This document shows, in pieces, positions 1-64,000 of a stretch of 64,000 nt of DNA. The notes under the pieces were generated by a model. It did not search any database, had not been told where the DNA came from, and worked only from the letters and a program-made list of their open reading frames with translations. Where the stretch lies: the NCBI GenBank assembly GCA_946553025.1, contig CAMNRM010000020.1:1-64000 (forward strand), written 5' to 3'. Source of the DNA: an uncultured Clostridium sp. Its GTDB lineage: Bacteria > Bacillota > Clostridia > Lachnospirales > Lachnospiraceae. Position 1 is the first letter of the stretch, and every line of letters begins with the position of its first letter. A program made the translations under genes and the position numbers.

Positions 1-2
1 TT

Positions 3-197
3 TTATTGAATTTTCAAGGTACATAGACACTTATTTAAGTGCGAAGTTTGAGTAACATAATAAAGTGCTGTTGTGGATGCCCCCGCCGTGACGATGGGGA
101 TACAGCAGATAAACCATAAGAGATTTAAGTAGGCGGTACAGGCTAATTTGGTGATAAACTGCATTACGGGATTATCCGGGGTAAGTAGACGGTTCAT
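3..197 (-). pseudogene. Truncated YesL/DUF624-type membrane protein
   Basis: The reading frame begins at an ATG at 197 with a good GGAGG site, just downstream of the LacI-family gene on the same strand. The first ~50 residues (MNRLLTPDNPVMQF..., then a hydrophobic segment containing CCIPIVTAGASTTALYYV) match the conserved N-terminus of DUF624/YesL proteins, small multi-pass membrane proteins that often sit in polysaccharide-utilisation operons. The family is normally about 200 residues or more. Here the frame leaves the family pattern right after YYVT and stops about 14 codons later at the window edge. I infer truncation, possibly by an inserted element lying to the left. A sequencing or assembly break at the edge cannot be excluded. 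It would have acted with the transporter and LacI genes, but its role is unknown. Confidence 0.6.
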
Positions 198-294
198 GGT
201 TTTTCCTCCATATCTATGCATGTTTCACAGTAGAGTATTTCTATTCTGTGCAGGATTTACGGGTTATTGCTGATAAACGGGTTGATAAGCAGGT

Positions 295-1437
295 TTAATC
301 GCCGGTGGATTCGCGGTAAATCAGGTTGGTTTCCGTATACACGGTGCGGTAATTTAAGGAAGGCTCTTTGATGCGGGAAAGCAAAAGCTGTACGGCGGTA
401 ATGCCCATGATCTGGCTGTGGATATGGATTGTCGTCAGGGCAGGGCGGATAAGCTTGGAATCCGGGGAATCGTCAAATCCGCACAGGAAGGTATCTCCGG
501 GAACATCATAGCCAAGGCTGTGCAGAACCGTGAGAACATCCATAGCGATAAAGTCATTGGCGCAGATAAAGACATCCGGGAGGCGCTTTAACGATTGAAG
601 ATGTTTAGTCAGATAGTCCTGATAGTCCTGGGAGGAGGGGTTTTTGATGCCGGCTTTATTTTCCAGCAGAAAGTATTCCTCCGTAAAGGGGAGTTTGTTC
701 AGGTACAGGGCGTTCCGGCAGGCCATAAAGCGCTCATAGAAGGACTGACAGTGCATGTATTCCCCGATAAACCCGATATTTGTCTTTTTGCGCTCTGCCA
801 TTTCACGGACAAAGGAAAAGATTTCAATCTGATTATCCATGTAAAGACGGTCGGCTTTTAAGGGCTTTCCCTGCCCGATGACCGGGGAATCGACAAAAAG
901 AACAGGAATACCCAGGCTGCAGAGCATCTGGCCGTAGGGATAGTTAAACATCTCACAGCAGATGATTCCTATCGTTTTTTCCCGATCAAAGGACAGAGGA
1001 AGACTTAATGCGTCAATATCTTTTTCCAGAACCCTGTGCATGGAAAAGCCGTAGCCAAGCTGTGAGGTTTCTTTTTGAAACTTATCCAGCATAATCGAAG
1101 CAAAATGGGAATCCCCGATAAATCCTGTAATCAGCAGGGCAATTTCACCGCTGTTTTTGGAAAGGGGAAGGCGGGCTTCGATGCTGTTCTCAGAGATATT
1201 GAGATAAGAAAATTGCTTGTAACCCATTTCTGCTGCTTTTTTCAGTACCTTTTCTCTGGTGGAATCAGCCAAGACACCAGTGTTATTGATAGCCTTGGAT
1301 ACGGTATTCCTGGAAATGCCCAGGGCGTCTGCAATATCCTGTATGGTTACCCGGTTTGTGCTGCTGTTTGTATTATTCATTGTATTGTTATTTGTGTTAA
1401 TATTTGTATTGTTATTTGTATAATTTGTATTTTCCAT
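295..1437 (-). CDS. LacI-family transcriptional regulator
   Basis: A 380-residue LacI/GalR repressor. Residues ~28-75 carry the helix-turn-helix headpiece (VTIQDIADALGISRNTVSKAI), followed by the hinge and a periplasmic-binding-protein-like effector domain to the end (FICANDFIAMDVL, DDSPDSKLIRPALTTI). It is divergent from the permease/binding-protein/GH32 operon, so the natural inference is that it controls fructan or sucrose uptake and senses a sugar. The start ATG at 1437 has a GAGGAAG site and lies below a perfect TTGACA-17-TATAAT promoter. Odd: the first ~27 residues are almost only Asn and Thr, encoded by a low-complexity AT-rich repeat, ahead of the headpiece. An internal ATG (residue 20) is a possible alternative start. 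Family assignment is certain; the ligand is inferred. Confidence 0.95.
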   Translation of the reverse strand: MENTNYTNNNTNINTNNNTMNNTNSSTNRVTIQDIADALGISRNTVSKAINNTGVLADSTREKVLKKAAEMGYKQFSYLNISENSIEARLPLSKNSGEIALLITGFIGDSHFASIMLDKFQKETSQLGYGFSMHRVLEKDIDALSLPLSFDREKTIGIICCEMFNYPYGQMLCSLGIPVLFVDSPVIGQGKPLKADRLYMDNQIEIFSFVREMAERKKTNIGFIGEYMHCQSFYERFMACRNALYLNKLPFTEEYFLLENKAGIKNPSSQDYQDYLTKHLQSLKRLPDVFICANDFIAMDVLTVLHSLGYDVPGDTFLCGFDDSPDSKLIRPALTTIHIHSQIMGITAVQLLLSRIKEPSLNYRTVYTETNLIYRESTGD

Positions 1438-1465
1438 AGGACTTCCTCACCATATTTTTTTCATT

Positions 1466-1494
1466 ATTATAACAAATAAATCAAAATGTGTCAA
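1466..1494 (-). promoter_or_regulatory. Sigma-A promoter of the LacI-family gene
   Basis: On the minus strand TTGACA (1494-1489) and TATAAT (1471-1466) are separated by exactly 17 bp, a perfect consensus. A CAAATGTA motif (1492-1499) overlaps the -35 box, which would fit autorepression. Confidence 0.85.
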
Positions 1495-1580
1495 ATGTAA
1501 AATAAAAAATTTTGTGTAGATTATTACATATTATAAAGCAAAAAAAGACCTGCAAACCAACAAAATCACGGAGGATAATA

Positions 1581-1686
1581 GTGCATTTGAAAAAATAATT
1601 GAGCAAATGTAGAAAAATAGTTGACAAAATCCAAGAAAAATGGTATAACTTAAGCATGAGCTGCAAGGGTTATTTTACAAATGCAC
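1581..1686. promoter_or_regulatory. Candidate LacI operators flanking the sugar-operon promoter
   Basis: GTGCATTTG (1581-1589) and its exact inverse CAAATGCAC (1678-1686) bracket the operon promoter. A further CAAATGTA sits at 1604 and another at 1492 over the LacI -35 box. The repeated motif in a divergent control region next to a LacI gene suggests operators. This is inference from pattern only; the 97-bp separation of the two arms is wide and would need looping or independent half sites. Confidence 0.45.
1621..1649 (+). promoter_or_regulatory. Promoter of the fructan transport operon
   Basis: TTGACA (1621-1626), 17-bp spacer, TATAAC (1644-1649). It lies about 135 bp upstream of the first permease start and within the divergent region shared with the LacI gene. 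Confidence 0.8.
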
Positions 1687-1785
1687 AACCATGATGCCGA
1701 ATGCACAAAAAGCTCGAAAAATACAGAAGAAAGCGATGTGTGTAAGAAGGCAGGGAATGGTCACAAAAAAAGAGAGGAGGAAGTT

Positions 1786-2733
1786 ATGAGTACAAATTCT
1801 AACACAGTTTCAAGAAGAAAGGAAGCAGAAGGTGGAGGGCTGCACAATACGCTGGTTTATATCCGCCAGCACTGGCAGCTTTACCTGATCTTTTTAATGC
1901 CGGCGCTGCTGCTGACGCTGATTTTTAAATATGCGCCGATGAGCGGCATCCTGATTGCCTTCCAGGATTATAATCCTTTTAAAGGTGTTATGGGAAGCAA
2001 ATGGGTGGGGTTAAAGCATTTTACCAGGTTTTTAACTTCGCCGGATTTTCTTGGCTATCTGGCAAATACCTTAAAGCTGAGCGTTTACAGTTTATTGTGG
2101 GGATTTCCGGTTCCGATTCTTCTGGCACTTTTGCTTAACCGGATTCAGCGTGCAGGTATTAAGAAAAAGGTACAGCTCATCCTTTACCTGCCAAACTTTG
2201 TTTCGGTTATCGTTCTCTGCGGTATTGTGCGGATCTTTCTTTCCGTAACCGGGCCGGTCAACCTTCTTCTGGGAACGGATTTGAATTTTATGACTATGCC
2301 GGGGGCGTTTCGGACGATATACATTGTCAGCGGAATATGGCAGACGGCGGGCTGGGCCTCCATTATGTACACGGCTTCTCTGGCAAACGCCAGCCAGGAG
2401 CTTCGGGAGGCGGCGATTATGGACGGAGCCAACATTCTCCAGCAGATCCGCACGGTGGAATGGCCCGCGATTAAGGATATGGTGGTTATCCAGTTTATTT
2501 TGCAGGCGGGAAATATTATGAGCATCGGATTTGAAAAAGCCTATGCCCTGCAGACGGACTTAAACCTGCCGGCATCGGAGATTATTGCCACCTATGTTTA
2601 CCGGAAAGGTTTAATTGACGGCGATTACAGCTTTTCTACGGCAGTTGGTTTATTTAATACGGTGATTAATGTTATTCTTTTGATTGTGGTCAATAAGATT
2701 GTAGCCAAGATGAATGACGGACAGGGATTATAA
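1786..2733 (+). CDS. ABC sugar transporter permease, LplB type
   Basis: A 315-residue inner-membrane permease of the LplB/YtcP oligosaccharide family (CUT1 class). About six hydrophobic segments are visible, beginning with LYLIFLMPALLLTLIFKY, and the cytoplasmic EAA loop (ELREAAIMDGANILQQI) that contacts the ATPase is intact. The start at 1786 is preceded by AGAGAGGAGG; an upstream in-frame ATG at 1681 would add a hydrophilic extension without a ribosome site. It is first in an operon with a second permease, a lipoprotein binding protein and a GH32 enzyme. No ATPase gene is present, as is usual for this family, where a shared MsmK-like ATPase serves several systems. Substrate inferred as fructo-oligosaccharide or sucrose from the GH32 neighbour. 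Confidence 0.93.
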   Translation: MSTNSNTVSRRKEAEGGGLHNTLVYIRQHWQLYLIFLMPALLLTLIFKYAPMSGILIAFQDYNPFKGVMGSKWVGLKHFTRFLTSPDFLGYLANTLKLSVYSLLWGFPVPILLALLLNRIQRAGIKKKVQLILYLPNFVSVIVLCGIVRIFLSVTGPVNLLLGTDLNFMTMPGAFRTIYIVSGIWQTAGWASIMYTASLANASQELREAAIMDGANILQQIRTVEWPAIKDMVVIQFILQAGNIMSIGFEKAYALQTDLNLPASEIIATYVYRKGLIDGDYSFSTAVGLFNTVINVILLIVVNKIVAKMNDGQGL

Positions 2734-2746
2734 AGGAGGCAGCCTG

Positions 2747-3646
2747 ATGAAGAAAAAAAGTGTATGGACCAGATATTCCACACAGGATAAGGTATTATTA
2801 AGCGCAGGGTATCTTCTGCTGGGATTATTTGCGGTTGCAATTATCGTACCGATGCTTTATATTGTTGTTGCATCCTTTATTGATCCGATTACCCTGCAGA
2901 ATAAAGGAATCACCTTTGATTTCAGCAAGTGGACGACGACAGCTTATGAGCGCGTGATTAGCAACCGTCAGATTTGGATTGGCTTTAAAAATGCGATTGT
3001 CTATTCGGTCGTGTTTACCGTGGTTTCGGTTGTGGTTACGCTGCTGGCGGCTTATCCGCTCTCCCGAAGTGATTTCCGTGGAAAAGGCTTCTTTAATATA
3101 TTGTTTATGATTACCATGTTTTTCGGCGGCGGATTGATTCCCACCTATTTGATTGTCAGCAATCTTGGACTGGTGGACAGCATGTGGGCGGTTATCCTTC
3201 CGGGAGCCTTCAGCGTGTGGAATATGACCATTGCGCGAACCTATTACCGGGGAATCCCCAGTGAACTGCGCGAGGCTGCCGATGTGGACGGGGCGAATGA
3301 ACTGACCTTTTTCTTTAAAATTCTGCTTCCGGTGTGTACGCCGATTATCGCCGTGCTGGCGCTGTGGCAGTTTGTGGCTATGTGGAACAGCTATTTTGAC
3401 GCTATGATTTATCTGAATGATTCCGCCAAGCAGCCCCTGCAACTTGTGCTTCGCTCGATTTTGATTCAGAACCAGCCGGAATCCGGCATGATTGCGGATA
3501 TGCAGAGTACGGCGGCGCGTGCCCAGCTTGCAGAACTGTTAAAATATGCAACCATTATTATTTCCAGCCTTCCGCTTCTGGTGATGTATCCGTTTTTCCA
3601 GAAATACTTTGACAGCGGAATTATGACTGGTGCAGTAAAAGGCTAA
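2747..3646 (+). CDS. ABC sugar transporter permease, LplC/YtcP type
   Basis: The 299-residue partner permease, starting at 2747 after AAAGGAGG, 13 bp downstream of the first permease. It has about six membrane segments and an EAA loop (ELREAADVDGANELTFFFKI), and ends with the family-typical tail YFDSGIMTGAVKG. Together with the preceding permease it should form the heterodimeric channel of a CUT1-type importer in the cytoplasmic membrane. Order and spacing indicate translational coupling within the same transcript as the binding protein and beta-fructosidase. Confidence 0.93.
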   Translation: MKKKSVWTRYSTQDKVLLSAGYLLLGLFAVAIIVPMLYIVVASFIDPITLQNKGITFDFSKWTTTAYERVISNRQIWIGFKNAIVYSVVFTVVSVVVTLLAAYPLSRSDFRGKGFFNILFMITMFFGGGLIPTYLIVSNLGLVDSMWAVILPGAFSVWNMTIARTYYRGIPSELREAADVDGANELTFFFKILLPVCTPIIAVLALWQFVAMWNSYFDAMIYLNDSAKQPLQLVLRSILIQNQPESGMIADMQSTAARAQLAELLKYATIIISSLPLLVMYPFFQKYFDSGIMTGAVKG

Positions 3647-3667
3647 TAAGGGAAGAAGGAGAAGAGA

Positions 3668-5350
3668 ATGAAACAGAAAACATGGAAACGGATAATGGCA
3701 GCAGGGCTTGCGCTTGGGATAAGTATTTCATTAGCCGGGTGTGCAGGCGGCAGGAAAACGATTAATGACGGGACGTTCCGCCCGGTGGATAAGGCAGAGC
3801 TTGCATTTCCTTTAAAAGAAAAAACCGTTTTGTCCGGTATGATCAGCTATCCGGCAAATACGGAATCCCAGCCGAATAACCGGACGATCTTTAAGCGGCT
3901 CCAGGAACAGACCAATGTGGAAATTAAGTGGATGGCGATTCAGGCCGACCAGTGGAAGGATAAGATTTCCCTGAACATGTCCGACCCGAATAAGCTTACG
4001 GATTTTATCTTTTCGGCGGACTTTACCGACAGCAACCTCTTAAAATATGCGGAGTACGGTGCTATTATTCCCTTAGAGGAGTATATTGACGCCTACATGC
4101 CCAATCTCAGTGCGGTTTTTCAACAGTATCCTGAGTATCGGGTGATGTGTACCGATGTCAACGGCCATATCTGGTCGCTGCCCTGGATTGAGCAGCTTGG
4201 TTCGGGCAAAACGGCGATTCAGACCGTGGACAATATGAGTTTTATCAATAAGGCATGGCTGGATTTTCTGGGGCTTTCCGTTCCGGAAACGGTGGATGAA
4301 TTTGAACAGGTTCTTATCGCATTCAGGGACAATGCCCAGAGCCTTCAGAAAGAATTTGGAATCGAGGGAAGCATTATTCCGATGTCCTGCATCGTCAATG
4401 ACCCCGGTCAGGACCCGGCGATTTTAATTAACGGTTTTGGCGAAGGCTACGGGGATGCGGACAAGGAACGCCACATTGCGGTTACACAAGATCAGAAAGT
4501 GATCTGCAGCGCAGTGCAGGAAGGATATAAGGACGGGATTTCGTGGCTGCACAAGCTGTACGAGGAAGGTTTGATTGACCCGGAAGCCTTTACCCAGGTG
4601 TGGTCAACCTATGTATCTAAAGGAAAATCCGGGCGTTACGGCGTCTGCTTTACCTGGGATGTGGGCAATGTCGCCAACTTAAAGGACTGGGTTCCCCTTC
4701 CGGTACTGACTGCGGATACCCGAAACTTAACTCCCGTAAACGGTTCCTTTACCAGCGGATTTAACCGCGGACGCTGCGTGGTCACTTCCGTGGCGGAAAA
4801 TCCTGCCCTGGTCTGCGCGTGGCTGGATCAGATGTACGCGCCGATGCAGTCCCCGCAGAATAACTGGGGAACCTATGGCGAGGATGATGATTTTGATATT
4901 TTCGAGATGGGGGAAAATGAACAGGGTGAGCCGATGTTAAAACATGCACCGTTAGGTGACGCTTCCCCGGTGGAAGTAAGAGAAGCCGAAGCGGTGGGCG
5001 GCCCTCTGGCAGTTCTTGACGACTATTACGGCGTTTACGTGACCTGCCCGGACGACGCACAGTACCGTCTGGACTGGATTAAAGAATATTATACCCCGGA
5101 TATGCACACCGAAAATGTATACCCCAATATTTTTATGAGCCGCGAGGACACGGAAACTTTATCGAACCTCCAGGCAGATATTAAAAAGGCAATCAATGCT
5201 AAAAAAGCCGACTGGATCATGAACGGGTTTACGGATGCGGACTGGGATGAGTACTTAAAGAGCCTTGAAGCTTACGGACTGAGCGAATATCTGGAGCTGT
5301 TCCAGAAATATCTGGATAATTACAATGCAAGTACGGCAGCGGAAAAATAA
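3668..5350 (+). CDS. Extracellular sugar-binding lipoprotein of ABC transporter
   Basis: A 560-residue solute-binding protein of the large LipO/YtcQ type that partners LplB/LplC permeases. It has a lipoprotein signal peptide with lipobox LAGC and the lipid-anchored Cys at residue 25, so it should be tethered outside the membrane. The rest is a bilobal binding fold of normal length for this subfamily (TNVEIKWMAIQADQWKDKI near the start). It should capture the oligosaccharide later cleaved by the adjacent GH32 enzyme. The start at 3668 follows GGAAGAAGGAGAAG. The stop region is duplicated: a 16-bp sequence including the stop codon is repeated 3 bp downstream (5335-5350 and 5354-5369). Confidence 0.92.
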   Translation: MKQKTWKRIMAAGLALGISISLAGCAGGRKTINDGTFRPVDKAELAFPLKEKTVLSGMISYPANTESQPNNRTIFKRLQEQTNVEIKWMAIQADQWKDKISLNMSDPNKLTDFIFSADFTDSNLLKYAEYGAIIPLEEYIDAYMPNLSAVFQQYPEYRVMCTDVNGHIWSLPWIEQLGSGKTAIQTVDNMSFINKAWLDFLGLSVPETVDEFEQVLIAFRDNAQSLQKEFGIEGSIIPMSCIVNDPGQDPAILINGFGEGYGDADKERHIAVTQDQKVICSAVQEGYKDGISWLHKLYEEGLIDPEAFTQVWSTYVSKGKSGRYGVCFTWDVGNVANLKDWVPLPVLTADTRNLTPVNGSFTSGFNRGRCVVTSVAENPALVCAWLDQMYAPMQSPQNNWGTYGEDDDFDIFEMGENEQGEPMLKHAPLGDASPVEVREAEAVGGPLAVLDDYYGVYVTCPDDAQYRLDWIKEYYTPDMHTENVYPNIFMSREDTETLSNLQADIKKAINAKKADWIMNGFTDADWDEYLKSLEAYGLSEYLELFQKYLDNYNASTAAEK

Positions 5351-5369
5351 GAGGGCAGCGGAAAAATAA
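5335..5369 (+). repeat. 16-bp tandem duplication spanning a stop codon
   Basis: GGCAGCGGAAAAATAA occurs at 5335-5350 and again at 5354-5369. The first copy encodes the last codons and stop of the binding protein; the second is untranslated. It looks like a recent slippage product. Confidence 0.85.
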
Positions 5370-5392
5370 AAGAAAGACGAGGAAAAGAAAAC

Positions 5393-6880
5393 ATGATAAG
5401 CCAGACCTTAAGAGAAGCCCGTAAATATGAGGAAGCTTCAGAAAAAATGATTAAAAAAGAAGAACGCCCGGCTTTTCATTTATCTGTCCGTACCGGCTGG
5501 ATGAATGATCCGAATGGATTTTCCTATTACCAGGGGCAGTATCATATGTTTTATCAGTATTATCCCTATGCCCCGCACTGGGATTCCATGCACTGGGGTC
5601 ATGCGGTAAGCCGGGATCTGCTGCACTGGGAATACCTTCCCGCAGCCCTGGCACCGGATGAAATTTATGATAAGGACGGGTGTTTTTCCGGGAGCGCCAT
5701 TGAACTTCCCGACGGACGGCAGATGCTGATGTATACCAGTGTTATGCGGGAGGAACAGTGGAACGGAACCTATTGTGACACCCAGAATCAGTGCCTTGCC
5801 ATTGGCGACGGAGTTGATTATGGAAAGCTGGAGAATAATCCGGTGATTAAGGGGGAGGATTTGCCGGAAGGGTTCAGCCGCCAGGATTTTCGTGACCCGA
5901 AACTGTGGAGAAAGGAGGATGGGACCTATGCCTGCGTAATCGGAAACCGCCCGGCTGACGGGAGCGGGCAGATTCTCCTGTTTTCCAGCGAGGACGGTTT
6001 TACCTGGAAGTATGAAAACGTTCTTGCCGAAAACCGCAACCGTTTTGGGAAAATGTGGGAATGCCCTGATTTTTTCCGGCTTGACGGACAGTGGGTGCTG
6101 CTTGTCAGCCCGCAGGATATGCTTCCCCAGGGCTTTGAATACCATAACGGAAACGGAACCCTCTGCCTGACTGGAGATTTTGATGAAGCGACCAATACAT
6201 TTACCGAACAGCACGATCAGTCTATTGATTACGGCATTGACTTTTATGCTCCGCAGACCGTTCTTGCACCGGACGGGCGGAGGATTATGATTGGCTGGAT
6301 GCAGAACTGGGATACCTGTATGTCCCACACCCCTGACCGCAAGTGGATAGGACAGATGAGCCTGCCAAGGGAATTGTCGGTAAAAAACGGGCGGCTGTAC
6401 CAGAAGCCGGTGCGGGAACTGGAAGAACTGCGCAGGGATAAGGTGGAGTATGCCGGTGTCGTGATTGAGAATGATACCATTCATTTGGACGGAATCCGGG
6501 GACGGAAGGTGGATATGGAATTCACTGTCCGCCCGGGGAATGCAGAGAAGATGTACCAGAAATTTGCCGTGCGCTTTGCGCAGAATGAACAATACCAGAC
6601 CTCATTAAGCTTCCGTCCTTATGAGTCGGTGCTGAAAATAGACCGGAAGTTTTCAGGTTCGCGAAGAGCGGTTATTCATCAGAGAAGGTGTAAGGTAAAC
6701 CACAGGCAGGGTGAACTGAAACTTCGGATGATCCTGGATCGTTTCAGCGTCGAGGTTTTTATCAATGACGGCGAGCAGGTGATGTCTGCTGTGCTCTACA
6801 CCGACTTAGCAGCAGAGGGGATTTCCTTCTTTGCGGATGGGAAGGTGAAGATGGATGTGATGAAATATGCTTTATTATAA
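5393..6880 (+). CDS. GH32 beta-fructosidase (sucrose-6-phosphate hydrolase/levanase family)
   Basis: A 495-residue glycoside hydrolase family 32 enzyme that releases terminal fructose from sucrose, sucrose phosphate or fructans. The three catalytic signatures are present: WMNDPNG with nucleophile Asp39, FRDP with transition-state-stabilising Asp168, and WECPDFF with acid/base Glu223. The five-bladed propeller (to ~residue 340) is followed by the beta-sandwich (FSVEVFINDGEQVMSAVLY). There is no signal peptide, so it acts in the cytosol on imported sugar. It is the last gene of the transporter operon, followed by a strong terminator. Whether the substrate is phosphorylated cannot be read from the sequence; ABC rather than PTS import favours unphosphorylated fructo-oligosaccharide. 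Confidence 0.95.
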   Translation: MISQTLREARKYEEASEKMIKKEERPAFHLSVRTGWMNDPNGFSYYQGQYHMFYQYYPYAPHWDSMHWGHAVSRDLLHWEYLPAALAPDEIYDKDGCFSGSAIELPDGRQMLMYTSVMREEQWNGTYCDTQNQCLAIGDGVDYGKLENNPVIKGEDLPEGFSRQDFRDPKLWRKEDGTYACVIGNRPADGSGQILLFSSEDGFTWKYENVLAENRNRFGKMWECPDFFRLDGQWVLLVSPQDMLPQGFEYHNGNGTLCLTGDFDEATNTFTEQHDQSIDYGIDFYAPQTVLAPDGRRIMIGWMQNWDTCMSHTPDRKWIGQMSLPRELSVKNGRLYQKPVRELEELRRDKVEYAGVVIENDTIHLDGIRGRKVDMEFTVRPGNAEKMYQKFAVRFAQNEQYQTSLSFRPYESVLKIDRKFSGSRRAVIHQRRCKVNHRQGELKLRMILDRFSVEVFINDGEQVMSAVLYTDLAAEGISFFADGKVKMDVMKYALL

Positions 6881-6906
6881 AAAAGACAGGAAAAGTTAAG
6901 CAGAGT

Positions 6907-6949
6907 AAGAACCTTGAGAGATCATTCTTTTAAGGTTCTTTTCTTTTTT
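6907..6949 (+). terminator. Rho-independent terminator of the fructan operon
   Basis: AAGAACCTT (6907-6915) pairs exactly with AAGGTTCTT (6932-6940) across a 16-nt loop, followed by a T-rich run. Confidence 0.85.
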
Positions 6950-7035
6950 TCGTGCAGACTGCATTAGTTCGAAGGTATAATTTTGTTTCGTGGAAATCAC
7001 CAAACAAAATACCATAAAATGTAATAAAAAATATA

Positions 7036-7064
7036 TTGATAATAAGATCACAATATGCGATAAT
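7036..7064 (+). promoter_or_regulatory. Promoter of the hydrogenase cluster
   Basis: TTGATA (7036-7041), 17-bp spacer, GATAAT (7059-7064), about 54 bp upstream of the first gene start. Confidence 0.65.
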
Positions 7065-7117
7065 AAATGCAAAGTGCCCGGATGGGCGAACAATTACATA
7101 AAGCGGAGGGATTATCC

Positions 7118-7357
7118 ATGAAAGTTACGATTTGTATCGGAAGTGCGTGTCATTTAAAGGGTTCGAGGGAGATCATCCAGAAGATGCAGGAACTGGTGAA
7201 GGCGAACGGTGTCAGCGACAAGGTAGATTTAAACGGTGCGTTCTGCAGCGGCAACTGTGTCAACGGCGTGTGTGTTACCGTGGACGGGGAGCTGCATTCT
7301 CTGTCGCCGGAAACTACTGAAGAGTTCTTCAAAAAGGAGATTATGGGGAGGCTGTAA
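7118..7357 (+). CDS. Thioredoxin-like [2Fe-2S] ferredoxin (NuoE/HydC-like)
   Basis: A 79-residue protein with the thioredoxin-like [2Fe-2S] ferredoxin fold found in NuoE and hydrogenase subunits. The four cluster ligands are in the family spacing, Cys6-x4-Cys11 and Cys43-x3-Cys47. It is much shorter than full NuoE (~160 residues) and consists only of the iron-sulfur domain. The start at 7118 follows GCGGAGG; the longer frame from 7067 has no ribosome site. It is immediately upstream of the sensory-type hydrogenase (3-nt gap), so it probably passes electrons to or from it in the cytosol. Confidence 0.88.
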   Translation: MKVTICIGSACHLKGSREIIQKMQELVKANGVSDKVDLNGAFCSGNCVNGVCVTVDGELHSLSPETTEEFFKKEIMGRL

Positions 7358-7360
7358 ACC

Positions 7361-9103
7361 GTGAAAAAAATCATTGATTTCAAAGCCACAAAATGTAAGC
7401 ACTGCTATAAGTGTGTGCGCAACTGTGATGTTAAAGCCATTATGATTAAGGACGGCAAGGCCGAGATTATTCCGGAACTGTGCGTGCTCTGCGGACACTG
7501 CCTCCAGGTCTGTCCGCAGTCGGCAAAGACCTTAATCAGCGATCTGGATATGGTAAAATATATGGTTTCCCGCGGTGAGAAGGTAATTGTTTCGATTGCG
7601 CCTTCCTACATGGGCCTGTTAAAGCACCATTCCATCGGTCAGATCAATACTGCCCTCAGAAAACTTGGATTTACGGACGTGCGGGAAACTTCTGAAGGTG
7701 CAGCCGTGGTGACGGCAGAGTACGACAGACTTCTGGCAGAAGGAAAGATGGAAAATATTATTACCACCTGCTGTCCCAGTGTTAATGATTTGGTTGAGAT
7801 TTATTACCCTGAACTTGTGCCCATGCTGGCACCCGTGGTATCGCCGATGGTGGCGCACGGGATGATGCTGCGCAAGGAGTACGGCAGGGATGCCAAGATT
7901 GTTTTTCTCGGTCCCTGCATTGCCAAAAAGAAAGAGGCCGCAGACGAGAGGCATCCGGGCTTTATTAATGCCGTGCTGAATTTTAACGATATTAACCAGT
8001 GGCTCGAAGAGAAGGATATCGTGATTTCCGAGTGCGAGGATACGCCGTTTAAGCAGCTTGACCCGAAGGTAAACCGCCTCTATCCGATTACGAACGGCGT
8101 GGTCAGCTCGATTCTGGCAACACAGAAGAAGGCGGATGCCTATCATAAGTTCTATGTGCACGGCACGAAGAACTGTATGGATCTTTGTGAAAGTTTGGTT
8201 AAAGGCGAGATTAAGAACTGCTTTATTGAGATGAATATGTGTTCCGGCGGCTGTGTGAAAGGTCCTACGGTGGAGGATGATGCCTTTATTTCCCGCTTTA
8301 AGATTAAGCTGGACATGGAAGAAAGCATCCCGCAGGAGCCGGTTGATGAGCGGGGGCTTGCCCAGGCGATGGAAGGGCTTGATTTTGGAAAACGCTTTGA
8401 AAACCACGCGCCGCGTGATCCCATGCCTTCCGAGGAAAAGATTCGTGAAATATTGGCGGAAATTGGAAAAACCAAGCCGGAAGACGAGTTAAACTGCGGT
8501 GCCTGCGGTTATCCGACCTGCCGGGAAAAGGCCATTGCCGTATACCAGGGCAAGGCAGAACTGAATATGTGTATCCCGTACATGCATGATAAGGCAGAAT
8601 CGCTGGCAAACCTTGTTATGGAAACTTCTCCCAATCTGGTGCTGATTGTGGATCAGGATTTAAAGATCCGGGAATATTCGGCTGTCGGTGAAAAGTTCTT
8701 TGGAAAGACCAGGCAGGAAGCATTGCAGATGTATCTGTACGAATTTATCGATCCGGCAGATTTCCAGTGGGTGTTTGAAACCAAGAACAGTATCCACGGA
8801 AAGAAGGTTACATATTCGGATTATAACAATCTTTCGACCTTACAGAATATCGTCTACATAGAAAAGGAAGATGTGGTTCTGGCAACCCTGATTGATATTA
8901 CCAGAGAGGAGGAGCAGGCCAGACAGGACTATGAAACCAAGCTGGAAACCATTGATCTTGCGCAGAAGGTTATTCATAAGCAGATGATGGTAGCCCAGGA
9001 AATCGCAGGGCTTTTGGGTGAAACCACCGCCGACACGAAGACAACGCTGACTAAGCTGTGTCATTCTCTGCTTGAAGACGGGAAGGAAAGCGAGGTCAAA
9101 TAA
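7361..9103 (+). CDS. PAS-containing [FeFe]-hydrogenase, putative sensory type (group C, HydS-like)
   Basis: A 580-residue iron-only hydrogenase homologue with a regulatory layout. The N-terminus carries two ferredoxin-type [4Fe-4S] motifs (first CxxCxxCxxxC at residues 12-22). The H-cluster domain follows, with L1 TTCCPS (Cys137/138), L2 GPCIAKKKEA (Cys186) and L3 EMNMCSGGCVKGP (Cys294, Cys298). All metal ligands are retained, though L1 and L3 differ from the canonical TSCCPGW and GGCxxGGG. Next come a further cluster motif CGACGYPTC (Cys379-387), a PAS domain (~415-520) and a helical tail. This matches the sensory group C hydrogenases known to lie beside phosphatases or kinases. The start is GTG at 7361 behind GGGGAGG. 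Its stop overlaps the next ATG by 1 nt, so it is coupled to the phosphatase. H2 sensing is inferred from the family. Confidence 0.88.
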   Translation: MKKIIDFKATKCKHCYKCVRNCDVKAIMIKDGKAEIIPELCVLCGHCLQVCPQSAKTLISDLDMVKYMVSRGEKVIVSIAPSYMGLLKHHSIGQINTALRKLGFTDVRETSEGAAVVTAEYDRLLAEGKMENIITTCCPSVNDLVEIYYPELVPMLAPVVSPMVAHGMMLRKEYGRDAKIVFLGPCIAKKKEAADERHPGFINAVLNFNDINQWLEEKDIVISECEDTPFKQLDPKVNRLYPITNGVVSSILATQKKADAYHKFYVHGTKNCMDLCESLVKGEIKNCFIEMNMCSGGCVKGPTVEDDAFISRFKIKLDMEESIPQEPVDERGLAQAMEGLDFGKRFENHAPRDPMPSEEKIREILAEIGKTKPEDELNCGACGYPTCREKAIAVYQGKAELNMCIPYMHDKAESLANLVMETSPNLVLIVDQDLKIREYSAVGEKFFGKTRQEALQMYLYEFIDPADFQWVFETKNSIHGKKVTYSDYNNLSTLQNIVYIEKEDVVLATLIDITREEEQARQDYETKLETIDLAQKVIHKQMMVAQEIAGLLGETTADTKTTLTKLCHSLLEDGKESEVK

Positions 9104-10281
9104 TGGGAGTTACAGTAGATGTTGCTTATAAAAGCTTAAATAAATTTACGGAAATCCTGTGCGGCGACAAGGTGGAAATTCTCCAGACCAAAGACTCCGA
9201 TATTATGATTCTGGCAGACGGCATGGGAAGCGGCGTAAAAGCAAATATCCTGGCAACGCTGACCTCCAAGATCCTGGGAACGATGTTTTTAAACGGGGCG
9301 ACGTTGGAGGAGTGCGTGGATACCATTGTCCAGACCCTTCCCGTCTGCCAGGTGCGCCAGGTGGCCTATGCGACCTTCAGTATTCTGCAGGTGTTTAATA
9401 ACGGCGACGCTTATCTTGTGGAGTTTGACAACCCCGGCTGTATCTTTATCCGGGACGGAAAGCTGATGGAGATTCCCCAGAACATCCGTGAGGTTGAGGG
9501 AAAGAAGATTAATGAATACCGTTTTCAGGTAAAGCGGGGGGATGCCTTTATCCTGATGAGCGACGGAACGATTCACGCCGGCGTGGGCGATCTGCTGAAT
9601 TTTGGCTGGCTGTGGGAGGATATTGCCGCCTACGCCGTAAAGCAGTATGCCTTAACGATTTCTTCCGTCCGCCTGGCAAATGCCTTATCCCAGGCGTGTG
9701 ACGAGCTGTACGGCTTCCGCCCCGGTGACGATACGACCGTAGCGGTTATGCGGATTATTGACAGCAAGCCTGTGCATGTGATGACCGGACCGGCGAAAAA
9801 CCCCGAGGACGATACGAGGATGGTTCACGATTTCCTCAGTAACCCGGCAGCAAAAACCGTGGTCTGCGGCGGCACGAGCGCAACCATTGTTTCCCGGGTA
9901 TTAAACCGCAGGCTGGATGTTTCTTTAGACTACGTGGACCCGGAGATTCCGCCCATTGCCTATATGGACGGCATCGATCTGGTGACAGAGGGCGTGCTTA
10001 CGTTAAACCGCGTGCTCCAGCTTCTTCGCCGCTATGTGAAGAACGAAACGGTTTCCGAGGACTTTTTTGAGGAACTCGATAAGCCAAACGGGGCTTCGAT
10101 GGTGGCAAAGATGATTATCGAGGACTGTACGGAGGTTCATTTATATGTAGGAAAGGCCATTAACAGTGCCTACCAGAACCCCGGCATTCCCTTTGACCTG
10201 GGTATACGCCAGAATTTGGTGGAGCAGCTGAAAACAACCATTGCCGAGATGGGGAGGAAGGTAGACGTTATCTATTATTAA
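9103..10281 (+). CDS. SpoIIE/PP2C-type serine phosphatase with C-terminal domain of unknown function
   Basis: A 392-residue protein whose first ~220 residues form a SpoIIE-like PP2C phosphatase: metal-binding ADGMGSG near residues 38-44 and the C-terminal metal motif GDDTT near 208-212. Such enzymes remove phosphate from Ser/Thr, often on anti-anti-sigma factors. Residues ~220-392 are a separate conserved-looking region (CGGTSATI, DLVTEGVLTLNRVLQLL) that I do not recognise. The gene overlaps the sensory hydrogenase by 1 nt, implying co-translation and a shared signalling path in which hydrogenase state changes phosphatase activity. The target is unknown: no kinase or STAS protein is encoded nearby. 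Confidence 0.85.
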   Translation: MGVTVDVAYKSLNKFTEILCGDKVEILQTKDSDIMILADGMGSGVKANILATLTSKILGTMFLNGATLEECVDTIVQTLPVCQVRQVAYATFSILQVFNNGDAYLVEFDNPGCIFIRDGKLMEIPQNIREVEGKKINEYRFQVKRGDAFILMSDGTIHAGVGDLLNFGWLWEDIAAYAVKQYALTISSVRLANALSQACDELYGFRPGDDTTVAVMRIIDSKPVHVMTGPAKNPEDDTRMVHDFLSNPAAKTVVCGGTSATIVSRVLNRRLDVSLDYVDPEIPPIAYMDGIDLVTEGVLTLNRVLQLLRRYVKNETVSEDFFEELDKPNGASMVAKMIIEDCTEVHLYVGKAINSAYQNPGIPFDLGIRQNLVEQLKTTIAEMGRKVDVIYY

Positions 10282-10406
10282 TTGTTCAGGGGGTTATCCT
10301 GGTGCGGTTTACTGCAGAATGCTGTACCGGAGTTACCGGCAGCAGCGGATGTGTATGAACCGAAACATACCAGATAAAAACACGCAGGGATAGAGGAGGA
10401 AAAATC

Positions 10407-11858
10407 ATGGTAACAAATGACGCAACAATTTTACGTTTAAAGCATGATGTATTATACGAGGTTGCCAAAAGGGCGTATGAAGGTACTTTAGAGGAAGAAA
10501 GAGATCAGCTTCCTTACGAGATGATTCCCGGCCCACAGGCGCAGTACCGCTGCTGTATTTATAAGGAAAGGGAGATTATCCGGCAGAGGGTGCGGCTGGC
10601 AGAAGGAAAGTGCCCTTCCGGCTATGACAGTATGAATGTTGTCCAGGTTATCGGCGCGGCCTGTGAGGAGTGTCCGATTGCTTCTTATATCGTTACCGAC
10701 AACTGCCGTATGTGTATGGGAAAAGCCTGCCAAAATTCCTGTAATTTTGGTGCGATTTATATGGGCAATGAACACGCGCACATCGACCCGAACAAGTGTA
10801 AGGAGTGCGGCAAGTGTGCCCAGGCGTGTCCGTATAATGCCATTGCCCACTTAGAGCGCCCCTGTAAAAAGGTTTGCCCGGTGGATGCCATCACCTATAA
10901 TGAATACGGGATCTGCGTGATTGACGAGGATAAGTGTATCCAGTGCGGTGCCTGCATCCATAGCTGTCCGTTCGGCGCGATTGGCACCAAGACCTTCTTA
11001 GTGGATATTATTCGGCTGATGAAGGCAGGCCAGAAGGTGGTAGCCATGGTTGCTCCGGCGACCGAGGGGCAGTTCGGGAATAATATTACCATGGGAAGCT
11101 GGAAAACGGCATTAAAGAAGATTGGCTTTGCGGATATGGTGGAAGTAGGTCTGGGCGGTGATATGACCGCAGCTTACGAGGCCGAGGAGTGGGCCGAGGC
11201 GTATAAGGAAGGCAAGAAGATGACAACTTCCTGCTGTCCGGCCTTTGTCAATATGATTAAAAAGCATTTCCCGATGCTGGAAGAGAATATGTCCACTACG
11301 GTTTCTCCGATGTGCGCCGTATCCCGTATGTTAAAATCGCAGGACCCGAACATTATCACCGTATTTATCGGGCCGTGTATTGCCAAAAAGAGCGAGGCTC
11401 TGGATTTGAATATTATCGACAATGCCGACTATGCCCTGACCTTTGGCGAGGTTCGGGCAATGATGCGGGCCAAGGGCGTGGAGCTTGAGCCGGAAGATAA
11501 TGATTATCAGGAAAGCTCGGTATTCGGCAAGCGCTTCGGCAATGGCGGCGGCGTTACGAATGCCGTTTTGCAGTGCTTTAAGGAAATGGGTGAGGAGATC
11601 GAGCCGAAGGTTGCCCGCTGCAGCGGCGGCGCAGAGTGCAAGAAGGCCCTGCTTTTGATGAAGGTCGGAAAGCTTCCCGAGGACTTTATCGAAGGTATGG
11701 TCTGCGCAGGCGGCTGTGTGGGCGGCCCAAGCAAGCATAAAGCCGAGATGGAGGCAAAGAAAGACCGGGATGCCCTGATTAAGTCGGCGGACGACCGGAA
11801 GGTGCTGGAGAATCTGAAAAAGTATCCGATGGATCAGTTTTCTATGCATCGGCATTAG
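10407..11858 (+). CDS. [FeFe]-hydrogenase, group B-like
   Basis: A 483-residue cytosolic iron-only hydrogenase that reversibly reduces protons with ferredoxin electrons. The N-terminal third is rich in Cys with several [4Fe-4S] motifs (CRMCMGKACQNSC, CKECGKCAQACP, CIQCGACIHSCP). The H-cluster domain has L1 TTSCCPAF (Cys276/277), L2 GPCIAKKSEA (Cys324) and L3 MVCAGGCVGGP (Cys433, Cys437), all ligands present. These variants, and the lack of the usual TSCCPGW/MPCxxK pattern, point to group B rather than group A. It lies 125 bp after the phosphatase with its own GAGGAGG site at an ATG at 10407. No maturases (HydE, HydF, HydG) are in the window. It may be the enzyme whose expression or activity the upstream sensory module governs. 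Confidence 0.92.
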   Translation: MVTNDATILRLKHDVLYEVAKRAYEGTLEEERDQLPYEMIPGPQAQYRCCIYKEREIIRQRVRLAEGKCPSGYDSMNVVQVIGAACEECPIASYIVTDNCRMCMGKACQNSCNFGAIYMGNEHAHIDPNKCKECGKCAQACPYNAIAHLERPCKKVCPVDAITYNEYGICVIDEDKCIQCGACIHSCPFGAIGTKTFLVDIIRLMKAGQKVVAMVAPATEGQFGNNITMGSWKTALKKIGFADMVEVGLGGDMTAAYEAEEWAEAYKEGKKMTTSCCPAFVNMIKKHFPMLEENMSTTVSPMCAVSRMLKSQDPNIITVFIGPCIAKKSEALDLNIIDNADYALTFGEVRAMMRAKGVELEPEDNDYQESSVFGKRFGNGGGVTNAVLQCFKEMGEEIEPKVARCSGGAECKKALLLMKVGKLPEDFIEGMVCAGGCVGGPSKHKAEMEAKKDRDALIKSADDRKVLENLKKYPMDQFSMHRH

Positions 11859-11897
11859 GTAAAGCAGATGTACAGACACTAATGGACAGGAGATTGC

Positions 11898-13094
11898 ATG
11901 AAGAATTTAAGAATAAACAGCAGCAGGATGACGCAGAAGAATAGTTTGGCGCAGGCAGTAAAAGGGGTACTGTCTGCCCTGGTTCTGGGAACGGGGATTT
12001 CGCTTGGAAGCGGATTCTTTGGTGTGTATGTACAGGTTTTCGGCGCGGAACCGGCAAAAAACACCCAGGCAGGGAAGACGGTGGGAGAACAGAATGCGGC
12101 GCAGAGCGGCTGGGTTGTGGATAACGTGGTTGGTGCCTATCGGTATTACGGTGCCGACGGTCAGATGTGGACGAATGCCATCACTCCGGACGGCTACTAT
12201 GTAGACCGAAACGGCGTAATGATTCATCCCCAGTACGAGATTGAGAAGCTGACTACGATTCCCGCAGATGCAAAGAGCCTTTTGGTGATTGAAGGTCATG
12301 GAAATGCAGGCCGGGCAACGTTTTATCTGAAGGAAGAAACGACGGTGGAAGCCGGGAGCCAGAAATCGACAAGTTCTGCCGCTTCTGTGGCAAAGCAGGC
12401 CCTTTCGCCAAAGCAGACGTCCGTAACCATCAATCAGAAAACGGTATCAAGACAGGCACCGGGAGAAGCGCAGGCGGAAACTCCGGGAAATACGGCGGCA
12501 GCAAAAAACACAACTTCGAATTTATCTGCACAGAGCACAGCCCCTGGCTTATCTGCATCAGCGGCTCCAAATCAGAATACGGCTGCACCGGAGAAAAAGG
12601 GTTCCTGGAAGATGCTGTTTAATACGAATTCTACGCTGGGACGAATGGGAATAGGAAAAGAGGCCGAAGGCGATGAAAAAACTCCCCGGGGATTTTACAC
12701 CCTGGATACTGCCTTTGGCACAGAACCCGATCCCGGAAACTTTAAGGTTCCTTATCTGCAGGTTCATGACGGGCATTACTGGGTGGGGGACAGCGAGTCT
12801 TCCTATTATAACCAGTTAGTGGATATCCAGCAGACCGGAGAGGTTTTTGACAAGAACAAATCAGAGCATTTAAGTGACGTAGCCGGAATAGGATATCATT
12901 ACTGTATGTCTGTAGGCTATAACAAGGAGTGTACGCCCTACAAGGGATCGGCGATTTTCCTGCACTGTATCGAAGGCCCGGTAACTGCAGGCTGTATTGG
13001 CATTCCCAAGGAAGATATGGTAAAGCTTCTGGAAAATATTCAGCAGCCGGCGTATATTTTAATTGATGACGGGGAAAACCTGAAAAGTTATTGA
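11898..13094 (+). CDS. L,D-transpeptidase (YkuD domain) with N-terminal anchor
   Basis: A 398-residue exported peptidoglycan cross-linking enzyme. It has a basic N-terminus and hydrophobic segment (~residues 22-45, signal or anchor), a short stretch like one cell-wall-binding repeat (WVVDN...GADGQMW...GYYVDRNGVM), an Ala/Ser/Thr-rich linker (~150-235) and a C-terminal YkuD domain. The catalytic pattern is visible as His356 (FLHC) and SxxGC-like TAGCIGIP with nucleophile Cys366. It should form 3-3 cross-links outside the membrane or attach proteins to peptidoglycan. The start at 11898 follows ACAGGAG. It is followed by a strong bidirectional terminator, so it ends a transcript; 39 bp separate it from the hydrogenase gene, but a functional link is not evident. 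Confidence 0.9.
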   Translation: MKNLRINSSRMTQKNSLAQAVKGVLSALVLGTGISLGSGFFGVYVQVFGAEPAKNTQAGKTVGEQNAAQSGWVVDNVVGAYRYYGADGQMWTNAITPDGYYVDRNGVMIHPQYEIEKLTTIPADAKSLLVIEGHGNAGRATFYLKEETTVEAGSQKSTSSAASVAKQALSPKQTSVTINQKTVSRQAPGEAQAETPGNTAAAKNTTSNLSAQSTAPGLSASAAPNQNTAAPEKKGSWKMLFNTNSTLGRMGIGKEAEGDEKTPRGFYTLDTAFGTEPDPGNFKVPYLQVHDGHYWVGDSESSYYNQLVDIQQTGEVFDKNKSEHLSDVAGIGYHYCMSVGYNKECTPYKGSAIFLHCIEGPVTAGCIGIPKEDMVKLLENIQQPAYILIDDGENLKSY

Positions 13095-13108
13095 TAAGCA
13101 AATGTATA

Positions 13109-13175
13109 AAAACCTTGCGGATTTTCAGCCTTCCAAAATGGATGAAATAAGGAAAATCCGTAAGGTTTTTTGTTT
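13109..13175. terminator. Bidirectional terminator
   Basis: AAACCTTGCGGATTTTC pairs with GGAAAATCCGTAAGGTTT across a 24-nt loop, with T-runs on both flanks. It serves the L,D-transpeptidase (plus) and the small gene on the minus strand. Confidence 0.85.
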
Positions 13176-13196
13176 TGCCTGTGGGTGCGTGAAGGT

Positions 13197-13385
13197 TTAG
13201 TTTGCATTGCAATTGCCGATGAGTGGCGGCTGCTGGTATAATTTACGTTCTACCTGCTGACGTTTTTTGTTGATTAATTTTAATGTTTCCTGGGCATTTT
13301 CTTTTTTGGCGACCTCCTCGATTTCTTCTAAGAGAGATAACTGATCAAAAAGAATGCCATTGTACTCTTTTTCATTTATCGGCAT
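13197..13385 (-). CDS. Small hypothetical protein, 62 residues
   Basis: I do not recognise this family. The ATG at 13385 has a near-ideal AAAGGAGGG site 6-7 bp upstream, and the frame ends next to a bidirectional terminator, so it is probably expressed. The product is hydrophilic and mostly helical: an acidic first half (FDQLSLLEEIEEVAKKE) and a basic middle (LINKKRQQVERKL), then a Pro-containing tail. There is no signal peptide, membrane segment or metal motif. An upstream in-frame ATG (13424) would add 13 residues but lacks a ribosome site. Its neighbours give no functional hint. Confidence 0.6.
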   Translation of the reverse strand: MPINEKEYNGILFDQLSLLEEIEEVAKKENAQETLKLINKKRQQVERKLYQQPPLIGNCNAN

Positions 13386-13648
13386 ATTTTTCCCTCCTTT
13401 CTTTATGGGAGTAAGTATATCCATGGAAAGATGAACAGTGACGATGTATAACTGTAGTTTTAGTTTATCAGAAAATAGAATTAACGTAAAGACTGTTTTT
13501 CCAGGGAAATAATGTTTAGAATATTCTGAAAAATTATATAAAACTAAGAAAAAAACAAGGAATAAATTGTATAAAAATCAAAACAATTAGAAAAAATATG
13601 CACAAATTGACTATGCACAAAAAAATAAGAAATTTTTTAAAAAAAGTG

Positions 13649-13677
13649 TTGACAAATAGGAGGAGATTAGCTATAAT
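13649..13677 (+). promoter_or_regulatory. Perfect consensus promoter without an intact downstream gene
   Basis: TTGACA (13649-13654), 17-bp spacer, TATAAT (13672-13677). The next ~510 nt carry no intact gene and end in a strong terminator at 14191. Confidence 0.85.
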
Positions 13678-14190
13678 AAAGACATCAAAAAGAGAGAAAA
13701 CAAAAAAGGGAAGAAAGGAAGTTCCCGAATGAAAGAGAGAAAGAAAAGAAAAATCTAAGTAAAGGAGGTACGGACCACCAAACACATAAGACTCGCTCCG
13801 TTATAGTCAAAGTATTATAATTGGGGCAATAGGACAAACCATTATTGAATAAGGATGCTCGAAAGTAAAAAAGATTTTGCCCGCTGTGTAGGAAAACATA
13901 GAAGCATCGGTTTAGTGATATGACGAGAAAGTATTATTAGAACGAAAGCAGTTTTGCACAGCAAAGAAGAAAAAGAAAAATCATCCGTTGAGCAGAAGAT
14001 TCAAAATGGTCATACAACTTCATATAGAAGATTTCATTACCGAAGAAAGATATGGATGAAATCAAAAGAATGAATGCACAGTTTTAATCTCCGAAATTCT
14101 TGAAACATGGTTATGATGAACAAGAAACAGAAGAAAAACTGAATAAAGAGAATGAGAGGTTTCAGGTCCAATGGATGAAATAGCTTAAAG
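13678..14190 (+). other. Transcribed-looking gene-free stretch (ncRNA or decayed gene)
   Basis: This stretch lies between a consensus promoter and a strong terminator and is purine-rich. A nine-codon ORF (13729-13758, MKERKKRKI) is followed at once by an orphan AAAGGAGGT ribosome site (13761-13769) with no start codon at proper distance. Further on, short frames such as 13852-13920 (22 residues) and 14052-14183 look like coding remnants interrupted by stops. It could be a decayed small gene or a non-coding RNA. Nothing was recognised by homology. Confidence 0.45.
14052..14183 (+). pseudogene. Broken small ORF with one in-frame stop
   Basis: From the ATG at 14052 the frame reads MDEIKRMNAQF, hits TAA at 14085-14087, and continues in the same frame for 31 residues (SPKFLKHGYDEQ..., ending FQVQWMK) to a TAG just before the terminator. 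The composition after the stop is typical of a real helical, charged protein. A single G-to-T change (GAA to TAA) would explain the interruption. Family unknown. Confidence 0.4.
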
Positions 14191-14233
14191 GCGGGTATCT
14201 AAGAAGAAAAATAGATACCCGCTTTTATTTTTT
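14191..14233 (+). terminator. Strong rho-independent terminator
   Basis: GCGGGTATCT (14191-14200) pairs perfectly with AGATACCCGC (14213-14222), loop 12 nt, followed by TTTTATTTTTT. Confidence 0.9.
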
Positions 14234-14259
14234 GCGTTCTTTTTTGTGCAAAATAGCAA

Positions 14260-14288
14260 TTGTCAAAACGGAGTTTTTCCTATAGAAT
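14260..14288 (+). promoter_or_regulatory. Promoter upstream of the MATE gene
   Basis: TTGTCA (14260-14265), 17-bp spacer, TAGAAT (14283-14288). The 5' leader would contain the two 45-bp repeats before the ATG at 14433. Confidence 0.55.
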
Positions 14289-14297
14289 CTCACCACA

Positions 14298-14387
14298 AGG
14301 ATTTCCTTAGTTAAACCGGATGCCATACAGGGAGTTTCCTTTAGGATTTCCCTGATTAAACCGAAAGGCATACAGGGTTTCTTTGAA
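14298..14387 (+). repeat. Two imperfect 45-bp direct repeats in the MATE leader
   Basis: AGGATTTCC begins at 14298 and again at 14343. Both units contain a TTAAACCG-like block and a CCATACAGGG/GCATACAGGG block in the same spacing. The period is 45 bp. They may be operators for an unseen regulator or a leader RNA structure. Confidence 0.6.
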
Positions 14388-14432
14388 ATCATGACAAGAA
14401 ATTATGACAGAGAAAGGAACTGGTGAGAATTT

Positions 14433-15839
14433 ATGGGCAGAACAGGAGTAAAGGCTGCACCAATGAAAAATATGACGGAGGGAACCCCGGCAAAATTAAT
14501 TATGGGGTTTGCCGTGCCCATGCTTTTAGGCATGCTGTTTCAGCAGTTTTACAGCATGGTGGATTCGGTAATTGTAGGAAAATGTCTGGGCGTGGATGCC
14601 CTGGCTGCCGTGGGCTCGACGGGGGCCGTTAATTTTATGGTTAATGGTTTTGTTATCGGTCTGTGTTCCGGTTTTGCCATTCCGGTAGCACAGCGTTTTG
14701 GCGCGGGGGATTACAAGGATATGCGCCGCTTTGCGGCAAATGCAGGCTGGCTTTCCATTATCTTTGCCGTGGTAATGACTGCGGTAATCAGCGGTTTTAC
14801 CCGGGATATCCTTGTGCTTATGCACACACCGCAGAATATCCTTCAGGGTGCCTACAACTATATTTTCTTTATTTTTTTAGGGATTCCGGCGACGTTTCTC
14901 TATAACCTGCTGGCAGGGATTATCCGTTCCCTGGGAGATTCAAGGACACCGGTTGTATTTTTAATTATTTCCAGTATTTTAAATGTTATTCTGGACTTTT
15001 TCTTTATTGTTTTTGTCGGCTGCGGGGCAGAAGGTGCTGCCTATGCAACCGTAATTTCCCAGGCGGTTTCCGGTCTGCTCTGCCTGGTGTACATGCGCAG
15101 GAAGTTTGTGATTTTAAGGATGGAGCCGGACGAACTTCCCCTGAACAAAATCCATGTGAAGATTTTATGTGCTATGGGAATTCCCATGGGACTTCAGTAT
15201 TCAATTACGGCGATTGGATCGGTAGTTATTCAGACCGCGATTAATGGACTTGGTTCGACAGCCGTAGCTTCCGTAGCGGCAGCGCAGAAGGTGAGTATGC
15301 TGTTCTGTTGTCCTTTCGATGCTCTTGGCGGTACGATGGCTACCTATGCGGGGCAGAATATCGGGGCAAGGAAGCTGGAACGGGTTACCCGCGGTGTTCA
15401 TGCAGCAGATGCAATAGGGATTATCTATGCCCTGGGAGCTTTTGCGGTAACTTTTTTCTTTGGCGAACAGATCCCGCGGCTGTTTGTGGATGCCGCAGAG
15501 GCCGAGGTTATCCATCAGGCTTACCAGTACATGTTAGCCAATGCCCTGTTCTTTATTGCCCTGGTGTTTGTTAATGTTTATCGTTTTACGATTCAGGGTC
15601 TGGGATTCAGCGGCTTTGCTGTATTTGCCGGTGTTTTTGAGATGGTAGCCAGGGCATTTATGGGTTTTGCCATGGTGCCCGTCTTTGGTTATCCTGCGGT
15701 ATGTCTTGCTTCGCCTCTGGCCTGGATATTTGCGGATATTTTCCTGATTCCGGCCTTTGGTCACTGCATGAAAAAGCTGTATAAACAGTTTGGCGAGGAA
15801 GAAAGACTGGAAGTGCTCCGGGCGAAGGTCAGTCACTAA
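14433..15839 (+). CDS. MATE-family multidrug/sodium antiporter
   Basis: A 468-residue integral membrane transporter of the MATE family (NorM/DinF superfamily), with about 12 hydrophobic segments. Typical features are the early PAKLIMGFAVPMLLGMLFQQFYSMVDSVIVGKCLG segment and the repeated second half (IPMGLQYSITAIGSVVIQ). These proteins export cationic drugs or metabolites using Na+ or H+ gradients. The start at 14433 has only a weak GGTGAG-like site; a second in-frame Met (14463) follows an AGGAG. It is a single-gene unit with its own promoter and repeated leader. The substrate cannot be inferred. Confidence 0.92.
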   Translation: MGRTGVKAAPMKNMTEGTPAKLIMGFAVPMLLGMLFQQFYSMVDSVIVGKCLGVDALAAVGSTGAVNFMVNGFVIGLCSGFAIPVAQRFGAGDYKDMRRFAANAGWLSIIFAVVMTAVISGFTRDILVLMHTPQNILQGAYNYIFFIFLGIPATFLYNLLAGIIRSLGDSRTPVVFLIISSILNVILDFFFIVFVGCGAEGAAYATVISQAVSGLLCLVYMRRKFVILRMEPDELPLNKIHVKILCAMGIPMGLQYSITAIGSVVIQTAINGLGSTAVASVAAAQKVSMLFCCPFDALGGTMATYAGQNIGARKLERVTRGVHAADAIGIIYALGAFAVTFFFGEQIPRLFVDAAEAEVIHQAYQYMLANALFFIALVFVNVYRFTIQGLGFSGFAVFAGVFEMVARAFMGFAMVPVFGYPAVCLASPLAWIFADIFLIPAFGHCMKKLYKQFGEEERLEVLRAKVSH

Positions 15840-15892
15840 CGGGAATGCGTTTGCTCACTGCCAAAGATAATCAGTAAATTTGCACTTAAAGT

Positions 15893-16849
15893 TTAAAGCC
15901 CTTCAAGGGTGGAAAAAGGCGGCGTATATTCTTCTTTTGCGCTGCTTTTTTCCTGCATAAAACCGTCCGTCAGCCCAAGACGCAGGGCTTCATCGATTAC
16001 TTTCTGATACTCATAGGTGGTAATCCGGCGATTGATTTCGGGGTGGTTTTTGGCCTGGTAAAAGGGGGTGTACTGGCTCATTAAGCTGATTAAAAATCCC
16101 TTTTCAGGCAGGTGGTTTTTTATCCAGTGCAAAAGCTTTATAGAGTCCTCTCTTGCACCGGGAAGAACCATGTGGCGAAGCAGAACTCCCCGTTTAAGCA
16201 GCCCGGTCTGCGGATCGAAAAGGGGTGGTCCGGTCTGTTCAATCATACGAAGAACTGCCCGGGAAGCAACCGAAAAATAATTTTCTGCCTGAGAATAGCG
16301 CTTGGACAAAACAGGGCTGAAATATTTCAGATCAGGCATGTAAATCTGCACCTTATCTTTTAATGCGTCAATGATTTCTGTCCGTTCATAACCGCCGCAG
16401 TTGTAGATCACAGGAATTGTAAGTTCCGGGCGGCTGATCTCCAAGGCACGGACAATGTGGGGAAGAAACTGTGTGGGCGTTACCAGGTTGATATTGTAAG
16501 CTCCCTGCTGCTGGAGGGATAAAAAAACAGCAGACAGTTTTTTGGCAGTGATAACCTTTCCCCGGTGCTCGTGACTGATTGGAAAATTTTGGCAGAAGCA
16601 GCAGCGAAGGGTACATCCGGTAAAAAATACGGTTCCGCTGCCGCCGTTTATGCCGTCGTCTTTTGCAGTTTTGTTTTCTGTGCCGCTGATGCAGGGTTCT
16701 TCCCAGGGATGGAGAGCAGCCCGGGCAGCCGTAAGTTCGTGGGTGCAGCCGCACAAGCCGGTCTGTGCTTTTCGGTTTACCCGGCAAAGCCGCGGACAGA
16801 GGATACATTCTTCATAGAGGGAAAAATCTATGGTCATATCTATGGACAT
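15893..16849 (-). CDS. Radical SAM protein, PFL-activase-like
   Basis: A 318-residue radical SAM enzyme of the pyruvate-formate-lyase-activating-enzyme-related group (COG1313-like). It has an N-terminal Cys motif (CILCPRLCRVNR, with a following GLCGC) and the SAM/[4Fe-4S] motif CTLRCCFC, i.e. Cys-x3-Cys-x2-Cys, within FTGCTLRCCFCQNF. The order is typical of PflA-like proteins of unknown substrate rather than true PflA, which lacks the first motif; there is no pfl gene next to it. The start at 16849 follows an AGGAG at a somewhat long spacing; a Met four codons on is an alternative. It is convergent with the MATE gene (53-bp gap, no clear terminator). Confidence 0.88.
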   Translation of the reverse strand: MSIDMTIDFSLYEECILCPRLCRVNRKAQTGLCGCTHELTAARAALHPWEEPCISGTENKTAKDDGINGGSGTVFFTGCTLRCCFCQNFPISHEHRGKVITAKKLSAVFLSLQQQGAYNINLVTPTQFLPHIVRALEISRPELTIPVIYNCGGYERTEIIDALKDKVQIYMPDLKYFSPVLSKRYSQAENYFSVASRAVLRMIEQTGPPLFDPQTGLLKRGVLLRHMVLPGAREDSIKLLHWIKNHLPEKGFLISLMSQYTPFYQAKNHPEINRRITTYEYQKVIDEALRLGLTDGFMQEKSSAKEEYTPPFSTLEGL

Positions 16850-17167
16850 TCTTATTTTTTCTCCTGTTTTTTATTGTATTGTTTACCGTCTTTTGCTTTT
16901 AGCTTGAGTATAACACAGTCTTATTCGCAGTTAAAGTTTTTTCGGCATGAAAGATTTTGGCGAACCCTATGTGCTGCTGTTTATAGGTTTACGGCAGCGG
17001 TAAAAATCCATGAAAATTACCTTTCTACCCGGAAATTCGGGAATTGACCGAAGGTGATGGGGGTTAAAAAGGTTATAAATCTTGTTCTTTTCCGTATAAC
17101 CTTATAACAGGCATTTGCCGTAACACAACAAAGGCTAAAGTCTATAGACAAAAAACGGAGGGAGTAA
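16850..17167. other. Divergent intergenic region of the radical SAM and LytTR genes
   Basis: 318 bp. On the minus strand TTTAAC (16935-16930), 17 bp, TATACT (16912-16907) with an extended TGT element serves the radical SAM gene. Toward the LytTR gene, GGTTATA (17071-17077) and TATAACC (17095-17101) form an inverted repeat that may be an operator. No gene is seen. Confidence 0.5.
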
Positions 17168-17785
17168 ATGAGAATTGCGCTGTTTTGTACCAGCAGGGAG
17201 TGGCACCAGTATTTTAAGACAGGATTTGCGCTGAGTCAGGAGAGGATAGGGCCGATACAGGTGGATTATTTTACGTCGGAAAGCTGTTTTTGGCGGGCTG
17301 TCCAGGAAACAAGGTATGAATTAATGATTATCTGCAGTCCTTTGCGTTATCGGGCAAACTGGGGGCGTTTTCTTACTTCCATGGAACGTCTGTGGCTGGA
17401 GATGGTGAAAAACAGTGCCTGTCAGGTCTGGGATTTCGACGGAAAAATCATTGCTCTTAAAGAAGAGGAAATCTATTATTTATTCTCTGTACAAAAGGAA
17501 GTGAGTGTTTATGACAAAGATCAAAGCTACAGGATTGGAACGAATATGAAACAGGAGGAAGAGCGTCTTCCTTCTGCTTCTTTTTTTCGTATACACAGAA
17601 ACTGCCTGGTCAACCTTACCCATGTCAAGCAGATGCAGGAGAATTCCTTAATTTTGCGCAACGGGGTAACGCTTTCGGTCAGCAGCCGCAGAAAGAAACA
17701 GGTGAAGGAACGCCTTCTTTTGTTTTGGGGAAGTGAACGTGCGGAAAAAATTTCCAAAAAGGGAAAAGAAAAGGAAGGAAAATAA
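17168..17785 (+). CDS. LytTR-domain transcriptional regulator with degenerate receiver
   Basis: A 205-residue regulator. The C-terminal ~100 residues are a LytTR DNA-binding domain (FFRIHRNCLVNLTHVKQM, VTLSVSSRRKKQVKERL). The N-terminal ~100 residues have the size of a receiver domain but lack the early acidic pair and the phosphorylatable Asp: the strand expected to end in Asp reads YELMIICSP. It is therefore probably not controlled by classical phosphorylation. There is no histidine kinase neighbour. The start at 17168 follows ACGGAGGGAG. LytTR proteins commonly control peptide or wall functions by binding direct repeats; the target here is unknown, although the inverted repeat upstream suggests self-control. 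Confidence 0.85.
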   Translation: MRIALFCTSREWHQYFKTGFALSQERIGPIQVDYFTSESCFWRAVQETRYELMIICSPLRYRANWGRFLTSMERLWLEMVKNSACQVWDFDGKIIALKEEEIYYLFSVQKEVSVYDKDQSYRIGTNMKQEEERLPSASFFRIHRNCLVNLTHVKQMQENSLILRNGVTLSVSSRRKKQVKERLLLFWGSERAEKISKKGKEKEGK

Positions 17786-18057
17786 AAAAATAAGAGAAAA
17801 TAGAAAAATCAGGAAAATAGGAAAACAAAAAGGAAAATACAGGAAATCGACAAAAAATCGACAGGAATTATGGAAAAATTTAGAAAAAAGGTAAGCGTTA
17901 CATAAAAATATCTGGCGAAAAGGAGAAAAAATAAGACGAAAGGGAATCGAAACTTGCAGAAAATAGTCTTTTTTGCTAAGGTGTGCGGGTCGGGCAGCCC
18001 TTCCGCCTGTCCCATGAAATCCCGGTGCAGGTATGGGTGCCGGGAATTCTTTCATGG
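17786..18057 (+). other. Purine-rich 3' region ending in a hairpin
   Basis: After the LytTR stop about 160 nt are nearly all A and G on the plus strand, followed by a C-rich segment and a hairpin. No gene on either strand is supported; the minus-strand frames here are Phe-rich shadows of the purine tract. Confidence 0.5.
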
Positions 18058-18078
18058 TTTTTGCTGATTTTTTGCCGA
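18012..18078 (+). terminator. Terminator after the LytTR gene
   Basis: CCATGAAATCCCGG (18012-18025) pairs with CCGGGA (18040-18045) and TTTCATGG (18050-18057), with a 4-nt bulge, followed by T-rich sequence. Confidence 0.75.
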
Positions 18079-18086
18079 ATTTACCG

Positions 18087-18115
18087 TTGACAAGGCCATT
18101 GCCCTATGCTATAGT
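18087..18115 (+). promoter_or_regulatory. rpsO promoter
   Basis: TTGACA (18087-18092), 17-bp spacer, TATAGT (18110-18115). Confidence 0.8.
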
Positions 18116-18120
18116 TATAC

Positions 18121-18249
18121 GGTGTGAGTCAACGCCACAGCTCAGTTGCGGGCTTCTCCAGCCCCGGCTTGGTTATGGCAGTTTGTTAAGGCAGAAGGCA
18201 TAAAACAGAGCTTATCTGCTGAAAGAAGAATTTTAAGGAGGAAATCATT
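18121..18249 (+). promoter_or_regulatory. rpsO 5' leader, probable S15 autoregulatory RNA
   Basis: A ~125-nt GC-rich leader precedes rpsO, with potential stems (GGGCTTCTCCAGCCCC). S15 represses its own translation through leader structures in many bacteria, so the location and structure suggest the same here. I cannot fold it exactly. Confidence 0.5.
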
Positions 18250-18516
18250 ATGATTTCAAAGGAAAAGAAAGCGGCAATTATTGCTGAGTATGGCAGAAAG
18301 CCAGGCGACACAGGTTCCCCAGAGGTTCAGATAGCGATTTTAACCGCAAGGATTGCAGAATTAACCGAGCATTTAAAGAAGAATGATAAGGATCATCATT
18401 CCCGCCGGGGTCTGCTGATGATGGTAGGTCAAAGACGTGGTCTGCTGAACTATTTAAAGAAAACGGATCTTGAAGGCTACCGTGCATTGATTGAGCGTTT
18501 AGGCATCAGAAAGTAA
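18250..18516 (+). CDS. rpsO: 30S ribosomal protein S15
   Basis: 88 residues, standard length. Conserved S15 motifs are present: [40 protein letters not shown] and the end [12 protein letters not shown]. It binds 16S rRNA at the central-domain three-way junction and organises the small-subunit platform. The start ATG at 18250 follows TTAAGGAGG. It is in the classical rpsO-pnp pair, separated by 59 bp that include a perfect 9-bp hairpin. Confidence 0.98.
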
Positions 18517-18526
18517 TTTACCGGAA

Positions 18527-18547
18527 GGGTGGAGGTTTCCTCCACCC
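18527..18547 (+). terminator. rpsO-pnp intercistronic hairpin
   Basis: GGGTGGAGG and CCTCCACCC form a perfect 9-bp stem with a TTT loop (18527-18547). The following T-run is poor, so it may be a leaky attenuator or an RNase processing site controlling pnp, as known for the enteric rpsO-pnp spacer. Confidence 0.7.
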
Positions 18548-18575
18548 TATTGTGATGTTTTCAAGGAGAAAAAGA

Positions 18576-20687
18576 ATGGCAAAAGAGTATAAAACTTATT
18601 CTATGGAACTGGCCGGGAGAACCCTTCGCGTGGATATCGGCCGGGTAGCTGCCCAGGCAAACGGGGCAGTGCTGATGCATTATGGGGAAACCGTGCTTCT
18701 GGCTACGGCTACCGCCTCGGAAAAGCCAAGGGACGGTATTGATTTCTTCCCCTTATCGGTTGAATATGAAGAAAAGATGTATGCTGTGGGAAAGATTCCG
18801 GGTGGTTTTAATAAGCGTGAAGGAAAGGCGGCGGAGAATGCCGTGCTGACCTGCCGCGTTATCGACCGTCCGATGCGTCCCTTATTCCCAAAAGATTACC
18901 GCAACGATGTTTTGCTGGACAACCTGGTTCTGTGCGTGGATCAGGATGCGTCACCGGAACTTTTAGCGATGTTGGGGTCTTCCCTTGCAACATCCATTTC
19001 CGATATTCCGTTTGACGGGCCGTGCGCGGCAACCCAGATGGGAATCATTGACGGAAAGCTGATGGTCAACCCGACCAATGCGCAGAAGCAGGCATCCGAT
19101 CTTGCCCTCACGGTAGCTTCCACCCGTGAAAAGGTGATTATGATTGAAGCCGGGGCAAATGAGGTTGCCGAGGATGTGATGATTGAAGCGATTTACCAGG
19201 CGCATGAGGTAAATCAGACCATCATTGCTTTCTTTGATAAGATTATTGCCGAGTGCGGTAAGGAAAAGCACGAGTATGAATCTTATGCGGTTCCGGAGGA
19301 GTTATTTGCCCGGATTAAAGAACTGGTTCCGCCGGAAGAGATGGAAGAAGCGGTGTTTACCGATGAAAAGCAGAAGAGGGAAGAGAATATTTCCCGGATT
19401 ACCGAGAAGTTAGAAGAAGCCTTTGCCGAAGACGAGGAAGCTCTTTTAATGCTTGGCGACGCGATTTACCAGTATGAAAAGAAAACCGTGCGCAAGATGA
19501 TTTTAAAAGACCACAAGCGTCCGGACGGCCGTCAGATTACCGAGATCCGCCCATTGGCAGCAGAGGTTGATATCCTGCCCCGGGTTCACGGCTCCGGCAT
19601 GTTTACCCGCGGACAGACCCAGATCTTAAATATCTGTACGCTGGCGCCGATGTCCGAAGTGCAGAAGATTGACGGGCTGAATGAATATGTTACCGAAAAG
19701 CGCTATATGCACCACTACAACTTCCCGGGCTATTCCGTAGGCGAAGCAAGGGCAAGCCGGGGACCGGGACGACGGGAAATCGGTCATGGTGCATTGGCTG
19801 AGAGAGCACTTCTTCCGGTGCTTCCTTCGATTGAGGACTTCCCGTATGCGATCCGCACCGTTTCGGAAACCATGGAGTCAAACGGTTCGACCTCCCAGGC
19901 TTCGGTTTGCGCCTCCTCGCTGTCTTTGATGGCGGCAGGTGTTCCGATTAAAGATATGGTTGCGGGAATTTCCTGCGGTCTGGTTACAGGAGAAACCGAC
20001 GACGATTATCTGGTGCTCACCGATATCCAGGGACTGGAAGACTTCTTTGGCGATATGGACTTTAAGGTGGCCGGAACACACAAGGGTATTACGGCTATTC
20101 AGATGGATATTAAGATTCACGGGCTTACCCGTCCTATCGTAGAAGAGGCCATTGCCCGGACGAGGGAAGCCAGAATGTATATTATGGATCAGATTATGGC
20201 TCCTGCAATCGCCGAGCCGAGAAAAGAACTGAGCAAATATGCGCCGAAGATTGAAACCATCACCATTGATCCGATGAAAATCGGCGATGTTGTGGGCAAG
20301 CAGGGCAAGGTGATCAATAAGATTATCGAAGAAACCGGCGTGAAGATTGATATCAGCGATGACGGTATCGTATCCGTCTGCGGTACGGATGCCGGGATGA
20401 TTAAGAAGGCGATTAAGATTATCGAGAGCATTGTAACGGAGATTGAAGCCGGGATGATTCTTACCGGTACGGTTGTGCGCCTGATGAATTTCGGGGCTTT
20501 TGTACAGCTTGCACCGAACAAGGACGGAATGATTCATATTTCCAAACTTTCCGATAAGCGGGTAGCTAAGGTTGAGGATGTTGTTAATATCGGCGACGAA
20601 GTTACGGTAAAGGTTATTGAAGTAGATAAGATGGGCAGGATTAATTTAAGCATGAAGCCCGGAGATCTGCAGGGGGCAGGGAAATAG
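18576..20687 (+). CDS. pnp: Polyribonucleotide nucleotidyltransferase (PNPase)
   Basis: 703 residues, the usual length. It performs 3'-5' phosphorolysis of RNA as a homotrimer. Two RNase PH-like domains are recognisable (GEGKAAENAVLTCRVIDRPMRPLFP in the first; second from ~residue 320 with GSGMFTRGQTQ), then a KH domain (GKQGKVINKIIEETGVKIDI, ~560-615) and an S1 domain (GTVVRLMNFGAFVQLAPNKDGMIHIS, ~625-695). The start at 18576 follows CAAGGAG; an upstream ATG (18552) would add eight residues without support. Downstream lies a clear terminator. Confidence 0.98.
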   Translation: MAKEYKTYSMELAGRTLRVDIGRVAAQANGAVLMHYGETVLLATATASEKPRDGIDFFPLSVEYEEKMYAVGKIPGGFNKREGKAAENAVLTCRVIDRPMRPLFPKDYRNDVLLDNLVLCVDQDASPELLAMLGSSLATSISDIPFDGPCAATQMGIIDGKLMVNPTNAQKQASDLALTVASTREKVIMIEAGANEVAEDVMIEAIYQAHEVNQTIIAFFDKIIAECGKEKHEYESYAVPEELFARIKELVPPEEMEEAVFTDEKQKREENISRITEKLEEAFAEDEEALLMLGDAIYQYEKKTVRKMILKDHKRPDGRQITEIRPLAAEVDILPRVHGSGMFTRGQTQILNICTLAPMSEVQKIDGLNEYVTEKRYMHHYNFPGYSVGEARASRGPGRREIGHGALAERALLPVLPSIEDFPYAIRTVSETMESNGSTSQASVCASSLSLMAAGVPIKDMVAGISCGLVTGETDDDYLVLTDIQGLEDFFGDMDFKVAGTHKGITAIQMDIKIHGLTRPIVEEAIARTREARMYIMDQIMAPAIAEPRKELSKYAPKIETITIDPMKIGDVVGKQGKVINKIIEETGVKIDISDDGIVSVCGTDAGMIKKAIKIIESIVTEIEAGMILTGTVVRLMNFGAFVQLAPNKDGMIHISKLSDKRVAKVEDVVNIGDEVTVKVIEVDKMGRINLSMKPGDLQGAGK

Positions 20688-20749
20688 GCGGTGTTGCTGT
20701 TTTGCAGAAGGCAGGACAGACAGAAACACAGTCATAGGATGATAATGAT

Positions 20750-20784
20750 AAAGCTTCGCTGGTTTTGCTGGCGGAGCTTTTTTC
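20750..20784 (+). terminator. Terminator after pnp
   Basis: AAGCTTCGC and GCGGAGCTT form a stem (one G-T pair) with an 11-nt loop, followed by TTTTTT. The remaining ~200 nt up to the next gene hold only a promoter. Confidence 0.8.
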
Positions 20785-20904
20785 GGGAAAGATAAATAAT
20801 GCCGTGCCGGGATGACCATGGATGAACACACAAAAACCGTAATGAATGTTAATAGGGCTGCTGAATGTTGTAAGAAAGTTGTAAAAGCTGTACAGAAAGA
20901 AGTG

Positions 20905-20913
20905 TGCTATAAT
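20905..20913 (+). promoter_or_regulatory. Extended -10 promoter of the M14 peptidase gene
   Basis: TGCTATAAT is a perfect extended -10 element ~80 bp upstream of the start; no good -35 is seen at 17 bp. Confidence 0.5.
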
Positions 20914-20991
20914 TTTAGGATATCAGGGTCAAAACGTGTAAAACAATCGGACAGCAAAACGCACGGAAAACAGTGATGCAGGAGGACGAAG

Positions 20992-22557
20992 ATGAGAGAA
21001 TATTATCGATGGACTGCGCTTTTTGGAGCGGCAGTATTGACATTATCAAACCCGGTACAGGCTTTGGCAGACGAAATATCCCAGGGGGGTTCAACGATAG
21101 AAACAGCAGTTACGGTTCCCACATTGCCGATAGGGGAAGAGGTACAGACGGTGGTTGTTCCCGGAGGGCAGACCGGCAGCGGTCTTAACGGAACGGGTAC
21201 AGTGGTTGTCGCTCCCCAGACCCAGCCGCAGCTTCCCGGGAATGCCGACTTATCCGAAGCCGGAAATACGGTTGATGCAGGAACGGGAACGGTGAATCCG
21301 GGAGCAGCTTCAGAAGGGACCGGAACGGCTGCAGTTAATCCGGGGACTGCTGCGGGAAATCCCGGCACAACCGGAAATACAGGTACAACCGGAAATACAG
21401 CCACAACAACCAGCAAGGATTATTCCCGCGGGCCAGGGTATGTCGTGGAAGAGGAGCCGGTACAGGAGCCGGTACAGGAGCCTGCTGCGTCGGAAAATGC
21501 CGGGGCTGATGTTCTTCCTATTCCTAATCCGGTGCAGGTTCTGCCCTCACAGCCCATCCGCGGGATTATGGCGCAGGACGGTTCGGTTGCGCTGGCGGAT
21601 GTGATCAACTCGATTGTACAGGTGACGGACAAATACAGTTATGATCAGATGGTCTTGGATATGAGCCTGTTAAAGGTTCGCTACGGAGATAAGATACATA
21701 TTCGGGAGATGGGAGAATCTCTGGATAACCGCAAGATTTATGACTGCATTATCGGCAATGTGAACGCGCCTAAGCATCTCTTAATCCAAGCCGGGATTCA
21801 TGCAAGGGAATATATCAATCCCTTAATGCTGATGCAGCAGATGGAACTGATTCTGGCCAATTATGATACGGGAACTTTTCATAACATGCCGTTAAGTGAG
21901 ATGTTTAATTATGTTGCCGTGCATTTTGTGCCGATGACGAACCCGGACGGAATTTCCATCAGCCAGTTTGGTCCGGATGCCATCCGCTCGCAGCAGCTTC
22001 GGGATCAGATTAATCAGTGTTATTTTTCGGATTTAGCCAGGGGGAAGGCGGGGTTGAATACCGCTTCGTATTACAGCCGCTGGAAAGCCAATGCCCGGGG
22101 TGTGGACCTGAACTTAAATTTTGACGCCCTCTGGGAAGAGATCGGGGCGGGTATGCCTTCTTCTGACGGATTCAGGGGAGAAATGCCGGCATCTGAGCCG
22201 GAAACCCAGGCTATGGTTAATTTATACAATAATCCGGATTATCCATGGGCGGCTGTCCTTCATTATCATTCTATGGGTAATGTTATTTACTGGGATATTC
22301 GGGGAAACAAGGTGCAGGCTGAGTCTAGGGAGCTTGCACAGCTTATGTCGAATGTGACCGGCGGTTATCGGGTACTTCCCTCGACCGGGGGCGGCGGCTA
22401 TAAAGACTGGATTCAGTTAAGCGAACGTCCTGTTCCCAGTGTTACCTTGGAAACCGGAAGCGTGTCCTGTCCGATTCCTGTGACCTACTACAACGGAATC
22501 TGGACACAGAACTGCCTGACCTGGGCCTGGGCGATGGAATGGATTGCCATGCACTAA
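20992..22557 (+). CDS. Secreted M14-family zinc carboxypeptidase
   Basis: 521 residues. An N-terminal signal peptide (ending near ALADE, residue ~27) is followed by a ~170-residue low-complexity linker rich in Gly, Thr, Pro, Asn with short repeats (NPGTAAGNPGTTGNTGTTGNT; EPVQEPVQEP). The M14 catalytic domain (~205-521) has the zinc ligands HARE (His270, Glu273), a downstream HYH (His424/426) and the catalytic Glu487 in LETG. Bacterial relatives cleave gamma-D-Glu-diamino acid bonds of muropeptides, so a wall-remodelling role is plausible. The start at 20992 follows GGAGGACGAAG. It is a single-gene unit between the pnp terminator and a new promoter at 22571. Confidence 0.9.
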   Translation: MREYYRWTALFGAAVLTLSNPVQALADEISQGGSTIETAVTVPTLPIGEEVQTVVVPGGQTGSGLNGTGTVVVAPQTQPQLPGNADLSEAGNTVDAGTGTVNPGAASEGTGTAAVNPGTAAGNPGTTGNTGTTGNTATTTSKDYSRGPGYVVEEEPVQEPVQEPAASENAGADVLPIPNPVQVLPSQPIRGIMAQDGSVALADVINSIVQVTDKYSYDQMVLDMSLLKVRYGDKIHIREMGESLDNRKIYDCIIGNVNAPKHLLIQAGIHAREYINPLMLMQQMELILANYDTGTFHNMPLSEMFNYVAVHFVPMTNPDGISISQFGPDAIRSQQLRDQINQCYFSDLARGKAGLNTASYYSRWKANARGVDLNLNFDALWEEIGAGMPSSDGFRGEMPASEPETQAMVNLYNNPDYPWAAVLHYHSMGNVIYWDIRGNKVQAESRELAQLMSNVTGGYRVLPSTGGGGYKDWIQLSERPVPSVTLETGSVSCPIPVTYYNGIWTQNCLTWAWAMEWIAMH

Positions 22558-22570
22558 AAAGAACACTGTA

Positions 22571-22599
22571 TTGACAAAGTGGTTAAAAATGGATAAGAT
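22571..22599 (+). promoter_or_regulatory. Promoter of the c-di-GMP response regulator gene
   Basis: TTGACA (22571-22576), 17-bp spacer, TAAGAT (22594-22599). Confidence 0.65.
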
Positions 22600-22696
22600 G
22601 GAATTAGCAAAAACAGCGGTGAGGTATGCAGAGCTTATTACTGCTGTGCAAACATTTTAGTGTTGACAAATTGTAAAGGTGGAGTGGGGAGTATTC

Positions 22697-24838
22697 ATGA
22701 ATGATGGTATAAGAGAAAAGATCCTGGTCGTGGATGACGCAGAGATTAACCGTGCGATTTTGGATGAATTGTTTTGCCGTGAGTATGATATTCTGGAAGC
22801 AGAAAACGGGCTGGAGGCAATTAAGCAGATTGAGGCTGTAAATGGTGAACTGGCGGCGCTTCTCCTGGATATTGTTATGCCGGAGATGGATGGTTTTGGC
22901 GTGCTTAAGTATCTGTCGGAAAAGCAGCTGATACAGCAGATTCCGGTGTTCTTAATTACTGCGGAAACTTCTTCGGAGATTGCCATGCAGGGTTATGAGG
23001 GCGGTGTGGTCGATGTTATTACCAAACCGATTGTTTCGCCGGCCCTGGTAAGAAAAAGGGTAAATAATGCCATTGAATTGTACCGCAGCAGACGAAACCT
23101 CTCTGCCCTGGTGGAAAAACATGTTAAGACGATAAGAGAACAGTCGGAGCAGCTCAAGCGGACGAACGTTTCCATTATCGATATGCTCAGTTCCGTTATC
23201 GAATTCCGCAGCGGCGAGTCCGGGCAGCATGTGCGCCGAATCCGTCATGCCACACAGATTCTTCTGACCAGGATGCAGAAAACCGTGCCCCAGTACCGGA
23301 TTACGGATGATGAGATTGATTTTATTTCCAATGCGGCAGCCATGCACGATATCGGAAAGATTTCGGTTCCTGACTATGTATTAAATAAACCCGGGCGGCT
23401 GACGAAAGAAGAATTTGAACAGATGAAAAAGCACACCGTCTATGGCTGCGGCATTCTGGAGATGATTCCCTTCTTTAAGGGGGAAAAGATTTTCAGCTAC
23501 AGCTATGATATCTGCCGGCACCATCATGAGCGCTGGGACGGGCGGGGTTATCCCGACGGGCTTAAAGGCGACGAGATCTCTATCGGTGCTCAGGTGGTTT
23601 CCATTGCCGATGTTTACGATGCACTGGTCAGTGAGCGTGTCTATAAAAAGGCATTTTCCCGGGAAAAAGCAAGGGATATGATTGCCGGCGGCGAGTGCGG
23701 TTGCTTTAATCCTCTGCTGGTGCAGGAGTTTTTAAAGATTGAACCTGAACTTTACGAAACCATGTATAAGGAAAATGAAGCGGTAAAGGATAACGATGAG
23801 CGCATAGCGTGGATGAGGAAGGCACCGATAGAAGAGAATGAAACCAAGCTTTCCGAGAGGACGATCCAGCTTCTGGAGATGGAGCGCAAAAAGTATCAGA
23901 TCCTTTCCGAACTGAGCGGCGAACTGCTGTTCGACTTCCGCAGGCAGACGGATGCCGTGGACTTAAATGAACGCTTTGTTAAATTGTTTGGCGGAAGCTG
24001 CCAGGTACTTCATGCAGCGGATTATTTCCGGCACTGTGATTTAATGAAAGAAGAAGATAAAAAGCTTCTGCTTGAGGATTTATCGAAGATGACCAGGGAA
24101 AATTCACGCTATGAAGGTGAATTTTTAATGAAGACCAAGAGCGGAAGATGGGAATGGTTCAGTCTGATTTTCCATGGACTATGGGGAACTGCAGAGGATG
24201 AATGTGCAGGTTATATCGGAAAGATGACCAGCATCCACGACTTAAAGGAAGAGGCAAACCAGTGGAAGAAGCGGGCTATGCACGACTATCTGACCGGGCT
24301 GTTTAACCGACAGGCATTAGAATCCAGGGTTCACGAGATGCTGACCCTGCCGGAAACCGAGAGTTTTACCCTGTTTTTTATCGATGTAGATAATTTTAAG
24401 CTGGTGAATGACTTAAAAGGCCATCTGATGGGCGATTTGCTGCTGAAGGATATTTCCGTACAGCTTCAGAAGATGCTTCGAAGTACGGATATGGTTGCCC
24501 GTTTAGGCGGCGATGAGTTTGCGATTCTTTTACAGGGAATGGAGGACGTGGAATCCATCAAGCGCAAGGCGCAGGATATCTGTCAGTATTTTATCAGTGA
24601 AAAATTAAAGAAATACGGAGATAATATCTCCTGCAGTATCGGTATTTCCTGTTATCCGCAGAACGGAGAGGATTATAAGCTGCTTTTGGATAAGGCAGAC
24701 AAGGCTCTCTATATGGCAAAGAACCAGGGAAAGAGCCAGTATGTCTTTTATAATGAAAGCCAGATGGAAAATATTTCGTATTCAACCGTGCTGTCCCAGG
24801 TAGAATCGGACACCAACGATAAGGAACAGCCTGAATAG
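22697..24838 (+). CDS. Response regulator with REC, HD-GYP, PAS and GGDEF domains
   Basis: A 713-residue cyclic-di-GMP turnover protein with both opposing activities. REC (1-125) has the phosphoacceptor Asp58 (LLDIVMPEMDG) and the KP motif TKPI. A coiled linker leads to an HD-GYP phosphodiesterase domain (~155-345) with HDIGK (His217, Asp218) and HHERWDGRGYPDG. A PAS-like domain follows (~395-535). The C-terminal GGDEF cyclase (~540-700) has an intact GGDEF (604-608) and an RSTD inhibitory I-site (595-598) five residues before it. The start at 22697 follows GGGGAG; the GTG at 22679 would add six residues. No partner kinase is adjacent. A c-di-GMP switch controlled by phosphorylation and a PAS ligand is inferred. 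Confidence 0.92.
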   Translation: MNDGIREKILVVDDAEINRAILDELFCREYDILEAENGLEAIKQIEAVNGELAALLLDIVMPEMDGFGVLKYLSEKQLIQQIPVFLITAETSSEIAMQGYEGGVVDVITKPIVSPALVRKRVNNAIELYRSRRNLSALVEKHVKTIREQSEQLKRTNVSIIDMLSSVIEFRSGESGQHVRRIRHATQILLTRMQKTVPQYRITDDEIDFISNAAAMHDIGKISVPDYVLNKPGRLTKEEFEQMKKHTVYGCGILEMIPFFKGEKIFSYSYDICRHHHERWDGRGYPDGLKGDEISIGAQVVSIADVYDALVSERVYKKAFSREKARDMIAGGECGCFNPLLVQEFLKIEPELYETMYKENEAVKDNDERIAWMRKAPIEENETKLSERTIQLLEMERKKYQILSELSGELLFDFRRQTDAVDLNERFVKLFGGSCQVLHAADYFRHCDLMKEEDKKLLLEDLSKMTRENSRYEGEFLMKTKSGRWEWFSLIFHGLWGTAEDECAGYIGKMTSIHDLKEEANQWKKRAMHDYLTGLFNRQALESRVHEMLTLPETESFTLFFIDVDNFKLVNDLKGHLMGDLLLKDISVQLQKMLRSTDMVARLGGDEFAILLQGMEDVESIKRKAQDICQYFISEKLKKYGDNISCSIGISCYPQNGEDYKLLLDKADKALYMAKNQGKSQYVFYNESQMENISYSTVLSQVESDTNDKEQPE

Positions 24839-24871
24839 AGAAAGCGAAGAAAATAATGAGGAGAAGAAGCG

Positions 24872-26338
24872 ATGAAGGTTAGAACCAGATATGCCCCCAG
24901 TCCGACAGGAAGGATGCATGTGGGAAATTTGCGGACGGCATTGTATGCTTACTTAATTGCCAAGCACGAGGGAGGGGATTTCCTCCTGCGCATTGAAGAT
25001 ACGGATCAGGAGCGTTTTGTGGAAGGGGCAACCGAGATTATCTATCACACCCTTCAGGAAACCGGACTCATCCACGATGAAGGCCCGGACAAGGATAAGG
25101 GCTGCGGCCCTTACGTACAGAGCGAGCGCCATAAAGCCGGTCTTTACCTGGAATATGCAAAAAAGCTGATTGAAAAAGGGGAAGCTTATTACTGCTTCTG
25201 TACCCAGGAACGGCTGGAATCCTTAAAACGCGAGGTGAACGGCGAGATGATTATGACTTACGATAAACACTGCCTTCACCTGACCAAAGAAGAGATTGAA
25301 GCCAACCTTGCTGCGGGAATTCCCTATGTTATCCGCCAGAATAACCCGGCAGAAGGGAAAACCACCTTCCATGACGAGATTTACGGGGATATTTCCGTGG
25401 ATAATGCCGAACTTGACGATATGGTGCTGATTAAGTCCGACGGCTATCCGACCTATAACTTTGCCAATGTCGTGGATGATCATCTGATGGGAATTACCCA
25501 TGTGGTGCGTGGGAATGAGTATTTATCTTCTTCACCGAAATATAACCGGCTTTACGAAGCCTTCGGCTGGGAAGTTCCGATTTATGTGCACTGCCCGCTG
25601 ATTACCAATGAAGAGCACCAGAAATTAAGCAAGAGAAGCGGCCATTCTTCCTATGAAGATTTAATTGCCCAGGGCTTTCTGACGGAAGCCGTGGTCAACT
25701 ATGTGGCCCTCCTGGGCTGGTCGCCGGAGGGGACGCAGGAGATCTTTTCTTTAGAGGAGATGATTCAGGCATTTGATTTCCGTCGGATGAGCAAGTCCCC
25801 GGCTGTCTTTGATATGACGAAGTTAAAATGGATGAACGGGGAATATATGAAGGCGATGGACGAGGATAAGTTTTATTCCATGGCCCTGCCTTACATGAAG
25901 GAAGCGATTCATAAGGATTTGGATTTTCATAAGATTGCGGCGATGGTAAAGACCAGGATTGAGATTTTCCCGGATATTGCCGGACAGATTGATTTCTTTG
26001 AAAGCCTGCCGGAGTATGATTTGGAAATGTATGTACACAAGAAGATGAAGACCACAAAAGAAACCTCCCTTGCCGTGTTAAAAGGTACTCTGCCGATCCT
26101 TGAGAAACAGGAGGATTACAGCAATGACGCCCTCTACCAGGCGCTGACGGGCTATATCAGCCAGGAAGGCGTAAAGACAGGCTATGTGATGTGGCCGCTT
26201 CGCGTGGCTGTGTCCGGAAAGCAGATGACACCGGCAGGAGCGACCGAGATTATGGAGGTTTTGGGCAAAGAAGAAACCTTAACCCGCATTCGGGCAGGAA
26301 TTGAAAAGTTGGAAAAAAGGAGCAGGAATGCCGTTTAA
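24872..26338 (+). CDS. gltX: Glutamyl-tRNA synthetase
   Basis: 488 residues, normal for bacterial GluRS. The class I signatures are present: HVGN (HIGH-like) at residues 16-19 in [18 protein letters not shown], and KLSKR (KMSKS-like) at 251-255. It charges tRNA-Glu (and probably tRNA-Gln for later amidation). The start at 24872 follows GAGGAGAAGAAG, 33 bp after the c-di-GMP protein. The next gene overlaps its last codons by 11 bp, indicating a transcript continuing into the helicase. Confidence 0.98.
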
Positions 26339-28160
26339 TGAAGCACAGACCATGGCCGTACAGCACGGAAAGGGGCCGATGATGGTTTTAGCCGGGCCGG
26401 GTTCCGGCAAGACAACCGTGATTGTAGGCCGGGTAAGAAACCTGGTGGAAAACTTAAAGGTGCCGCCGTCTTCGATTCTGGTGATTACCTTTACCCGAGC
26501 GGCGGCCAGAGAGATGGAAGAGAGGTATCTTGCTTTAGAACAGGAAAACAGCAGTGGAAGGGTCAGTTTTGGCACCTTCCACTCTGTATTTTTCCGGATT
26601 TTAAAGCTTGCCTACCGCTACAGCGGGGAAAATATCGTCCGGGAAGAACAGCAGACGGAATTTCTGCGCAGGGAGATTGCCCGGCTTTCCTTGGAGGTCG
26701 AGGATGAGGGCGAGTTTATCCGCACGGTACTTGGAGAAATCAGCGAAGTCAAGGGCGAGATGATTTCCTTAGAGCACTATTATGCCAAAAGCTGTTCGGG
26801 GGAGATTTTTAAGCAGTTGTTTGAAGCCTATGAGCGGTCGCTTCGCCAGCTTAACCTTCTGGATTTTGATGATATGCTGACGATGTGTTATGAACTGTTT
26901 CGGGAGAGGAAGGATATTTTATCGGCGTGGCAGAGGAAATATCCCTATATCTTAATCGATGAATTTCAGGATATCAACCGGATTCAGTACGAGGTGGTAA
27001 AACTGATGGCTCTTCCGGGCAATAATTTATTTATCGTGGGCGATGACGACCAGTCGATTTACCGCTTCCGGGGAGCAAGACCCGAACTGATGCTGGGATT
27101 TTTTAAAGACTATCCCCAGGCAAAGCAGGTTTTTTTGGATATCAACTACCGATCCACGCCGCAGATTGTAGAATCCGCCAGGCGTTTAATTGAAAATAAT
27201 AAGACCCGCTTTCCCAAAAAGATCCGGGCGAATAAAAAAAGCGGCCGTCCGGTGATTACCCGGGTCTTTGCGGACGGGCGGGAAGAGGTGGAGGCGGTCT
27301 GCCGGGAGATTCGGGATTATCGGCATGTGGGGGCTGCCTGGGAGGATATAGCCGTGCTTTTTCGGACGAACCAGGGGGCAAGGCTTCTGGTGGAAAAGCT
27401 GATGGAGTACAATATTCCTTTTCAAATCCGGGACGTCCTCCCCAATATTTACGAGCACTGGATTGCCAGAAACCTTTTGGACTATATTTTATTAGCCAGG
27501 GGACATACGGAGCGGAGCCGGGTGCTCGCAGTGATTAACCGGCCAAAGCGCTATATCGGGCGGGATTCCCTTGAGGGGGAGATGATTAACTGGGAACAGG
27601 TAAAGTCCTTTTATCAGGATAAGGAATGGATGGTTGACCGGATTGAAGAACTGGAAGCCCACCTTCGCATGATCCGAAAGCTTGCCCCCACGGCAGCTAT
27701 TAATTACATCCGAAAGGGCGTGGGCTACGATGGATTTTTAACCGCCTATGCCGCCGAGAAAAAGATTAAGCCGGAGGAATATTTAGAGATTGCCGACCAG
27801 ATTCAGGAGAGTGCCGCCGGGTATAAGACCTGTGAGGAATGGTTTAAGCACATCTTAGAGTACAAGGAGCAGTTAGCCGAACAGGCAAGGCAGAGGAGGC
27901 AGAAGAAGGAAGGCGTCTGCCTGATGACGATGCACAGCGCCAAGGGGCTGGAGTTTCGCATCGTCTATATCTTGGATGCCAATGAAGGGGTCAGCCCGCA
28001 CCACAAGGCGTTTTTAGACGTGGATATGGAAGAAGAGCGAAGGATGTTTTATGTGGCCATGACCAGGGCAAAGGAAAGGCTGCACGTTTATTTCGTTAAG
28101 GAGCGGTATCATAAGCCGCAGGAGGTTTCCCGGTTTGTGCGGGAGTATCTGCGCGGATAA
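26328..28160 (+). CDS. UvrD/PcrA-like superfamily 1 helicase
   Basis: A 610-residue ATP-dependent DNA helicase, shorter than full PcrA/UvrD (~720-740) and lacking their C-terminal extension. Visible motifs: Q motif NEAQTMAV, Walker A GPGSGKTT (residues 23-30), motif [11 protein letters not shown], motif [15 protein letters not shown], motif [13 protein letters not shown] and motif [16 protein letters not shown]. The ATG at 26328 overlaps gltX and has AAAAGGAG directly upstream; a TTG at 26301 is less likely. Roles in repair or removal of conflicts are inferred from the family. Confidence 0.93.
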
Positions 28161-28202
28161 AGAAGAAATCATGATTAAAAAGGCCGGGGAGGAAAACAGG
28201 TG

Positions 28203-28730
28203 ATGGAAGAGCAAAAGGGGCTTGTACATATTTACTGCGGGGACGGGAAGGGGAAGACGACGGCGGCCCTTGGGCTGGCTCTTCGGGCAGCGGGGCGGGG
28301 GATGAAGGTCGTGATTGCCCGTTTCTTAAAAACCGAGGATTCCGGGGAGGTGAAGATGCTCTGTCAGCTTCCGGGGATTGTTTTGCTTCCCTGCCGGAAA
28401 AGCTTTGGCTTTACTTTTTCGATGGGGGAGGAAGAAAAAAAAGAGGCTTCCCGGTATTATCAGGATCTTTTTGCCCGTGCAGTAAGCCTTGGGCAGGAAG
28501 CGGACCTGCTGATTTTTGATGAGGTTTTAGCGGCCTGCAATGCAGGGCTTCTGCCCAAAGAGAGCCTGGAAGATTTCCTTGGCAGCCGTCCGCAGGGGCT
28601 GGAGGTCGTGCTTACCGGAAGGAATCCGTGGGAGAGCCTTCTTTCGGCAGCGGATTATATTACCCAGATGCAGGCGGTAAAGCATCCCTATCAAAAGGGA
28701 ATTCATGCCAGGCGGGGAATCGAATACTGA
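28203..28730 (+). CDS. cobO: CobO/BtuR-type ATP:corrinoid adenosyltransferase
   Basis: About 175 residues. The CobA/CobO/BtuR P-loop variant GDGKGKTTAA is at residues 13-22, with downstream DEVLAACNAGLL and VLTGRNPW matching the family. It transfers adenosyl from ATP to the cobalt of corrinoids in coenzyme B12 synthesis or salvage. A GTG three bases earlier (28200) is equally well placed behind GGGGAGG. No other cobalamin gene is nearby, so salvage of imported corrinoid is plausible. It closely follows the helicase (39-bp gap) and is probably co-transcribed. Confidence 0.92.
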   Translation: MEEQKGLVHIYCGDGKGKTTAALGLALRAAGRGMKVVIARFLKTEDSGEVKMLCQLPGIVLLPCRKSFGFTFSMGEEEKKEASRYYQDLFARAVSLGQEADLLIFDEVLAACNAGLLPKESLEDFLGSRPQGLEVVLTGRNPWESLLSAADYITQMQAVKHPYQKGIHARRGIEY

Positions 28731-28956
28731 CGGATTAGGGCATTAAAACCTCTAAAAGTGGGGGACTGCACCCATAAAGATTCATTTTGTCCCGGAAATA
28801 CAGAGAAAAAGTGGGAAAAAACTTGCTTTTTTTGCAAAATTTTGATAAAGTGAAGGAGAAAAACAGTTACTGTGAACGCAGGTGAACCGTAACAAAAAAG
28901 GCGGCTGCGCATAAACGTGAGCGGCAGCAAAAAATGTTCTTAGGAGGAACAACGAG

Positions 28957-29304
28957 ATGAAAGATGACGAGAGGTTTAATGTCAATCTGGGGGAAGGCAA
29001 AGAAGAAACGGATGAGATGACCGTTACGCTGACCCTGGATGATGACACGACGCTGGAATGTGTAGTAATTAATATTTTTAAGGCCGGCGATCGGGAATAT
29101 ATCGCCCTGCTCCCCATGGAGGGACCTGCCGCAGAAGAAGGAGAGGTTTATCTCTACCGCTACAGCGAGGATGAGAACGGAGAGCCGGATTTGGAGAATA
29201 TTGAAGATGACGATGAATTCGATCTGGTATCCGATGCGTTCGACGAGATGCTGGACTCCGCGGAGTTTGATGAACTGATCGGCGAAGACGAACTGGATGA
29301 TTAG
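28957..29304 (+). CDS. DUF1292 family acidic protein
   Basis: 115 residues, very acidic. It has the DUF1292 core (TVTLTLDDDTTLECVVINIF, EYIALLPMEG, EVYLYRYSEDENGEP) followed by an Asp/Glu-rich C-terminal helix (DEFDLVSDAFDEML...). The family (Bacillus YrzB-like) is widespread in Firmicutes and its molecular role is unknown. The start at 28957 follows TTAGGAGGA. Upstream ~220 nt contain no gene but small hairpins (GTTAC/GTAAC at ~28865-28892) and a weak TTGCTT-17-TAAAGT promoter. Confidence 0.9.
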   Translation: MKDDERFNVNLGEGKEETDEMTVTLTLDDDTTLECVVINIFKAGDREYIALLPMEGPAAEEGEVYLYRYSEDENGEPDLENIEDDDEFDLVSDAFDEMLDSAEFDELIGEDELDD

Positions 29305-29393
29305 TCCGAGATGCATCTATTAATGTAGCTTTAATTCCGGTCAGAGAAAAAGCAATGATGGAAAATAAAAAATAAGATAAAAAGAAGAAAAGC

Positions 29394-29433
29394 AGCAAAA
29401 AAACAGCCCCCGGACAGAACGTTTCGGGGACTG
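29394..29433 (-). terminator. Terminator of ychF
   Basis: On the minus strand ACAGTCCCCG and CCGGGGGCTGT pair around an 11-nt loop and are followed by a run of seven T. Confidence 0.8.
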
Positions 29434-29489
29434 TGTGATTTAAGCGGGTTTAAGGATTAAATGTCCGATGGGAAAACGGATGAAAGAAA

Positions 29490-30587
29490 CTATACATTAA
29501 ACCGGAACAGGATAACATCCCCGTCTTTTACCACATAATCTTTTCCTTCTAAGCGGACCAGTCCTTTTTCCTTGGCGGCGGTGTAGGTTTTGCAGTCGAG
29601 GAGATCCTGGTAGTTGACCACCTCGGCCCGGATAAAGCCGCGTTCAAAATCCGAGTGGATCTTTCCGGCTGCCTGCGGGGCTTTGGTTCCGGCCTTAATC
29701 GTCCAGGCGCGGGTTTCGGTAACGCCGGCGGTAAGGTAGCTTAAAAGGCCAAGGAGGCGGTAGCTTGCGGCAATCAGCTTGTCAAGGCCCGATTCCGTAA
29801 GCCCTAAGTCTTCCAGAAACATTGCTTTTTCGTCATCGTCAAGTTCGGCAATCTCCTGTTCAATCTGGGCGCAGATCACAAAAACCTCCGAAGCGTTTTC
29901 TGCGGCAAAACGGCGGACGCTCTGGACGTGGGCATTATTCTTCCCGTCGTCGGCAAGGTCGTCTTCTCCTACATTGGCTGCGAAGATCACCGGTTTCCAG
30001 GTCAGAAGGTTTAAGCTGTTCATCAGGGCCTCTTCGTCTTCATCGGCAAGTTCCATCTTCCGTGCAAGGTTTCCGTCTTCCAGGAAGGCTTTAATCCGTT
30101 TTAAGAAATCCACTTCTTTTGCCAGTTCTTTATTGTTAAAGGCAGCCTTTCCGTTCTTGGCAATGCGGCGTTCCAGAATTTCGATATCCGAAAAAATCAG
30201 TTCCAGGTTAATGGTTTCAATATCCCGCAGAGGATCTACGCTTCCGTCAACATGGATAACATTCCCGTCTTCAAAACAGCGGACAACATGGACGATGGCG
30301 TCAACCTCCCGGATATTGGAGAGGAACTGGTTGCCAAGACCTTCACCTTTAGAAGCGCCTTTTACCAGTCCGGCGATATCGACAAATTCTATCACGGCCG
30401 GGGTGATTTTCTGCGAGTCGTAAAGATCGGCCAGAAGCTTTAAGCGGGGATCAGGTACGGGAACGACGCCGATATTCGGGTCGATGGTGCAAAAAGGATA
30501 GTTGGCGGATTCCGCGCCTGCTTTGGTCAATGAATTAAAAAGGGTGCTTTTTCCTACATTGGGCAGCCCTACAATCCCTAATTTCAT
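29490..30587 (-). CDS. ychF: YchF/OLA1-family P-loop ATPase
   Basis: 365 residues, the standard length. The Obg-like P-loop GLPNVGKS lies at residues ~7-14 (MKLGIVGLPNVGKSTLF), the G3-like region is DIAGLVKGASKGEGLGNQFL, and the C-terminal TGS domain ends YVVKDGDVILFRFNV. YchF binds ATP rather than GTP, associates with ribosomes and affects stress tolerance. The start at 30587 has a strong AATGGAGG site; the frame can be extended to 30629 but without support. It is transcribed against its neighbours as a single gene with its own terminator. Confidence 0.97.
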   Translation of the reverse strand: MKLGIVGLPNVGKSTLFNSLTKAGAESANYPFCTIDPNIGVVPVPDPRLKLLADLYDSQKITPAVIEFVDIAGLVKGASKGEGLGNQFLSNIREVDAIVHVVRCFEDGNVIHVDGSVDPLRDIETINLELIFSDIEILERRIAKNGKAAFNNKELAKEVDFLKRIKAFLEDGNLARKMELADEDEEALMNSLNLLTWKPVIFAANVGEDDLADDGKNNAHVQSVRRFAAENASEVFVICAQIEQEIAELDDDEKAMFLEDLGLTESGLDKLIAASYRLLGLLSYLTAGVTETRAWTIKAGTKAPQAAGKIHSDFERGFIRAEVVNYQDLLDCKTYTAAKEKGLVRLEGKDYVVKDGDVILFRFNV

Positions 30588-30888
30588 AAAAAAACCTCCA
30601 TTTCTCTGCAAAGCACTTTGTCTGTACATGTGCTAATCGATCAAAGCATAGCATAAAATCAGGGATTTGTACACTGTTTCTCCGGGGCTGTATCTGAAAA
30701 TTTACCGGGAATTTTTTGGGATTTGGGGGAAGTTTCCAGTTTTTCGACAAAATATGTCGAATCTTCCCGTTTCCTGTCAATCGAATTTCGTTGCATTTTC
30801 CCGACAATTGGATTAAAATGTAATAAGCCTGTAGCAGGAAAATATGCAAACTGCTGCATAAGCGTTAGATTGAGGAGGAAGTTTACAG
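30588..30888. other. Divergent intergenic region of ychF and lgt
   Basis: 301 bp without a gene. TTGCAT (30791-30796), 17 bp, TAAAAT (30814-30819) is the likely lgt promoter. An inverted repeat TTCGAC-N7-GTCGAA (30743-30761) is of unknown role. Confidence 0.55.
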
Positions 30889-31770
30889 ATGATGAATGAT
30901 GGAGCAGATATTTGCTTTGTCCATTTGGGGATTGCCATCAGCCATCTCCAAAAAAGCATTACGGTTTTTGGCTTTCCCATTGCCTTCTATGGCATGATTA
31001 TCGGATGCGGGATGCTGGCTGGGCTTTTTCTGGCACAGTCCGATGCAAAACGAAGGGGACAGGATCCGGAACTGTATCTGGATTTTGCACTGTATGCGAT
31101 AATTTTTGCGATTATAGGGGCGCGGGCGTATTATGTTCTGTTTGAATGGGATGCCTACAAAGATAATCTCCTTCAGATATTGAATCTGCGAGCCGGGGGG
31201 CTGGCGATTTACGGCGGAGTTATTGCAGCAGTACTGACGTTGATTATTTTTACCAGAGTAAGGAAACAGTCATTTTTTTCGATGGCAGATACAGGTGTAT
31301 TGGGGCTTGTTTTGGGGCAGATAATCGGACGTTGGGGAAACTTTTTTAATTGTGAGGCTTTTGGCGGATATACGGATGGTCTTCTGGCTATGCGCATTAA
31401 CCGGGCACTGGTAAATCCGTCGATGATTTCACAGGAACTTTTGGATCATTTGATTGTAGAGAATGGAATCGAATACATACAGGTGCATCCGACCTTCCTT
31501 TATGAATCACTTTGGAATCTTGGCTTGCTTTTGCTGATGCTGTGGTATCGAAAAAGGAAGAAATTTGATGGAGAGATGTTTTTTATTTACTTATTGGGGT
31601 ATGGTCTGGGAAGAAGCTGGATTGAGGGCCTGCGCACGGATCAGCTGAAACTGTTCGGAAGCGGAATTGCCGTTTCCCAGTGCCTGTCGCTGATTCTGGC
31701 GATAACAGCGCTTAGCGTCCTGGTTTGGAAACATCGAACAATCGAAAAAGATAAAAAAAGGAGAGCATAA
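30889..31770 (+). CDS. lgt: Prolipoprotein diacylglyceryl transferase
   Basis: 293 residues with about seven membrane segments. The Lgt signatures are present: LRAGGLAIYGGVIAA and GRWGNFFNCEAFGG, plus HPTFLYESLWNLG. It transfers diacylglycerol from phosphatidylglycerol to the lipobox Cys of prolipoproteins such as the binding lipoprotein at 3668. The start at 30889 follows GAGGAGGAAG; a second ATG is next to it. A Spo0E-like ORF follows immediately and is probably in the same transcript. Confidence 0.96.
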   Translation: MMNDGADICFVHLGIAISHLQKSITVFGFPIAFYGMIIGCGMLAGLFLAQSDAKRRGQDPELYLDFALYAIIFAIIGARAYYVLFEWDAYKDNLLQILNLRAGGLAIYGGVIAAVLTLIIFTRVRKQSFFSMADTGVLGLVLGQIIGRWGNFFNCEAFGGYTDGLLAMRINRALVNPSMISQELLDHLIVENGIEYIQVHPTFLYESLWNLGLLLLMLWYRKRKKFDGEMFFIYLLGYGLGRSWIEGLRTDQLKLFGSGIAVSQCLSLILAITALSVLVWKHRTIEKDKKRRA

Positions 31771-31771
31771 G

Positions 31772-31927
31772 ATGAGTGAGGTAAAGCGGGAACTGATGGA
31801 AAAAATAGAAGAGGCAAGGCAGGAACTGGATAACAGTATTGACCAGGGCCTGGCCTATGACTTAATTTATGAGCACAGTGTAGCTTTGGATCAGTGGATT
31901 GAAAAATATATTGCTGCAGGCTTTTAA
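31772..31927 (+). CDS. Spo0E-like aspartyl-phosphate phosphatase
   Basis: A 51-residue ORF one base after the lgt stop, with an AAAAGGAGAG site. The two-helix hairpin pattern (MSEVKRELMEKIEEARQELD, then YDLIYEHSVALDQWIEKY) contains the family S-x-x-L-D motif as SVALD. Spo0E-type proteins dephosphorylate Spo0A~P and delay sporulation. This fits a genome with sigE and spoIIGA ~14 kb away. It is followed by a clear terminator, so lgt and this ORF form a two-gene unit. Assignment rests on size, motif and context. Confidence 0.75.
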   Translation: MSEVKRELMEKIEEARQELDNSIDQGLAYDLIYEHSVALDQWIEKYIAAGF

Positions 31928-31961
31928 GGGTTTTTTGGATATGGTTTCCTGTACATTGAAA

Positions 31962-31999
31962 AAGAGTACATACGAATATTCAGGTATGTGCTCTTTTTT
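31962..31999 (+). terminator. Terminator after the Spo0E-like gene
   Basis: AAGAGTACATAC and GTATGTGCTCTT form a stem with a 10-nt loop (one mismatched pair), followed by a T-run. Confidence 0.85.
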
Positions 32000-32029
32000 T
32001 CCCTTTTTTTGCTTTTCATGAAAATTTTC

Positions 32030-32058
32030 TTGCTATTTTCCTGGGGATGTAATAAAAT
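32030..32058 (+). promoter_or_regulatory. Promoter of the dcw cluster
   Basis: TTGCTA (32030-32035), 17-bp spacer, TAAAAT (32053-32058), directly upstream of the MraZ boxes. Confidence 0.65.
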
Positions 32059-32066
32059 AAATGTAC

Positions 32067-32092
32067 AAGTGGCGGAAAGTGGAGGAAAGTGG
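32067..32092 (+). promoter_or_regulatory. MraZ binding boxes
   Basis: AAGTGG recurs at 32067, 32077 and 32087, a strict 10-bp period (AAGTGGCGGA, AAGTGGAGGA, AAGTGGGACA). MraZ is known to bind tandem AAAGTG(G/T)-N3 boxes upstream of its own gene, so autoregulation of the cluster is expected. Confidence 0.85.
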
Positions 32093-32131
32093 GACAAAGG
32101 GGTAGCGTGGTGCGGATGTCAGGTGATTATT

Positions 32132-32557
32132 ATGTTCATGGGTGAGTACAATCATACCGTTGATGCGAAAGGACGGTTGATCGTCCCTTCAAAATTCAGA
32201 GAACAGCTGGGCGATGAATTCGTGATAACGAAAGGATTAGATGGCTGTTTATTTGCGTATGAAAATACAGAGTGGAAAGCTCTGGAAGAAAAACTCCACG
32301 CCCTGCCCCTGACGAATGCCAACGCCCGAAAGTTTTCCCGCTTTTTTCTTGCCGGAGCCACGGCCTGCGAGGTTGACAAGCAGGGAAGAATCCTTCTGCC
32401 GCTGATTTTACGCGAGTTTGCGGGGATTGAGAAGGATGCCGTCTTAGTCGGCGTGGGAAGCCGGATTGAAATCTGGTCGAAAGAACGCTGGCTGGAGGCG
32501 AATTCCTATGATGATATGGAAGAGATTGCACAAAACATGGAAGGACTGGGAATTTAA
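32132..32557 (+). CDS. mraZ: Transcriptional regulator MraZ
   Basis: 141 residues, close to the Bacillus protein throughout. Two AbrB-like half domains are seen ([22 protein letters not shown] and [15 protein letters not shown]). It forms ring oligomers that bind repeated boxes in its own leader and control the division and cell wall cluster. The start at 32132 keeps the conserved MFMGEY beginning; the longer frame upstream is not supported. The stop overlaps the rsmH start by 1 nt (TAATG). Confidence 0.97.
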
Positions 32558-33492
32558 TGAACTTTGAACATAAATCGGTGCTGCTTTACCCCACGGTTGA
32601 CAGCCTGAAGGTGAAACCAGACGGAATTTATGTGGACGGCACCCTGGGAAAGGGAGGCCATGCCCGGGAGGTTCTTCGGCGTCTGGGAGAAAACGGACGT
32701 CTGATTGGCATAGACCAGGACGGGGACGCCATCGCTGCCGCGTCGGAAAATTTACAGGAATTTTCTCCCCGGGTAACGATCGTAAGGCGCAATTACGAAC
32801 AGCTTTCCACGGTTTTGGATGAACTGGGAATTTCCAAGGTGGATGGGATTTATCTGGATTTAGGTGTATCTTCTTTTCAGCTGGATACCAAGGAACGCGG
32901 GTTTACCTACCGCGAGGACGCACCGCTGGATATGCGGATGGATCAGCGCCAGAGCCTGACGGCGGCGGATATTGTCAATACGTACAGCGAGATGGAGCTT
33001 TACCGCCTGATACGGGATTATGGGGAAGAGAAGTTTGCCAAAAACATTGCCAAGCACATTGCAAGGAAAAGGCAGGAAAAACCGATAGAAACCACGGGAG
33101 AACTGACCGAAGTTATTAAGGCGGCGATCCCGGCGAAGGTACGGGCTGGAGGAGGACATCCGGCCAAGCAGACCTTCCAGGCCATACGCATAGCGTTAAA
33201 CCGGGAACTGGAGGTACTGGAAAATACCATAGATACAGCAATTGAACGGTTAAAGCCGGGAGGGCGGTTTGCCGTGATTACCTTTCATTCCTTAGAGGAT
33301 CGAATCGTAAAAACAAAGTTTCGGGAGAATGAACATCCGTGCACATGTCCGCCGGATTTTCCGGTCTGTGTCTGCGGGAGGACAAGCCTGGGAAGGGTGA
33401 TTACGAAAAAACCCATTCTGCCCACAGCGGAGGAGGAAGAAGAAAACAGGAGAGCAAAGAGCGCAAAGCTTCGGGTTTTTGAACGCACATAG
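32557..33492 (+). CDS. rsmH: 16S rRNA (cytosine-1402 N4) methyltransferase RsmH
   Basis: 311 residues, standard length. The SAM-binding motif [14 protein letters not shown] is near residues 27-40, with [12 protein letters not shown] and the conserved end region [10 protein letters not shown]. It methylates C1402 in the decoding centre. It is second in the dcw cluster, translationally coupled to mraZ by a 1-nt overlap. Confidence 0.97.
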
Positions 33493-33590
33493 CCGTGCCG
33501 GGCATCGGACGGCTGCCGTGACAGCTAAACCGCAACCGGCTGCGGCAAGGACCCGGAATAACCGTGAATTAAGGAAGGAGTAATGCAAAG

Positions 33591-34067
33591 ATGGCAGAGA
33601 GAATTCGTTCATATTCTACAAAAGCGTATATTGACGGGAATACTGTGCGGAAACTGCGTCCTGCCAGAACCCCTGAGGAGGGGGAGCGGCAGAAACCGAA
33701 AAAGAAAGTCAGCTACCGGGTAAGGAGAAACCAGGAGAAGGCATTGCAGATGAATCTGCCCTATGTGCTGATGCTTACGGTTGCTCTGGTCTGCACATTG
33801 TATTTATGCATTAACTACCTGCAGGTGCAGTCTACCATGACCACCAGAATTCACAATATCGAAACGATAGAAAAGGAACTGGAGTTTTTAAAATCGGAGA
33901 ATGACGCATTGGAAACCCGGATTAATACGTCCCTGGATTTGGACTATGTATACCGGGTGGCTACCGAAGAACTGGGTATGGTGTATCCGAACAAAAACCA
34001 GGTCATTTTATATAACAAGACAGAAAGCGAGTATGTAAGACAGTATGAGGACATCCCAAAACACTAA
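33591..34067 (+). CDS. ftsL: Cell division protein FtsL
   Basis: 158 residues. A basic cytoplasmic N-terminus (~52 residues, PKKKVSYRVRRNQEKA) leads to one membrane span (~55-76, YVLMLTVALVCTLYLCINYL) and an extracytoplasmic coiled coil (IHNIETIEKELEFLKSENDALETRI). This is the FtsL pattern, and the position between rsmH and the PBPs is classical. FtsL bridges FtsQ/FtsB and the FtsWI synthase. Its last 23 bp overlap the next gene. Sequence identity in this family is low, so position carries weight. Confidence 0.88.
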   Translation: MAERIRSYSTKAYIDGNTVRKLRPARTPEEGERQKPKKKVSYRVRRNQEKALQMNLPYVLMLTVALVCTLYLCINYLQVQSTMTTRIHNIETIEKELEFLKSENDALETRINTSLDLDYVYRVATEELGMVYPNKNQVILYNKTESEYVRQYEDIPKH

Positions 34068-36519
34068 AGGGCCGGGAAAGAAAAATAAGAAGAATAGCCC
34101 CCGGCTATTTGTGACATACATGCAGGAAAAGCTGGCGGTTACTGTAATGGTAATTACGCTGGCTTTGTTTGCATTAATTGTTGTGCTTTATCAGCTGATT
34201 AAAAACAATCAGGAGGATTACTCTAAAATCGTTCTCTCCCAGCAGTCCTACGACAGCCGGGTGATTCCCTACCGGCGGGGGGATATCGTCGATCGGAACG
34301 GTACTTATCTGGCGACCAGTGAAAAGGTCTATAATCTTATTATCGACCCGGTGCAGATTAACAGTGCACCGGAACACTACTTAGAGCCGACGGTGCAGGC
34401 GCTTTCGGAGGTTTTCGGCTATGATGCGGCAGAACTCCGCAGTATTATCGCGGAGCGGGCAGAATCGGCCTACGTCCGCTATGAGCGCCGCCTTCCCCAT
34501 GAACAGAAAAAAGCTTTCGAGGAACTGAAGGAAAAGCGCAATACTGCCTATAAGCAGGCAAACTCCAAGGAACGGGTCTGGGGCGTCTGGTTTGAGGACG
34601 AATACCAGAGGGTTTATCCGTTAAACAGCCTGGCCTGCGATGTTGTCGGTTTTTCCACCGCTGACAGTTCCGGAGGCATGGGGGGAATCGAGCAGTTTTA
34701 TAATGAGGAATTAATCGGTGTCAACGGCAGGGAATACGGCTATTTAAACGAGGAAACAAACTTAGAGCGGGTGATTAAACCCGCGGCAAACGGAAATACC
34801 GTAGTTTCGACACTGGATGTCAATATCCAGCAGATTGCGGAAAAATACATTGCGGAGTGGGAGAACACCACGGGAAGCAATATGAGCGCCGCCCTGGTGA
34901 TGAACCCGCAGAACGGGGAAATCCTGGCGATGACGGATAAGGTCCGGTTTGACTTAAATAATCCCCGGGATTTGGACGGGCGCTATACAGATGCCGAGAT
35001 CCGTCAGCTGGGAATAACCGCGGCGATTGACGATTATCACAATAAACATAAGGAAGAACCCAAACTCACCGAAGCCCAGGTAAGAAACCACTACAGCGAT
35101 GAAGAGATTGAAACTTTGGGAATGCTGGTGGCCTGGAACCAGATCTGGAGGAATTTCTGCGTCAGCGACACCTATGAGCCGGGTTCTCCGCAGAAGATTT
35201 TTACCGTTGCCGCTGCCCTGGAAGAAGGGGTGCTTCAGGGCGATGAAAGCTTTGTATGTGACGGCTATCAGCATGTGGGCGGACATGATATTCACTGTGT
35301 AAACCGCAACGGTCACGGTTCACTGACGGTGGAAGAATCCCTGATGCAGTCCTGCAATGATGCCCTGATGCAGATGGCTTTTATGATTGGAAAAGAGCGG
35401 TTTGTCAAGTACCAGAATCTCTTTGGCTTTGGCCGAAAGACGGGCATCGACCTTCCCGGAGAAGCCGATGCCGCCGCCCTGATGTATAATGTGGACAATA
35501 TGGACCCTGCTTCTCTTGCAACCAATGCCTTCGGCCAGAACTATAACTGTACGATGGTGCAGATGGCGGCCGCCTATGCCTCGGTGATTAACGGCGGTTC
35601 TTACTATGAACCCCATGTTGTCCGGCAGATTTTAAATGAACAGGGCTCTCTGGTCAGAAAGATTGAGCCGAACCTGGTGCGGGAAACGGTATCGGAGTCT
35701 ACTTCGGCCTTTATCCGCAAAGCATTGTTCCGCACGGTGAATGAAGCAACCGGGAGGGCTGCACAGGTGGAAGGCTACGAGGTGGGCGGAAAGACCGGAA
35801 CCGCGCAGAAGCATCCCCGGGAAGACCGGGATTATCTGGTATCCTTTGTCGGGTTTGCCCCGGTAAACGATCCGCAGGTTTTAGTCTATGTGATTGTGGA
35901 CGTTCCCCATGTGGAAAAGGATCAGCAGCCCCACAGTTCCTATGCCGCCAATATTGTCCAGAAGATATTAAAGGATTCTCTTCCCTATCTGAATGTATTT
36001 CCGGCGACGGAACTGGAGGTATCGGAGGAGATTGAAGAACAGCTTCCCCAGGAAGAGGGCATATCCGGAGGCGACAGCCTGATTCCCGAGGAGAGCACAG
36101 CCGAAACCGAGCCGGAAACCAAGGTTTATGATTCAGAAGAATATGTAAGTCCGGAAGATGAAGGCATGGAGTCGTCAGAAGCACAGGAAGGGGAAGAGGA
36201 GGAATCTTCGGCGGAAAACAGCACAGAGGAGGAAACCAGAAGCGGCGGGGGGAATTCTTCCCGGAATCCACAGCGAGGATCTTCTGCTTCCGGGGGAGCG
36301 CTCAGCGGATTTAGCCAGCCTGCGGTTCCCAATCCAGTTCCTGTTCTGCCGACACCGAGTTCGGTCGCCGGAACCAATGCCCATGACCCGCATATGCAGC
36401 AGGGACAGGGAACGGTTTCGCCGGGCATTCCGCAGACAGCCCCCGTGGTTTTGGGAAATCCTGAACCGCCGGAAGGCGGTGTGAGCGGAAGCAGCGCCGT
36501 GACCCCGACCGGGGAATAA
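34045..36519 (+). CDS. Class B penicillin-binding protein with long acidic C-terminal tail
   Basis: An 824-residue monofunctional transpeptidase of the FtsI/PBP2 type. There is a short cytoplasmic part, one membrane span (~33-55), the dimerisation region (VDRNGTYLATSE) and the transpeptidase domain. Active-site motifs: SPQK (Ser381, Lys384), SCN (436-438) and KTG (583-585). The SxxK motif is unusual because the middle residues are Pro-Gln rather than Thr-Phe or Thr-Met. Beyond ~residue 650 there are ~170 residues of Glu/Ser/Pro/Gly-rich low complexity in place of PASTA domains. The start overlaps ftsL. It is probably the division transpeptidase FtsI, working with FtsW in septal wall synthesis. 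Confidence 0.88.
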   Translation: MRTSQNTKGPGKKNKKNSPRLFVTYMQEKLAVTVMVITLALFALIVVLYQLIKNNQEDYSKIVLSQQSYDSRVIPYRRGDIVDRNGTYLATSEKVYNLIIDPVQINSAPEHYLEPTVQALSEVFGYDAAELRSIIAERAESAYVRYERRLPHEQKKAFEELKEKRNTAYKQANSKERVWGVWFEDEYQRVYPLNSLACDVVGFSTADSSGGMGGIEQFYNEELIGVNGREYGYLNEETNLERVIKPAANGNTVVSTLDVNIQQIAEKYIAEWENTTGSNMSAALVMNPQNGEILAMTDKVRFDLNNPRDLDGRYTDAEIRQLGITAAIDDYHNKHKEEPKLTEAQVRNHYSDEEIETLGMLVAWNQIWRNFCVSDTYEPGSPQKIFTVAAALEEGVLQGDESFVCDGYQHVGGHDIHCVNRNGHGSLTVEESLMQSCNDALMQMAFMIGKERFVKYQNLFGFGRKTGIDLPGEADAAALMYNVDNMDPASLATNAFGQNYNCTMVQMAAAYASVINGGSYYEPHVVRQILNEQGSLVRKIEPNLVRETVSESTSAFIRKALFRTVNEATGRAAQVEGYEVGGKTGTAQKHPREDRDYLVSFVGFAPVNDPQVLVYVIVDVPHVEKDQQPHSSYAANIVQKILKDSLPYLNVFPATELEVSEEIEEQLPQEEGISGGDSLIPEESTAETEPETKVYDSEEYVSPEDEGMESSEAQEGEEEESSAENSTEEETRSGGGNSSRNPQRGSSASGGALSGFSQPAVPNPVPVLPTPSSVAGTNAHDPHMQQGQGTVSPGIPQTAPVVLGNPEPPEGGVSGSSAVTPTGE

Positions 36520-36596
36520 AAGTGTTGCTGTTTACAATAACATAAAAGTCAGGCTCTTTCATATAATGAACAAAAAGTGTAGCAGCAGGAACCGGC

Positions 36597-38372
36597 ATGA
36601 ATGTAAACCAGACCTTTCACCGGTCAAAAACAGCCATTCTCTTTTTCTTTCTTGCACTGATGATGATTGGGTTGTCCGGGCGGCTGTTTTATCTGATGAT
36701 TTACCGCTCGCAGTATTATACGGCAAAGGCCGAGGATCTTCATCTTCGGGAGCGGACGATTAAAGCGGCCAGAGGGCGGATTCTTGACCGAAACGGGGAG
36801 GTTCTGGCCGATAACCGCACCGTGTGCACCATTTCGGTCATCCATAACCAGGTAAAAGAGCCGGAAAAAGCCATCGCTGTGCTTTCGAGGGAGCTGGCCC
36901 TTTCCGAAGAAACCGTGCGCAAAAAGGTGGAAAAGCGCAGTTCCCGGGAGGTTATCGCCACAAATGTGGAAAAAGCCTTAGGCGATAAAATCCGCAGCTA
37001 TCAGCTTTCCGGGGTTAAGGTGGATGAAGACTATAAGCGCTACTATCCCTACGACAGCTTAGCCTCCAAGGTACTTGGCTTTACCGGCGGCGACAACCAG
37101 GGGGTTATCGGCCTGGAAGTAAAGTATGAAGAATATTTAAAGGGGAACAACGGAACCATTCTTACCTTGGCAGATGCTGCCGGAGTAGAACTAAAGGACG
37201 GAAGAGAAGAGAGGATTGAACCCGTGGCAGGGAAGGATTTGTGCACCAGCCTGGATGTGAATATCCAGCAGTATGCCCAGCAGCTTGCCTATGAAACCAT
37301 GGAAAAAAAGAATGCCAAGGGTGTTTCCATTCTGGTGATGAACCCCCAGAACGGGGAAATCCTTGCCCTGGTCAATGTGCCGGAGTTTAACTTAAATGAT
37401 CCCTTCACCCTGGATCAGAACCTGGTCAGCGAGAGTGCCCGGTTAAAAGCCGCCGAGGAAGCTGCCCTTGGAACCGATGCCCAGGAGAGGCGAAACCGGA
37501 TGTGGCGGAACAGCTGTGTCAGCGATACGTATGAACCCGGTTCGACCTTTAAGATTATTACGGCAGCAGCAGGTCTTGAGGCAGGGGTTGTAACCTTGGA
37601 AGACCGCTTTTCCTGTCCGGGGTTTCGTATCGTGGAGGATCGGAAGATCCGCTGCCATAAGGTGGGCGGACACGGGGCGGAAAACTTCCTCCAGGGAATG
37701 ATGAATTCCTGCAACCCCGTGCTGATTGACGTAGGGCAGCGCCTGGGCACAGACGCCTACTGCCGGTATTTTGAACAGTTCGGCCTGAAAGGGAAAACCG
37801 GTATCGATATTCCCGGAGAGGCTTCTACCATTATGCATAAAAAAGAAAACATGGGTCCGGTAGAACTGGCTACGGTTTCCTTTGGCCAGTCCTTCCAGAT
37901 AACACCCGTACAGCTGGTTGCCACGGTTTCTTCTATTATTAACGGAGGCCGCAGGGTGACGCCGCATTTTGCCGTTGAGGCCAGGTCTGCCGATAATACC
38001 TGGGTGCATCGGTTTACCTATCCTCTGGGAAAGGAGATTCTCTCTGCCCAGACCAGTGAAACCATGCGCTATATCCTGGAACATGTGGTTTCTGAGGGCA
38101 GCGGAAAAAAGGCCGCCATTGAAGGCTACCGTATCGGCGGAAAGACAGCAACTTCGGAAAAACTTCCGCGCAGCCGGAAAAAATACATCTCTTCGTTTAT
38201 CGGCTTTGCCCCCGCAGACGACCCTGCGGTCATTGCCCTGATCACCATTGACGAGCCGGAGGGGATTTATTACGGGGGAACCATCGCTGCACCGGTGATT
38301 GCCGATTTGTTTCAAAACATCCTTCCGGCTTTAGGAATTCAGGTGGAAGAAAATTCGGGAAACGCCGGTTGA
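36597..38372 (+). CDS. Class B penicillin-binding protein (SpoVD/FtsI-like)
   Basis: 591 residues: one N-terminal membrane span (~13-33), dimerisation region (GRILDRNGEVLADNRTV) and transpeptidase domain with STFK (Ser316, Lys319) and SCN (371-373). The third motif is KTA (516-518) instead of KTG. The two PBPs in tandem resemble the ftsI-spoVD pair of Bacillus; this one is the better SpoVD candidate (spore cortex) given the sigE genes downstream, but which PBP does which job is inference. The start at 36597 follows AGCAGGAAC. Confidence 0.88.
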   Translation: MNVNQTFHRSKTAILFFFLALMMIGLSGRLFYLMIYRSQYYTAKAEDLHLRERTIKAARGRILDRNGEVLADNRTVCTISVIHNQVKEPEKAIAVLSRELALSEETVRKKVEKRSSREVIATNVEKALGDKIRSYQLSGVKVDEDYKRYYPYDSLASKVLGFTGGDNQGVIGLEVKYEEYLKGNNGTILTLADAAGVELKDGREERIEPVAGKDLCTSLDVNIQQYAQQLAYETMEKKNAKGVSILVMNPQNGEILALVNVPEFNLNDPFTLDQNLVSESARLKAAEEAALGTDAQERRNRMWRNSCVSDTYEPGSTFKIITAAAGLEAGVVTLEDRFSCPGFRIVEDRKIRCHKVGGHGAENFLQGMMNSCNPVLIDVGQRLGTDAYCRYFEQFGLKGKTGIDIPGEASTIMHKKENMGPVELATVSFGQSFQITPVQLVATVSSIINGGRRVTPHFAVEARSADNTWVHRFTYPLGKEILSAQTSETMRYILEHVVSEGSGKKAAIEGYRIGGKTATSEKLPRSRKKYISSFIGFAPADDPAVIALITIDEPEGIYYGGTIAAPVIADLFQNILPALGIQVEENSGNAG

Positions 38373-38519
38373 TTATTTACGGAAAAAGACGTATACTACC
38401 ATTTGACGGGTTTTATGTTGACAATCCTTTGCAATATAAGTTTTTGTCGGATTTTTAACCTAACCATTTTCCTTCTGTTTTTTACATAAGAATACTTTAC
38501 GAGAATTTTGAGGTGTCCT

Positions 38520-39488
38520 ATGATTAATGAAACGATTTTAGCCATTATTATCGCATTTGCCATCAGCGCCGTGCTGTGCCCGATCGTAATTCCTTTTCTT
38601 CATAAGTTAAAATTTGGCCAGCAGGTGCGCGAGGACGGCCCCCAGGCACATTTAAAAAAGCAGGGAACGCCGACGATGGGCGGTCTTATGATTTTGACCA
38701 GCATTATTATTACCTCTCTTTTTTATCTTCCGCGCTATCCGAAGATTATTCCTGTGCTTTTCGTAACCGCAGGTTTTGGCATTATCGGATTCTTGGATGA
38801 CTATATTAAGATTGTGATGAAGCGTTCCGAGGGCCTTAAGCCCATGCAGAAGATTATCGGCCAGCTTTTAATTACCGGAATCTTTGCCTGGTATCTTGTA
38901 ACCAGCAATGAGGTGGGAACGGGGATGCTTATTCCCTTTACCGGCGGGTTTGCCCATGGAATCAAGCTGGATTTGGGAATATTATTCGTCCCTGCCGTCT
39001 TTTTTATCGTTCTTGGAACGGATAACGGCGTGAATTTTACGGATGGCTTAGACGGGCTGTGTACCAGCGTGACGATCCTGGTTGCAACTTTTTTAACCAT
39101 TGTATCGATCGGTGAGGACAGCGGCATAAGTCCCATTACCGGGGCGGTTGTGGGAAGTCTTTTAGGCTTTCTTCTGTTCAATGTTTATCCGGCAAAGGTT
39201 TTTATGGGCGATACGGGTTCACTGGCCCTGGGCGGCTTTGTGGCTTCGAGTGCCTTTATGATGGAGATACCGCTGTTTATCGTGCTTATCGGATTTATTT
39301 ATTTAATTGAAGTGCTTTCCGTGATTATTCAGGTGACGTACTTTAAAAAGACCGGAGGAAAGCGGTTTTTCAGGATGGCACCGATTCATCATCACTTTGA
39401 ACTGGGCGGATGGTCGGAAACCAGGGTGGTTGCGGTATTTGCCATTGTCACAGCAGTTTTATGTATGCTGGCATATTTAGGATTATAG
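38520..39488 (+). CDS. mraY: Phospho-N-acetylmuramoyl-pentapeptide transferase MraY
   Basis: 322 residues with about ten membrane spans. Family motifs are present: KKQGTPTMGG, FLDDYIKI, NGVNFTDGLDGLCTS, PAKVFMGDTGSLALGG and PIHHHFELGGWSE. It transfers phospho-MurNAc-pentapeptide to undecaprenyl phosphate to give lipid I. The ATG at 38520 follows GAGGTG; the in-frame TTG at 38508 is less likely. A 147-bp gap separates it from the PBP, without a confident promoter. Confidence 0.97.
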   Translation: MINETILAIIIAFAISAVLCPIVIPFLHKLKFGQQVREDGPQAHLKKQGTPTMGGLMILTSIIITSLFYLPRYPKIIPVLFVTAGFGIIGFLDDYIKIVMKRSEGLKPMQKIIGQLLITGIFAWYLVTSNEVGTGMLIPFTGGFAHGIKLDLGILFVPAVFFIVLGTDNGVNFTDGLDGLCTSVTILVATFLTIVSIGEDSGISPITGAVVGSLLGFLLFNVYPAKVFMGDTGSLALGGFVASSAFMMEIPLFIVLIGFIYLIEVLSVIIQVTYFKKTGGKRFFRMAPIHHHFELGGWSETRVVAVFAIVTAVLCMLAYLGL

Positions 39489-39501
39489 GAGGGGAACAAA
39501 G

Positions 39502-41184
39502 TTGGGCAGTCAAAAGGTTATCGTAGCGGGAACCGGCGTGAGCGGTATCGCCGCAGCAAAACTTTTATTGGCTTTAGGCGGCAAGGTGCTGCTTTATGAC
39601 GGCAATGATAAACTTTCAGCAAAGGAAATCCGGGCAAAGTTTACCAAGGATGCACCGGTGAGCGTGCTTCTTGGTGAACTGAGGCGTTCCGATCTGGCAG
39701 ATGTGGAACTTTGCATTATCAGCCCCGGGATACCCTTAGAATCAAAAATCGTTTCCATGATGGATGAGTTAAAGATCCCGGTATGGGGAGAAATTCAGCT
39801 GGCCTATCACTGTGCAAAGGGCCGTGTGGCTGCGATTACGGGAACGAACGGAAAGACGACAACCACCGCACTGACCGGACAGATCGTAAAGGATTATCTG
39901 GGTCAGGCTTTTGTCGTGGGAAATATCGGAATCCCCTATACGCAGATTGCTCTGGAAACGGAAGATGATTCGGTGACGGTGGCGGAGATTTCCAGCTTTC
40001 AATTAGAAACCATTATGAATTTTCATCCCCAGGTCAGCGCTATCTTAAATATTACCCCGGACCATCTCGACCGTCACAGAACGATGGAGCGCTATATCGA
40101 GGTAAAAAAATGCATAACCGTAAACCAGGAGCCGGACGATGTGCTTGTATTAAACTATGAGGACCCGGTGCTGCGTGAATTCGGGCTGAAAAGGGAAAAA
40201 GCCAAGCTGCCGGATGAACATAAGCCGGAGGAAGAAGGAAAAAAGGCAGATTTGCCGGACGGTCATAAGCCGGAGAAGGAAGAAGAAAAAAAGGCAGATT
40301 TGCCGAACAGTCAGGAGTCCGAGAAGGAAGAGGCAAAAAAGGCAGATTTGCCGGACGGTCAGGAGCCGGAGAAGGAAGAGGCAAAAAAGACTGGTTTGGG
40401 AAATGCAGAAGCCAAAAAAGCAGATCCGGAAAAGGCAGAAGAAAAGACGGTTTCCCTAGAAGAAACGGTGAAGGCGGCGCAAAAGCCCGAAGAAACAAAG
40501 GAGTCAGCCTACCCGGAGATTATCGTAAAGGCGAAGGTGATGTTTTTCAGCAGCCGGCATTCCCTTGAAGAGGGGATTTATCTGGATGGAGATGAGATTA
40601 TCTGGAGTCACGACGGGAAGAAGGAAAAGGTGATAAAAACCGGTGAACTTCTGCTTCTGGGGCGTCATAATTACGAAAACGTTATGGCGGCCGCAGCGAT
40701 CGGGCTGTCCCTTGGCATTCCGCTTTCTTCGATTCAGAAAACCCTCAGGGAATTTAAGGCCGTAGAACACAGGATTGAGTTTGTTGCCGAAAAGGGCGGT
40801 GTAAAGTATTACAATGATTCTAAGGGGACGAATCCGGATGCGGCTATCCAGGCTATCCGCGCCATGCCCGGGCCGACGGTTTTAATTGCCGGGGGTTATG
40901 ATAAGCAGAGCACCTACGATGAATGGATTGAAGCGTTTGACGGAAAGGTAAAAAATCTGGTGCTTATCGGCCAGACCAGGGATAAAATCGCCCGGTGTGC
41001 AAGAGAGCATGATTTTCATGATATTATCTATGCAGAGGATATGCAGGAGGCGGTAAGCGTCTGCGCTTCCTATGCCAACCGGGGAGAGAATGTCCTTCTC
41101 AGCCCTGCCTGTGCAAGCTGGGGAATGTTTAAAAATTATGAGGAGAGGGGACGCATCTTTAAGGAATGTGTGCTCAGCCTTTAG
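39502..41184 (+). CDS. murD: UDP-N-acetylmuramoylalanine--D-glutamate ligase with acidic/lysine repeat insertion
   Basis: 560 residues against ~450 for typical MurD. The ATP motif TGTNGKTTTT (~112-121), HLDRHRTMERY and the C-terminal SKGTNPDAA, LIAGGYDK and LSPACASWGMF are all intact, so activity is likely. It adds D-Glu to UDP-MurNAc-L-Ala. Residues ~228-330 are an insertion in the central domain made of about four copies of a ~16-residue unit (KKADLPDGHKPEKEEE-like) and a degenerate KE-rich tail. The start is TTG at 39502 with AGGAGGGG upstream. The cluster lacks murE, murF and murG around it. Confidence 0.95.
   Translation: MGSQKVIVAGTGVSGIAAAKLLLALGGKVLLYDGNDKLSAKEIRAKFTKDAPVSVLLGELRRSDLADVELCIISPGIPLESKIVSMMDELKIPVWGEIQLAYHCAKGRVAAITGTNGKTTTTALTGQIVKDYLGQAFVVGNIGIPYTQIALETEDDSVTVAEISSFQLETIMNFHPQVSAILNITPDHLDRHRTMERYIEVKKCITVNQEPDDVLVLNYEDPVLREFGLKREKAKLPDEHKPEEEGKKADLPDGHKPEKEEEKKADLPNSQESEKEEAKKADLPDGQEPEKEEAKKTGLGNAEAKKADPEKAEEKTVSLEETVKAAQKPEETKESAYPEIIVKAKVMFFSSRHSLEEGIYLDGDEIIWSHDGKKEKVIKTGELLLLGRHNYENVMAAAAIGLSLGIPLSSIQKTLREFKAVEHRIEFVAEKGGVKYYNDSKGTNPDAAIQAIRAMPGPTVLIAGGYDKQSTYDEWIEAFDGKVKNLVLIGQTRDKIARCAREHDFHDIIYAEDMQEAVSVCASYANRGENVLLSPACASWGMFKNYEERGRIFKECVLSL
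40186..40500 (+). repeat. In-frame minisatellite inside murD
   Basis: About four imperfect 48-bp units (AAAAAGGCAGATTTGCCG recurs) encode Lys/Glu/Pro-rich repeats and are followed by degenerate copies. They lie between the substrate-binding part of the central domain and a strand region (VKAKVMFFSSRHS). Confidence 0.85.
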
Positions 41185-41200
41185 TTAGGGAGGATTCTGC

Positions 41201-42763
41201 ATGGCAAAACAGCAAGGGCCGGGAAACGGCAGTCTGAATAAAGACCGCCGCGTGCAGGCCGAAAAACATCCGCCGGATAAAGGAAGGCAGATGAACCAGG
41301 GCCGTTTGCAGCCAAACCGCCAGATAACCGGCAGCCGCCAGGCAGCCGCGGCACGTCCGGAAACGAAAAGCCGCCCGGCAGCCGTGCGTCCGGAAAGTAA
41401 AAACCGTTCGGCATCTGCCGCGGCACGTCCGGAAAGTAAAAACCGTTCGGCAGCTGCTGCGGTACATCCGGAAAGTAAAAACCGCCCGGCAGCTGCTGCG
41501 GCACGTCCGGCAAATGCAAACCGCACGGCTTCTCCGGCGCGTCCGCAGACGGCACGGGAGAGATATCCGGTAAGGCGCAGTCCGGCGGTGCAAAACGACA
41601 GGGATGAAAGGGAAAGTACCGAGAAGAAAAAGGGCGGGAAGGTTCAGCGATTTTATGACTACAGCCTGCTGCTTACCATTATTTTCCTGACGATATTTGG
41701 TCTGGTTATGATTTACAGTTCCAGTTCGTATTCGGCGCAGATTCGCTTTCACGATGCCGGGCATTTTATGAAGCGTCAGGGTTATATTGCCCTGGGCAGT
41801 TTTGTGGTCATGCTGATTGTTTCCAAGATGGATTATCATTTTTATGCGAAGTTTGCCTATCTCGCCTACGGGCTTTCCTATGTGCTTCTGGCGCTGGTTA
41901 TGTGGTCGCCGCTGGGGGTAATTGCAAATGGAAAGAAGAGATGGCTGGGCATTGGGTCGGTGCAGTTTCAGCCCACGGAGCTGGTAAAGATTGCCCTGAT
42001 TTTACTGATTGCCGTGATTATTACGCAGATGGGAACAAAGATTAATGAACTTTCTTCCCTGTTTAAGATTGCTGCCCTGGCGCTGCCGCTGGCGGTGATG
42101 GTGGCGATGAACAATTTAAGTTCGGGAATTATTATCCTGGGAATTACCTTTGTGATGTGCTTTGTGGCCAGTAAGCTTCGGTGGCCTTTCGTGGCCTGTA
42201 CAGCAGCCGCAGGGGTGGTCTTTGCCTTTGCCGGGCCCATCGCCACGGCTTTAGAAAGCGTCGGCATCCTGCAGAGTTATCAGCTCAGCCGGATTCATGT
42301 GTGGCTTGATCCGGAAGCCTATCCCCAGGACGGCGGCTATCAGGTGCTTCAGGGGCTTTATGCCATCGGTTCCGGAGGTCTGGTGGGGAAGGGACTGGGA
42401 GAGAGCATCCAGAAGCTTGGCTTTGTTCCCGAGGCCCAAAACGATATGGTATTTTCCATTATCTGTGAAGAACTGGGGATTTTCGGGGCGGTTTCGGTGA
42501 TTTTGATTTTTCTGTTTATGATTTACCGCTTTATGCTGATTGCCAGCAATGCGCCGGATCTTTTTGGAGCGATGCTTGTGGTCGGGGTTATGGGTCACAT
42601 TGCCATCCAGGTAATCTTAAATATTGCGGTAGTGACCAACACCATTCCCAATACGGGAATTACGCTTCCCTTTATCAGCTACGGGGGAACCTCGGTGTTT
42701 TTCCTGATGATGGAGATGGGGATGGTGTTAAGCGTATCGAATCAAATTAAATTGCAGAAGTAG
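41201..42763 (+). CDS. ftsW: FtsW/SpoVE/RodA-family SEDS glycosyltransferase with basic repeat tail
   Basis: 520 residues. The C-terminal ~370 form a SEDS membrane protein with about ten spans, beginning DYSLLLTIIFLTIFGLVMIY. Family motifs GSVQFQPTELVKI, GEGLGES-like GKGLGESIQKLGFVPEAQNDMVFSIICEELG (read in parts) and FISYGGTS are present. It polymerises glycan strands from lipid II with a partner class B PBP. Residues 1-147 are an unusual basic cytoplasmic tail with at least three repeats of a ~13-residue unit (RPESKNRSAAAA). FtsW versus SpoVE cannot be separated from sequence. The start at 41201 follows TAGGGAGGA. Confidence 0.93.
   Translation: MAKQQGPGNGSLNKDRRVQAEKHPPDKGRQMNQGRLQPNRQITGSRQAAAARPETKSRPAAVRPESKNRSASAAARPESKNRSAAAAVHPESKNRPAAAAARPANANRTASPARPQTARERYPVRRSPAVQNDRDERESTEKKKGGKVQRFYDYSLLLTIIFLTIFGLVMIYSSSSYSAQIRFHDAGHFMKRQGYIALGSFVVMLIVSKMDYHFYAKFAYLAYGLSYVLLALVMWSPLGVIANGKKRWLGIGSVQFQPTELVKIALILLIAVIITQMGTKINELSSLFKIAALALPLAVMVAMNNLSSGIIILGITFVMCFVASKLRWPFVACTAAAGVVFAFAGPIATALESVGILQSYQLSRIHVWLDPEAYPQDGGYQVLQGLYAIGSGGLVGKGLGESIQKLGFVPEAQNDMVFSIICEELGIFGAVSVILIFLFMIYRFMLIASNAPDLFGAMLVVGVMGHIAIQVILNIAVVTNTIPNTGITLPFISYGGTSVFFLMMEMGMVLSVSNQIKLQK
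41356..41530 (+). repeat. In-frame 39-bp repeats in the ftsW N-terminal tail
   Basis: CGTCCGGAAAGTAAAAACCG recurs with a ~39-bp period; about four units encode (R/H)PESKNR(S/P)AAAAA-type peptide repeats, with degenerate units at both ends. Confidence 0.85.
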
Positions 42764-42834
42764 GACAAATTTCTTTTTCCGGATTTCCTTCATATAGTAT
42801 TCTATAGGGGAAATTATGGTTGGAGGGAAAGTCC

Positions 42835-44112
42835 TTGTCAGAAATATGTGTTCAGGGCTGTCGGCCTTTAACAGGTGAGATAAATATTCAGGGTTCAAAG
42901 AACGGAGTTCTGCCCATGCTGGCGGCATCCATTCTTCAGCGGGAAACGCTGAAATTTACCAATGTCCCCATCATACAAGATGTGCTCTGTATGGTGGGTA
43001 TTTTAGAATCTGTGGGCTGCTACTGCCGGTGGGACGGACACAGTCTGTCCATCGACGCTTCCGGGGAGATTTACGGTGAAATTCCCCGAAAGGATGTGGG
43101 AAAGATGCGGTCGTCCATCCTTCTGATGGGAGCCTTGCTTGGAAGGACGGGCAGGGCAGTGACCTGGCAGCCCGGGGGATGTTCGATTGGAAGCCGACCC
43201 GTGGATCTTCACCTCCTTGCCTTTTCACGCCTGGGGGCCGTGGTGAGTGAGGATGAAGAGGGAAAGATAGAGGCTTCGGCCAAAGAACTAACAGGCAGCA
43301 CGGTTTATTTTCCGTTTCCCAGTGTGGGGGCGACGGAAAATGCGCTTCTTGCCGCAGTCCTGGCCCGGGGAAAGACGGTGATTGAGGGGGCTGCCAGAGA
43401 GCCGGAGATTATAAGCCTTTGCCAGCTTCTCCGCAGGATGGGTGCCGATATCTGCGGAGAGGGGAGCAGCAGGATTGAGGTCAGCGGGGTAGAACAGCTT
43501 TTTGGGACAGTTTTTGATGTTCCCGGCGATCGGATTGCCGCGGGAACTTATCTGGCGGCTGTGGCCGGGGCAGGGGGTCATGTGCGTATTTTAAAAGGCC
43601 CGTGGGAATTTATGCAGGAAGAAATCCGGGTGTTTCGGCAGATTGGCGCAGAAGTAGAGCCGATTTGCAGCAAAACGGGGGAGGTTTGCGGTATTGAACT
43701 CTGGATGGAGAAGCGTCCCAAAGCGATTGCTTTATCGACGGGTCCTTATCCGGGATTTCCCACGGATCTGCAGTCACCCATGCTGGCTGTGCTCTCCCGC
43801 GCCGAAGGCATCAGTCAGGTGAAGGAAGAGGTTTTTGAAGCCCGTTTTAAGACCGCAGGCCAGCTGCAGAAGATGGGGGCACAGATTGAGGTTTCGGGAA
43901 ACTGTGCCAGGATTTTCGGGCAGGAAAGGCTTTTGGGAGCCAGGGTACAGGCCATGGATCTGCGCGGCGGAGCGGCGCTGACGGCTGCGGCATTAGCTGC
44001 CTGCGGGGAAACGGTGATTGGCGACTGTATTCATATTGAACGGGGCTATGAAGATATCTGCAGGGATATCCGTCTGCTTCACGGAGAAATTTGCTGGGTG
44101 CAGAAAAAGTAA
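42835..44112 (+). CDS. murA: UDP-N-acetylglucosamine 1-carboxyvinyltransferase
   Basis: 425 residues, standard MurA length. GSKNGVLPMLAAS near the start carries the conserved Lys-Asn pair, and the catalytic Cys116 is in PGGCSIGSRPVDLHL, so the protein should be fosfomycin-sensitive in principle. It transfers enolpyruvate to UDP-GlcNAc, the first committed wall step. The likely start is TTG at 42835 with GGAGGG seven bases upstream, giving the conserved beginning MSEICVQGCRPLTG. Its place between ftsW and ftsQ, where murG or murB often lies, is a variation of the cluster. Confidence 0.93.
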   Translation: MSEICVQGCRPLTGEINIQGSKNGVLPMLAASILQRETLKFTNVPIIQDVLCMVGILESVGCYCRWDGHSLSIDASGEIYGEIPRKDVGKMRSSILLMGALLGRTGRAVTWQPGGCSIGSRPVDLHLLAFSRLGAVVSEDEEGKIEASAKELTGSTVYFPFPSVGATENALLAAVLARGKTVIEGAAREPEIISLCQLLRRMGADICGEGSSRIEVSGVEQLFGTVFDVPGDRIAAGTYLAAVAGAGGHVRILKGPWEFMQEEIRVFRQIGAEVEPICSKTGEVCGIELWMEKRPKAIALSTGPYPGFPTDLQSPMLAVLSRAEGISQVKEEVFEARFKTAGQLQKMGAQIEVSGNCARIFGQERLLGARVQAMDLRGGAALTAAALAACGETVIGDCIHIERGYEDICRDIRLLHGEICWVQKK

Positions 44113-44147
44113 GCCACCCGGACATTTAACGAAAACGAGGATAAAGA

Positions 44148-44885
44148 ATGAAAAGAAGGAAAAGAAGGCACCAGAAACTGTGGACGGCATTGTTTTTGCT
44201 TCTGCTCTGTCTGGTGCTGGCCGCTTCGATAAACATCAGAACGATAACCATTACCGGGAATAAAAAATACTCTCCGGAGCAGATTGAAGCCTTATTATTT
44301 GACGGCAAGTGGAGTAAAAACAGTTTATACAGCTATTATCAAAGCCAGTTTCAGCCGCACAAGCAGATTCCGTTTATCGAAGGCTATGAAATCCTGTTCC
44401 AAGATCCGGTAAGTGTGGAGGTTATTGTTTACGAAAAAACGGTTGTAGGCTATGTTTCGTATATGAGCAGCTATATGTATTTTGATAAAGACGGGATTAT
44501 CGTGGAAAGTTCAAACAGCAAGCTGGAAGGCGTTCCGTTAGTTACCGGGCTGGAGTTTGGGCAGATCGTGCTTAACCGCCCCCTTCCGGTAAAAAATCAG
44601 CAGATTTTCGAGCGGGTGATGAATTTAACCCAGATTCTGTCCGTTTTTGAACTCCAAACGGACAGGATTCACTATGACGAACACGGCAATGTAACCTTAA
44701 GTATCGATGAAATTGAGGTATATCTGGGGGACAACCTGGAGATGAACGGCAAAATATCCCGTCTTGCCGATATGCTGCCGGTGCTTTCAGGGATGGCCGG
44801 AACCCTGTATTTAGATTCCTACGATGAAAATAATGCAGATAAATGGTATTCGTTCATCCCGGCAGCGGACAGGCAGGCTCCGTAA
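44148..44885 (+). CDS. ftsQ: Cell division protein FtsQ/DivIB
   Basis: 245 residues: short basic cytoplasmic tail, one membrane span (~11-30, [17 protein letters not shown]), then a POTRA-like domain ([19 protein letters not shown]) and the FtsQ domain ([27 protein letters not shown]). It joins FtsL/FtsB to the divisome. The start at 44148 follows an ACGAGGATAAAG site. It is 35 bp after murA in the same direction. Confidence 0.9.
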
Positions 44886-44966
44886 ACTTTTGCAGGATGC
44901 AGGCATTCTCAGCGATATTTCATAAAAAACCAGGCGGAAATTTCCAAAAATATATAAAAAAAATGG

Positions 44967-44995
44967 TTGCTATTTTTGCAAAAATCAAATATGAT
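44967..44995 (+). promoter_or_regulatory. ftsZ promoter
   Basis: TTGCTA (44967-44972), 17-bp spacer, TATGAT (44990-44995) in the 236-bp ftsQ-ftsZ gap, giving ftsZ a leader of ~120 nt. Confidence 0.65.
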
Positions 44996-45121
44996 ATTAC
45001 TATATACTCAGGATCGCCCATTGGGCGTTTTATTAAGATGAAAATTTTTATCAGTTTCTCCGTGAAATCAAGAGGAGATAAAAATAGACTAATTATTTGG
45101 GAGAATAAGGAGGAAACGGTC

Positions 45122-46330
45122 GTGTTAGAAATTAAAATAAACGAATCGGAGAGTGCAGCCCGTATTATTGTGGTAGGCGTAGGCGGAGCAGGGAATAATG
45201 CCGTAAACCGTATGGTTGAAGAAGATATCATCGGTGTGGAGTTTATCGGTATAAATACGGACAAGCAGGTACTCTCTACCTGTCAGGCCCCAACCACCAT
45301 GCAGATCGGCGAGAAGCTGACTGGAGGAAAGGGTGCCGGGGCAAGACCGGACATCGGTGAAAAAGCAGCTGAAGAAAGCTCCGAAGAAATCTCCCAGGCG
45401 ATCCGCGGCGCGGATATGGTTTTTGTTACCTGCGGTATGGGCGGCGGAACAGGCACCGGTGCAGCCCCGGTTGTGGCTAAGATTGCCAAGGATATGGGAA
45501 TCTTAACCGTGGGCGTAGTGACAAAGCCCTTTAAGTTTGAGGGAAGAACCCGCATGGATAATGCGCTCCAGGGCATTGAACGGCTGAAAGAAAGCGTAGA
45601 CACACTGATCGTTATCCCCAATGATAAGCTTTTAGAGATTGTAGACCGCAGGACAACCATGCCCGAATCCCTGAAAAAAGCCGATGAAGTGCTTCAGCAG
45701 GCCGTACAGGGAATTACGGATTTAATTAATGTTCCCGGCCTGATTAACCTTGATTTTGCCGATGTGCAGACGGTAATGACCGATAAAGGCATTGCCCATA
45801 TCGGTATCGGCAGCGCCAAGGGCGACGATAAGGCGATTGAAGCCGTAAAGCAGGCCGTATCCAGCCCGCTTTTAGAAACCACCATCGAGGGCGCAACCCA
45901 TGTAATTATCAATATCTCCGGCGATATCAGCCTGGTAGAGGCAAACGAGGCCGCCAGCTATGTTCAGGAACTTACCGGAGATGATGCAAATATTATTTTT
46001 GGTGCGATGTATGACGAGAGTGCGCAGGACGAAGTATCCATTACCGTGATTGCCACCGGACTGGACACACAGGGCGCAGGTTCTTCCGTGGCAAAGGCGA
46101 TGACCGGATTTAAGGCGGCATCCCAGCAGCCCGCAGGCTACGGTGTGCCTAAGGCCGCTGCCCCTGCTCCGGCAGAGAACATAACGCCTATGCCTTCCTA
46201 TACGCCGCCGTCCTATACCCCGCCGACCCCGGCTCCTGCACCCGCCCCGGCCCCGGCTCCCACGCCCTATCGTCCGAGAAATCCGGAGGTGCAGATTAAT
46301 ATTCCGGACTTTTTGCGGAATAAGCGGTAA
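45122..46330 (+). CDS. ftsZ: Cell division protein FtsZ
   Basis: 402 residues. The tubulin-like GTP-binding core is clear: [13 protein letters not shown], the signature [10 protein letters not shown] and [14 protein letters not shown] Pro/Ala-rich linker ([15 protein letters not shown]...) leads to the C-terminal peptide [11 protein letters not shown] that contacts membrane anchors. It polymerises into the Z ring. The start is GTG at 45122 with AAGGAGG eight bases upstream; longer frames are not supported. ftsA is absent from the cluster, so another anchor (SepF) is expected elsewhere. Confidence 0.98.
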
Positions 46331-46347
46331 GTGTCTGAAAAAACATT

Positions 46348-46423
46348 TGTCAAAATCTGACGATAAAAAATTGGAAATGTATTCCTTCGATTGACAAACT
46401 TCGGAGTCCTCTTTGGCTATAAT
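46348..46423 (+). promoter_or_regulatory. spoIIG-like promoter with 21-bp spacer and 0A-like boxes
   Basis: TTGACA (46391-46396) and TATAAT (46418-46423) are separated by 21 bp. The Bacillus spoIIG promoter is a sigma-A promoter with an abnormally long 22-bp spacer that needs Spo0A~P. TGTCAAA (46348-46354, 6/7 to the 0A box TGTCGAA) lies upstream and TTCGATT (46388-46394) overlaps the -35. Spo0A control is inferred. Confidence 0.7.
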
Positions 46424-46453
46424 TTGGTTTATAGACAGGGAGGGCTTTTTTCT

Positions 46454-47251
46454 ATGGAAATAACCTATTATGCGGATATTCTGTTTATCATCAATTTTTT
46501 CATGGATTTTTCCCTTCTTTGCCTCTTAAGAATGATTCTCAAGCTAAAGGGAAACTGGCGGCGTCTGGCAGGAGGAAGCGCGGTCGGTTCTGTGCTGGCC
46601 GTGCTTTTTGCGTGGGTTTGGCTAAGAATCGTTTTTTCCGGCAGAGCAAACCACATCCTTCTTTTTTTATTCTGGCTTTGCGGCGCTGTGGGCATTGGCA
46701 GTATAATGCTCATCCTTGCCTTTTCCTTTCAGACGGCACAGGAATTTTTAAAAGCGGAGGCAGGACTTTTCTTTGGTGCGGCTTTAGCTGAAGGTCTGCT
46801 GCAGGCAGGAGTCACAGCGGCAGGATTTAGCTGGGGTTATCTGCTGTTTCCGCTCTCCTGCCTGGCTGCCGCTTTTTTGTGGAAGGCAGTGGATAAAACG
46901 GCCTGGAATCAGACGTTTTACTACCAGGTAACCCTTTTTTATCAGGGAAAGCAGGTTCAGACAAAGGGATTTTTAGATACGGGAAATCATCTTGAAGATC
47001 CTTTATCCAAAAAGCCTGTACATATCGCCGATCGCAATCTTCTGGAAATACTCTGTCCCAAAGTGGAAAAAGTTCGTATGATTCCCTACCGGACGATTGA
47101 AGGAGGCGGAATGATGATGCCGGCAGTTTTCCTGGATCGCATCGAAGCCGTCCAGGAGAAACGGCGCATTGTCTACGAACAGCCCTTAGTTGCCGCCAGT
47201 CCCCAAAAGCTGCAGATCAAAGGAGGATGTGGGATACTCTTGCATGAGTAA
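46454..47251 (+). CDS. spoIIGA: Sigma-E processing peptidase SpoIIGA
   Basis: 265 residues. Five or so N-terminal membrane spans (MEITYYADILFIINFFMDFSLL...) are followed by a cytoplasmic retroviral-like aspartic protease domain with the active-site LDTGN (Asp175) and EDPLSKKPV. It cleaves the pro-sequence of sigma-E when signalled by SpoIIR from the forespore. The start at 46454 gives the conserved beginning; a frame to 46391 only covers the promoter. sigE follows after 84 bp, the standard spoIIG operon. Confidence 0.93.
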   Translation: MEITYYADILFIINFFMDFSLLCLLRMILKLKGNWRRLAGGSAVGSVLAVLFAWVWLRIVFSGRANHILLFLFWLCGAVGIGSIMLILAFSFQTAQEFLKAEAGLFFGAALAEGLLQAGVTAAGFSWGYLLFPLSCLAAAFLWKAVDKTAWNQTFYYQVTLFYQGKQVQTKGFLDTGNHLEDPLSKKPVHIADRNLLEILCPKVEKVRMIPYRTIEGGGMMMPAVFLDRIEAVQEKRRIVYEQPLVAASPQKLQIKGGCGILLHE

Positions 47252-47335
47252 TGAAAAAAAACATGAGTAAACAGAAAAATCAAAAAATAAGAATTGCTGG
47301 AAATATTCAAAAATTATTAAATTAGGAGGAATTTC

Positions 47336-48076
47336 ATGATAGTAAAGGTTTCTGTTCCAAGCCGGTTTCAGTGGAAAACCCGGCAGACTTTCCGAACCAT
47401 GTTGATGAAGAAGGAAGGGGAAATTCATTACATAGGGGGAGCGGATATCCTGCCGGCTCCTTTAGACAGCGAAACCGAACAGGAAATGATTGAAAAGCTG
47501 GTCGGACCGGAGGAGAAGGAGGCGCGGTCGAAGCTGATTGAGCACAATCTCCGGCTGGTGGTGTATATTGCCAAGAAATTTGATAATACGGCGGTTGGGG
47601 TGGAGGATTTGATTTCCATCGGGACAATTGGGCTGATTAAGGCGATTAATACGTTTAATCCGGGGAAGAATATTAAGCTGGCAACCTATGCTTCGCGGTG
47701 TATTGAGAATGAGATTTTGATGTATCTGCGGCGGACGAATAAGACGAAGATGGAGGTTTCCATCGATGAGCCGCTGAATGTGGACTGGGATGGGAATGAA
47801 CTGCTTTTGTCGGATATTTTGGGGACGGATGAAGATGTGATTTACAAGGATCTGGAGATGGAAACGGAGAAAGGGCTTTTAAATGCAGCGATAAATCGCT
47901 TAAATCCCAGGGAGAGGAAGATTGTGGAGCTGAGGTTTGGGCTGAATAATGAGGAAGGGGATGAGATGACGCAGAAGGAGGTTGCGGATTTGCTGGGGAT
48001 TTCGCAGTCGTATATATCGCGGTTGGAGAAGAAGATTATGAAGAGGCTGAAGAAGGAGATTGTGAGGTTTGAGTAG
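47336..48076 (+). CDS. sigE: Sporulation sigma factor SigE (pro-sigma-E)
   Basis: 246 residues. It has a pro-sequence ending around [14 protein letters not shown], the region where SpoIIGA cleaves. Region 2 ([37 protein letters not shown]) and region 4 ([31 protein letters not shown]) are intact. It directs early mother-cell gene expression in sporulation. The start at 47336 follows TTAGGAGGA. From about 47540 on the plus strand becomes notably richer in G at third positions than upstream genes. Confidence 0.96.
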
Positions 48077-48100
48077 GGGGCCGGGTGGGGCCTCCTTTTT
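48075..48100 (+). terminator. Terminator after sigE
   Basis: AGGGGGCC (48075-48082) pairs with GGCCTCCT (48089-48096) with one G-T pair and a 6-nt loop, followed by TTTT; it begins at the sigE stop codon. Confidence 0.7.
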
Positions 48101-48112
48101 CTGTGGGGGAAT

Positions 48113-48215
48113 GAGGTCCGTCTGGTTTGTTGGGGAGATTTTGGGGGATTGGGGGGTGAAGTGCGTTTGGTTTGTCGGAGAGGTTGGGGAGAATGGAGAA
48201 GTGAAGTCCGTCCGC
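48113..48215 (+). repeat. G-rich 45-bp tandem repeat
   Basis: GAGGTCCG (48113), GAAGTGCG (48158) and GAAGTCCG (48203) start successive units exactly 45 bp apart, each followed by TCTGGTTTGT/TTTGGTTTGT and G-runs. About 2.2 copies. The second to third junction runs into structured element copy 1. Confidence 0.75.
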
Positions 48216-48218
48216 TCC

Positions 48219-48344
48219 GGCAGGGCCTATTCCAACGTCACCGCGCTTTCGCTCCGTTCCACACGTAGCGGACACTAAACTCGTGAGAAACCTCGTTAAG
48301 TGCCGACGTGTTCCAAGGGGATTCCTTATGGAACAGGCCCTGCC
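48219..48344 (+). repeat. Structured inverted-repeat element, copy 1
   Basis: 126 bp. GGCAGGGCCT (48219-48228) pairs perfectly with AGGCCCTGCC (48335-48344), then TTCCA (48230-48234) with TGGAA (48329-48333). Inside, ACACGT (48261-48266) pairs with ACGTGT (48306-48311) and CACT (48273-48276) with AGTG (48299-48302). A related copy with different but still pairing stems lies at 48496-48622 in the opposite orientation. It could be a non-coding RNA or a MITE-like mobile repeat. Confidence 0.8.
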
Positions 48345-48495
48345 TGCGCTGCAATGTAAGCTAACGAGTGATAATTAATCTTTGCTGCTTTATTTTTTTA
48401 GTTATTTAACTGGCAGTAAATTCTGTTTAAAAGATTTTTAGACGATTTTTAGGTTGGTAGAAGGAGAATTATTTTTAGTTAGTATAGCAGCGGAA
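48345..48495. other. AT-rich spacer between the two structured elements
   Basis: About 150 bp of AT-rich DNA with TAAGCTAACGAG-like and T-run stretches. No gene or clear promoter is seen. Confidence 0.4.
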
Positions 48496-48622
48496 GCAGA
48501 ACCATATTCCGTGAGGAATCCCCTCAAAAAACGCCGGCGCTTAACGAGGTTTTTTCGAGTTTAGCGTCCGCTGCGTTCTTTTGCGGAGCGAGAGCGCGGT
48601 GACGACGGAATATGGCTCTGCT
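48496..48622 (-). repeat. Structured inverted-repeat element, copy 2
   Basis: 127 bp, homologous to copy 1 when read on the minus strand. GCAGAACCATATTCCGT (48496-48512) pairs with ACGGAATATGGCTCTGC (48605-48621), 16 of 17 matched. The inner stems are GCGTT/AACGC (48573-48577 with 48530-48534) and AGCG/CGCT (48563-48566 with 48538-48541). Blocks such as TCACCGCGCT, TCGCTCCG, AAACCTCGTTAAG and GGGGATTCC are identical to copy 1. Confidence 0.8.
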
Positions 48623-48960
48623 GTAGCGGAAAAGCATGTCAAAATTCAAAAAACATATAAAATTTTTAAACACTAGGCAAATTTTAGTAATGATTTGACA
48701 TTTTACCATAACCTCAATTTATACTACCAATTCCAATCTTGTATATTTACGGTGAAAAAAATCGCCTCTACTTGTTGAAATTCTGCGGTAAATGATTTAT
48801 TATGGTAAGAACGATGCTTCTGACGGGTTATGCAGGAAAGTTATGGAAGGGTGATCCGTTAGAGGGTGCAGGATGGTTGGCGTGAATCTTGTACGGCTGG
48901 GGCTGCCTGCATTATTGCTGATCGTATAGTATTGATAGTACATAGAAGGAGAATGAAGAG
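48623..48960 (+). promoter_or_regulatory. leuB upstream region with promoter
   Basis: 338 bp. TTGAAA (48775-48780), 17-bp spacer, TATTAT (48798-48803) is the likely leuB promoter, leaving a ~155-nt leader. The leader shows no T-box or clear terminator hairpin; a 23-codon frame in it is not convincing. Confidence 0.55.
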
Positions 48961-50049
48961 ATGAATTATCATATAGCAGTGATTCCCGGTGATGGTATCG
49001 GGCCGGAGATTGTCAGGGAAGCTTGTAAGGTTTTGGATAAGGTTGGAGATGTGTTCGGGCATCAGTTTTCCTATGAAGAGGTTTTGATGGGAGGGTGTTC
49101 GATTGATGTGCATGGGGTTCCGCTGACGGATGAGGCTTTGGAAACAGCGAAAAAGAGTGACTCGGTGCTTTTGGGAGCCGTGGGCGGTGATGTGGGGAAC
49201 TCACGGTGGTATGATGTGGCACCGAATCTTCGGCCGGAGGCAGGGCTTTTGGCGATTCGCAAGGGGCTGAATTTGTTTGCGAATATTCGGCCGGCGTATT
49301 TGTACCGGGAGCTTGCGGATGCCTGTCCTTTGAAGAGGGAGATTATCGGGGACGGTTTCGATATGGTGATTATGCGGGAACTGACCGGGGGGCTGTATTT
49401 TGGCGAGAGGCACACCGAGGTTGTGGATGGGCTGCGGACGGCGGTGGATACGCTTACTTATAATGAAGAGGAGATTCGCAGGATTGCGGTGAAGGCATTT
49501 GATATTGCCATGAAGAGAAGGAAGAGCGTAATCAGCGTGGATAAGGCAAATGTTTTGGATTCTTCGAGGCTTTGGAGGAAGGTTGTGGAGGAAGTGGCGA
49601 AGGATTATCCTGAGGTTTCCTTAAAGCACATGCTGGTGGATAATTGCGCGATGCAGCTGGTGATGAATCCGGGGCAGTTTGATGTGATTTTGACGGAAAA
49701 TATGTTTGGAGATATTTTGTCGGATGAGGCGAGTATGATTACGGGGTCGATTGGGATGCTTTCCTCGGCGAGCATGAATGAGAGCAAGTTTGGGCTGTAT
49801 GAGCCAAGCCACGGGTCGGCACCGGATATTGCGGGGAAGGATGCGGCGAATCCGATTGCGACGATTCTTTCGGCGGCGATGATGCTTCGCTATTCGTTTG
49901 ATTTGGATAAGGAGGCAGATGCCGTGGAAAGGGCAGTGCAGAAGGTTCTGACGGAAGGTATCCGCACAGGGGATATTTATTCGGAAGGATGCACGAAGGT
50001 TGGATGTGCGGCAATGGGGGATTGCATTGCCGAGAGGATTTGCAGGTAA
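48961..50049 (+). CDS. leuB: 3-isopropylmalate dehydrogenase
   Basis: 362 residues, standard length. [11 protein letters not shown] at the N-terminus, [13 protein letters not shown] in the middle, and [15 protein letters not shown], with [24 protein letters not shown] near the substrate/metal site and [22 protein letters not shown] close to the C-terminus. It oxidises and decarboxylates 3-isopropylmalate with NAD in leucine synthesis. The start at 48961 follows AGAAGGAGAATG. leuA, leuC and leuD are not in the window; ilvD and ilvB follow in the same direction. Confidence 0.97.
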
Positions 50050-50126
50050 GAGGTTGAGGACGGCTGAGATTTAAGGGGCTGTTTGTTGTGGTGAACAGTG
50101 ATGATTGTTCGGACAGGAGGATAAAG

Positions 50127-51797
50127 ATGAAGAGTGATAACGTGAAAAGCGGGATGCAGCAGGCACCGCATCGTTCGCTGTTTAATGCGCTGGGAATGAC
50201 ACAGGAAGAGATGAAAAAACCCATGGTGGGTATTGTCAGTTCGTATAATGAGATTGTGCCGGGGCATATGAACCTGGATAAGATTGTGGAGGCGGTGAAG
50301 CTCGGTGTGGCGATGGCTGGCGGGACGCCGGTGGTGTTTCCGGCGATTGCGGTATGCGACGGGATTGCCATGGGGCATATCGGGATGAAATATTCGCTGG
50401 TGACGAGGGATTTGATTGCGGATTCTACGGAATGTATGGCGCTGGCGCATCAGTTTGACGCGCTGGTGATGGTTCCTAACTGTGATAAGAATGTTCCGGG
50501 GCTTTTGATGGCGGCGGCGAGGGTGAATATACCTACGGTGTTTGTCAGCGGCGGACCTATGCTTGCGGGGCATGTGAAGGGGAAGAAAACCAGTCTTTCG
50601 AGTATGTTTGAGGCGGTCGGCGCTTATGCGGCGGGGACGATGACCGAGGAGGATGTGCAGGATTTTGAGGATCATGCCTGCCCGACCTGCGGATCGTGTT
50701 CGGGGATGTATACGGCGAACAGTATGAATTGTCTGACGGAGGTTCTTGGTATGGGGCTTCGGGGCAATGGGACGATCCCGGCGGTGTATTCGGAGAGGAT
50801 TAAGTTAGCCAAGCACGCGGGGATGGCGGTGATGGAGATGTACCGCAAAAATATCCGTCCGCGGGATATTATGACTGAAGCGGCGTTTCGCAATGCGCTT
50901 ACCATGGATATGGCGCTGGGGTGTTCGACGAACAGTATGCTGCATCTTCCGGCGATTGCGCATGAGGCGGGCGTGGATTTGAATTTGGATATTGCCAATG
51001 AAATCAGTGCAAAGACGCCGAATTTATGCCATCTGGCACCGGCGGGGCCGACCTATATGGAGGATTTGAACGAGGCCGGCGGGATTTATGCGGTGATGAA
51101 GGAAATCAGCAAGAGGGGGTTATTGAACCTGGATTGTATTACGGTGACGGGAAAGACCGTCGGGGAGAATATTGCCGATGCGGTGAATAAGAATCCTGAA
51201 GTTATCCGTCCGGTGGAGAATCCTTACAGCGAAACGGGCGGGATTGCGATTTTAAGAGGAAATTTAGCGCCGGACAGCGCGGTGGTGAAGCGGTCGGCGG
51301 TTGTGTCTGAGATGTTAAAGCATGAAGGGCCGGCAAGGGTGTTTGACTGTGAGGAGGACGCCATTGCCGCGATTAAAGGAAATAAGATTGTTGCGGGCGA
51401 TGTGGTGGTTATCCGCTATGAAGGGCCTAAGGGCGGGCCGGGAATGCGGGAGATGTTAAATCCGACGTCGGCGATTGCCGGGATGGGGCTTGGCTCCTCG
51501 GTGGCGCTGATTACGGATGGAAGGTTTTCCGGGGCCTCCCGCGGGGCGTCGATTGGGCACTGTTCGCCGGAAGCGGCGGTCGGCGGGCCGATTGCTCTGG
51601 TGGAAGAGGGCGATGTGATTTCGATTGATATTGATCAGCATAAGCTGGAACTGAAGGTTTCGGATGAAGTTCTGGCGGAAAGAAAGGCTAAGTGGCAGCC
51701 ACGGGAGTCGAAGGTAAAGACGGGGTATCTGGCAAGGTATGCTTCGCTGGTGACGTCGGCGGATAAAGGGGCGGTTTTGAAGGTGCCGGGGCTGTAG
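50127..51797 (+). CDS. ilvD: Dihydroxy-acid dehydratase
   Basis: 556 residues. Iron-sulfur Cys motifs are visible ([10 protein letters not shown] and [20 protein letters not shown]), with [14 protein letters not shown] near the C-terminus. It dehydrates dihydroxy-isovalerate and dihydroxy-methylvalerate in valine and isoleucine synthesis. The start at 50127 follows ACAGGAGGATAAAG; the frame from 50088 is an extension without support. It lies between leuB and ilvB, forming a branched-chain amino acid operon. Confidence 0.97.
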
Positions 51798-51932
51798 AAT
51801 AGTGTGAGAGATGCTGGTGTTCTGGAACGGTGTGAGAAGTGCCGGGGCGGCAGAATGGTGTGATGAAGGAATAGTGTTGGACTGGGAAATCGGGGGACAG
51901 ACAATGGATACAGAGAAAGAGGAGTTTAATTG

Positions 51933-53615
51933 ATGAGCAGATTGACAGGATCAGAGATTGTGATTGAATGTTTAAAGGAACAGGGCGTGGATACGGTTTT
52001 CGGGTATCCGGGAGGTTCGATTTTAAATATTTATGATGCATTGTATAAGCACCAGGAGGAAATCCGGCATATTTTGACTTCGCACGAGCAGGGGGCTTCC
52101 CATGCGGCGGACGGGTATGCAAGGGCTACGGGGAAGGTGGGCGTGTGCCTGGCGACCTCGGGACCGGGGGCGACGAATCTGGTTACGGGGATTGCGACGG
52201 CCTATATGGATTCGGTTCCGATGGTGGCGATTACCTGTAACGTGGGCACCAGCCTTTTGGGGAAGGACAGCTTCCAGGAGATTGATATTACCGGCGTGAC
52301 CATGCCGATTACGAAGTATAATTTTATTGTTAAGGATGTGGCGAAGCTGGCGCAGGTTATCCGCAGGGCCTTTGCCATTGCCCAGACAGGGCGTCCGGGG
52401 CCGGTGCTGGTGGATATTACGAAGGATGTGACGGCGGCGGAGTATGAGTATACCTACGAGGCTCCTGCGCCGGTGGAGAGGCTTACCGATAAGATTACGG
52501 AAGAGGCGATGGATCGGGCGGTGGAGATTATCCGCAAGGCCGAAAAGCCGTTTATCTTTGTGGGCGGCGGCGCGGTGATTGCCAATGCTTCGGATGAACT
52601 GCGGGCATTTGCCAAGAAGATTCAGGCTCCGGTTGCGGACAGCCTGATGGGCAAGGGGGCCTATGACGGGACGGATGAGCTTTACACCGGTATGGTGGGA
52701 ATGCACGGAACCAAGACCTCGAATTTTGGGATTACGGAGTGCGACCTTTTAATTGTGGTTGGTGCGCGGTTCAGTGACCGGGTGACGGGAAATGCATCCA
52801 AATTTGCAAAAAATGCCAAGATTTTACAGTTCGATGTTGACCCGGCGGAAATTAATAAAAATATCCGGGTGGATGCCTGTGTTATCGGGGATGTGAAGGT
52901 GATTTTAAGGAAGTTAAACGCCCGTCTTGACCCGATGCATCATGACGAGTGGGTGGCGCATATTGAGCGGATGAAGGATATGTATCCTCTGCGCTATGAT
53001 AAGAATTTACTGACCGGGCCGTTTGTGATTGAGCAGATTTATGAGGCGACGAAGGGCGACGGGATTATCGTTACCGAGGTCGGGCAGCACCAGATGTGGG
53101 CGGCGCAGTATTATAAGTATAAGAATCCGAGAACCCTTTTAACCTCCGGCGGTTTAGGGACGATGGGCTATGGGCTGGGTGCCTCGATTGGGGCGAAGCT
53201 TGGCTGCCCGGATAAGGTGGTTATCAATGTGGCGGGCGACGGGTGCTTCCGCATGAATATGAATGAGATTGCAACGGCGGCGCGGTATAATATCCCGATT
53301 ATCCAGGTGGTGATTAATAACCATGTGCTGGGGATGGTGCGCCAGTGGCAGACCTTGTTCTACGGGAAGAGGTATTCGCAGACGGTATTGAATGATGCGG
53401 TGGATTTTGTGAAGCTTTCCGAGGCCATGGGGGCGAAGGCGTTTCGGGTGACGAAGAAGGAGGAGTTTTTGCCCAGACTTCAGGAAGCGATGGCGATGAA
53501 CGGGCCCTGCGTGATTGACTGCCAGATTAACTGCGATGATAAGGTATTCCCGATGGTTCCGGCAGGGGCACCGATTGAGGATGCGTTTGATGATACGGAT
53601 TTGAAGATTCAGTAG
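51933..53615 (+). CDS. ilvB: Acetolactate synthase large subunit
   Basis: 560 residues, biosynthetic AHAS type. The N-terminal TPP-binding half has FGYPGGSILNIYDAL and the activating Glu in SHEQGASHAADGYARATGK; the C-terminal motif is GDGCFRMNMNEIATAARYNIPI. It condenses pyruvate to acetolactate. The ATG at 51933 follows GAGGAGTTTAATTG. The regulatory subunit gene ilvN does not follow, so it must lie elsewhere if present. Confidence 0.96.
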   Translation: MSRLTGSEIVIECLKEQGVDTVFGYPGGSILNIYDALYKHQEEIRHILTSHEQGASHAADGYARATGKVGVCLATSGPGATNLVTGIATAYMDSVPMVAITCNVGTSLLGKDSFQEIDITGVTMPITKYNFIVKDVAKLAQVIRRAFAIAQTGRPGPVLVDITKDVTAAEYEYTYEAPAPVERLTDKITEEAMDRAVEIIRKAEKPFIFVGGGAVIANASDELRAFAKKIQAPVADSLMGKGAYDGTDELYTGMVGMHGTKTSNFGITECDLLIVVGARFSDRVTGNASKFAKNAKILQFDVDPAEINKNIRVDACVIGDVKVILRKLNARLDPMHHDEWVAHIERMKDMYPLRYDKNLLTGPFVIEQIYEATKGDGIIVTEVGQHQMWAAQYYKYKNPRTLLTSGGLGTMGYGLGASIGAKLGCPDKVVINVAGDGCFRMNMNEIATAARYNIPIIQVVINNHVLGMVRQWQTLFYGKRYSQTVLNDAVDFVKLSEAMGAKAFRVTKKEEFLPRLQEAMAMNGPCVIDCQINCDDKVFPMVPAGAPIEDAFDDTDLKIQ

Positions 53616-53754
53616 AGAAAACGTTGAAATTTTTTGGTAATTCTGTGGAAATTTAGTAGTGCTATTTTTATAAAAAAGTGATAAAATGATAAAAATAATC
53701 AGCTTTAGGGCGGCAGTTAGACGGGCTTAAAGCATAGATGTACAAGGAGGACAT

Positions 53755-54837
53755 ATGAGCAGAGTATATAATTTCTCGGCAGGTCCGGCGGTATTGCCGG
53801 AGGAGGTACTTAAGGAAGCAGCAGCGGAGATGCTGGATTATCAGGGAACAGGGATGTCGGTGATGGAAATGAGTCATCGGTCCAAGGCGTTTCAGGGGAT
53901 TATTGACGAGGCAGAGAAGGATCTTCGGGAACTGATGAATATTCCTGATAATTATAAGGTGCTGTTTTTACAGGGCGGAGCTTCGCAGCAGTTTGCCATG
54001 ATTCCGATGAATTTATTTAAGAATAAGGTGGGCGACTACATTATTACCGGACAGTGGGCGAAGAAGGCATGGCAGGAGGCAAAGCTTTACGGTACGGCAA
54101 ATGCGATTGCTTCCAGTGCGGATAAGACGTTCAGCTACATCCCGGACTGCTCGGATCTTCCGATTGATGATAATGCGGATTATGTTTATATCTGCCAGAA
54201 TAATACGATTTACGGGACGGTTTATCATGAACTGCCCAATACCAAGGGGAAAACGCTGGTTGCGGACGTTTCTTCCTGCTTTTTATCGGAGCCGATTGAT
54301 GTGACGAAGTACGGGGTGGTTTACGGCGGCGTACAGAAGAATGTAGGGCCTGCCGGAACGGTTATTGTGATTATCCGTGAGGATTTGGTTACGGATGATG
54401 TGCTTCCGGGAACACCGACCATGTTAAAGTATAAGACGCATGTGGATGCGGGGTCATTGTACAATACACCGCCCTGCTACGGGATTTATATCTGCGGGAA
54501 GGTGTTTAAATGGTTAAAGGCGAAGGGCGGCCTGGCAGCGATGAAGGAACAGAATGAGAAGAAGGCGAAGCTCTTATACGATTTCCTGGATTCCAGCAAG
54601 CTGTTTAAGGGAACCGTGGAGAAGAAGGATCGCTCGCTGATGAATGTTCCGTTTGTGACCGGGGATGAAGAGCTGGATGCCCTGTTTGTAAAGGAAGCGA
54701 AGGCAGCAGGGCTTGAAAACCTTAAGGGACACAGAACCGTGGGCGGAATGCGTGCCAGCATTTATAACGCTATGCCGATTGAGGGTGTGGAGAAGCTGGT
54801 TGCCTTTATGAAGGATTTTGAAGAGAAGCACAGCTAA
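53755..54837 (+). CDS. serC: Phosphoserine aminotransferase
   Basis: 360 residues. NFSAGPAVLPEEVL at the start and the PLP lysine region VYGGVQKNVGPAGTVIVI identify SerC. It transaminates 3-phosphohydroxypyruvate with glutamate to give phosphoserine. The start at 53755 follows ACAAGGAGGACAT. It is 139 bp after ilvB and 99 bp before serA, forming a serine pair. Confidence 0.97.
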   Translation: MSRVYNFSAGPAVLPEEVLKEAAAEMLDYQGTGMSVMEMSHRSKAFQGIIDEAEKDLRELMNIPDNYKVLFLQGGASQQFAMIPMNLFKNKVGDYIITGQWAKKAWQEAKLYGTANAIASSADKTFSYIPDCSDLPIDDNADYVYICQNNTIYGTVYHELPNTKGKTLVADVSSCFLSEPIDVTKYGVVYGGVQKNVGPAGTVIVIIREDLVTDDVLPGTPTMLKYKTHVDAGSLYNTPPCYGIYICGKVFKWLKAKGGLAAMKEQNEKKAKLLYDFLDSSKLFKGTVEKKDRSLMNVPFVTGDEELDALFVKEAKAAGLENLKGHRTVGGMRASIYNAMPIEGVEKLVAFMKDFEEKHS

Positions 54838-54936
54838 GGCTTGATAACAGGCTTGTGTTTGAATATTTGCTGACAGGCGGGGATTTATCCTCGCTTGCGG
54901 CAGTTGATTGCTGTTGAAGATGGAGGTAGGAAAGAG

Positions 54937-56097
54937 ATGAAATTACATTGCTTAAATCCGATTTCCAAGTTTGGATTGGATTTGCTTACGGATCAGTATG
55001 AAATTACGGATAATGCGCAGGACGCGGAAGGTTATTTAGTCCGCAGCGCTTCGATGCATGAGATGGAGCTTCCCGAGAAGCTTCTGGCGGTAGCCAGGGC
55101 AGGGGCGGGCGTGAATAATATTCCGCTGGATAAGTGTGCCCAGGAGGGTATCGTGGTATTTAATACGCCGGGGGCAAATGCAAACGGTGTTAAGGAACTG
55201 GTGATTGCCGGAATGCTTTTGGCGGCAAGAGATGTGGTCGGCGGAATCGAGTGGTGCAAGGCTAACCAGGACGACGAGAATATTTCCAAGTCGGTCGAGA
55301 AGAGCAAAAAGGCATTTGCCGGATATGAGATTAAGGGGAAGAAGCTGGGCGTTATCGGCCTGGGTGCAATCGGTGCGCAGGTGGCGAACGCAGCTTCGGC
55401 TCTGGGGATGGAAGTGTACGGCTATGACCCGTTTATCTCGGTGAATGCTGCCTGGATGCTTTCCCGTGCGGTGAAGCACATTACTTCGGTGGATACCATT
55501 TATCAGGAATGTGACTATATTTCCGTGCATGTGCCGCTGATGGATGCGACGAAGAAGATGATTAATCAGGATGTCATTGCTTCGATGAAGGACGGTGTGG
55601 TTGTGCTGAACTTTGCAAGGGATCTGCTGGTGGATGACGAGGCGATGGCTCAGGCTTTGGAATCCGGCAAGGTTCGCCGCTATGTAACCGACTTCCCGAA
55701 CCCAAATTCCGTAAAGATGAAGAATGTAATTGCCATTCCTCACCTTGGCGCTTCTACCGAGGAATCCGAGGATAACTGTGCAGTGATGGCTGTGCAGGAG
55801 ATGATGGATTATCTGGAGAATGGAAATATTAAAAATTCCGTAAATTATCCGGCCTGCGATATGGGCGTCTGCCGCATGGCCAGCCGGGTTGCGGTTATGC
55901 ATGACAATGTTCCGAATATGATTGGTCAGGTGACAGGGACATTTGCGGCGCAGGGCATTAATATTTCCGATATGACCAATAAGAGCCGCGATAAGGTTGC
56001 CTATACATTACTTGACCTGGAAACCGCTCCGACCCAGGAAACGATTGAGAAGCTTCGTGCGATCAAGGGCGTGCTTCGGGTTCGGGTTGTGAAGTAA
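54937..56097 (+). CDS. serA: D-3-phosphoglycerate dehydrogenase with ACT domain
   Basis: 386 residues, the short SerA form. It has the NAD-binding GLGAIGAQVANAAS, the catalytic-domain helices AGAGVNNIPLDKC and a C-terminal ACT domain (NVPNMIGQVTGTFAAQGINISDMTNKS) probably for serine feedback. It lacks the extra allosteric domain of long SerA. It makes 3-phosphohydroxypyruvate, the substrate of the preceding SerC. The start at 54937 follows GGAGGTAGGAAAG. A terminator follows. Confidence 0.95.
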   Translation: MKLHCLNPISKFGLDLLTDQYEITDNAQDAEGYLVRSASMHEMELPEKLLAVARAGAGVNNIPLDKCAQEGIVVFNTPGANANGVKELVIAGMLLAARDVVGGIEWCKANQDDENISKSVEKSKKAFAGYEIKGKKLGVIGLGAIGAQVANAASALGMEVYGYDPFISVNAAWMLSRAVKHITSVDTIYQECDYISVHVPLMDATKKMINQDVIASMKDGVVVLNFARDLLVDDEAMAQALESGKVRRYVTDFPNPNSVKMKNVIAIPHLGASTEESEDNCAVMAVQEMMDYLENGNIKNSVNYPACDMGVCRMASRVAVMHDNVPNMIGQVTGTFAAQGINISDMTNKSRDKVAYTLLDLETAPTQETIEKLRAIKGVLRVRVVK

Positions 56098-56148
56098 AAA
56101 GGTATTTTTGAAGGATAGAAAAAGGTAAGAAGAACGATAAAAATATAG

Positions 56149-56206
56149 ACAGCACTTCCCTGTGCTTCCTGTGAATATGAACAGGAGATGGGGAGTGCTG
56201 TTTTTT
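56149..56206 (+). terminator. Terminator after serA
   Basis: ACAGCACTTCCC pairs with GGGGAGTGCTGT with an inner TCCTGT/ACAGGA stem, followed by TTTTTT. Confidence 0.85.
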
Positions 56207-56243
56207 ATGTTTTTTTGAGAAGGAGAATTTGGGGTAAGGGGAA

Positions 56244-56555
56244 TTAAAGGTCAATCATTTTTTCAATCATAAGAAGAGCATAGTTTCTTTTTTTTTCGTC
56301 TAATAATGCCCATAGATGGAGCAGTTTTTGCTGCTGCATGGTTAAATCCGGAAATTCTTCTGCTTCTGAGAAAAATTGTGCCATAGAGATACCAAAAGCA
56401 TCACAAATACGCTGTATGGTTTCAAGAGATAAGGAAGACTGCTGGCGGGTCATTTTAGAGAAAGCAGACTGAGAAATTCCGGTAAGCTGGGAAAGACGGT
56501 ATTTGCTGATATTGTGTTGTTTACATAAGTTGTCAATACGTTCCATGATATTCAT
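56244..56555 (-). CDS. XRE-family HTH regulator
   Basis: 103 residues. An N-terminal helix-turn-helix of the Cro/CI type (YRLSQLTGISQSAFSKMTRQQSSLSLETIQRICDAFGISMAQFF, shown here in parts) occupies ~residues 18-64, followed by a helical tail. It is divergent from the Tad pilus operon, with two matching palindromes in the shared region. It is therefore a good candidate repressor of itself and the pilus genes. The ATG at 56555 has an AAGGAGA site at a rather long spacing; the Met three codons later is an alternative. Confidence 0.88.
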   Translation of the reverse strand: MNIMERIDNLCKQHNISKYRLSQLTGISQSAFSKMTRQQSSLSLETIQRICDAFGISMAQFFSEAEEFPDLTMQQQKLLHLWALLDEKKRNYALLMIEKMIDL

Positions 56556-56651
56556 AGGCAGTAATCTCTCCTTTTATTTTTATTTAAGGTTCTCATTTGC
56601 GGCTTATTTTATTGTAGTGGGAAAATCAACTTGATATTAGTTGTCAAATAG

Positions 56652-56779
56652 AAAAGTAAAACACTTTCCTTAAATAACAGGTATAGTTTATAGAATGGAG
56701 AAAAACAGTAAGATTATACGTTCCTTTATCTATGGATCAAAATAAATAAATTGTTATTAAGAAAGTAGTTTACTTTCTT
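56652..56779. promoter_or_regulatory. Two XRE-type operators in the XRE/Tad divergent region
   Basis: GAAAGT-N5-ACTTTC occurs exactly at 56761-56777 (within AAGAAAGTA/TACTTTCTT) and with one mismatch at 56652-56668 (AAAAGT-N5-ACTTTC). The first covers the -35 of the Tad promoter; the second is nearer the XRE gene. The 335-bp region holds no gene. Confidence 0.65.
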
Positions 56780-56797
56780 TTGGTTAAGTGATATAAT
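56769..56797 (+). promoter_or_regulatory. Tad operon promoter
   Basis: An extended -10 TGATATAAT (56789-56797) has TTTACT (56769-56774) 17 bp upstream, inside the palindrome. Binding there would block RNA polymerase. Confidence 0.7.
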
Positions 56798-56890
56798 TTC
56801 GACAGAAGCAGCAAAATCTTGTCAGGAAATGACATGGGTTTGCTTTTGGGTGGCAGAATAAATTTGTAGTATTACCTGTGGAGAAAACGA

Positions 56891-57991
56891 ATGATTAAAA
56901 AAATAATGTTGCTTGCAGATACGGATGAGCGGTATGTAAAAGAACTTTCTTATTTTTTTATGGAAAATGTTCCGCAAATGGAATTACTTACGTTTACCAA
57001 GAAAGAAAAATTAATGCAGTATTTAAACCAGAAAAATCATGTGGATATTATAGTGGCAGATGAAAAGCTGGCGGATTTGTCCTTAAAGGAATTAACACCG
57101 GATACAACGAGAATTGCAATGTCGGTAAGTTGGGTTCCCATTGACGGATTTGAATTGGTAAAAAAATATCAAAGGATGGAAAGTTTGTTGGAGATGGTTT
57201 TGCTGAAGTATGCAGAAAAAAACGGGAGTCTGGAGGCTGTTAAGGGAAACAGTCATACAAAAATGGCAACCTTTTTCCATCCGGCAGGAGGAACAGGAAA
57301 GACGACTTTATCATTAGCCCTGGCAACAGCAGGAGCAAAGGCAGGTTATCGTACATTGTACCTGAATTTAGAAGATATTGATTCGGTTTATGATGTTTTT
57401 GCAAAGACCGAGGGAAGTCTTTCCGATGTATTTCTTGCTCTAAAGACGAAGGGGATGAACCCGGGAATTAAATTAAAGGGAAGCGTAGGAAGGGAGGCGT
57501 CTGCCGGATTTTATTATCTTTCGGGGGTAGAAAGCGTATCCGAATATGATGAAATCCGTGACGAAGAAATGCAAATATTATTTGCAGCTATCGAGGAACT
57601 TGCGGATTATGATTTAGTGGTTGTTGATCCGAATTCCTGTTTTGCAGGGAGGACAAAAGAAGTGCTAAAGAAAGCCGATGCTATTTTTGTTCCTGTAACG
57701 GGTGAAGAAGGAAATATAGTAAAACTTCAGCGTTTGCTTCAGGAATCACAACTGCACGGTGTGTATGATTCATTGTTTCAAAAAATGTATATGGTAGTAA
57801 ATAAAGTAAGGGAAAGCACAGGAAAAGCATTGTTTATCCCTGAAGTTGTCCGCAGTCAGATTCCATTTTGCACAAGTATTGCTGCCTCAGGGATATTGAA
57901 AACATGGAAAAACATCTTTTTATCCGATGAACAGATGCTGCGGATAATGGAACCTGTGTTGCAGATAGTGATGGAAAAAAACAAAGTGTAG
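56891..57991 (+). CDS. tadZ: Tad pilus localisation ATPase, TadZ/CpaE-like
   Basis: 366 residues. The N-terminal ~115 form a receiver-like domain (IMLLADTDERYVKELSYFF, VDIIVADEKL). From ~125 there is a ParA/MinD-type ATPase with a deviant Walker A PAGGTGKTTLSLA and DYDLVVVDPNS. TadZ/CpaE proteins position the Tad machinery at the pole or elsewhere in the cell. The start at 56891 follows TGTGGAGAA. It is the first gene of the operon, directly after the XRE-controlled promoter. Confidence 0.9.
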   Translation: MIKKIMLLADTDERYVKELSYFFMENVPQMELLTFTKKEKLMQYLNQKNHVDIIVADEKLADLSLKELTPDTTRIAMSVSWVPIDGFELVKKYQRMESLLEMVLLKYAEKNGSLEAVKGNSHTKMATFFHPAGGTGKTTLSLALATAGAKAGYRTLYLNLEDIDSVYDVFAKTEGSLSDVFLALKTKGMNPGIKLKGSVGREASAGFYYLSGVESVSEYDEIRDEEMQILFAAIEELADYDLVVVDPNSCFAGRTKEVLKKADAIFVPVTGEEGNIVKLQRLLQESQLHGVYDSLFQKMYMVVNKVRESTGKALFIPEVVRSQIPFCTSIAASGILKTWKNIFLSDEQMLRIMEPVLQIVMEKNKV

Positions 57992-58023
57992 AAGGAAAGA
58001 ATCCGGGATGAGGAGAATGGTCT

Positions 58024-59259
58024 ATGGTTGAGCAGATGCAGAAATACATCAGCCATGTTCGTGAACTGGTGGGAAAACGTTTGGATTTGACAAGAAATAT
58101 TGATGATGAAGAAATTCGGGAAGTCATTGCCGATATTGTGATGGAGGAATCGAAACGGCAGTACCTGTCGCTGACCGAAAAACGGGAAATTATGGAAGGC
58201 GTATTTAATTCCATGAGGGGGCTTGGTGTTCTTCAGCCTCTGGTGGATGATCCTTCGATTACAGAGATTATGATCAATGGTCCTGATCATGTGTTTATCG
58301 AACAGGAGGGACGTCTTTATCGAAAAAAAGTAAGTTTTGAAACCAATGAAAAGCTGGAAAATGTTATTTTAAATATTGTATCAAAAGTAAATCGAACCGT
58401 AAACGAAGCAAATCCTATTGTTGATGCAAGGCTTTTGGACGGTTCCCGTGTCAATGTGGTTCTTCCGCCGATTGCCCTGGATGGACCAACAGTAACCATA
58501 CGAAAGTTTCCAGAAGATCCGATGACCATAGAGAAACTGATTGCTTATGGCTCGATAACACCGGAGGTAGCAGAACTCCTCGAACGTATGGTAAAAGCAA
58601 AATATAATATTTTTATCAGCGGGGGTACCGGTTCAGGAAAAACAACATTTTTAAACGCTCTCTCTAATTTTATTCCCGGAGATGAACGTGTAATTACCAT
58701 TGAAGATTCGGCAGAACTGCAGATTAAAGGGGTAGAAAACCTGGTTCGTCTGGAAACGCGAAATGCCAATATGGAAGGAAAGGGCGAGGTGACGATTCGG
58801 GATTTAATACGCTCCTCCCTGCGAATGAGGCCGGAGCGTATTATCGTGGGAGAAGTCCGCGGCGCAGAAGCATTGGACATGCTTCAGGCAATGAATACTG
58901 GTCATGATGGTTCACTGTCCACCGGTCATGCCAATTCTACAAAGGATATGCTGAGCCGTTTGGAAACCATGGTTGTATCCGGAAACAGTATTCCTCTGGA
59001 AGCTATTCGTCAGCAGATGAATTCTGCTATTGATATTATTATTCAGTTATCCCGGCTTAGAGATAAATCGAGAAGGACGATAGAAATTACGGAATTAGCC
59101 GGATATGAGAAAGGAGAATTTCAACTCAACAGACTTTATCAGTTTGAAGAGTATGGGGAGGATAAGGATGGTCGGATTTTAGGAAAACTGGTTCGGACAA
59201 AAAATACCATGATTCATACAGAAAAGTTCCGAAATGCAGGTCTGCCGGATACGGTTTAA
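58024..59259 (+). CDS. tadA: Tad pilus assembly ATPase TadA/CpaF
   Basis: 411 residues. A CpaF-type secretion ATPase: N-terminal helical domain, EIMINGPDHVFIEQEGRL, Walker A GGTGSGKTTFLNAL, the Asp box TIEDSAELQI, Walker B-like RPERIIVGEVRGAEALDMLQAMNTGHDGS and the His box STGHANS (read in parts). It powers both extension and retraction of Flp pili in Tad systems. The start at 58024 follows GAGGAGAATG. It is followed by tadB after 97 bp. Confidence 0.95.
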   Translation: MVEQMQKYISHVRELVGKRLDLTRNIDDEEIREVIADIVMEESKRQYLSLTEKREIMEGVFNSMRGLGVLQPLVDDPSITEIMINGPDHVFIEQEGRLYRKKVSFETNEKLENVILNIVSKVNRTVNEANPIVDARLLDGSRVNVVLPPIALDGPTVTIRKFPEDPMTIEKLIAYGSITPEVAELLERMVKAKYNIFISGGTGSGKTTFLNALSNFIPGDERVITIEDSAELQIKGVENLVRLETRNANMEGKGEVTIRDLIRSSLRMRPERIIVGEVRGAEALDMLQAMNTGHDGSLSTGHANSTKDMLSRLETMVVSGNSIPLEAIRQQMNSAIDIIIQLSRLRDKSRRTIEITELAGYEKGEFQLNRLYQFEEYGEDKDGRILGKLVRTKNTMIHTEKFRNAGLPDTV

Positions 59260-59356
59260 CGGATGAAAAAGCAGGTTTGTCGGACTGCAAAATTTACCGG
59301 AACGCAAAAAAGTGAAACGAATAAAACGACGGAAAGGATAAAAATGAGGAAAAGCG

Positions 59357-60151
59357 ATGTTTGGAAAGAAAAAAGAAGAACCCAAGATGAGCCTTAGAGA
59401 AGATGGCCTGACTGATTATGATGTGTATATTATGGGGAAGCAGGAAAAGATGATGAATCTTTTATTTGCGGCAGTGGTGCTGTTTGGGGTAGGCTATGTG
59501 TTTTATCACAGTATGATTTTATCTTTCCTGTTCATGCTTTTTGCCGTCAAGTGGCCGAAAATCCGTACCAGGCAGATTATAGAAAAAAGAAAAAATCAGC
59601 TAACCTTGCAGTTTAAAGATATGCTTTATTCCCTGTCCTCGGCATTGGCAGTAGGAAAATCGGTAGAGTCGGGGATTAAGGATGCACTGACGGATCTGCA
59701 GGTTATTTATCCTGATCCGCAGACGGATATTTTGCAGGAATTAGAATATATCCTGCGGGGAATCGGAATGAATAATACAATTGAAAGCATGTTCAGTCAA
59801 TTTGCCCAGCGGGCGCATCTGGAAGATATTGATAATTTCGTGGATATCTTTGTTACCTGTAAGCGAACGGGAGGAGATTTAATGGAAGTTATGCGTTCTA
59901 CTTCCAATACGATTGGGGAGAAAATAGAGGTGAAACAGGAGATTGAAACGACCATTTCCGGGAAAAAATATGAGTTTAATTTTATGATGATGCTTCCTGT
60001 CGTTATGGTTTTGTTTTTAACGGTAACTTCCGGGGAGTATATGAAGCCGGTGTTTACGGAACTTGCAGGCAGGATGGCTATGACGGTGGCTATCTTTATC
60101 TTTGTTTTGGCTTATCTGGTCGGTTCAAAGATAATGAAAATTCGTGTGTAG
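59357..60151 (+). CDS. tadB: Tad pilus platform protein TadB
   Basis: 264 residues. Two membrane segments near the N-terminus (~33-65), a T2SSF cytoplasmic domain (LQFKDMLYSLSSALAVGKSVESGIKDA; FVTCKRTGGDLMEVM) and two C-terminal spans. It forms the inner-membrane platform with TadC. The start at 59357 follows ATGAGGAAAAGCG. Confidence 0.92.
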   Translation: MFGKKKEEPKMSLREDGLTDYDVYIMGKQEKMMNLLFAAVVLFGVGYVFYHSMILSFLFMLFAVKWPKIRTRQIIEKRKNQLTLQFKDMLYSLSSALAVGKSVESGIKDALTDLQVIYPDPQTDILQELEYILRGIGMNNTIESMFSQFAQRAHLEDIDNFVDIFVTCKRTGGDLMEVMRSTSNTIGEKIEVKQEIETTISGKKYEFNFMMMLPVVMVLFLTVTSGEYMKPVFTELAGRMAMTVAIFIFVLAYLVGSKIMKIRV

Positions 60152-60174
60152 GCAGCAGAATGGAGGAAACAATA

Positions 60175-61092
60175 ATGATCATAATTTCCGCAGCAGTCGC
60201 TATCCTGTGTGTACTGATATTTTTGCTGTTTTATGGCAAGTCAAAAGGAAAATATGATGAATATATTGAATACCTGGACAAGGAAGAATACGGCTTAAAA
60301 GACTTTATACCAATTGGTCTTGCCATGCATGAAAGCGGGCTGGCAGATAAATTTATGCCGATGTCCGTCCGTTCTTTTTTCGCACGTCATAATAATCAGG
60401 TTTATCAGAAAATCCTGGAAATCCGGGGCGTTAAGGATGCGGAATTTTATCATTACATTCATCAGGGCTATCGTCTGGCTGTGGGGTTAATTGCAGCCGT
60501 TGGTGCATCTGTTATGGGGATGATTCTGGTTGCACAGGGAAGTTCTGACGGCATGATATTTACGGTGATTGCCATTGCAGCCATTATGGGTGTTCCATTT
60601 CTGGTGGACAAAAGCCTCGACGGAGAAATTCAAAAACGCCGATTGTCAATACAGATGGAATTTCCTGAATTTGTAAATAAACTCACCCTTTTAGTCAATG
60701 CCGGAATGACGATCTCTAAGGCATGGGAAAAAATCATTAATGAGAATAAGAGAAACCATATTTTATACGAAGAAATGCGCTATGCACTGGCAGAAATAAA
60801 AGCGGGAAAGCCGGAGGGAAATGCCTATGAAGATTTTGCACGCCGCTGTCATGTAAGGGAAGTAACAAAATTTGTATCGGTTATTGTGATGAATTTAAAG
60901 CGCGGCGGTTCCGAAGTTGTCCCTGTCTTGCGGGAACAGGGGCGGGAGTGTTGGGAAATGAGAAAAAATGCTGCAAAAGAAATCGGAGAGCAGGCAGGAA
61001 CAAAGATTTTGATTCCTATGATGATTATGTTTTTGGGGATTGTGTTGATCGTAGTGACACCGGCAGTATTAAGCATGAGCAGCGGGATGTAA
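60175..61092 (+). CDS. tadC: Tad pilus platform protein TadC
   Basis: 305 residues. An N-terminal membrane segment, central spans (~107-150), a T2SSF domain (FPEFVNKLTLLVNAGMTISKAWEKI; RGGSEVVPVLREQGRECWEMRK) and a C-terminal span. The ATG at 60175 is preferred because GGAGG lies eight bases upstream; the frame also has an ATG at 60160 without a good site. It partners TadB. Confidence 0.92.
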   Translation: MIIISAAVAILCVLIFLLFYGKSKGKYDEYIEYLDKEEYGLKDFIPIGLAMHESGLADKFMPMSVRSFFARHNNQVYQKILEIRGVKDAEFYHYIHQGYRLAVGLIAAVGASVMGMILVAQGSSDGMIFTVIAIAAIMGVPFLVDKSLDGEIQKRRLSIQMEFPEFVNKLTLLVNAGMTISKAWEKIINENKRNHILYEEMRYALAEIKAGKPEGNAYEDFARRCHVREVTKFVSVIVMNLKRGGSEVVPVLREQGRECWEMRKNAAKEIGEQAGTKILIPMMIMFLGIVLIVVTPAVLSMSSGM

Positions 61093-61211
61093 AAAGAGGA
61101 TGATCGTTCATGTATTTAACGACGGATAGAGTTGATGAAAAATAGTCTGCAGGTTCGTTCTGCAATTCTATTTTTTGTAGATATTATATGGACGAAAGGG
61201 GGGAATGGGAT

Positions 61212-61388
61212 ATGGAGATGTTAAAACGGTTTTATGAGGAAGAAGACGGCATGGGCGTAGTAGAAATTGTTATGATTATTGCTGCTTTGATGTGTATTGC
61301 ACTGTTATTCAGACGGCAGATTACGCAGTTTGCTCAACATATTATGACAACGGTTTTTGATCAAAGTGTTGTAGAAAAGCCGCAGTAG
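61212..61388 (+). CDS. Flp1-like pilin precursor
   Basis: 58 residues. The short leader MEMLKRFYEEEDG is followed by MGVVEIVMIIAALMCIALLF, matching the Flp1-like clostridial pilin family: Glu at position 5 after the expected Gly-Met cleavage (GMGVVE) and one hydrophobic helix. It is probably the major subunit of the pilus, processed by a prepilin peptidase not in this window. The start at 61212 is chosen for the AAAGGGGGG site; a Met at 61188 would add eight residues. It sits between TadC and the TadE-like pseudopilin. Confidence 0.88.
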   Translation: MEMLKRFYEEEDGMGVVEIVMIIAALMCIALLFRRQITQFAQHIMTTVFDQSVVEKPQ

Positions 61389-61491
61389 AAAGTAATGTAT
61401 AGTTTTCTGGAAAGTCATGTTCATTTCACTTTCCGGAAAACTGTATCTTCTATTGTATTCAGCACAGACGGTCAAATAAGAGGAAATTTTC

Positions 61492-62139
61492 ATGAAAAAA
61501 ACAGGAAATAATGAGGGAATGCTGACCATTGAGATGACGATTATCTTTCCGGCGCTTTTCTTTTCTTTATTGCTGGTATTGTTTATCGGGATGGTTTTAT
61601 ATCAGGAAGTAAACCTGCAGAGTCTGGCTGTGCAGGCATCGGAGAGAGGCGCGGTAGCTTACAGTTCCAGGGTATCGGATATGACGACAGGAATAAAGAC
61701 ATTAGAAGATTTTAACGTAAGGGACCCTTATCGGAATGTTCCTTTTTTGGGCGGAGAAAATAAGAGAGAATATACTTCTCTTGTCAATAGATATGTAGAA
61801 TCGCGCATGGGAAAAGGCGATATTTTAAAAAGAGAGAATCAAAACAGCGGGAATTATACAACCGTGGAAGATTACCTGATCATGAAGCGGGTGCGGGTAA
61901 ATATTCAGGGCGGATATCATACGCCTCTGGATTCGGTTGTGGAAATGTTCGGGCATAAGGGTCCGTTTATGGTAGATACGGCAGCCGTATCCGCTGTGGT
62001 GGATGCGCCGGACTTTGTTCGGAATATAGATATCATGTTGGATGTGGCAAATCAGAGCAATGTGTTTGGTCGTCCTATACAGAAAGGATATGAAAATATT
62101 AAAAAAGCGATTCAAGAGGTAACGGATTTATTAAAGTAG
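61492..62139 (+). CDS. TadE-like minor pilin
   Basis: 215 residues. The N-terminus MKKTGNNEGMLTIEMTIIFPALFFSLLLVLFIGM shows the TadE pattern: a polar leader, a Glu five residues after the cleavage site and a long hydrophobic helix. The remainder is an extracytoplasmic domain without recognisable motifs. TadE-like proteins are pseudopilins needed for pilus formation or adhesion. The start at 61492 follows AAGAGGAAATTTTC, 103 bp after the pilin. Confidence 0.87.
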   Translation: MKKTGNNEGMLTIEMTIIFPALFFSLLLVLFIGMVLYQEVNLQSLAVQASERGAVAYSSRVSDMTTGIKTLEDFNVRDPYRNVPFLGGENKREYTSLVNRYVESRMGKGDILKRENQNSGNYTTVEDYLIMKRVRVNIQGGYHTPLDSVVEMFGHKGPFMVDTAAVSAVVDAPDFVRNIDIMLDVANQSNVFGRPIQKGYENIKKAIQEVTDLLK

Positions 62140-62192
62140 TCATGGAACAAGATTGATTCAAGCGGTTATGGAAGATAAAGGGGTGGGAGTAG

Positions 62193-64000
62193 ATGAAATT
62201 CTTTGTCAGGAAAAGGATTCAGGGGGCGGTTTCCATATTTTTAGTGATTATAACGATTCCGACCATGTTGTTTTCGGCGGTTTTAATTGACGGAAGCCGT
62301 ATGGCCAGTGCTAGGGCGATTGCACAGAAGGCGACGGATCTGGCAGCTTCCAGCGTTCTGGCTTCTTATCATCAGGAATTGAAGGATGAATTTGGGCTGT
62401 TTGCTTTGGATGAGAAAAATCTTGGCAAGGTAAAGGATGTTTATCTGGAAAGTCTGGAAGCTACTTTGCAGGCTTATGGGGTTTCTGCGGATAATACTTA
62501 TTCGGAGCAGCTTTGGGAACTTATGAAAACAGCACTGAGCGGGCAGAAATCGTATATGGGAGAATCCTTTTTAAACCTGTATGATTTTCAGGTCGATAGC
62601 TGCACGGTTGAACCATTGTACAGTCTGGCCAATCAGAGTGTTTTGGAAAACCAGATGGTTGAATATGCAAAATTCAGGGGTCTGTACGTTATGCTGGATC
62701 GGATGAGTATTTTTAATGCGCTGGGCAACCTGAAAGATGAAGCAGAGAAAAACGAAACTTCTATGGAAATTATGGAAGATAAGATGGGAATTGATGAAAT
62801 CAATGTCGCTGCAGATCAGGCATTAGGAACACTAAGAGATGAGATTAATGCCTTAAATTCTGCAGTTGAAGCAGTGAAAACAGCAAAGGATAATTATTTT
62901 ACTGCATTAAAAGCCCAGATGGAAAAAATCCGCATTGAACATATTGATACAGAGGAAACCCTGTCTTCTGCCCAGAAAACAGCGGCGAATACCTATAATG
63001 ATCGGCGGACGGAACTGAAAAGATCAGCAGAGGCAGCCAGAGAACAGGCCAATGCAGTGCTTCGTCAGGCACAAAAGGCAAAAACCGAAACTGAAAAGGC
63101 GATAAAACGACTGGAAGAGTTCTGTGTACAAAATCAGGGAAATGCATCGGGAAATGAAACCGTAACAGGATTGATTGAAGATGCCAGAAAAAATATTGAA
63201 TGGTATAAAACCGAATATTTGTCTGAAATTCAAAAGCTGCTTGACGATGCAGGACTCATTGCCATGAACCAATCTTCTGCGATTTCGTCGGATATTGATC
63301 GTATGCTGAAAAATATACATCAGAGGATTACGGTCTATATCGATGTGATTGAAGAGATGCGGGCAAAGCGTGAAGAAGGAGAAGATGAAGGGGTGGAAGG
63401 AGATGGAGAAAACGAGGAGGGAGAAGGCGAAGAAGAGATTACGGAATATTATTATTACTATTTAAACAGTACAGATTGTACGGTTAATGCTTCTTCAGTT
63501 TTGCAGGGACGTTCTTCACAGAGTTATAAGCCGGTGCTGGAGAATACCCTGGGAGATTTTATTCGATGGCACCAGGAGGCAGATAAGCTGAATCCGTCGA
63601 GAAAATATGTCGGAAGTTCAAGCGATAAGATGAATGAGGAAATAGCAAAAGAACAGTCAGGGAAAACAGGAACCGTGGAAACCAATATGGAGGGGGAAGC
63701 CGCCAGGGGAAGTGTAGATGAGGCGGTGTATAATGCCCGTCCTTCCAAAACCTTCGATCCGGATAAAGAGAAAAAGGCAGATACGAATTTTTATAACCAG
63801 GATAATGATTTAAGTTCTTCTAAAGATATTATCAATAAGGGAAAACACAGTATGCTTTTAGATATTGCAGAAACCGTGCGGGATGATGTGTTGTGTTTTA
63901 CCTATATGTTTGGAACCTTTAAGACCCGTCTGACAGGGGTAAAGAAGTTTTCCTCGGAAGGGATGTCACAGGCAGATAAAAACAGTTTTTATATGCCGGA
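62193..64000 (+). CDS. TadG-like/DUF5702 protein, partial (runs off the right edge)
   Basis: An open frame from the ATG at 62193 (GGGGTGGGAG site) continues past the window, at least 602 residues. The N-terminus KKRIQGAVSIFLVIITIPTML (as KRIQGAVSIFLVII...) resembles the TadG/DUF5702 family: one membrane segment followed by a large extracytoplasmic part. Residues ~190-300 are strongly predicted coiled coil (Ala/Glu/Lys-rich), and ~395-415 is an acidic Glu/Gly stretch ending in a run of five Tyr codons. It is the last visible gene of the Tad operon and probably an accessory surface or anchoring subunit. The role is inferred. Confidence 0.8.
   Translation, partial: MKFFVRKRIQGAVSIFLVIITIPTMLFSAVLIDGSRMASARAIAQKATDLAASSVLASYHQELKDEFGLFALDEKNLGKVKDVYLESLEATLQAYGVSADNTYSEQLWELMKTALSGQKSYMGESFLNLYDFQVDSCTVEPLYSLANQSVLENQMVEYAKFRGLYVMLDRMSIFNALGNLKDEAEKNETSMEIMEDKMGIDEINVAADQALGTLRDEINALNSAVEAVKTAKDNYFTALKAQMEKIRIEHIDTEETLSSAQKTAANTYNDRRTELKRSAEAAREQANAVLRQAQKAKTETEKAIKRLEEFCVQNQGNASGNETVTGLIEDARKNIEWYKTEYLSEIQKLLDDAGLIAMNQSSAISSDIDRMLKNIHQRITVYIDVIEEMRAKREEGEDEGVEGDGENEEGEGEEEITEYYYYYLNSTDCTVNASSVLQGRSSQSYKPVLENTLGDFIRWHQEADKLNPSRKYVGSSSDKMNEEIAKEQSGKTGTVETNMEGEAARGSVDEAVYNARPSKTFDPDKEKKADTNFYNQDNDLSSSKDIINKGKHSMLLDIAETVRDDVLCFTYMFGTFKTRLTGVKKFSSEGMSQADKNSFYMP

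Follow-up and report, generated by a model that had tools for sequence, protein, structure and literature searches.

A dispersed family of facing, structure-conserved palindromic units in Lachnospiraceae genomes that may be REPIN-like mobile DNA

What are two inverted copies of a palindromic, covarying sequence doing in a gene-free gap of a Lachnospiraceae genome, and is it RNA or DNA that their fold serves? The window analysed here is a stretch of 64,000 nucleotides from an uncultured Clostridium sp. (contig CAMNRM010000020.1, positions 1 to 64,000), in which a gap of ~880 bp separates two genes named after NCBIfam matches, sigE (ending at 48076) and leuB (starting at 48961). The gap is home to both copies and contains only short mechanical open reading frames of 61-84 aa, in keeping with the initial annotation, which had called the copies non-coding. 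The two inverted homologous copies are where that annotation had placed them, as judged from the sequence and from a repeat search that returned long inverted matches linking one copy with the other. Its bounds were slightly too narrow: the covariance model R1, whose building alignment included both copies, gives 48212-48351 on the plus strand for copy 1 (type A, 141 bits) and 48488-48629 on the minus strand for copy 2 (type B, 147.8 bits). By these coordinates the 3' ends of the copies point at each other across a spacer of 136 bp (48352-48487, delimited by sequence, R1 bounds and pair geometry), the middle of which aligns poorly with the corresponding spacers in the three remaining pairs of the genome.

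A single unit measures ~140 nt and is imperfectly palindromic. In copy 1, all on the plus strand, the sequence, the repeat search and folding define an outer stem P1 with a 5' arm GGCAGGGCCTATTCCA at 48219-48234 (repeat match 48214-48234) and a 3' arm TGGAACAGGCCCTGCC at 48329-48344 (repeat match 48329-48349). Between the arms lie the junction box CGCTTTCGCT at 48244-48253, an instance of the family-wide motif CGCTNNCGCT; an inner hairpin P2 at 48261-48311, with an AG bulge, an A bulge, an A.A mismatch and an apical loop, delimited by alignment, covariation and DNA fold; and a conserved 3' junction GGGGATTCC at 48317-48325, identified from sequence and folding, which some folds place within a small hairpin. 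Copy 2, on the minus strand, has its P1 arms at 48605-48622 (5') and 48495-48512 (3') by sequence and repeat search, its junction box CGCTCTCGCT, conserved across the family, at 48587-48596, and its P2 at 48530-48577 by sequence, alignment and folding. Between the two copies the stems have changed in both arms together, as described at the outset. The segments listed as lying outside the stems are indeed identical, although two of them, CTAAACTCG and AAACCTCGTTAAG, are partly paired in the inner helix (CT..AAC with GTT..AG), and these pairs co-vary among the copies of the genome as AAC/GTT, AGC/GCT, GGT/ACC and AAT/ATT. Both strands of both copies fold better than 200 of 200 shuffled sequences, with RNA parameters (z -4.0 to -6.1) as well as with DNA parameters (z -3.9 to -5.8).

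The observation that two related elements face each other is correct and too modest, as the copies belong to a dispersed family. Searching the genome with copy 1 as a DNA query gives 48 places at E <=10, the first 28 of which, counting copy 1 itself, are at least 75% identical over 118 or more of 146 bases. R1, built from 23 of those 28 places, finds 32 places in the same genome, one of which also gives a match on the antisense strand. Further copies exist in other Lachnospiraceae as well: R1 has matches in 122 of 397 genomes of the family (94 of the 319 that are of high quality; 106 of the 334 genera), figures that record presence only and are a lower bound, since at most eight candidates per genome were scored and the filters were strict. 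In a class-wide draw R1 matches seven of 391 genomes, all seven of them Lachnospiraceae, and none of eight loci outside the family that carry the exact core pattern matched R1 (L147, L151 and L158 left out). The 20-base core pattern has no exact match in viral contigs. A plasmid or phage origin was considered and set aside, as a search at blastn sensitivity with one copy from the own genome (L004) matched no annotated plasmid or phage. We found no description of the family in titles and abstracts among the literature matches listed, nor by searching the main text of PMC8040213, the likeliest place, for relevant terms.

Genomes differ widely in copy number, from zero to 150 or more. In genome G016 all of the 150 scored candidates matched (E <=0.01), so that its count is at least 150. 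Full scoring at the same threshold gives 74 copies in G398, 62 in G397 (whose match coordinates are those of the congener G406), 36 in G180, 28 in G399 and 20 in G057, with lower counts in G008 (14), G041 (10), G391 (8), G304 (4) and G232 (3). Among 11 congeners, own genome first, the counts at E <=0.001 are 32, 0, 0, 0, 2, 16, 6, 17, 60, 12 and 25, and the three genomes with zero copies are 88-97% complete. This distribution bears on the proposal that the unit is a chromosomal site kept for the benefit of the host, for instance a site for gyrase, a nucleoid protein, replication restart or attC-like recombination. Conserved single-stranded boxes and bulges and the wide occurrence in Lachnospiraceae are what such a site would lead one to expect; counts that vary between none and 150 or more, with no copy found in three of 11 congeners, are easier to reconcile with a mobile element than with a site that is essential, and we regard the proposal as very improbable. 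As a separate matter, the CATOJE assembly (L061, L065, L072 and others) has many core-motif matches within ~150 bases of contig ends, which suggests that the repeat breaks the assembly and that the true copy number is above the count.

The fold is maintained across the family. Over the modelled stretch, 117 of 126 distinct copies measure 135-157 nt. In an alignment of 28 copies from the own genome that was not fitted to a structure, both sides have changed in 22 of 39 predicted pairs. In the 126 distinct copies, whose alignment was fitted to R1 and therefore leans towards structure, 93.1% of 5175 cells are paired and 41 of 42 pairs show both-side change. The number of cells changed on both sides is 1369, compared with 346.9±22.1 in shuffled and 198-217 in slid controls; such counts are inflated by related copies. 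The slid controls agree with this, as does the earlier alignment made without fitting. Nearly every pair of the outer stem occurs as all four Watson-Crick types, so its sequence is almost free, and in the inner hairpin the AG bulge, the A bulge and the A.A mismatch are largely retained. The junction motif is present in 118 of 126 copies, these copies having been found with a model that contains the box, and the opposite side of the junction is conserved as AGG/GGGG. Together, covariation and junction motif strongly support the claim that both the fold and its conserved unpaired bases are being maintained: the element's shape is preserved more than its letters. There are local elaborations of the same plan. 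In other genomes the junctions can pair further, as in G016 (GAAGCC with GGCTTC, GAAACC with GGTTTC), and the apical loop sometimes carries an extra hairpin. We also observed that at L029, L030, L234 and L235 the inner hairpin has an additional arm of ~70 nt, the ends of which resemble the CTAA..CTCG and CCTCGYTAAG of the unit, as if one unit lay within another. At L201 (~1501-1639) a copy is centred, as judged by eye, in an inverted repeat that reaches at least ~50 bp into both flanks and is either an assembly foldback or a larger palindrome.

The facing arrangement of the window pair is the rule among close neighbours of the family. Among neighbouring copies less than 600 bp apart, 36 of 37 cases are convergent, one is tandem and none is divergent; within 1500 bp the numbers are 36 convergent, two tandem and one divergent. 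These counts come from 184 listed places in nine genomes (the own genome and eight others, with 57 of the 60 copies of G406 and with G016, G398 and G399 left out), and the convergent spacers measure 26-511 bp. All four pairs in the own genome combine one type A with one type B unit. Five aligned pairs from G406 have homologous units and homologous spacer ends, the spacer middles vary in length, and the pairs include an additional conserved stretch of ~200 bp with short repeats.

The initial annotation had left the choice between a functional RNA and a transposable hairpin recognised by a protein. The first of these would be a structured RNA in 3' untranslated regions, acting in stability, termination or regulation and copied around the genome. 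Strong covariation and good folding as RNA speak for it, and so does gene context: the gene on the 5' side of the element is co-directional in 37 of 58 copies, and in 30 of the 37 the stop codon of that gene lies within 100 nt, an arrangement compatible with a role as RNA. The 3'-side gene is directed towards the copy in 26 of 58 cases, eight of 57 copies lie between divergent genes, and a called open reading frame overlaps the copy in nine of 59 stretches. By these counts, which rest on simple open reading frame calling and include subclass E (described below), copies are mostly intergenic and slightly favour the ends of genes. In the sigE-leuB gap, two terminator-like sites occur, at 48077-48094 and 48751-48766, both external to the copies; an intrinsic terminator (GC hairpin and T run) was looked for inside either copy and rejected, which weighs against the RNA reading.

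The types of mispairing tolerated in the stems offer a further test. In a strand-specific RNA, G·U is expected far above A·C. The signal recognition particle (SRP) RNA behaves in this manner, with 199 GU (20.5%) and 2 AC (0.2%) among 969 cells from 12 genomes of the same family (it was found in 13 of the 14 genomes searched, and one partial match was left out). In the main stems of the element, defined as the 33 outer and inner pairs that are each at least 80% Watson-Crick, there are 54 G·T and 76 A·C among 4082 cells (outer stem, 28 G·T and 58 A·C of 2089; inner stem, 26 G·T and 18 A·C of 1993). Passed through the SRP pipeline, the element gives 4.0% GU and 3.3% AC with 13 sequences and 3.5% and 3.1% with 98. 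Over all 42 modelled pairs G·T rises to 208 and A·C to 162 of 5175; half of the G·T (105) comes from a weak helix at the junction, one column pair of which is T/G almost throughout (103 of 119), and two of the junction helices may not truly be paired. As SRP RNA is a single-copy gene and the one control family, the comparison is suggestive and not final, and what it suggests is that the constraint acts on DNA, or on both strands alike. That both strands fold well is also unfavourable to a strand-specific RNA, and so are the comparisons with Rfam: at the gathering threshold there is no match in the window, nor does any fall on the element across 14 loci, and a relaxed scan of the gap returns one match, rli45 (E 7.4), which lies in the spacer and not in the copies. 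With the main stems free of a G·U excess over A·C where the control has an excess of about a hundredfold, the RNA half of the original alternative is disfavoured, and we consider a 3' untranslated region RNA distinctly unlikely. As an observation of its own, a TwoAYGGAY RNA (RF01731, 116.7 bits) at L122:3737-3902 on the minus strand has a copy of the element fewer than 100 bp away, at 3987-4127 on the same strand, one such case in the 14 loci searched.

The hairpin half of the alternative has the dispersal, the facing doublets and the copy numbers of 0-60 among congeners on its side, and also the evidence for mobility. In six of ten congeners (L295, L300-L304) sigE and leuB are adjacent, as judged by eye, and R1 finds no copy in the stretches examined; in L299 a copy is truncated by the contig end, and L296 and L298 are uninformative for the comparison. 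A further stretch, L297, from downstream of sigE in G406, has by eye a copy whose inner hairpin is split by a palindromic insert; it gives no R1 match and is at another distance from sigE, past three tRNA genes.

Signs of transposition come from a subclass of the own genome, subclass E, the members of which are near-identical, 174 or 244 bp long and bounded by ends of the type GTTAC[T/A]GTTCAC. An 8-bp target duplication flanks six of ten full-length copies (five with 8/8 and one with 7/8 identical bases, the random rate for at least 7/8 being 0.0008), the other four have at most 4/8 or no TIR pair that was found, and three deletion derivatives have no duplication. TIRs together with 8-bp target duplications make subclass E a MITE. 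A second lineage (14 loci of JAAUZ-type and similar records) has a related end, GTTACTTTTCACAC, and duplications of 8/8, 7/8 and 6/8 in three loci, the last of which is weak as four right-end offsets were tried; three more of its loci have the TIR without a duplication, and no TIR pair was detected in the other eight. The target-site duplications that were to be looked for according to the initial annotation exist in subclass E, and none was found by a flank scan, a weak test, at non-E copies, the two of the window included, which also have no GTTACTGTTCAC-type TIR; 20 stretches from G016 have no such TIR or duplication. The scan is a weak test because it also missed the duplications of class E, its positive control. 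In the own genome it gave 0.67 at w 6 compared with a null maximum of 0.54, and a duplication was rejected as the source of this excess once reading of the flanks traced it to the conserved CGCT feet combined with a shift of one base in register.

As a side observation, the own genome contains units of 26-28 bp with ends near GTTACTGT..ACAGTAAC, 20 of them in the stretches read (loci L224, L227, L228, L231:17496-17521, L232:10732-10757, L339, L342 and L352 among their places). Their flanking 8-bp duplications are perfect in eight of the 20, 7/8 in two and at most 5/8 in ten, and their motif has 268 matches in the genome at two or fewer mismatches, compared with 33 for the reversed control. They would be exceptionally small transposed units. 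Related elements of 47-54 bp with the same ends have duplications of 7/8 or 8/8 (L222:135-185, L223:122-175, L233:2355-2401 and L341).

Subclass E and the second lineage invite the interpretation that a DDE transposase moves the whole family as ordinary MITEs, whose arms are kept paired by hairpin-templated repair with no selection on the fold. Equal rarity of G·T and A·C would also be expected from such repair, as it would from selection on an RNA of both strands, and the symmetry in the stems is accordingly a point in favour. Templated repair from arm to arm should erase mismatches and would not keep bulges and junctions, yet the junction box persists in those 118 of 126 copies across genera, as found with the box-containing model; simple arm-to-arm correction would not retain these unpaired bases. 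In addition, most copies, including the 20 stretches from G016, are without TIR or duplication, and the facing pairs are left unexplained. We therefore think it unlikely that this accounts for the family.

If the unit is mobile, an enzyme should recognise it, and the candidate suggested by the known palindromic repeats is the Y1 (RAYT-type) transposase, the one transposase class tested. The host has none, while five of 14 control genomes are positive. Among the 397 genomes, 59 have element and Y1, 63 the element only, 159 Y1 only and 116 neither, with no association between the two (odds ratio 0.68, p 0.10). The possibility allowed for at the outset, a match to a known family with a cognate transposase, has found no backing in these data: Y1 does not track the element and Rfam gives no match. 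Clustering of 608 open reading frames around 141 loci reveals no recurring recombinase; the two widest clusters present in at least three genomes are ABC transporters and histidine kinases (Pfam-confirmed), the others being a response-regulator-like set and genes of shared synteny, mostly named by eye. An enzyme encoded between or beside paired copies was also considered and rejected, the proteins examined being ChW-repeat, GH88-like or below family cut-offs, with no recombinase among them.

How do these elements compare with known systems? REPINs are REPs ordered as inverted doublets (PMC3116915), one REP group forms bulged hairpins (PMC8266576), and REPs are given as palindromes of 20-40 bp (PMC3733652). 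Interspersed palindromic repeats are best known in Proteobacteria, where they are linked to RAYTs (PMC3733652). The element shares with REPINs the interspersed palindromes, the inverted doublets (36/37), the bulged hairpins and the variable copy number, so that a true REP/REPIN family whose RAYT has been lost or missed in some hosts deserves consideration. Against this identity, the unit is ~140 nt with a branched fold rather than 20-40 bp, spacers extend over 26-511 bp, the class draw contained the element in one family, and no Y1 is associated with it, being absent from the host and uncorrelated across the 397 genomes. The foot tags of REPs, GTAG or CGTC or their 3'-end complements, occur in the first or last eight bases of 10 of 126 copies only; CGCT is in the first eight bases of 43 of 126 and in the last eight of 43 of 126, and CGTC and GTAG occur internally in many own-genome units. 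A true REPIN family is, in our judgement, the most improbable of the readings considered.

Among other repeats, MITEs such as ERIC and RU-1 (the latter 127 bp long; PMC2759123) resemble the element in having a length near 130 bp and in being palindromic and dispersed, and they differ in that most copies of the element are without TIR or duplication and its fold outlasts its sequence. In the BIMEs of enterobacteria, palindromic units of two kinds alternate in inverted orientation and are joined by linkers; the element would be set apart from them by size, sequence and host. The attC sites of integrons are imperfect hairpins with extrahelical bases, diverse in sequence and conserved in structure, that are recognised as folded single-stranded DNA. 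Their likeness to the element would be one of analogy; attC sites are in direct order, and the element's copies face each other. What we have is a real family of folded-DNA repeats that is REPIN-like in its order and not in its sequence, size or enzyme.

We thus read the window pair as a facing doublet of a Lachnospiraceae-specific, REPIN-like family of mobile DNA hairpins recognised by their structure, an interpretation to which we would give an even chance of being right. The unit would work as folded DNA, either a single-strand hairpin or a cruciform, and an enzyme acting in trans would read the junction and the bulges. Copies would have spread as a non-autonomous mobile element with the doublet as its usual mobile unit, as is proposed for REPINs, and in two lineages the unit may also be carried within TIR-bounded MITEs moved by another transposase. 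Counting against mobile hairpins of this kind are that no candidate enzyme has emerged and the recognising protein was not found, that no target duplication was found at non-E copies, and that over all pairs G·T (208) exceeds A·C (162). More tentatively, and with rather less than an even chance in our estimate, the family may represent a new class of shape-addressed mobile DNA, in which paired, branched hairpins of ~140 nt with a CGCTNNCGCT junction are moved across the Lachnospiraceae by a recombinase or transposase other than Y1/RAYT.

For the analysis of structured sequences in general, the family is a caution that strong covariation by itself is no proof of RNA. The comparison of G·T with A·C, with an RNA control from the same family of organisms, helps to separate the two readings and can be used on other lists of structured-RNA candidates. 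The repeats probably also break metagenome assemblies, as the contig ends of CATOJE suggest. For the Lachnospiraceae, a gut family is seen to have repeats with a doublet order comparable to that of REPINs, no link to RAYTs and a far larger conserved fold, and the element makes testable the question of which enzyme reads and moves such DNA.
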